Positions 1 to 23,107 of a stretch of 23,107 nucleotides of DNA are shown in pieces. The position numbers and the translations under genes are program-made. Numbering within the stretch: the first letter of the stretch is position 1; every line of letters begins with the position of its first letter. A model generated the notes under the pieces. It was not told where the DNA came from. It did no database searches and was given only the letters and a program-made list of their open reading frames with translations. The stretch is from Elusimicrobiota bacterium (GTDB lineage: Bacteria; CG03; SLGR01; PWQF01): the NCBI GenBank assembly GCA_003557485.1, contig PWOI01000147.1, forward strand, positions 1-23,107, given 5' to 3'.

Positions 1-93
1 ATGAAAATGGAAGAAACAAAGTCTGAAAAAAATGAAAAATTTATGGAGAGAATTGAAGAGGTAAAATTATCGGAGGAATTGGTGGCTCAATGA
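1..93 (+). pseudogene. Possible upstream fragment of the sulfotransferase (out of frame)
   Basis: Frame 1 is open from the window edge to a TGA at 91-93 and overlaps the next start as ATGA. It reads as a charged stretch ending FMERIEE. In the next gene's frame the sequence just downstream of codon 58-60 reads GKIIGGIGGSMTFTEH, which is what would be expected upstream of a sulfotransferase core, but that frame is closed by a TGA at 54-56. One missing base near 58-62 would join the two parts. It may instead be the unrelated end of another gene cut by the window edge. Confidence 0.3.
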
Positions 94-590
94 CTTTTAC
101 AGAACATTTGGGATTGACTCTGAAAACCTATTCAAAGCACTTCGGAAAAGATAACATCAATATTTTATTTTTCGAGGATTTCATTAATAACCGGAACTTT
201 TTCTTAAAAGAAATAGGAAGATTATTAAGCTTAAAAGAAAAAACAATAAAGAGGAATTTTATGTGGGTGCATCATAAAAGGAAAAAGAAAACTAGCAACG
301 CCTATATAGTAGAATCACCTCAAAATCTTAAACTTTTGGATTTGTCCTATAAAATAAAGATTAAAACTTTAAAAAGTTTGCATAACAAAATTAAGCAAGC
401 TTACGGTGAAAGCAATATAATTACGTCTTTCTTTAGAAAAATCATACTCAGAAACCGAGAGATAGAAATACCTCAGCCTACAAAAAAAGAAAAGGAAATA
501 ATTTTAAATATTTTTAGAGAAAACAATTTGAAATTGATAGAAGAATTTAATTTAGATAAAACGAAACTTCACAGGTATAATTATATTTAA
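90..590 (+). CDS. Sulfotransferase family protein, C-terminal portion
   Basis: The 166-residue product looks like the C-terminal two thirds of a bacterial PAPS-dependent sulfotransferase. The segment NINILFFEDFINN followed by FLKEIGRLLSL matches the conserved 'vlvl.yEDl...p...l..i..fLgl' region. The C-terminus (LIEEFNLDKTKLHRYNY) matches the family's usual 'L.e.~gldl..y.Y' ending. The N-terminal P-loop-like 5'-PSB motif that binds PAPS is missing, so the gene is either broken by a frameshift at about position 60 or is a fragment. The first Met is probably not a true start. An active relative would transfer sulfate from PAPS to a sugar or glycan, which fits the cysP-cysC-cysD-cysN genes downstream. 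Family assignment is fairly sure; intactness is doubtful. Confidence 0.6.
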   Translation: MTFTEHLGLTLKTYSKHFGKDNINILFFEDFINNRNFFLKEIGRLLSLKEKTIKRNFMWVHHKRKKKTSNAYIVESPQNLKLLDLSYKIKIKTLKSLHNKIKQAYGESNIITSFFRKIILRNREIEIPQPTKKEKEIILNIFRENNLKLIEEFNLDKTKLHRYNYI

Positions 591-710
591 TAGGCGGCAT
601 GTTTTCTTGATTTAAAACTTTATAATAGGGGTGAAATAAAAAACCTAAAATATACATAAACTAGTTGCTCAGCAACGGTGTCTATTATTTGTAATCGCTT
701 CGTATATAAA

Positions 711-1601
711 ATGAAATTTAGTGAAAAATCCAACAATTATTTAAAAAAATTAATTACAGGTCAAATAACTTACAAAAAAATTTTTTATTTCCTGAAAAGA
801 AAAATTCAATATACTAATGTATTCTTTTTATTAAAAAATTTCCCTTCGATAAAAGTGAAATTAAAATTTTTTGTGGTAATTCTGGGACACAAATGCACAC
901 TCAGGTGTGTTGATTGTGCGAATTTTTGCGCTTTGATGCCGCAAAAATTTTACAATTATACAGATATATGTAACGACATAAAAACTATTGCTGGCATAGC
1001 GAAGATTAAAAAACTGCAAATACAAGGAGGGGAACCTTTAGTGTATAATAAATTAAATGATATAATAAAATTTATAGTAAAATTGGATATAGATCAGATA
1101 CAAATAGCAACAAATGGGAGCAAAATGCTTGATGAAAAGTTGTTGTATACTATTAAAAACAACAATGTGTTGGTTAGGATATCTGATTACAATGTTATAA
1201 AAAACAGCGCCGAAAAACTATATAAGCAATGTATTACACATAATATTCCCGTTAAATATCATAAGTTTGTAACAAAAGATTCATATTGGATTGATATGGG
1301 GGGGGTAGATAAACAAAGAAACAATAATGATTTTCTGGTGGAAAAGATATATGAAAGTTGTCCCAAAAAATATTGTTATACATTAGAAGATGGATATATT
1401 GGAAGATGTGCTCGTTCAGTGGTTAGCCACAAGATCCAAAAATTTAATCCATCAGGGTTAATTAATATAAGAAAAATAAGAGATAAAAATTTTTTACGTA
1501 AGAAATTAATAAACTATATAAGAAGACCACATGCTATGGAGGCATGTCATTATTGTAATGGCAATAAAGGCCGGCGCATTAAACCAGCACTTCAATTTTA
1601 A
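711..1601 (+). CDS. Radical SAM protein of a surface-glycan locus
   Basis: From the ATG at 711 the product is 296 residues; a GTG at 678 would add 11. Neither start has a clear ribosome site, and the GTG lies just after a small GTTGC/GCAAC hairpin at 664-676, so I prefer the ATG. The motif CTLRCVDC near residues 62-69 is the CxxxCxxC ligand set for the radical SAM 4Fe-4S cluster, and GGEP near 106-109 is the usual SAM-contacting motif. Cysteine pairs near the C-terminus (CPKKYC, GRC, ACHYC) suggest an auxiliary cluster of SPASM type. The substrate is unknown. Its position beside cytidylyltransferase and LicD genes suggests modification of a glycan or its carrier. The gene is very AT-rich but carries a G8 tract. 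Confidence 0.8.
   Translation: MKFSEKSNNYLKKLITGQITYKKIFYFLKRKIQYTNVFFLLKNFPSIKVKLKFFVVILGHKCTLRCVDCANFCALMPQKFYNYTDICNDIKTIAGIAKIKKLQIQGGEPLVYNKLNDIIKFIVKLDIDQIQIATNGSKMLDEKLLYTIKNNNVLVRISDYNVIKNSAEKLYKQCITHNIPVKYHKFVTKDSYWIDMGGVDKQRNNNDFLVEKIYESCPKKYCYTLEDGYIGRCARSVVSHKIQKFNPSGLINIRKIRDKNFLRKKLINYIRRPHAMEACHYCNGNKGRRIKPALQF
1298..1305 (+). repeat. G8 homopolymer tract inside the radical SAM gene
   Basis: Eight consecutive G residues span an ATG-GGG-GGG-GTA codon run in a gene that is otherwise very AT-rich. A gain or loss of one G would frameshift the last third of the protein, including its C-terminal cysteines. Slippage at such tracts causes phase variation in some surface-glycan loci; whether it does so here is not shown. 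Confidence 0.8.
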
Positions 1602-1633
1602 TGAGTAATTATAGCTTATAAGAGGAGAAAAAT

Positions 1634-2077
1634 ATGAAATCTATAGGGTATACAACTGGAGTTTTTGACTTGTTCCATATTGGGCATCTTAATATTCTAA
1701 GGAAAGCTAAGTTGGAATGTGATTATTTAATAGTAGGGGTTACAACTGACGAGTTGGCAGAAAAAGAAAAAGGTCAAGCACCAATAATTCCTTTTACAGA
1801 GAGATTTGAAATAGTTGAAAGTATTAAATATGTCGATGATGTTATTCCACAGGTTAATTACGATAAAATAGAAGCATGGAATAATCTGCATTTTAATAAG
1901 ATTTTTGTAGGTGATGACTGGAGGGGTTCTGAAAGATGGAATGATTTAGAAAAAAAATTTTCAAGGATTGGAGTAGAGATACGTTACTTACCCTATACAA
2001 AGCATACATCAAGTACAAAAATAAGAAAAATATTGAGCTGTTTTTATAAAGAAATTGGAAAAGGCGAGGATAAGTAA
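1634..2077 (+). CDS. Glycerol-3-phosphate cytidylyltransferase-like protein (TagD family)
   Basis: This 147-residue protein is of normal length for the small nucleotidyltransferase family of TagD and related enzymes. It has the class signature GVFDLFHIGH, with the catalytic HxGH at residues 15-18, and the C-terminal TSSTKIR motif at about 125-131. It is expected to use CTP to activate an alcohol phosphate such as glycerol-3-phosphate, yielding a CDP-linked precursor. A good ribosome site (AGAGGAG) precedes the ATG by a normal spacing. The stop lies two bases before the first LicD gene, so the two are probably co-translated, and the CDP product could be the donor for the LicD proteins. The exact alcohol cannot be told from sequence. 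Confidence 0.85.
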   Translation: MKSIGYTTGVFDLFHIGHLNILRKAKLECDYLIVGVTTDELAEKEKGQAPIIPFTERFEIVESIKYVDDVIPQVNYDKIEAWNNLHFNKIFVGDDWRGSERWNDLEKKFSRIGVEIRYLPYTKHTSSTKIRKILSCFYKEIGKGEDK

Positions 2078-2079
2078 GT

Positions 2080-2838
2080 ATGAGTGGGATAAGAGATAAA
2101 GCCCATATATTTCTTAAACATTACAATTATATGAATGAAGTTTTTAGGAGAAAATTTGGATACAAATTGTATTTTATAGGAGGGACATTACTCGGTTATA
2201 TAAGAGAAAATGATTTTCTTAAAAAAGATAAAGACATGGATGTTTCATATTTTTCTAAATTTGATAGTGTTAGTGATGTTAAAAAAGAGATAATTGAAAT
2301 AATCAACACTCTAATTGATAATGGAGAAAATCTTTATTTTATAAGAAATGATTATTCTGTTATACACAATTATTTCAGATGGAGAGTTGATGAGGATGAT
2401 CGTATAGATGTAATGCCTACATGGTTTCAAAATGGCATGATTTATAGATCAACCTTTGTCGGTTATAAAGGCAGTAAAAATATAATTATGCCTTTACAGG
2501 AAAAAAAATTCTATGGTCACAAAATATATATACCAAACAAGCCAAAACAAAAATTAGAAAAAGTTTATGGTTATGATTGGAAAATACCTAACGAGAAATT
2601 TAAAAAGAAGGATAGAAAAGATAAGTCAACAACGTTAATACTAGACAAAAAGTTAAATTTTGGAAAACAAGTAATGAAGAAGCTTATAAAAAAAACTAAT
2701 GAATGGCAGAAATTAAATTTTTTTGAAAAAGTAATGGTGTTGTTTAATTTAAGTTTTTTATCAAATATTCCATTGGTAAGAAGATATAAAACAAGTATAT
2801 TTGGTAGAGTTAATAAATATTGTTTTAAACATAAATAA
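2080..2838 (+). CDS. LicD family protein (first copy)
   Basis: A 252-residue protein with the LicD signature: GGTLLGYIRENDF followed by an acidic KDKDMDVS motif corresponding to the family's 'WDDDID' metal site. LicD proteins belong to the nucleotidyltransferase-fold superfamily and transfer phospho-substituents such as phosphocholine from CDP donors to cell-surface glycans. The usual tryptophan and two of the usual acidic residues are altered (KKDKDMD), but the spacing is kept. The gene follows the TagD-like gene by two bases, and a purine-rich AAGGCGAGG sits upstream of the ATG. The C-terminal 70 residues are lysine-rich and unassigned. The transferred group is unknown. Confidence 0.8.
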   Translation: MSGIRDKAHIFLKHYNYMNEVFRRKFGYKLYFIGGTLLGYIRENDFLKKDKDMDVSYFSKFDSVSDVKKEIIEIINTLIDNGENLYFIRNDYSVIHNYFRWRVDEDDRIDVMPTWFQNGMIYRSTFVGYKGSKNIIMPLQEKKFYGHKIYIPNKPKQKLEKVYGYDWKIPNEKFKKKDRKDKSTTLILDKKLNFGKQVMKKLIKKTNEWQKLNFFEKVMVLFNLSFLSNIPLVRRYKTSIFGRVNKYCFKHK

Positions 2839-2882
2839 AAAGCATCAACGCTGACAAAATTTAAGTTTGAAGGTTTTATAAT

Positions 2883-3596
2883 ATGGAAAAAAATCGTAAA
2901 AATAATTGGGAACTTCTAAAGTATAGCTTAAATATTTTACAAAATATGCGTATTACCGCATGGTTAGATCAAGGATCTTTACTTGGAATTATACGAGAAG
3001 GCCGATTTTTACCTTGGGATAGCGATATTGATTTAGGTATATGGGATAAGGATATCCGCGGCAGAGAAGATGAGTTTTTTAATGAAATGTCTTCTAAAGG
3101 CAGAGTTACTGTCAGACAAAATTTTATTTTTATACATTCACAGTCTAAGGGTTTATATAAATCTATAAGTATTGCTCGCTACCATCGTTGCGGGGAAAAA
3201 GCAGTAAAATATATGCAAAAATTCTATAACAGTAAAATATTAAAAGCCCTTATAGTTCCAATAGGGGGGTGGGTCACAAAAGAACCAGGGTTTAAACTAT
3301 GTGCTGTTTCTAAAAATCTTGGAAGTAATAATATTTCCCATAATAGGAAGATACTTAATATGACAGGAAAATTTCTATTGTTTATGAGGTCAAAGATTTT
3401 AGATTTGCTGTCCAAAGACATTAGAAATGAAGTGGATGCTTCTTTTTTTGATAACCTAAAACCTATAAAAATAATGGATATAGAAGTTCATATTCCGGTT
3501 GAATCCGAAAAATATCTGGAATTAAAATACGGAAAGGAATGGAAAATCCCTGACAAGAATTGGATTTGGTGGGAACAGGATGGCGGTTTAGTTTAA
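2883..3596 (+). CDS. LicD family protein (second copy)
   Basis: A 237-residue LicD-family protein with the motif DQGSLLGIIREGRFLPWDSD followed by IDLGI. This is a much better match to the canonical acidic site than the first copy. The C-terminus (YGKEWKIPDKNW) resembles the usual LicD ending. The two LicD proteins are diverged from each other, so they probably have distinct acceptors. The gene starts 44 bases after the first copy and ends with a TAA that overlaps an ATG leading into an untranslatable stretch. A G6 run interrupted by T and followed by G3 lies near 3264-3273. Function is inferred from the family. Confidence 0.8.
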   Translation: MEKNRKNNWELLKYSLNILQNMRITAWLDQGSLLGIIREGRFLPWDSDIDLGIWDKDIRGREDEFFNEMSSKGRVTVRQNFIFIHSQSKGLYKSISIARYHRCGEKAVKYMQKFYNSKILKALIVPIGGWVTKEPGFKLCAVSKNLGSNNISHNRKILNMTGKFLLFMRSKILDLLSKDIRNEVDASFFDNLKPIKIMDIEVHIPVESEKYLELKYGKEWKIPDKNWIWWEQDGGLV

Positions 3597-3899
3597 TGCA
3601 AATTCCCTTGAATTTCGAAAATTATCTCAGAGGCTGAATTTATGTTTACCAGGCTCAATTACAGGTATATAAAGGAGCTTTCCGGTATATGCAGAGAAAA
3701 ACTTATGGTCTTCTTTTAGAGGGAATAATGTACCATAATTTTTTTTTCAACCTCAATTCTGTTTTTCTTTTCAGAAACATTTCTCTTATAAGTGGTAGTA
3801 AGAGTTTTGCTGTTAATATAATGGGGGGGGTAATTCTGATACTCCGGTCAAGGTTGGGAAGCGTTGCCCTGGTTGCTGAAAAGACGGAATATTATTTTA
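3597..3899 (+). other. Intergenic stretch with a possible small ORF and a G8 tract
   Basis: This 303-base gap marks the change from the AT-rich left region to the higher-GC right region. One frame is open from an ATG at 3689 to a TAG at 3905-3907 (72 residues), overlapping the next gene's start by eight bases; I do not recognise it. A second short frame (3642-3719) reads FTRLNYRYIKELSG and is also unrecognised. Both may be debris of a decayed gene. A G8 tract lies at 3823-3830. Changing its length does not fuse the small ORF to the glycosyltransferase, because that frame is closed by a TAA at 3831. Confidence 0.35.
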
Positions 3900-4994
3900 A
3901 TGAGTAGTAAGAAAAGAATACTTTTCGCCATAATAGCCATAGACGGCGGCGGGGCCGAGCGCCAGATGAGGAAGATCCTTCATAGGGTGGACAGGGAGAA
4001 GTTTGAACCGTATCTTATTCTTTTCAAGAAGAGCAGGAACGAGAAAAAGCTGATACCCCCGGATGTAAAGGTTTTTTCCTGCGGACTCTACGGCAAGCCC
4101 TGGGGAACCTTGCGTTTCTTCCTGATGTACGCCATACTGGTACTTCGTATAAGGCCTCACGTTATAGTATCCTTTCTTTTTAAGATGAACCTCCTCTCCC
4201 TTTTAGTGGGCAGGATAATATTCCACAGGAAGGTTATAATTTCCGGCAGAAACTATACGCCCCTTATGGTAGAGAAGTACAGGGTGCCTATTTTGTGGAG
4301 GTTTCTTGTCAAGGCGCTTTATCCCCGGGCCAGTATGATCGTCTCTGTTTCCTATGATGTCAAGGAAGGGCTTGAAGAACAGTTCGGGGTTCCCCGGGAG
4401 AAAATAAAAGTCATAAGAAGCGGGGTGGATATCTCTTATATAAAAAAGAAATCTCTTGAATATGAAGTTGATATGAGGGGTTATATACTTGCCTGCGGAA
4501 AACTTGAGAGGCAGAAAGGTTTTGATCTTCTGATAAAATCTTTAAAAAACTCAGAACATACCCTTGTAATCCTCGGAAAGGGAATCAGGAAGAAAAGTCT
4601 TCAGAAGAAGGCCGTTGAAAACAATATCAGGCTGATACTCCCGGGGTATATCAGGAACCCCTACCCCTATTTCCGCAATGCGGCTGTTTTTGCGCTTACT
4701 TCAAGATACGAGGGGTTTCCCAATGTGCTTCTGGAGGCTATGGTTTGCCGGGTTCCGGTTGTCTCTTTTGCCTGTCCCGGGGGAGTGGAGGGTATCCTGG
4801 AAGGGGGAAGGTACGGTGTCCTGGTGGAGCCGGGGAACCTCTCCCAGCTCCGGAGCTCTCTGGATGAACTGATGAGTAACCGGCGCAGGGCCGGAGAACT
4901 GGCGGAGCGCGCGTTTGAAAAGGTCAGGGAATATGATATCAATAAAACAGTCGGGAAATATGAGAAAATCTTTAAGGGCAAAGAGATAAAATGA
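3900..4994 (+). CDS. Glycosyltransferase family 4 protein
   Basis: From the ATG at 3900 the product is 364 residues and begins MSSKKRILFAI; a TTG at 3864 in the same frame is less likely. The GT-B features are clear: a GGGAERQM glycine-rich N-terminal loop, the linker region VIRSGVDISY, the start of the second domain at ACGKLERQKGFDLLI, and the donor-site EGFPNVLLEAM (E-x7-E). It should transfer a sugar from a nucleotide-sugar donor in a retaining reaction at the cytoplasmic membrane. The stop overlaps the cysP start as ATGA, tying a glycan assembly enzyme to sulfate supply. Sugar specificity is unknown. It is the first gene with the higher-GC codon usage. Confidence 0.9.
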   Translation: MSSKKRILFAIIAIDGGGAERQMRKILHRVDREKFEPYLILFKKSRNEKKLIPPDVKVFSCGLYGKPWGTLRFFLMYAILVLRIRPHVIVSFLFKMNLLSLLVGRIIFHRKVIISGRNYTPLMVEKYRVPILWRFLVKALYPRASMIVSVSYDVKEGLEEQFGVPREKIKVIRSGVDISYIKKKSLEYEVDMRGYILACGKLERQKGFDLLIKSLKNSEHTLVILGKGIRKKSLQKKAVENNIRLILPGYIRNPYPYFRNAAVFALTSRYEGFPNVLLEAMVCRVPVVSFACPGGVEGILEGGRYGVLVEPGNLSQLRSSLDELMSNRRRAGELAERAFEKVREYDINKTVGKYEKIFKGKEIK

Positions 4995-5941
4995 CAACAC
5001 CCTTTTTAATTATATTATCAATACTTTTTGCCGTAAATATGGGCGGCTCCGGTATAGCCCCCACTTTCTCCGCCGAGTACGGGGCCGGGGTCGTCACAAA
5101 GAAATCCGCCTCAATTCTTTTTGCCGTATTTGTCCTTCTCGGGGCTTACCTTCTGGGGTTTCGTGTAGTTGCGGTCATAAGCAGGGGGCTTATCGGGGAG
5201 GAGCTGATGACAGCCCGCGCCGGGGTCATAATATTTACCGCTACCACTATATCTCTTTTTCTTTCAAATATTCTGAAAATACCCGCATCCACCAGCCAGA
5301 TAACGGTATTTAGCATAGTGGGGTACGGGTTCTACCACGGTTCGGTGAAATGGGATATATTTAAAAGGCTGATCCCGATGTGGCTGGTGCTTCCTGTAGC
5401 GGCCTTTATCCTCACCTATATAACCGGAAGGTACCTTTACCCCAGGATAAGCCACTGGAGACATAAATCAATAAAATTCTGGGATATAGCTACAAGCTGT
5501 TATACCGCCTTCAGTATAGGGTCCAATAATGTAGCCAACGCCTCGGGTGTCCTGACCGGAGCGGGGGTTATGACCGGAAAGGCGGCCACCTTTATGCTGG
5601 CCCCTTTCTTCGGGATAGGAGGTTTTCTTCTTGGGAAGGGGAATATAGATTCCATAGGCAGGGGGGTGACCAGACTGGACCTTGTCTCGGCAAGCCTTGT
5701 AAGCCTTGTAACGGCCACCCTTCTTATATCCGCCTCAGTAGTAGGGCTTCCCCAGTCGCTGGTGCAGCTTAATTCCTTTGCCATATTCGGTTTCGGGGTG
5801 GCCCAGAAGGGTAAAGGGATGAGAAAGCTGGGAAGAAAAATAATAAAGAAGTCGTTCGCTATTTGGATACTCTCTCCTGTAACAGGGTTTACAATAGCGT
5901 TTCTGATGACCTATCTTATTTACAAGGCAGGGGTGTTATAA
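4991..5941 (+). CDS. cysP: PiT-family transporter, probable sulfate permease CysP
   Basis: A 316-residue integral membrane protein of the inorganic phosphate transporter (PiT) family. The paired family signatures are seen as GGSGIAPTFSAEYGAG near the N-terminus and FSIGSNNVANASG in the second half, equivalent to the 'G.ND.aN..G' motifs. Several long hydrophobic segments are visible. PiT proteins usually carry phosphate, but the Bacillus subtilis CysP sulfate permease is a short member of the same family. The gene is followed one base later by cysC, with cysD and cysN beyond, so sulfate is the likely substrate. The start overlaps the GT4 stop by four bases. Substrate is inferred from context rather than from diagnostic residues. 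Confidence 0.8.
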   Translation: MTTPFLIILSILFAVNMGGSGIAPTFSAEYGAGVVTKKSASILFAVFVLLGAYLLGFRVVAVISRGLIGEELMTARAGVIIFTATTISLFLSNILKIPASTSQITVFSIVGYGFYHGSVKWDIFKRLIPMWLVLPVAAFILTYITGRYLYPRISHWRHKSIKFWDIATSCYTAFSIGSNNVANASGVLTGAGVMTGKAATFMLAPFFGIGGFLLGKGNIDSIGRGVTRLDLVSASLVSLVTATLLISASVVGLPQSLVQLNSFAIFGFGVAQKGKGMRKLGRKIIKKSFAIWILSPVTGFTIAFLMTYLIYKAGVL

Positions 5942-5942
5942 A

Positions 5943-6479
5943 ATGAGAGATAAAATAAATGAAGGATTTGTCCTCTGGTTTACCGGTCTTCCCTGTTCGG
6001 GGAAGACAACGGTTGCCGATATGGCGGCGGAGAAACTTAAGGAGAAAGGAAGAAAAACAGAGCGCCTGGACGGGGATATTGTAAGAGAATCCCTTTCATC
6101 CGACCTGGGGTTCTCAAGGGAGGACCGGGCGGAGAATATAAGGCGCGTGATTTCTGTCGCTAAAAAGCTTTCCCTGGACGGTACGGGAGTTATAACAACC
6201 TTTGTATCCCCTTACAGGGATATGCGAAGGAAGGCCAGGGTGAGTATAAGTAACTTCATAGAAGTTTACGCTGAGTGCCCCCTTGAGGAATGCGAAAAGA
6301 GGGATGTAAAGGGAATGTATAAAAAGGCCCGGAAAGGGGAGATAGAGAACTTTACCGGGGTATCGGACCCTTACGAAGTGCCGGAAAACCCTGAGATCAT
6401 AATACATACCTCCAGGGAAACCCCTCGGGAGAGCTGCGCCAGGGTAATGGGGTACCTTGAGAGGAACGGGTATATTTAA
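5943..6479 (+). CDS. cysC: Adenylylsulfate (APS) kinase
   Basis: A 178-residue stand-alone APS kinase of typical length. It phosphorylates APS with ATP at the 3'-hydroxyl to give PAPS. Visible motifs are the Walker A loop GLPCSGKT (residues 15-22), LDGD (42-45), GFSREDRAENIRR, the FVSPYRD motif containing the conserved serine (about 87-93), and KKARKGEIENFTGVSDPYE near the C-terminus. All are the expected APS kinase blocks, with no obvious substitution. It begins one base after cysP. cysD follows only after an intervening ATPase gene, so the sulfur operon appears interrupted. No PAPS reductase is seen nearby, which favours sulfation over sulfate reduction. Confidence 0.95.
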   Translation: MRDKINEGFVLWFTGLPCSGKTTVADMAAEKLKEKGRKTERLDGDIVRESLSSDLGFSREDRAENIRRVISVAKKLSLDGTGVITTFVSPYRDMRRKARVSISNFIEVYAECPLEECEKRDVKGMYKKARKGEIENFTGVSDPYEVPENPEIIIHTSRETPRESCARVMGYLERNGYI

Positions 6480-6507
6480 AGAATTGTAAAAGATATAAGA
6501 AAAAGAC

Positions 6508-6635
6508 AATATCTTCACAAAAATCAAAGCCAAATATCAAATATTTTCACAAAATACAAGGTAAAAAAAATAATAATTTCACAAAAAATCAATGTTTAAT
6601 TTGAAAAATTTCACAAATTTTTGTAAAATCAAAGT
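6508..6635 (+). repeat. Four 32-bp direct-repeat units abutting an ATPase start codon
   Basis: Four copies of a TTCACAAA core occur with their C at 6516, 6548, 6580 and 6612, exactly 32 bases apart. Cut into 32-mers from 6508, each unit begins AA(T/A)A(T/A) and continues into TTCACAAA; the first three also share an A-rich, CAA-containing middle. The fourth unit ends at 6635, directly before the ATG at 6636, and carries an inverted partner (TTTTTGTAAAA). The spacing is about three helical turns, as for proteins bound on one face of DNA. An operator array for autoregulation is the simplest reading; it is too short and AT-rich to be a CRISPR array. Confidence 0.8.
6601..6629 (+). promoter_or_regulatory. 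Predicted sigma70 promoter, leaderless, within the 32-bp array
   Basis: TTGAAA (6601-6606) and TAAAAT (6624-6629) are separated by 17 bases. The -10 ends six bases before the ATG at 6636, so transcription would begin at or next to the start codon. No ribosome site precedes the ATG, which agrees with a leaderless message. Confidence 0.6.
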
Positions 6636-7964
6636 ATGAAAAGAGATATATATACATATTTACTCAACTGGAAAAAAGAAACAGGCAGAAAACCGTTGAT
6701 TTTAAAGGGTGCCCGCCAGGTTGGAAAAACATATATACTTAAAGAATTTGGGAGGAGAGAGTATAGGAAAACGGCATATTTCGATTTTGAAAAAGATCCG
6801 GCATTAGGAGAAATTTTTAAAGGAGATTTGTCTCCGGATAAAATAGTTGAAAAATTATCGATAGCGCTGGAAGAAAAGATTGAAAAAAATGAAACATTAA
6901 TAATATTTGATGAAATTCAGGAATGTCCGGCCGCGCTGACAAGCTTAAAATATTTTTGCGATGAGGCTCCCGAATTTAATATTATAGCTTCCGGCTCTCT
7001 GCTTGGTATTAAATTAGGTCAGAAAAAATCTTTTCCTGTTGGAAAAGTTAAGCTTAAAACTTTGCATCCAATGTCTTTTAAGGAGTTTCTTTCCGGAATA
7101 GGCAAGGATAGATTGCGAGAGTTGATAAGGGGCAAGGAAGACACCGTAGAAATAAATAAAAAGTTTCATGCTGAATTGATAGATTATCTTAAAATTTATT
7201 TTTTTATCGGAGGCATGCCTGAAGCTGTTTATAGATATAGTGAAGATAAAAATGATTTTAATAGAATACGTCAGATACAAAAAGATATTTTAACCGGTTA
7301 TGAAGATGATTTTGGGAAACATTCATCAAAAAATGATGCTTTAAAGATTAAAGAAATATGGGAAACTATTCCTAAAGAACTGGCTAAAGAAAATAAGAAA
7401 TTTATGATTTCGCATATAAATAAAAACGCGCGTTATAGAGACTACTGGCATGCGATACAATGGCTTGAAAATTCCGGTTACATTTATCTGATAAAAAGAA
7501 TAAGCCGTCCAAGTTTACCATTGGTCAATTATACTGAAAAGAATGTATTTAAACTGTTTTTTTTAGATACAGGCTTACTTGGAGCTATGCTGAATCTTTC
7601 CCCGAGAGTTATTATTGAAGGCAGTAAGCTTTTTAAATGGTATAACGGTGTTTTTACAGAGAACTATGTTACCCAGCAACTGATTGCCGAAGGTATAGAA
7701 AATATTTATTATTGGGCGAGCGGCGCAACTGCGGAGGTTGATTTTATTGTTGAGGAAGGAACAAACATATATCCGCTGGAGGTTAAGTCCGGTGTAATTC
7801 GAAAATCCATAAGTTTAGAAACCTATAATAATAAATATAATCCGGATAAATTATGCAGGTCTTCAATATCAAATTTCAGTTCCAGTGGCAAGTATCGGAA
7901 TTTCCCTTTATATGCGGTTAGTTTATTCCCGTCTTTACTTGAAAAAATATCAGCCGTTAAGTGA
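6636..7964 (+). CDS. AAA_14/DUF4143 ATPase (copy 1)
   Basis: A 442-residue protein with the two-domain plan of the AAA_14-DUF4143 family. The N-terminal P-loop ATPase has Walker A GARQVGKT (25-32), Walker B LIIFDEIQE (about 88-96) and a sensor-like ASGSLLG. The middle has FFIGGMPEAV and the DUF4143 segment FFLDTGLLGAML. The C-terminal AEVDFIVEE...LEVKSG has the D and ExK spacing of a PD-(D/E)xK nuclease fold. The biochemical role of the family is not established. The gene lies between cysC and cysD, has its own predicted promoter inside a 32-bp repeat array, and is more AT-rich than its neighbours, so it looks inserted. It is complete, and it has no AlbA_2 gene beside it. Confidence 0.9.
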   Translation: MKRDIYTYLLNWKKETGRKPLILKGARQVGKTYILKEFGRREYRKTAYFDFEKDPALGEIFKGDLSPDKIVEKLSIALEEKIEKNETLIIFDEIQECPAALTSLKYFCDEAPEFNIIASGSLLGIKLGQKKSFPVGKVKLKTLHPMSFKEFLSGIGKDRLRELIRGKEDTVEINKKFHAELIDYLKIYFFIGGMPEAVYRYSEDKNDFNRIRQIQKDILTGYEDDFGKHSSKNDALKIKEIWETIPKELAKENKKFMISHINKNARYRDYWHAIQWLENSGYIYLIKRISRPSLPLVNYTEKNVFKLFFLDTGLLGAMLNLSPRVIIEGSKLFKWYNGVFTENYVTQQLIAEGIENIYYWASGATAEVDFIVEEGTNIYPLEVKSGVIRKSISLETYNNKYNPDKLCRSSISNFSSSGKYRNFPLYAVSLFPSLLEKISAVK

Positions 7965-7998
7965 ATTCATAAAATAAAAGAAAAGAGGAGAATTTAGA

Positions 7999-8907
7999 AT
8001 GAGCGGAGGTTATAAATTATCATACCTGGACAACTTAGAGTCCGAGAGTATCTATATAATGAGGGAAGTGGCGGCGGAGTTTGAGAAACCCGTCCTGCTT
8101 TATTCCGTGGGAAAAGACTCAAGCGTTCTCCTTCGCCTTGCCCGGAAGGCCTTTTATCCGGGTAAGATACCCTTTCCGCTGCTTCACGTGGATACCTCCT
8201 ACAAGTTTACGGAAATGATTGAGTTCAGGGATAATCTAGCAGAAAGAGAGGGACTAAACCTTATAGTGCACCGCAGTGAAAACTATATAGAAAAAGGGAT
8301 GCATCCCTCCGGTTACGGAAGGGACAAATGCTGCAAGTTCTTAAAGACCCAGGCCCTCCTGGACGCCCTCTCGGAAGGAGAGTTTGACGCCGCCATAGGC
8401 GGAGCCAGGAGGGAAGAAGAGAAATCCCGGGCCAAGGAGAGGATCTTCTCATTCCGGGACAGGTTCGGGGCCTGGGACCCCAGGAACCAGCGCCCGGAGC
8501 TCTGGAGCCTCTTCAACACGAACGTGGACCCCGGGGAGTCCGTAAGGGTCTTCCCCCTATCAAACTGGACAGAGCTTGATATATGGAACTACATAAAGCG
8601 GGAAGAGATAGAGATCGTTCCCCTCTATTATTCCAAAAAACGAAAAATAATAAGAAGGGACGGGCTTATACTCCTTGCCGATGAGTTTAATGAACCTGAA
8701 GAAGGCGAGAAGGTCGAAGAAGAAATGGTCAGGTTCAGGACCTTGGGCTGCTCTCCCTGCTCGGGGGCGGTAGAGTCGGATGCGGCAGACCTTGACGGTA
8801 TAATAGAAGAAGTGGGGGCCGCCTTGAAATCGGAGAGGGAGAACAGGGCTATAGACCACGAGTCGGAAGGGTCAATGGAGACCAAGAAAAAGGAAGGGTA
8901 TTTCTGA
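7999..8907 (+). CDS. cysD: Sulfate adenylyltransferase subunit 2
   Basis: A 302-residue CysD, the catalytic subunit of the heterodimeric ATP sulfurylase that makes APS from sulfate and ATP. It has the PP-loop motif YSVGKDSS (residues 35-42), the block [29 protein letters not shown], and the C-terminal [16 protein letters not shown], all expected for the family. A GAGGAG ribosome site lies just upstream. The stop and the cysN start share a base (TGATG), so the subunits are coupled in translation. The product feeds CysC. Codon usage matches cysC and cysN, but not the ATPase gene that separates cysD from cysC. Confidence 0.95.
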
Positions 8908-10184
8908 TGCCTGCGGAAAAAGATCTTTTAAGGTTTGTTACGGCCGGCAGCATAGATGACGGAAAGTCCACCCTGATAGGACGGCTTCTTTACGAGTCCA
9001 AAGGCATATACAAAGACCAGCTCTCATCCATAGAGGAGGCTGCCGCGAGAAAGGGCGAGAAGGATGCGGATCTCTCACTCCTTGTGGACGGTCTTAAGTC
9101 CGAGAGGGAGCAGGGGATTACGATAGACGTGGCCTACCGTTATTTCTCCACCTCAAGGAGAAAGTTCATCATAGCCGACTCTCCCGGTCATATCCAGTAC
9201 ACGAGGAATATGGTTACGGCGGCATCCACCGCGGACCTTGCCGTCATACTGATTGATGCCAGGAAAGGGGTTCTTGAGCAGACAAAAAGACACTCCTTCA
9301 TTGTCACGCTGCTTGATATACCCCATATACTTGTCCTTGTAAACAAGATGGACCTTGTTGATTACTCTCAGGAGGTCTTTGAGAAGATAAAGGAAGATTA
9401 CCTTGAGTTCTCTTCCCGTCTTAAGATTCACGACCTGCAGGTTATGCCCATATCCGCCCTTAAGGGGGATATGGTAACCTCCCGGGGCGGGAATATGGAG
9501 TGGTACGAGGGAAGGACTTTTCTCAGGTACCTTGAGAATGTGAATATAATATCCGACAGGAACCTGATAGATTTCCGGTTTCCCGTCCAGACAGTCATCC
9601 GCCCGGACCTTGATTTCAGGGGTTACGCCGGAAGGATAGAATCCGGGGTCATATCAAGAGGAAACGATATAGCTGTACTGCCTTCTGGCAGGAAAAGCAG
9701 GGTGAAATCCATAGTTACCTATGAGGGTGAAGTTGAGCAGGCTTTTGCCCCTCAATCGGTTATCCTTACACTGGAGGACGAGATAGATATAAGCAGGGGG
9801 GATATGCTTATAAGGCAGAGGAACGTCCCCGATCTTGCGGACGAATTTGAGGCCGAGGTCTGCTGGATGGACGAGGTACCTATGAAAGAAGGGGGAAGGT
9901 ACCTGCTTAAGCATACTACAAACACCGTTCCGGCCATAGTAAAGGAGATGAGGTACAGGATAGACATAAACACCCTGCACAGGAAAGAGGAGAAACAGCT
10001 GGGGTTAAATGATATCGGCAGGGTTATAATAAAGACACAGCGCCCCGTGATGTACGACCCTTACGAGAGAAACCGGGCAACCGGCTCCTTTGTATTGATA
10101 GACGAACTCTCCAACGCAACCTCCGGGGCGGGGATAATATGGTACCCGTCAGGCAAACTGCCTGAGCCGGATAATACAGTGTGA
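8907..10184 (+). CDS. cysN: Sulfate adenylyltransferase subunit 1 (GTPase)
   Basis: A 425-residue CysN, the EF-Tu-like GTPase that drives APS synthesis by CysD. Motifs seen are G1 GSIDDGKS (14-21), the GITIDVAYRYF switch region (70-80), G3 DSPGH (91-95) and G4 NKMD (146-149), followed by the beta-barrel domains. It lacks the C-terminal APS kinase domain of CysNC fusions, which fits the separate cysC. The C-terminus ends AGIIWYPSGKLPEPDNTV. The last part of this tail is present again in diverged form 830 bases downstream (10943-11023), on the far side of a toxin-antitoxin pair. Confidence 0.95.
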   Translation: MPAEKDLLRFVTAGSIDDGKSTLIGRLLYESKGIYKDQLSSIEEAAARKGEKDADLSLLVDGLKSEREQGITIDVAYRYFSTSRRKFIIADSPGHIQYTRNMVTAASTADLAVILIDARKGVLEQTKRHSFIVTLLDIPHILVLVNKMDLVDYSQEVFEKIKEDYLEFSSRLKIHDLQVMPISALKGDMVTSRGGNMEWYEGRTFLRYLENVNIISDRNLIDFRFPVQTVIRPDLDFRGYAGRIESGVISRGNDIAVLPSGRKSRVKSIVTYEGEVEQAFAPQSVILTLEDEIDISRGDMLIRQRNVPDLADEFEAEVCWMDEVPMKEGGRYLLKHTTNTVPAIVKEMRYRIDINTLHRKEEKQLGLNDIGRVIIKTQRPVMYDPYERNRATGSFVLIDELSNATSGAGIIWYPSGKLPEPDNTV

Positions 10185-10210
10185 CGGACTAAAGTTGTGG
10201 GGAATTATAT

Positions 10211-10239
10211 TTGAAACATTAAGGGTAATACTATAGAAT
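10211..10239 (+). promoter_or_regulatory. Predicted promoter of the DUF433/DUF5615 pair
   Basis: TTGAAA at 10211-10216 and TAGAAT at 10234-10239 are 17 bases apart, 43 bases upstream of the DUF433 start. A ribosome site AGGAG at 10267-10271 precedes the ATG by ten bases. Confidence 0.5.
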
Positions 10240-10281
10240 TTAAGTTGAGAGATAAGTAAATTTAAAAGGAGAAACATAAAA

Positions 10282-10557
10282 ATGACTGAATTATTGATGA
10301 AATCACAAATTGTAAAAGATAAAGACATTTGCGGAGGCCAGCCAAGAATTAAAGGCACACGCATAAAAGTTCAGCATATTGCCCTGGAATTTGAGTATTT
10401 AGGTTGGTCTCCGGATAGAATATGCGATGAACATCCGGGATTGAAATTGTCCGACGTACATGCAGGGATTGCTTATTATTATGAGAATAAAAAGGAAATT
10501 GATAAAAAAATTCAACAGGACAAGAACTTCGCAAGTAAGCTTGAAAAGGTGAAATAA
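10282..10557 (+). CDS. DUF433 family putative antitoxin
   Basis: A 91-residue DUF433 protein. The family signature is clear: ICGGQPRIKGTRIKVQHIA, then the helix-turn-helix-like part EYLGWSPDRICDEHPGLKLS and DVHAGIAYYYENK. DUF433 proteins are widely found as antitoxins beside PIN-like toxins, and the next gene encodes such a protein. Its TAA overlaps the next ATG by one base (TAATG), so the pair is translationally coupled. It should act in the cytoplasm by binding its partner and probably its own promoter. The pair lies between two copies of the cysN tail, so it appears to be a recent arrival. Confidence 0.85.
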   Translation: MTELLMKSQIVKDKDICGGQPRIKGTRIKVQHIALEFEYLGWSPDRICDEHPGLKLSDVHAGIAYYYENKKEIDKKIQQDKNFASKLEKVK

Positions 10558-10886
10558 TGCCTATTTCGCTGCTATGCGATGAGCACATCCCTTTATCGAT
10601 TGTCAGAGGTTTATGCCGAAGAGGAATAAATGCTGTCAGCATTAAGAAACTGGATTTACTTTCCGAAGAAGATAAAAAGATAATAGATAAAGCTAAAGAA
10701 GAAGAAAAAACTATCTACACGAGGGATGCGGATTTTTTGAGGCTTCATAACGAGGGGTTTCCGCATAGAGGTATTATTTATAATCATCCGACAAAATATT
10801 CTATAGGAGACACGATCAAAAAATTAGAGGTTATGTGCCAGACATTATCTGAAGAAGAGATGAAAGGTAAAGTAAAGTTTTTATAA
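10557..10886 (+). CDS. DUF5615 PIN-like putative toxin
   Basis: A 109-residue DUF5615 (PIN-like, Mut7-C related) protein. The N-terminal LLCDEHIPLSIVRGL carries the first acidic residues of the PIN-like active site. The middle has KTIYTRDADFLRLHNEG, with the conserved T-R-D-x-D-F motif, followed by HRGIIYNHPTKYSIGD. It pairs with the upstream DUF433 gene, with a one-base overlap. The likely role is an RNA-cleaving toxin, by analogy with VapC. The length is normal and no damage is visible. Confidence 0.85.
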   Translation: MPISLLCDEHIPLSIVRGLCRRGINAVSIKKLDLLSEEDKKIIDKAKEEEKTIYTRDADFLRLHNEGFPHRGIIYNHPTKYSIGDTIKKLEVMCQTLSEEEMKGKVKFL

Positions 10887-10942
10887 AAAAATTTTTTACA
10901 TTAAAACTTTTCTATAAGAGACCGCTCTAACAGGTGAATTAT

Positions 10943-11023
10943 AACCATGACGTTCGGGCTGGTATAATATGGTACCCCTCGGGCAAACTTCCCGAACCGG
11001 ACGATAATCAGGGATTGTCATAA
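10943..11023 (+). pseudogene. 3' remnant of a second, divergent cysN
   Basis: In frame to the TAA at 11021-11023, this reads NHDVRAGIIWYPSGKLPEPD and then DNQGLS. Fifteen residues (AGIIWYPSGKLPEPD; 10958-11002) are identical to the intact cysN tail at 10128-10172. The 45 bases differ at eight positions, all third-codon and synonymous. This is therefore the end of a real cysN that evolved under protein-level selection apart from the resident gene, not a fresh copy. In-frame reading is lost at a TAA at 10928-10930. The toxin-antitoxin pair sits exactly between the two tails. Confidence 0.8.
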
Positions 11024-11050
11024 AAATTACTGAATTTATGAATAATAACA

Positions 11051-11356
11051 ATGAGCTCAAAAAGAGAAAAGCAGATATTAAATAATATAGTAGAAATACT
11101 TAAAACGCGTTTTAATCCCGAAAAGATAATTCTTTTCGGGTCAAGAGCAAAAAAGGAAGAGAAGTCAAGATCGGATTTTGATATTGCCTTGAATGAAAAA
11201 AAGCCTTCTATAGGAGAAATCCGGAAATTAAAACGAGAGATAGAACAGGTATCAGGACTTTATAAAGTAGACGTAATTTTTTTAAAATCAGTTGAGAAGG
11301 ATTTCAGGGATATTATCCTTAAAACAGGGCGGATAATTTATGATAAGAGAAAATGA
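11051..11356 (+). CDS. MNT-type nucleotidyltransferase (putative antitoxin)
   Basis: A 101-residue minimal nucleotidyltransferase. The motif ILFGSRAKKEEKSRSDFDIAL has the GSxx...SDxDxx active-site layout of the DNA polymerase beta-like fold, and VDVIFL near residue 75 supplies the third acidic strand. Related MNT proteins neutralise HEPN toxins by adding AMP to them. The reading frame overlaps the next gene by 17 bases. It starts 27 bases after the stop of the cysN remnant, with no obvious ribosome site. The partner belongs to the HI0074 substrate-binding family, so this pair is a different subfamily from the one at 17587-18230. Confidence 0.85.
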   Translation: MSSKREKQILNNIVEILKTRFNPEKIILFGSRAKKEEKSRSDFDIALNEKKPSIGEIRKLKREIEQVSGLYKVDVIFLKSVEKDFRDIILKTGRIIYDKRK

Positions 11357-11723
11357 ATACGCGGTTAAAAAACTTGATGATGCTTTCAAACAGCTTAAAA
11401 GCGGAGTGGAGAAAGCCCGGAACGAACTTGAAAAAGACGGGGTTAATCAAAGATTTGAATTTGCCTTTGAGCTATTCTGGAAAGCCCTTAAAATATTCCT
11501 TGAGCATAAAGGAGTAACAGCTGAAACCCCCAGGGATTGTTTACAGGAATCATTCAGAATAGGGGTACTGGACGATGAGGATACTTTTCTTGATATGCGT
11601 GAGGACAGGAATTTAATGTCTCATATATATGATAAAGAAACTTCCGAAAAAATACTGGATAGAATAAAAAACAGATATTTAAATGCTATCGGAAACACGT
11701 TAGCTAAGCTAAAAGAGTCTTAG
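11340..11723 (+). CDS. HI0074-family HEPN/nucleotidyltransferase substrate-binding protein (putative toxin)
   Basis: A 127-residue helical protein of the HI0074 (NTase substrate-binding) branch of the HEPN superfamily. It has the family block GVNQRFEFAFELFWKALK and near the C-terminus REDRNLMSHIY, which supplies R-x4-H-x-Y. In HepT-type HEPN toxins that motif holds the RNase residues and the tyrosine AMPylated by the MNT partner. It overlaps the MNT gene by 17 bases, consistent with a coupled toxin-antitoxin pair. It appears complete. The toxin role is inferred from the family; HI0074 proteins were first described as substrate-binding partners. Confidence 0.85.
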   Translation: MIRENEYAVKKLDDAFKQLKSGVEKARNELEKDGVNQRFEFAFELFWKALKIFLEHKGVTAETPRDCLQESFRIGVLDDEDTFLDMREDRNLMSHIYDKETSEKILDRIKNRYLNAIGNTLAKLKES

Positions 11724-11756
11724 TGCTAACCTTTCATTTCATAAGCTGATTTTGTC

Positions 11757-11789
11757 GCCGCCGGGTATTTTTTTGTCTCAAAAAGCGGC
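11757..11789 (+). other. Hairpin-forming sequence in the intergenic gap before ATPase copy 2
   Basis: GCCGC (11757-11761) can pair with GCGGC (11785-11789), and within it TTTTT (11770-11774) with AAAAA (11780-11784), leaving an eight-base bulge and a five-base loop. It could be a weak terminator for the MNT/HEPN pair or a remnant of something else. Nothing else is seen in the first 75 bases of this gap. Confidence 0.3.
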
Positions 11790-11798
11790 TAAAAACTC

Positions 11799-11827
11799 TT
11801 GACAGACAGAAATTAATGTTATAAAAT
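11799..11827 (+). promoter_or_regulatory. Predicted strong sigma70 promoter upstream of ATPase copy 2
   Basis: TTGACA (11799-11804) and TAAAAT (11822-11827) are separated by 17 bases. The same two hexamers with the same spacing occur upstream of ATPase copy 3. Here the start codon is 66 bases downstream rather than immediately after, and no ribosome site is visible. No periodic repeat array was found at this copy. Confidence 0.6.
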
Positions 11828-11893
11828 GGCACCAATTAACAACAGAAAATGTAATATAACGGCACATAGTTATATATAAAATTATTGGTTCAA

Positions 11894-13240
11894 ATGTTTA
11901 ACAGGGACATAAATCAGTATTTAGCAAACTGGAAAGAGAGAAAAAACAGGAAACCGCTTGTTTTAAGAGGGGCAAGGCAAGTGGGAAAAACCTCCTCTGT
12001 CCTGCTGTTCGGAAGAGAACATTTTGAAGATACAATTCATCTCAACCTTGAAAAAGAGGAACACCGAAGACTCTTCAGGGAACAAGTTTCATTAAAAGAC
12101 TTTTTAAAAATTATTGAAATTGAATTTAGGAAAAAGGTGATTCCCGGTAACACTCTTCTTTTTATAGATGAAATTCAGAACAGTCCGCCTTTAATCAATC
12201 TACTGAGGTTTTTCAGGGAAGATATGCCTGAAGTTCATATTGTTGCGGCAGGCTCTCTTCTTGAAGTGAAGATAGAAAAAGAAGGATTTTCCTTTCCTGT
12301 CGGCAGGGTGGAATTTGCGTATATGTATCCGGTAAATTATTTTGAATACCTTTCCGCAAAGGGGGAGGAGAGACTCCGCGGCTTTCTTGAAAATATTTCC
12401 CTGAATGAATCTATACCGGATGGTATTCATAAAAAAGCCTTAAAAGAGTTTTATGAATATACAATGATAGGCGGGATGCCCGAGGCTGTAAAGACTTATG
12501 TGGAAGACGGTAATTTGAACGGACTGCAAAACATTTATTCGTCTCTTTTTACGGGTTACTGCGAAGATGTTTATAAGTATTCTTCTTATGCCCGGGCTAA
12601 ATACTTAAGTTTTGTCATAGAAACAGCGCCGCTCTTTGCCGGAAGTACGGTTTCATATAACAAGTTCGGCGGCTCTGATTTCGGCAGCAGGGAAATGAGC
12701 AGAGCTTTTGATACTCTTGAAAAAACTATGATTCTGCATCAGCTGGATGCGACCAAGTCAAAATTAATGCCCCTGGTTCCCCAGAGGAGACGTCCAAAGA
12801 AAATTTTTTTCCTGGATGTGGGACTGGTTAACTACCGTATGAATATAATAAATGAATACCTGAACTTGAAGGAACTGAGTGGTTTTTACAGGGGACGCAT
12901 AGCAGAGCAGGTAGTCGCCCAGAATATTATTTCCCGGTTTCAGGATACTAAGCCGGAACTCTTTTACTGGGCCAAGGATAAAAGCAGCGGGTCGGCGGAA
13001 GTTGATTTCTGTCTCATCCACAGCGGCAAAATACTGGGGATTGAAGTTAAGTCAGGAAAAGCGGGAAAACTGAGATCGCTTTTCAGTTTTGCAGATGAAG
13101 TAGAAAATTCCCTTATCATAAGACTCTATTCAGGAATGTTAAAGATTGAAAAAGTTGAATATTCCGGAAGAAGCTACCGGCTTGTTTCGATTCCGTTTTA
13201 CCTTGCCCCCGGAATGTTCTCTTTTATTAGTTCAGAATGA
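11894..13240 (+). CDS. AAA_14/DUF4143 ATPase (copy 2)
   Basis: From the ATG at 11894 the product is 448 residues; a TTG at 11885 in the same frame would add three. It shares the architecture of copy 1: Walker A GARQVGKT (26-33), Walker B LLFIDEIQNSP, AAGSLLEV, FPVGRVEF, MIGGMPEAV, FFLDVGLVNYRM, and a C-terminal AEVDFCLIHSGKILGIEVKS with D and ExK of a nuclease-like fold. Its stop overlaps, as ATGA, the start of a decayed AlbA_2 gene, so the two once formed a coupled pair. It is clearly diverged from copy 1 and is not a recent duplicate. The molecular role of the family is not established. Confidence 0.9.
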   Translation: MFNRDINQYLANWKERKNRKPLVLRGARQVGKTSSVLLFGREHFEDTIHLNLEKEEHRRLFREQVSLKDFLKIIEIEFRKKVIPGNTLLFIDEIQNSPPLINLLRFFREDMPEVHIVAAGSLLEVKIEKEGFSFPVGRVEFAYMYPVNYFEYLSAKGEERLRGFLENISLNESIPDGIHKKALKEFYEYTMIGGMPEAVKTYVEDGNLNGLQNIYSSLFTGYCEDVYKYSSYARAKYLSFVIETAPLFAGSTVSYNKFGGSDFGSREMSRAFDTLEKTMILHQLDATKSKLMPLVPQRRRPKKIFFLDVGLVNYRMNIINEYLNLKELSGFYRGRIAEQVVAQNIISRFQDTKPELFYWAKDKSSGSAEVDFCLIHSGKILGIEVKSGKAGKLRSLFSFADEVENSLIIRLYSGMLKIEKVEYSGRSYRLVSIPFYLAPGMFSFISSE

Positions 13241-14032
13241 ATGCTGAAATTTTAAAGTATATTATAAAAAAAGGGGAGGGTTTAAACGTTGAGTTTAAGA
13301 AGTGCTCAACTGATTTAAGCGAGAGCGTTTATGAAACAGTATGCGCATTTTTAAACAGAAACGGCGGGTCAGTAATATTGACAGGTATGATGACCGTGAT
13401 GATATAAGGACGAATCTTATTGAAAGTATGAGAGACTTATGGCATTCGGAAAGAAACACTTGCCTGATAAATTTCATCTTGAAGAAGGGCAAAGGATAAG
13501 TCTCAGGGATCATATTCTAAGAGAGGTAGCTGGAAATATACTTATTCACCGGGAGTATCTTAATCCATTCCCGGCCAAATTTATTATCGAAAAAGAGCAA
13601 ATACATACGGAAAACAGCAACAGACCCCACGGGTACGGTTTAATAAACCCCGATAATTTCTCCCCGTACCCCAAAAACCCGAACATGGCAAAAGTCTTTA
13701 AGGCAACAGGCCGCGCAGATGAGCTCGGGTCCGGTGTCAGAAATCTTTTTAAGTACTGTAAGATTTATGGCGGAGTAAGTAGCGGAGTAAGTAGCGGAGT
13801 AAGTAGCGGAGTAAGTGGCGGAGTAAGTGGCGGAGTAAGTGGCGGAGTAAGTGAGTTATATAGATATATAAAAGAAAACCCTGGCTTAAAGGTGCCACAA
13901 CTTTCGGAAGCTCTTGAAAAACCCAAAAGAACATTGGAACGCTGGATTAAAAAGTTGCGGGAAGAAGAGAAAGTCAGATTTAAAGGCAGTGCAAAAAAAG
14001 GCGGTTATTATATTATTGAGAAAAAACGCTAA
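13237..14032 (+). pseudogene. AlbA_2/RecG-like transcriptional-regulator gene with internal deletion and frameshift
   Basis: The ATG at 13237 overlaps the ATPase stop. The first 50 codons give an AlbA_2 start (GLNVEFKKC, ETVCAFLNRNGGSVILTG). The frame then meets a TAA at 13405-13407. Next to it, in another frame, YDDRDDIRTNLIESMRDL is followed after a second shift at about 13437 by MAFGKKHLPDKF, the HATPase_c_4-like block (LREVAGNILIHREYL, GRADELGSGVRNLFKY), a 12-bp repeat tract, and a winged helix (PQLSEALEKPKRTLERWIKK). Compared with the intact relative at 21862, about 195 residues are missing between the two glycines near residue 43 and the RE of the second block. The 3' part from 13439 is still open to 14032. 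Confidence 0.85.
13772..13855 (+). repeat. Seven tandem 12-bp units encoding GVSx repeats
   Basis: Seven units of GGA-GTA-AGT plus a fourth codon lie in frame. The fourth codon is AGC in units 1-3, GGC in 4-6 and GAG in 7, giving GVSS x3, GVSG x3 and GVSE. The tract joins the HATPase_c_4-like part to the C-terminal winged helix. The block-wise change of the fourth codon shows that units expanded by copying of neighbours. Confidence 0.95.
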
Positions 14033-14042
14033 TGGCTACCTG

Positions 14043-14101
14043 CATTTCGTAAAATGATTTGACAAAATGTATATCATTTCGTAAAATAACTTTACAAAAT
14101 G
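14043..14101 (+). repeat. Two 27-bp repeats, 32-bp period, overlapping an ATPase start codon
   Basis: Units at 14043-14069 and 14075-14101 match at 24 of 27 positions, with a five-base spacer and therefore a 32-bp period, the same as at ATPase copy 1. Each unit contains an inverted pair, ATTTCGTAAAAT and a TTTgACAAAAT- or TTTACAAAAT-type site. The second unit includes the ATG (14099-14101) of the gene. The TTTxACAAAA core resembles that of the array at 6508-6635. Confidence 0.8.
14059..14087 (+). promoter_or_regulatory. Predicted sigma70 promoter embedded in the repeat pair, near-leaderless
   Basis: TTGACA (14059-14064) lies in the first unit and TAAAAT (14082-14087) in the second, with a 17-base spacer. 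The start codon at 14099 is 11 bases after the -10, leaving a leader of only about five bases and no room for a ribosome site. A protein bound to either repeat would cover the promoter. Confidence 0.65.
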
Positions 14102-15298
14102 AATGATTTAAATATACAAAATCTGCTGGAGTTTAACCGCCTGGCCCGCGAAGACGGAAAGAAATATAAGAAGAAAAGATTTATATTCCAAAATATTTCC
14201 GAGTCCGGCGGTGAACATTTCACAGGGATAGCGGGTCCCAGAGGTGTCGGTAAAACAGTCATATTGAAACAGCTGTCTCTGAATATTCCGGAGAGTTTCT
14301 ATATTTCCCTGGATACATTCAGAGGAGATCTCTTTGAGCTTGTCAAAAAATTAAGCCGTGACCTGGGGATAAAAACTTTTCTCCTGGATGAAATACATTT
14401 TAATCCCGGCTATGATGAAGCGCTGAAAAAAATCTATGATTTTCTGGATCTCCGGGTAATATTTACTTCTTCGGTTTCTCTTTCAATGTTTAACTCTTCC
14501 CGTGATCTTTCCAGACGGGTTCTTATTGAAAAGCTGTACCCTTTTTCGTTTAGGGAATTTCTCTTTTTCACAGAAGACCTGAAAATTAAGGCTCTTGGTT
14601 TTGAAGATATTTTAAAGAGGCGGTGGGATAAAAAAGCGCTTTCGTATGCGGATATGTTTGATAATTATCTCACGGGCGGGAATATGCCTTTTTCTCTTGA
14701 AGAACCGCAACCCCTGAAAATCCTGGAAAATATACTTGATGCCGTGGTTAAAAAAGATATACCCGCTCTGGCGAGTATAACGGTTGACGAGATTGAAATA
14801 ATTAAACAGGTGGTTGAATTCATAGGTAAATCAGAAGTTGACGGGATAAATTACAGCTCAATATCAAATAATCTCAAGATAACGAAATATAAGGCCAAAC
14901 AATACATTTCCCTGCTTGAGGAGGCATTTATTCTTATGAGGGTTATGCCTGCCGGAACCAATGTAAAGAAAGAGCCCAAGGTGCTGATGGCTTTGCCTTA
15001 CAGGCTCTTATTCAGAGACTACAAAGCCTCTCTTGGGGGGTTAAGAGAAGATTTTTTTGCTGAAACTATTTTCTCTGCAGGTAAAAAGATCAAGTACTTA
15101 AAGACAACAAGGGGCTCGAAGACACCCGATTACCTGATAGAGGATAACAAAGGAAAGATGATTATTGAAATCGGAGGGAAAGGAAAAGGCAGGGAGCAGT
15201 TTAAGGGCATAAAAGAAAAAAAGAAACTCATATTTGCCCACACCCTGGAGACGGAAGGGATAAAAAGACCTCTCTTTATGGCGGGTTTGCTGCAATAA
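14099..15298 (+). CDS. AAA-family ATPase with DUF4143-like C-terminus (copy 3)
   Basis: A 399-residue ATPase more distant from copies 1 and 2. It has Walker A GPRGVGKT (46-53), Walker B TFLLDEIHFNPG, the shared YPFSFREFLFF block and NYLTGGNMPFSL, equivalent to the IGGMPEAV segment. A winged-helix-like stretch follows (YSSISNNLKITKYKAKQYIS). The C-terminal part has LREDFFAETIF and TPDYLIEDNKGKMIIEIGGK. The acidic residues of the PD-(D/E)xK pattern are there, but the ExK lysine position is glycine (EIG), so nuclease activity is doubtful. The start codon lies within a 27-bp operator-like repeat. Its upstream neighbour is the AlbA_2 pseudogene. Function unknown. Confidence 0.8.
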   Translation: MNDLNIQNLLEFNRLAREDGKKYKKKRFIFQNISESGGEHFTGIAGPRGVGKTVILKQLSLNIPESFYISLDTFRGDLFELVKKLSRDLGIKTFLLDEIHFNPGYDEALKKIYDFLDLRVIFTSSVSLSMFNSSRDLSRRVLIEKLYPFSFREFLFFTEDLKIKALGFEDILKRRWDKKALSYADMFDNYLTGGNMPFSLEEPQPLKILENILDAVVKKDIPALASITVDEIEIIKQVVEFIGKSEVDGINYSSISNNLKITKYKAKQYISLLEEAFILMRVMPAGTNVKKEPKVLMALPYRLLFRDYKASLGGLREDFFAETIFSAGKKIKYLKTTRGSKTPDYLIEDNKGKMIIEIGGKGKGREQFKGIKEKKKLIFAHTLETEGIKRPLFMAGLLQ

Positions 15299-15337
15299 AC
15301 TCCCAAACTTTAAAAGAGCCGCGCGCAGGGTTAGAAT

Positions 15338-15372
15338 AAAAGATAATTATGATTTTTGTTAAGCATATTAAT
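15338..15372 (+). pseudogene. 5' scrap of a DUF86/hepT-type HEPN gene
   Basis: A 23-base stretch (15348-15370) is identical to the start region of the intact hepT-like gene (17902-17924). Homology extends a few bases each way (AAAGATAA upstream), with single-base insertions on both sides. The rest of the gene is absent. This piece lies in the 135-base gap before the GT2 gene; the remainder of that gap shows no recognisable feature. Confidence 0.6.
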
Positions 15373-15433
15373 GATTCAGATTACAGCACTTTAAAAAACC
15401 TGATAATAGCTTCTTGAATATTGGGAATATGAT

Positions 15434-16378
15434 ATGTTTTCGCAATCCCGCTTTTTTACTGTCTTTACACCTACCCGCGACCGGGCGGAACTTCTATCCG
15501 GGGCATACCGGTCTCTCCTGAACCAGAGCTTCAGGGACTTTGAGTGGATAATTGTGGACGACGGCTCTTCCGACGGAACCGGTGATATGGCTGATAAGTG
15601 GAAGAAAGAGGCCCCTTTCCCTGTTATTTATATCAGGCAGGAAAAGAGCGGCAAACACGTCGCGGCAAACAGGGGGGCCGCCGCCGCATCCGGGATTATC
15701 TTCGTTGACCTTGATTCCGATGACCGCCTCGCCCCCGAAGCCCTCTCGGTGATAAAGGAGACCTGGGAGAGTATCCCGGAAGCTGAGAGGGAGGGGTTCT
15801 GCGGGGTATGGGGGCTCTGCGAGGATACTTCCGGAAGGGTCATAGGAAAGAGGTTCCCGGAGGATATCTTTGACTCTGATTATATTGAGATGACGTCGCT
15901 TGCCGGTCTTAAGGGTGACAGGGCAAGCGCTGTCAGGACGGATATAAGGAGAGCCTTCCCGTTCCCGGAAGACGTGGGTGAGTTCTGCCCGGAGTCCCTT
16001 ATCTGGAACCGTATAGCCCTGTCTTATAAGACCCGTTTCATAAACAGGGTCCTTAAGTATGTGGAGTACAGGCCCCGGGGGCTCTCGGACTCAGGGGCGG
16101 CGAAGTTCCGTCTTTTCCCTGAAGGGTATATAATGCGTTTCGGGGAGCTTCTTGATATAAAGAGCAGAAGGCTCCCCTTTAAAGAAAGAGCCCGGGCGGC
16201 GGCCCATTACATCCGCTCGGCCCTGCACGGGAGGGTTCCGGTAAGGGAGCAGGTTAAGCGCGCTGGATCCGTGAGGTTCTGGTTTCTTATGTTTATTCCC
16301 GGCGCACTGCTTTACCTTAGGGACAAGGCGATCTCCGGTCACAGGGGGAAAGGGTTCCCCCGGAAAAGAGGAGTATGA
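15434..16378 (+). CDS. Glycosyltransferase family 2 protein (first GT2)
   Basis: A 314-residue inverting GT-A glycosyltransferase. It begins with FFTVFTPTRDRAELLSGAYR, then WIIVDDGSSDGT, SGKHVAANRGAA and the metal-binding DLDSDD (DxD type), followed by GVWGLCEDTSG. The C-terminal region is basic and includes a short hydrophobic segment (FWFLMFIPGALLYL) that may hold it at the membrane. It should add one sugar to a growing surface glycan. The last codons overlap the next gene as ATGA. High GC and codon use match the sulfate genes and not the modules just upstream. Donor and acceptor are unknown. Confidence 0.9.
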   Translation: MFSQSRFFTVFTPTRDRAELLSGAYRSLLNQSFRDFEWIIVDDGSSDGTGDMADKWKKEAPFPVIYIRQEKSGKHVAANRGAAAASGIIFVDLDSDDRLAPEALSVIKETWESIPEAEREGFCGVWGLCEDTSGRVIGKRFPEDIFDSDYIEMTSLAGLKGDRASAVRTDIRRAFPFPEDVGEFCPESLIWNRIALSYKTRFINRVLKYVEYRPRGLSDSGAAKFRLFPEGYIMRFGELLDIKSRRLPFKERARAAAHYIRSALHGRVPVREQVKRAGSVRFWFLMFIPGALLYLRDKAISGHRGKGFPRKRGV

Positions 16379-17472
16379 AGATACTTGTAATCAACAAACA
16401 CCAGGCCGACGCTATGGGCGGGAGCGAGATACAGTGCGATATAATAGCCCGGTCGCTGGGGAAAAGGGGTCACGATATACTCTACCTTGCGGTAAAGGGT
16501 AAGAGAGACTCTTACGGTACCCCGTACAGGGTCAGAACCTGGGATACTGACCCGGGGGAGCTTGAAACCGTCTGCGGGGAGTTCTCTCCGGACCTGGTCT
16601 ACTGGCGGTACAACAAGGTCAGGCTCAGGAGGAGTATCAGGGTCTTCAAGAGGCTGGGTATCCCCGTTGTTCTGGGGATATCCCATATAAGGGATGTCCG
16701 CAGGATGTATATGGAGAAGATCAAGCTGAACTCACTGAGGAACGCCGTAAAGGTTCCGGCCGTATTCTACAGGTTCCTGGTAAACTTCTATAACCACGGG
16801 GCGTACAGGGATCTGGCCGGAGCCGTATGCCTGAACCCGGAGTATATGGATATGATACCCTGCGAAAGAAAGATATTCATACCCGATATAATGGAAGAAG
16901 AGGCGGTGGAGTTCAACTGGGAGAGGGATTTCTGTCTCTGGGTGGCAAATATAAAACCCAGGAAGAACCCGGAGAAGTACATAGAACTGGCCCGCGCCCT
17001 GGAGAAGAGCGGGGTTGATTTCCTTATGGCGGGGGGGATACAGTCCGCAAGCTGCGAATGGATAAGGAAAAGTTCCGGGCATCCCGGGAACTTTCATTAC
17101 CTGGGGCCCCGGACCCTTAAAGAGGTGAACGGGATGCTGGAAAAATCCCTCTTCCTGGTCCACACCTGCGATCCAGAGGGTTTCGGGGATAACTTCATAC
17201 AGGCCTGGCTTAAGGGAAAACCTGCCGTGAGCCTCTACTTTGACCCCGCGGGGTACCTTGAAAAGGAGAAGATCGGGTTCTGCCCGGGAAATACGGAAGG
17301 CTTCGTTAAGGATACCGAACGGCTCATAGAAAACCCCGGACTGCGCCGCGAGATGGGGGAGAGGGCCGGGGAGTTCGCCCGCAGGGTCTTTGACCCGGAG
17401 ATGAACACGGGGAAACTTGAGGAGTTCCTCAATAAACTCTCAAACTTAAGAGGAGCGGAATCGCAGAGTTGA
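16375..17472 (+). CDS. Glycosyltransferase family 4 protein (second GT4)
   Basis: A 365-residue GT-B glycosyltransferase starting MKILVINKHQADAMGGSEIQ, with a strong ribosome site (GAGGAG) and a four-base overlap with the GT2 gene. The second domain begins at LWVANIKPRKNPEKYIELA. The donor-site region is HTCDPEGFGDNFIQAW, in which the second glutamate of the usual E-x7-E is glutamine, a common variant. KPAVSLYFDP follows. It probably acts right after or before its coupled GT2 partner in assembling the same glycan. Sugar specificity is unknown. No membrane segment is evident. Confidence 0.9.
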   Translation: MKILVINKHQADAMGGSEIQCDIIARSLGKRGHDILYLAVKGKRDSYGTPYRVRTWDTDPGELETVCGEFSPDLVYWRYNKVRLRRSIRVFKRLGIPVVLGISHIRDVRRMYMEKIKLNSLRNAVKVPAVFYRFLVNFYNHGAYRDLAGAVCLNPEYMDMIPCERKIFIPDIMEEEAVEFNWERDFCLWVANIKPRKNPEKYIELARALEKSGVDFLMAGGIQSASCEWIRKSSGHPGNFHYLGPRTLKEVNGMLEKSLFLVHTCDPEGFGDNFIQAWLKGKPAVSLYFDPAGYLEKEKIGFCPGNTEGFVKDTERLIENPGLRREMGERAGEFARRVFDPEMNTGKLEEFLNKLSNLRGAESQS

Positions 17473-17586
17473 AGCTGAAAAAACTGCCTGTTGTTACATT
17501 TTAGGGGGAAATATGATATTATTTACCGTGGCGGCGGAGGAAAACAGGGCCCGGGTCCGGGGTTTTTCCGCATTACGCGAGGATGA

Positions 17587-17895
17587 ATGATGGATGCAAA
17601 AACTAAGAGAGAAATAGAGAATATTAAAGAAAAAACAATCCCCGTTCTATCTAAGTATAAAATAAAGAATGCGGGCATATTCGGTTCAATTGTCAGGGGA
17701 AATTTTACCCCGGAGAGCGACGTTGATATTATCGTTGAAATTCCTGAAGGCAGCAGGATAAGTCTCTTTGATCTGGCGGGTATTGAAATGGAGCTTGAAG
17801 AAGCGCTGAAAAGAAAAGTAGATCTGCTGACATATAACTCTATACATCATTTATTGAAAGAGAGAATACTGCGCGAAGAGGTAAAAATAGCATGA
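17587..17895 (+). CDS. mntA: MntA-type antitoxin nucleotidyltransferase
   Basis: A 102-residue minimal nucleotidyltransferase; the second Met (17590) has a better distance to the GAGGA ribosome site at 17579-17583. The active-site pattern is AGIFGSIVRGNFTPESDVDI followed by KRKVDLLTY, giving the GSxxRG and SDxD residues of the MntA family. MntA transfers AMP from ATP to the tyrosine of its HepT partner and blocks the toxin's RNase activity. The stop overlaps the hepT start as ATGA. The pair stands alone between two glycosyltransferase genes and is more AT-rich than either, so it looks inserted. Confidence 0.9.
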   Translation: MMDAKTKREIENIKEKTIPVLSKYKIKNAGIFGSIVRGNFTPESDVDIIVEIPEGSRISLFDLAGIEMELEEALKRKVDLLTYNSIHHLLKERILREEVKIA

Positions 17896-18230
17896 AAGAT
17901 AATATGATTTTTGTTAAGCATATTATGGAAAGTATAAATTTCATAGAACAATTCACGGAAGGGTTTACTGAAAAAGAATTTTTAAAAGATTTTAAAACGC
18001 AGGCTGCGGTAATAGAAATGATTCAGATTATAGGCGAAGCGAGTAAAAATATATCAGAAGACTTCAGAAGTAAATATCCTGATATTCCCTGGAGACAGAT
18101 GGCAAGGACCCGGGATAAACTTATACACGGCTATTTTTCAGTAGATTTAAACCTTACGTGGGATGTAATTAGAAAAGATATTCCGGATCTGAAAGAAAAA
18201 ATCTCAAAAATCATTAACGAAAACAAATAA
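17892..18230 (+). CDS. hepT: HepT-type HEPN toxin (DUF86)
   Basis: A 112-residue all-helical HEPN protein of the DUF86 family. The diagnostic motif RDKLIHGYF near the C-terminus supplies R-x4-H-x-Y, in which R and H form the RNase site and the tyrosine is the AMPylation target of MntA. WRQMARTRD just before it and VIEMIQIIGEASKNI in the middle are also typical. It overlaps mntA by four bases. The start of a related gene persists as a scrap at 15338-15372, so this toxin type has been gained more than once, or shuffled, within the locus. It appears intact. Confidence 0.9.
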   Translation: MKDNMIFVKHIMESINFIEQFTEGFTEKEFLKDFKTQAAVIEMIQIIGEASKNISEDFRSKYPDIPWRQMARTRDKLIHGYFSVDLNLTWDVIRKDIPDLKEKISKIINENK

Positions 18231-18324
18231 GTTAACGCAAAAAGGATATTTTACCGCTGTTTTAAACCTCTCAGGATATGTATCTGAAATCGTATGACGG
18301 AACCGTAATTAAAAGGGCGCTGTA

Positions 18325-19239
18325 ATGGAGATAAGCGCGGTCATACCCACCAGGAACAGGATGAAGGACCTCTCGGAGTGTCTGAATTCCATACTCTCCC
18401 AGAGCCTTCTTCCCGGTGAGGTTATCATAGTCGACGACGGGAGCCTTGATGATGAATTTCTGGAAGAGTACCGGGAAAAACTGGGTTCCGCCGGGGTAGG
18501 GTTTTTATACTTAAAGAAAAGGTCTCCCGGCCTGGCCGCCTCCAGAAACCTCGCCGCCGGGAAAGCCTCCGGGGAGTTTATTTTAATACTTGACGACGAC
18601 GTAGTGCTAGGCAAGGGGTTTATCAGGGCCCTGTATGAGATATGCCTGGAAAACAAAGAGGAAAAGGAGTTCGGGGGAGCCGGGGGTGTGGTCTCCAATT
18701 ACAGGAGGAGGCATCCCCTTGAAAGGTTCTACCGGAGGCTTTTCCGTATAACCTCTTATCACAGCTGGGATATAACCTCGGCGGGGTTTCAGGTCTGGGA
18801 CGATTCCCTGAAGGAAAGGGAGACGGCTTACTACCTTCACGGCGGGCTCAGTATGTACAGGAGAGATCTTCTCCTTGAGAGCCCGTTCAGGAACCTGAGC
18901 CCCGGCAGGACTTCCGGGGGTGACCCAGATTTCTTTATGAGGGCGAAGAATAAGGGGTATCGTTTCATTATAGAGCCCGGGGCAAAGGCCGTGCACAAGT
19001 TATCGCCCCTCTCCCGCGACAGGCAGTACGCAAGGGGGGTTAAGGAAGGACATAACCAGTATATAATATTCCGTGACAACGCCGACCGCACTTTTGAGAA
19101 CTGGGCTCTCTTTATCTGGTCCAATACAGGGTGGGTGCTGCGTCAGATCCCGGCCGGAAGGCCCGTAAGGGCCGCCGGAATGGTTACGGGTCTTGTAAAG
19201 GCCGCCTTTCTTGAGGGAAAGAAACTCATCCGGAACTGA
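18325..19239 (+). CDS. Glycosyltransferase family 2 protein (second GT2)
   Basis: A 304-residue GT-A glycosyltransferase. It has ISAVIPTRNRMKDLSECLNS, EVIIVDDGSLDDE, GLAASRNLAAGKASGEFIL, the metal site LDDDVV, GGLSMYRRDLL and GGDPDFFMRAKNKGY, where the acidic residue of the acceptor site is expected. It resembles GT2 enzymes that extend polysaccharides. It follows the MntA/HepT pair by 94 bases that show no clear feature. Its last bases form the start of a 30-bp sequence repeated 2 kb downstream. Donor and acceptor are unknown. Confidence 0.9.
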   Translation: MEISAVIPTRNRMKDLSECLNSILSQSLLPGEVIIVDDGSLDDEFLEEYREKLGSAGVGFLYLKKRSPGLAASRNLAAGKASGEFILILDDDVVLGKGFIRALYEICLENKEEKEFGGAGGVVSNYRRRHPLERFYRRLFRITSYHSWDITSAGFQVWDDSLKERETAYYLHGGLSMYRRDLLLESPFRNLSPGRTSGGDPDFFMRAKNKGYRFIIEPGAKAVHKLSPLSRDRQYARGVKEGHNQYIIFRDNADRTFENWALFIWSNTGWVLRQIPAGRPVRAAGMVTGLVKAAFLEGKKLIRN

Positions 19240-19258
19240 GATAATTCTTGACAACCCC
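19229..19258 (+). repeat. 30-bp direct repeat, left copy (end of GT2 gene and -35 box)
   Basis: Bases 19229-19258 and 21219-21248 match at 28 of 30 positions. The left copy spans the GT2 stop codon and a TTGACA at 19248-19253. The two copies bracket the ATPase copy 4 and AlbA_2-remnant module, as expected if the module was inserted with duplication of the host flank. Confidence 0.8.
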
Positions 19259-19589
19259 TCGCGGGGAACCACATAGTTTTCGGCCATTATTTTATCTACC
19301 CTTAAATAAATAAATTTTTATTTCACTTAAATCTCTCGGCTCCCATAGATAAATTAGGGAGAACTGGTTTTTAAATATTGTAGAGACTTCTAACAGTCTA
19401 TAAAAGGCACGATTTTAAAATAAAGGAGTAGCATTGAAAAAGGGTAGGGTTTTTGCTATACAAAAGATAAAAAAATAAGGAAGCATTTTAATTTTTAATG
19501 CTTTATGCGTGTAAAAAGACTGCTTAGAAATGTGAAAAAAGACTACTATACAGCGTGTAAAACGAATACTTTATAACAAAAGAGCATTT
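19240..19589 (+). other. 350-bp gap before ATPase copy 4: hairpin, tiny ORF, repeats
   Basis: After the left 30-bp repeat there is an AT-rich stretch without a gene of useful length. A TTG with a good ribosome site (AAAGGAG at 19422-19428) opens a 14-codon frame (19434-19478) that I cannot identify; it may be the start of a lost gene. A hairpin with arms AAGCATT and AATGCTT lies at 19481-19503. The 23-bp repeat array follows at 19509-19577. TTGACA at 19248-19253 with CATAGT 18 bases downstream could still act as a promoter. Confidence 0.5.
19509..19577 (+). repeat. Three imperfect 23-bp direct repeats before ATPase copy 4
   Basis: Units begin at 19509, 19532 and 19555 and share GTG(T/A)AAAA, then GA.T.CT.TA. 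The array ends 12 bases before the ATG at 19590. A TATAAC at 19572-19577 could be a -10 box, without a convincing -35. The period is 23 bp rather than 32, and the sequence differs from the arrays at copies 1 and 3, but the position just before the start codon is the same. Confidence 0.6.
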
Positions 19590-20864
19590 ATGAAAAAATA
19601 CATTTATAGAATATTGGATGACGAATTGAAAGAATTATTCCTCCAACTGCCTGCAATTTCAATTGAGGGAGCAAAGGGAGTAGGTAAAACTGAAACAGCA
19701 AAGCGTCAGGCAGAAACTATATACGAACTGGATGATGCCTCTGTTTATGAATTATATAAGGCGGACCCGAAAAGAATTATAGAAGGGAATAAACCTATAT
19801 TAATAGATGAATGGCAGAAAGTACCGCAAACGTGGGATATAATACGCAGAGCAGTTGATACAGATTCTTCGCCCCGGCAATTTATCCTTGCAGGGTCTGC
19901 AACTCCTTCCCGGGAACCTACCCATTCGGGTGCCGGGCGAATCATCACTCTTCGAATGCGTCCTTTCTCATTGGCAGAACGGGGGATTGAAACCCCTTCA
20001 GTAAGTTTAAAAGATTTTATTATGGGAAAAGTATCTGATTGTACTGGAGAAACCGATATAACCATAAAAGATTATACAAAAGAGATTTTAAAATCAGGAT
20101 TTCCGGGTATACGACTATATGAAGGACGCGCTTTAAGGGAGCATCTAAATAGTTATATTGCTCGAATTGTTGATAAAGATTTTAAACAGATGGGGAGAAA
20201 TATTCGAAAGCCGCATTCGCTCAAACGTTGGATGACAGCCTATGCGGCAGCCACTGCTACTACAGCGACTTATGAAACAATACGGGACGCTGCTACAGCT
20301 GGTCAGGCGGATAAACCATCTAAAGATACTACCCGGCCATATCGAGAAATACTAGAAAAACTTTGGATTGTAGAGCAACAGCCCGCCTGGTTGCCAACCC
20401 GAAATCAATTTTCCAGATTGTCAAAACCACCAAAACATCATCTTGTCGATCCTGCGTTGGCGGCACGTTTATTGGGCGTTGGATTTAATGCTCTTCTCAA
20501 TGGTGAAGTGCCTGATCCTGTAATTCCACGGAACGGGACATTGCTGGGGCATTTATTTGAATCACTAGTGACCTTGAGCATACGGACTTACGCGCAGCCT
20601 GCCGAGGCAGAAGTAAAACATTTACGTACCGCTGAAGGCCGTCACGAAGTTGATATAATTTTGGAACGAGACGACCATAAAATTATAGCTATTGAGGTTA
20701 AACTCGGGCGAACAGTTGAAGATGATGATGTCAAACATTTGCTCTGGCTAAAAGAAAAAATGGGTGATGACTTGATAGACGCGCTTATTATTCATACAGG
20801 TCCCCGAGCTTATCGTCGAAAAGATGGTATAGCAGTCGTGCCGGCTGTTCTTCTAGGACCCTGA
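19590..20864 (+). CDS. AAA_14/DUF4143 ATPase (copy 4)
   Basis: A 424-residue protein of the AAA_14-DUF4143 family, of a different branch from copies 1-3. Motifs: Walker A GAKGVGKT (27-34), Walker B PILIDEWQKVP, sensor-like FILAGSATPS, RMRPFSLAERG, KSGFPGIRL, the DUF4143 part HHLVDPALAARLLGV, and a C-terminal HEVDIILERDDHKIIAIEVK with D and ExK of a nuclease-like fold. It follows a 23-bp repeat array, lacks a clear ribosome site, and is followed by the 3' end of an AlbA_2-type gene. Codon use and GC differ from the flanking GT2 and MarR genes. The cellular role of the family is unknown. Confidence 0.9.
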   Translation: MKKYIYRILDDELKELFLQLPAISIEGAKGVGKTETAKRQAETIYELDDASVYELYKADPKRIIEGNKPILIDEWQKVPQTWDIIRRAVDTDSSPRQFILAGSATPSREPTHSGAGRIITLRMRPFSLAERGIETPSVSLKDFIMGKVSDCTGETDITIKDYTKEILKSGFPGIRLYEGRALREHLNSYIARIVDKDFKQMGRNIRKPHSLKRWMTAYAAATATTATYETIRDAATAGQADKPSKDTTRPYREILEKLWIVEQQPAWLPTRNQFSRLSKPPKHHLVDPALAARLLGVGFNALLNGEVPDPVIPRNGTLLGHLFESLVTLSIRTYAQPAEAEVKHLRTAEGRHEVDIILERDDHKIIAIEVKLGRTVEDDDVKHLLWLKEKMGDDLIDALIIHTGPRAYRRKDGIAVVPAVLLGP

Positions 20865-20887
20865 AAAAATAAACGCATATAAAAAAA

Positions 20888-21229
20888 TGTTATCAACACC
20901 GTCCAGTTAGGGGAACCCTTCTGAATGCTCTCATTTTTCGTGATTATTACTACGAGAGAACAGGGGTGTTTATTGAAATATTTAACGACAAACTTACTGT
21001 AAGCAATAAGGGGAAACTGTTTTTTGACAAGAAATATCTTGGAACGATAAGCCTCCCGAAAAAGCCCCTTCTTTTTGATGTGTTTTACAGGTTAGACCTG
21101 ACGGAAAAAGTAGGGTCGGAAATAAGCAGAATAAAGTCCCAATGCTGCAGTTCCGGTGTCAGGACGGAGTTTGATGCGGGGGATACTGGAAAATGCCGAA
21201 TGTGTCATAAGCCGATCCTCCGGAACTGA
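20888..21229 (+). pseudogene. 3' remnant of an AlbA_2/RecG-like gene fused to a duplicated host gene end
   Basis: The frame is open from just after the ATPase. It reads PVRGTLLNALIFRDYYYERT, then VFIEIFNDKLTVSNKG, PLLFDVFYRLDLTEKVGSEI and TEFDAGDT, which is the HATPase_c_4-like C-terminal half of COG2865-type proteins. The AlbA_2 N-terminal half is missing. After EFDAGDT the match ends; the frame continues through unrelated codons into a copy of the GT2 gene's last bases (ILRN and stop), so the junction lies near 21185-21218. A GTG at 20966 is the first possible start but falls inside the homology. Confidence 0.8.
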
Positions 21230-21248
21230 GAGAATCCTTGACAACCCC
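21219..21248 (+). repeat. 30-bp direct repeat, right copy
   Basis: This is the right partner of 19229-19258 (28 of 30 bases identical). It contains the TTGACA of the MarR gene promoter, so this copy is likely in its native setting on the right side. Confidence 0.8.
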
Positions 21249-21266
21249 CCTTGTATCTTATAAGAT
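21238..21266 (+). promoter_or_regulatory. Predicted promoter of the MarR-type gene, near-leaderless
   Basis: TTGACA (21238-21243) and TAAGAT (21261-21266) have a 17-base spacer. The ATG at 21276 is nine bases after the -10, so the message would have almost no leader. No ribosome site is seen. Confidence 0.6.
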
Positions 21267-21275
21267 GTTCACTAA

Positions 21276-21821
21276 ATGAACAATTCCGGGATATCAGCAA
21301 AAGAATACAGGGTAATAGAGGCCATATCGGGTAACCCCGATATTTCCCAGAGGGACATATCAAGCACCGCGGGGCTCTCCCTGGGTCTTACCAATATACT
21401 TGTAAACCGTCTGGCAAAGAAAGGGTACCTGAAGGCAAAGAAACTCAGTCCCCGCAAGATAAGCTATATCATAACCCCCAAAGGATTGAAGGAGAAGACA
21501 GGAAAGTCCTACGCTTTTATGAAAAGGAGCCTCAGGGCTCTTGGAAGTCTTAGGAAAATAATAGAAGAGCACGCCCTGGCAAGATACGAAGAGGGGGTAA
21601 GAAACTTTGTGATACTGGGTAGCGGGGAGCTCTCAGATATAACCGAGCTATCCATCAGGGCCCTTAACCTTGAAGGGGGAAATATAATAAGGAAGGAAAC
21701 CCGTAACGGGATAAGGGACGCGGCGGTATTTAACACGACTCCGGAAAGCTTTAATAAAGAAAAAACGCTTGATATATGGAGCCTGGCGGGGGAGATATAC
21801 GGAAGCGATTATGAATTATAA
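21276..21821 (+). CDS. MarR-family EPS-associated transcriptional regulator with C-terminal extension
   Basis: A 181-residue regulator. Residues 1-75 form a winged helix-turn-helix (YRVIEAISGNPDISQRDIS, LGLTNILVNRLAKKGYLKAK, YIITPKGLKEKT), like the MarR-type regulators found in exopolysaccharide loci. A helix (about 80-105) leads to a second half, NFVILGSGELSDITELSIRA, that looks like the start of a Rossmann-like nucleotide-binding fold and is not part of a minimal MarR protein. It may sense a metabolite or nucleotide sugar. The gene has the GC and codon use of the glycosyltransferases and probably controls the glycan genes. Its predicted promoter gives a near-leaderless message. Confidence 0.75.
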   Translation: MNNSGISAKEYRVIEAISGNPDISQRDISSTAGLSLGLTNILVNRLAKKGYLKAKKLSPRKISYIITPKGLKEKTGKSYAFMKRSLRALGSLRKIIEEHALARYEEGVRNFVILGSGELSDITELSIRALNLEGGNIIRKETRNGIRDAAVFNTTPESFNKEKTLDIWSLAGEIYGSDYEL

Positions 21822-21861
21822 ATTATTTCAGCAAAAACCGCGTAAATAAAACTAAAAACTT

Positions 21862-23107
21862 ATGAACAGAAAAGAATTAATAACAAAACTTGAAGATATA
21901 GAATGGGAAGACTTTGAAGTAAAGCAGGCAAAATCCGCTCTGCCGAAAAGCAGTTGGGAAACTGTAAGCGCTTTTGCCAACACAGCCGGAGGCTGGCTTG
22001 TTTTCGGGGTTAAGAAAAATGGAAAAGATTATGCTGTAACGGGAATTAATAACCCCGAAAAAATCCTGAACGATTTTATGACGGTTCTGAGAGGTGATAA
22101 ATTTAATAAAAAAATACCGGTAAAGTGTAAAAAGTACAGGATTGAAGGCAAGGATGTCCTGGGTTTTTATGTCCCGTCAGTATCTTCAAAAAACAAGCCC
22201 GTTTATTTTAATTCCCAGAGTAATACGTTTATAAGAACCGGCAGCGGTGATCAGCGGGCCACAAAAGAAGAAATAGATTCTATGTACCGGATCTCTTCTT
22301 TTGACAGTAAGGACAGAGAAGTTACGGGTTTAACCCTTGATGACCTTAACGGGGAAACAATTGCTGATTACAGGAGGTATTTGGAGATTATTGAATCCGG
22401 ACACAGATACAATAAACTGTCTATTGAAGATATGCTTTCCAAATTGGAAATTCTCAAGGGAAAAAACATCACTGTCGGCGGACTGCTTGTCTTCGGGAGA
22501 GAAGAAAGTATAAGCCGGATTATTCCTGATTTCAGGATAGATTACCTGGAAATAATGGGCAGGTCGTATTCGGATGCTCCTGAAAGGTATAGCTACAGGC
22601 TTCCTCAGGAGGAAAATCTCTTCAGCTACTATTTCAGTATACTGGAAAGACTGATAAAAAAAATAGATATTCCCTTTAAGCTTAAAGGAACCTTCAGGGA
22701 CGAGAACCCTCCCCAGTTGATTGCGGCCCGCGAAGCGCTTGTGAATCTTCTTATGCACAGCGATTATTTCAGCGGCGCCAAACCCAGAATAAGAGCTTTT
22801 ATAGACAGAATAGAGTTCTTTAACCCCGGCGCGCTCCCCAAACCTCTGAAATATATAATAAGTGAGGATTTCTCTCTTCCCAGGAATCAGGTTATAGCCA
22901 AAACGTTCAGGGTAATAAGACTTTCCGAGAATATAGGTTCTGGATTTCATAAGATGATTAACGGATGGGAAGAATATTACAAAACAGAGCCGGAAGTTAC
23001 CGAAGACATTGACCACTACAAAATCATATTTTATTTTAATGGGAAAGGTTCCCAGAAAAGTTCCCAGAAAAGTTCCCAGAAAAGTTCCCAGAAAAGTTCC
23101 CAGAAAA
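21862..23107 (+). CDS. AlbA_2/HATPase_c_4 RecG-like putative transcriptional regulator (cut by window end)
   Basis: The frame is open from the ATG at 21862 to the window end (415 codons). The N-terminal AlbA_2 domain shows EWEDFEVKQAKS and ETVSAFANTAGGWLVFGVKK (about 14-52), with GINNPEKI next. A middle region (about 155-275) includes ITVGGLLVFGRE. The HATPase_c_4-like part has AAREALVNLLMHSDYF (288-303), FIDRIEFFNPGALPKP and LSENIGSGFHKMI (354-366). A repeat of SSQK begins at about residue 397, and a winged helix should follow outside the window. COG2865 members are often labelled RecG-like helicases or regulators, but their function is not established. It is the only undamaged member of three here, and no ribosome site is evident. 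Confidence 0.9.
   Translation, partial: MNRKELITKLEDIEWEDFEVKQAKSALPKSSWETVSAFANTAGGWLVFGVKKNGKDYAVTGINNPEKILNDFMTVLRGDKFNKKIPVKCKKYRIEGKDVLGFYVPSVSSKNKPVYFNSQSNTFIRTGSGDQRATKEEIDSMYRISSFDSKDREVTGLTLDDLNGETIADYRRYLEIIESGHRYNKLSIEDMLSKLEILKGKNITVGGLLVFGREESISRIIPDFRIDYLEIMGRSYSDAPERYSYRLPQEENLFSYYFSILERLIKKIDIPFKLKGTFRDENPPQLIAAREALVNLLMHSDYFSGAKPRIRAFIDRIEFFNPGALPKPLKYIISEDFSLPRNQVIAKTFRVIRLSENIGSGFHKMINGWEEYYKTEPEVTEDIDHYKIIFYFNGKGSQKSSQKSSQKSSQKSSQK
23047..23106 (+). repeat. Five tandem 12-bp units encoding SSQK, running off the window
   Basis: Units of AGT-TCC-CAG-AAA repeat in frame; the first begins GGT. Units 2-5 are identical to the base, so expansion is recent. The tract sits between the HATPase_c_4-like part and the expected winged helix, the same place as the GVSx repeat of the pseudogene at 13237-14032. 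The window ends within it, so the full copy number is unknown. Confidence 0.95.

Follow-up and report, generated by a model that had tools for sequence, protein, structure and literature searches.

How a bacterial gene for an uncharacterised ATPase comes to have its promoter and start codon built into a tandem repeat, and what might read that repeat, are the questions raised by one locus in a 23,107-nucleotide stretch of an Elusimicrobiota contig (the window). The gene belongs to the AAA_14/DUF4143 ATPases, a very common and uncharacterised group that is suspected of a role in antiviral defence; DUF4143 is itself nearly absent from the open literature. The window encodes four such proteins, copies 1 to 4, all on the forward strand, and each contains an AAA_14 and a DUF4143 domain above the Pfam cut-offs.

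Results

A tandem array carries the promoter and start codon of ATPase copy 3

ATPase copy 3 (14099..15298, 399 aa, ATG at 14099-14101) is preceded by two 27-bp units, at 14043..14069 and 14075..14101, that start 32 bp apart and are identical at 24 of 27 positions, as the first-pass annotation of this DNA had described. Its placement of the promoter within the repeat was likewise accurate: the -35 box (TTGACA, 14059..14064) lies in unit 1, the -10 box (TAAAAT, 14082..14087) lies in unit 2 across a 17-bp spacer and 11 bp 5' of the ATG, a leaderless-type spacing, and the last 3 bp of unit 2 are the start codon. In line with the inverted pair attributed to each unit, 22 of 27 positions in either unit are self-complementary, making each a near-palindrome. 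Across lags of 12 to 70, every one of 3,000 dinucleotide shuffles fell short of this region's repeat score of 30.5, and a search of the 2.07-Mb genome allowing up to three mismatches returned no further site for the unit.

The one close orthologue found for copy 3, from the same genus and 74% identical, has the same two-unit array, again ending at the ATG. DNA homology between the two loci is confined to window positions 14041 to 15285, running from 2 bp before the array to just short of the stop codon, and the upstream neighbour gene differs between them. Judged from this comparison, array and ORF are the sole conserved block, and the array is inherited with the gene. Directly 5' of the array in the window lies an AlbA_2 gene remnant (13276-14032), a region that contains a 12-bp tandem tract at 13768-13853; a second AlbA_2 gene, at 21862, likewise ends in a 12-bp tract (23043-23107).

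Other DUF4143 genes of the genome have arrays of their own

Arrays also precede the other three ATPase genes of the window. Upstream of copy 1 (6636..7964), TTCACAAA-type sites at 6514, 6546, 6578 and 6610 form an array (6514..6617) with a period of exactly 32 bp, whose repeat score was matched by none of 2,000 shuffles; the promoter (6601..6629) pairs TTGAAA (6601-6606) with TAAAAT (6624-6629) across 17 bp and stands 6 bp 5' of the ATG. Copy 2 (11885..13240) has 18-bp units at 11815 and 11848 (array 11815..11865, period 33) that overlap a promoter composed of TTGACA (11799-11804) and TAAAAT (11822-11827). Copy 4 (19590..20864) follows an array at 19507..19571 in which GCGTGTAAAA units lie 46 bp apart, a period given as 23 by a tandem-repeat program. 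Elsewhere in the window, small paired ORFs at 10282-10886, 11051-11723 and 17587-18230 appear, by eye only, to be toxin-antitoxin or nucleotidyltransferase/HEPN-like.

The first-pass annotation had drawn attention to the arrays of copies 1 and 3 as being identical in period and similar in core despite a distant relationship between the two ATPases. Both arrays do have a period of exactly 32 bp, and the proteins are only 26% identical; the likeness of the cores is marginal, in that the best match scores 14 where shuffles average 10.5 (p = 0.03). The annotation had also held that the idea of a common scheme would fall if no other DUF4143 gene of the genome had a 32-bp array. The draft genome contains eight DUF4143 genes, four of them within the window, and significant direct repeats lie upstream of six: copies 1 and 3 and a gene on contig C134 have a 32-bp period, copy 2 has one of 33 bp, and copy 4 and a gene on contig C83 have one of 46 bp. 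The six arrays differ in sequence (TTCACAAAA; CATTTCGTAAAAT...; TGCGGAATTCTC; AATGTtATAaAAtGGCAC; GCGTGTAAAA; TTGCAAA).

A narrow range of periods recurs across the family

A survey of 169 distinct AAA_14/DUF4143 genes, in which the 150 bp upstream were scored for direct repeats at lags of 12-70 against dinucleotide shuffles (cut-off z > 2), revealed significant repeats in 66, with 38 of these at lags 31-34. The best lag was 32 in 23 genes, 33 in eight, 31 in four and 34 in three; the rest were scattered, with minor groups at 22/23, 36 and 46, and about 60% of this broad sample had no significant direct repeat upstream. The mean score was 9.2 at lag 32, as compared with about 6.1 at other lags. 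Because z-scores were computed from 30-40 shuffles per gene and the first in-frame start codon, such that single weak cases (z 2-3) are untrustworthy, it is the lag histogram that carries weight. Control regions gave few repeats of this spacing: 6 of 179 were significant inside the same genes (one at lag 32), 21 of 160 further upstream (four at 31-34) and 17 of 117 before other genes in the loci (one at 31-34). The 38 positives fall into at least 22 clusters at 40% identity and so do not represent one inherited array; a binomial significance for them is overstated, in that it treats genes as independent. Periods of 23 or 46 bp instead of 32 occur at the DUF4143 genes L001, L005, L065, L153 and L178, including pairs of about 60% identity.

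The same spacing is found in greater density among relatives of copy 1. A scan of genome contigs yielded 80 homologues at 42-57% identity, from Aminicenantes, Elusimicrobia, Omnitrophota, Bacteroidales, Bacilli, Clostridia, Desulfocapsa and other hosts, of which 60 had significant repeats; lags were 32 (40 genes), 33 (11) and 64/65 (7), placing 58 of the 80 at 32/33 or 64/65 bp, a count that leaves out three lags of exactly 31 or 14. The mean score of the clade at lag 32 was 19.5, versus about 5-7, and three units could be fitted in 38 of 59 profiled arrays, with a small bonus for three units built into the fit. Arrays at 33 or 66 bp also precede relatives carried on plasmids of cultured Bacteroides, Parabacteroides and Segatella copri; the copy 1 relative on the plasmid of S. 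copri DSM 18205 has three 33-bp units, and one in Bacteroides cellulosilyticus likewise bears an array. A conserved partner gene was considered and rejected, as no neighbour is kept in more than 12 of the 80 loci. With 32/33-bp arrays at three other DUF4143 genes of the genome (copies 1 and 2 and the gene on contig C134) and at many relatives across phyla, the earlier suggestion that a regulatory scheme travels with this family holds.

Two other families from overlapping genome sets displayed no array peak: one of 28 genes was significant for PF04326 (AlbA_2), not at 32, and one of 25 for PF09820 (AAA-ATPase_like). The sister family PF01637 (ATPase_2) has a 15-bp period of upstream direct repeats in 10 of 27 genes (L282, L284, L287, L347, L350, L363 and others), with sequences that differ by gene. 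Given that PF01637 has a period of its own, array period looks like a property of protein architecture.

The modelled ATPase resembles an origin-binding protein

An AlphaFold2 model of copy 3, confident at a pLDDT of 89, contains a winged helix at residues 229-297 (14783..14989), which we propose as the putative reader of the array, and a PD-(D/E)XK-type nuclease domain at residues 311-398 (15029..15292). A Foldseek search with this model returned Cdc6/Orc1 on origin DNA as its best match, and VIA-align ranked the archaeal ATPases PABY2304 and SSO1545, together with CED-4, at the top (Z about 16); a sequence search of the PDB found no relative. The Pfam scan returned only AAA_14 and DUF4143, and no WYL domain. 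Inspection of the nuclease active site revealed that both copy 3 and its orthologue have G359 in place of the lysine and K341 in place of the glutamate, and that an intact D ... ExK motif is absent; the lysine is kept in 44 of 54 relatives, including 39 of 39 in the copy 1 clade. Loss of both the lysine and the conserved glutamate suggests that the nuclease of copy 3 and its orthologue may be inactive. Copies 1, 2 and 4 match the PDC-S01 profiles of PADLOC end to end, with E-values down to 1e-166; the best match of copy 3 covers residues 39-291 only (1.5e-26). The passages of PMC12988326 that deal with PDC-S01 describe it as a very abundant ATPase fused to a PD-(D/E)XK domain and as the fourth most common defence system or candidate in prokaryotes, as yet unvalidated, with validation of most such candidates described as pending.

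The resemblance of an AAA+ protein with a winged helix to Cdc6/Orc1 on origin DNA raises the prospect that the ATPase assembles on the array as on an iteron or origin, or as on a recognition site that lets the element move, with transcription affected only secondarily. Such a site would fit the helical phasing of the tandem units, the presence of homologues on plasmids and the inheritance of array and ORF as a unit. The units, however, lie only 5' of the gene, over the promoter: in a scan of 38 loci of the copy 1 clade, none occurred within 250 bp behind it, a result on which mobile-element ends were also rejected. Most carriers examined, moreover, are chromosomal contigs, and each genome has several unrelated copies. 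We therefore regard an origin or movement site as unlikely.

Array sequence follows the gene rather than the host

The first-pass annotation had spoken of an operator logic shared between loci. For the operators themselves this did not hold: geometry is common, whereas each gene, along with its close homologues, has a sequence of its own, and some members depart even from the geometry, with periods of 22/23 or 46 bp. A single DNA motif common to the family was accordingly rejected. Array-bearing paralogues of one genome have no motif in common (52 pairs, mean excess -0.26, equal to that of unrelated pairs). Between genomes, pairs of at least 50% identity have motifs that are alike on average (10 pairs, p = 0.003), with four or five of those 10 showing little or no likeness and some pairs of 54-61% identity having dissimilar motifs. 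Within the copy 1 clade, motif groups could be recognised for Bacilli (TTRCAAAARTGTGATA), for Elusimicrobia plus Aminicenantes (TTCACGTTTTTGG) and, at 33 bp, for Prevotellaceae (TTCGTGCAAATAAATG) and other Bacteroidales (GTCGTCAGAAAAAATG).

These patterns bear on whether a host-encoded regulator, such as a global repressor or silencer, binds the array in place of the ATPase. Arrays overlap promoters in the manner of host operators, and motifs are common to homologues from related hosts (Bacilli, Bacteroidales), as such a regulator would allow. A host factor would nevertheless predict the reverse of the overall pattern, since motifs go with homologues in different genomes and not with paralogues in the same one, indicating that the reader follows the gene. 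The motif core TCACGTTTT recurs in both Aminicenantes and Elusimicrobia, and the uniqueness of the copy 3 unit in its genome likewise argues against a global factor. A host regulator as reader thus appears improbable.

Motif likeness correlates with winged-helix identity in partial Mantel tests on consensus motifs; when motifs are scored by profile, the correlation is as good for the AAA part as for the winged helix, and neither partial correlation keeps its significance once the set is dereplicated most strictly. The attempt to pin specificity on the winged helix in this way was consequently abandoned, the signal being suggestive with consensus motifs and not robust with profiles. Group-specific residues were not enriched in the recognition helix.

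Arrays overlap predicted promoters, some of them close to the start codon

As expected for an autorepressor, the repeats lie over the promoter of their own gene. Good sigma70 matches overlap the array in 23 of 28 cases in the broad set and 21 of 25 in the copy 1 clade, where promoters and starts are consensus matches as opposed to mapped starts. In 36 of 170 family genes, as against 3 of 117 control genes, a -10 box stands 4-12 bp 5' of the start codon, a proximity that suggests leaderless mRNAs for this part of the family. Dyads are enriched upstream in the broad set (45% versus 11% of control genes, p = 3e-9), whereas the copy 1 clade shows no such enrichment, from which it follows that array units may be either dyads or single sites.

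The dyad enrichment could also be taken to mean that the units work at the RNA level, by forming an attenuator or a structured leader. Both the -35 and the -10 box, however, fall within the array, and in many genes 5-11 bp separate the end of the -10 box from the start codon, such that most of the array would not be transcribed; an RNA-level role is accordingly very unlikely. Last, although the regions are AT-rich and slippage could copy a promoter segment, AT-rich chance or a neutral tandem duplication of the promoter is scarcely credible in view of the shuffle result for copy 3, a period histogram with one narrow period in at least 22 independent protein clusters of unrelated sequences, and the lack of a 32-bp peak in other gene families.

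Discussion

The fixed spacing of these arrays, combined with sequences that differ from gene to gene, points to each gene being switched by the protein it encodes. We think it probable that the repeat is a cis-encoded, gene-private operator array over the ATPase promoter, read, as the likeliest candidate, by the protein that the gene encodes, and serving autorepression. The reader would be the gene's own AAA+/STAND-like ATPase, with its winged helix and PD-(D/E)XK domain, occupying two to three units on the same face of the DNA, at intervals of three helical turns. So placed, the ATPase would block RNA polymerase; autorepression is the natural reading because the operator covers its own promoter. 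Expression would be released once the protein was engaged elsewhere, for example by invading DNA.

A broader proposal can be offered more tentatively. Each family member may regulate itself in a sequence-specific manner through an operator code that is private to it. In such a code, protein architecture would set the spacing (32/33 bp, 22/23 bp in some members, 15 bp in PF01637), and sequence would diversify so that many copies per genome can coexist without cross-talk. The array would then be the resting place of a STAND/ORC-like oligomer, and lost occupancy would trigger expression. Some genomes of about 2 Mb hold dozens of DUF4143 genes (34 copies in G058, 19 in G053), and private operators suggest how so many paralogues can coexist. 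A private phased operator also constitutes a predicted DNA target for each protein, making binding, oligomer geometry and regulation directly testable, and the array would be of use in annotating start codons and in finding family members.

Several known systems bear comparison with these arrays. The iterons of plasmid initiators are about 22 bp and belong to origins. For both iteron-binding initiators and the archaeal Orc1/Cdc6 proteins with their origin boxes, phased repeats adjoin the gene of a DNA-binding ATPase or winged-helix protein, an arrangement that we propose here too; the units described above differ in lying on the promoter of a solitary gene. RptR represses the promoter of a phage defence island by binding three direct repeats, which are located upstream of the RptR gene and overlap the promoter (PMC12255303). 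Like the present arrays, these are direct repeats over the promoter of the regulator's gene, but RptR is a dedicated small repressor acting on adjoining 9-bp repeats with a 6-bp palindrome, TAGCTA, conserved across bacteria, whereas here the ATPase is the only encoded product, and the array has a 32-bp period and a gene-private sequence. The BrxR regulators of defence islands, which contain a WYL domain, offer a second parallel in that a winged-helix protein binds inverted repeats upstream of its own gene (PMC9122601), as we propose for the ATPase; BrxR is encoded by a separate regulator gene, and its inverted repeat has 11-bp arms and a 5-bp spacer, with no fixed 32-bp tandem period. Together, RptR and BrxR show that direct or inverted repeats at the promoters of defence loci serve to repress those loci, but by way of dedicated regulators. 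We found no report in the open literature of upstream repeats or arrays at DUF4143 or PDC-S01 genes, and the passages on the PDC-S01 candidates of PADLOC, which belong to the same protein family, do not mention an operator array (PMC12988326). Autoregulatory operator arrays are thus already known; what would be new is a 32-bp, gene-private version that is widespread in a large uncharacterised family.
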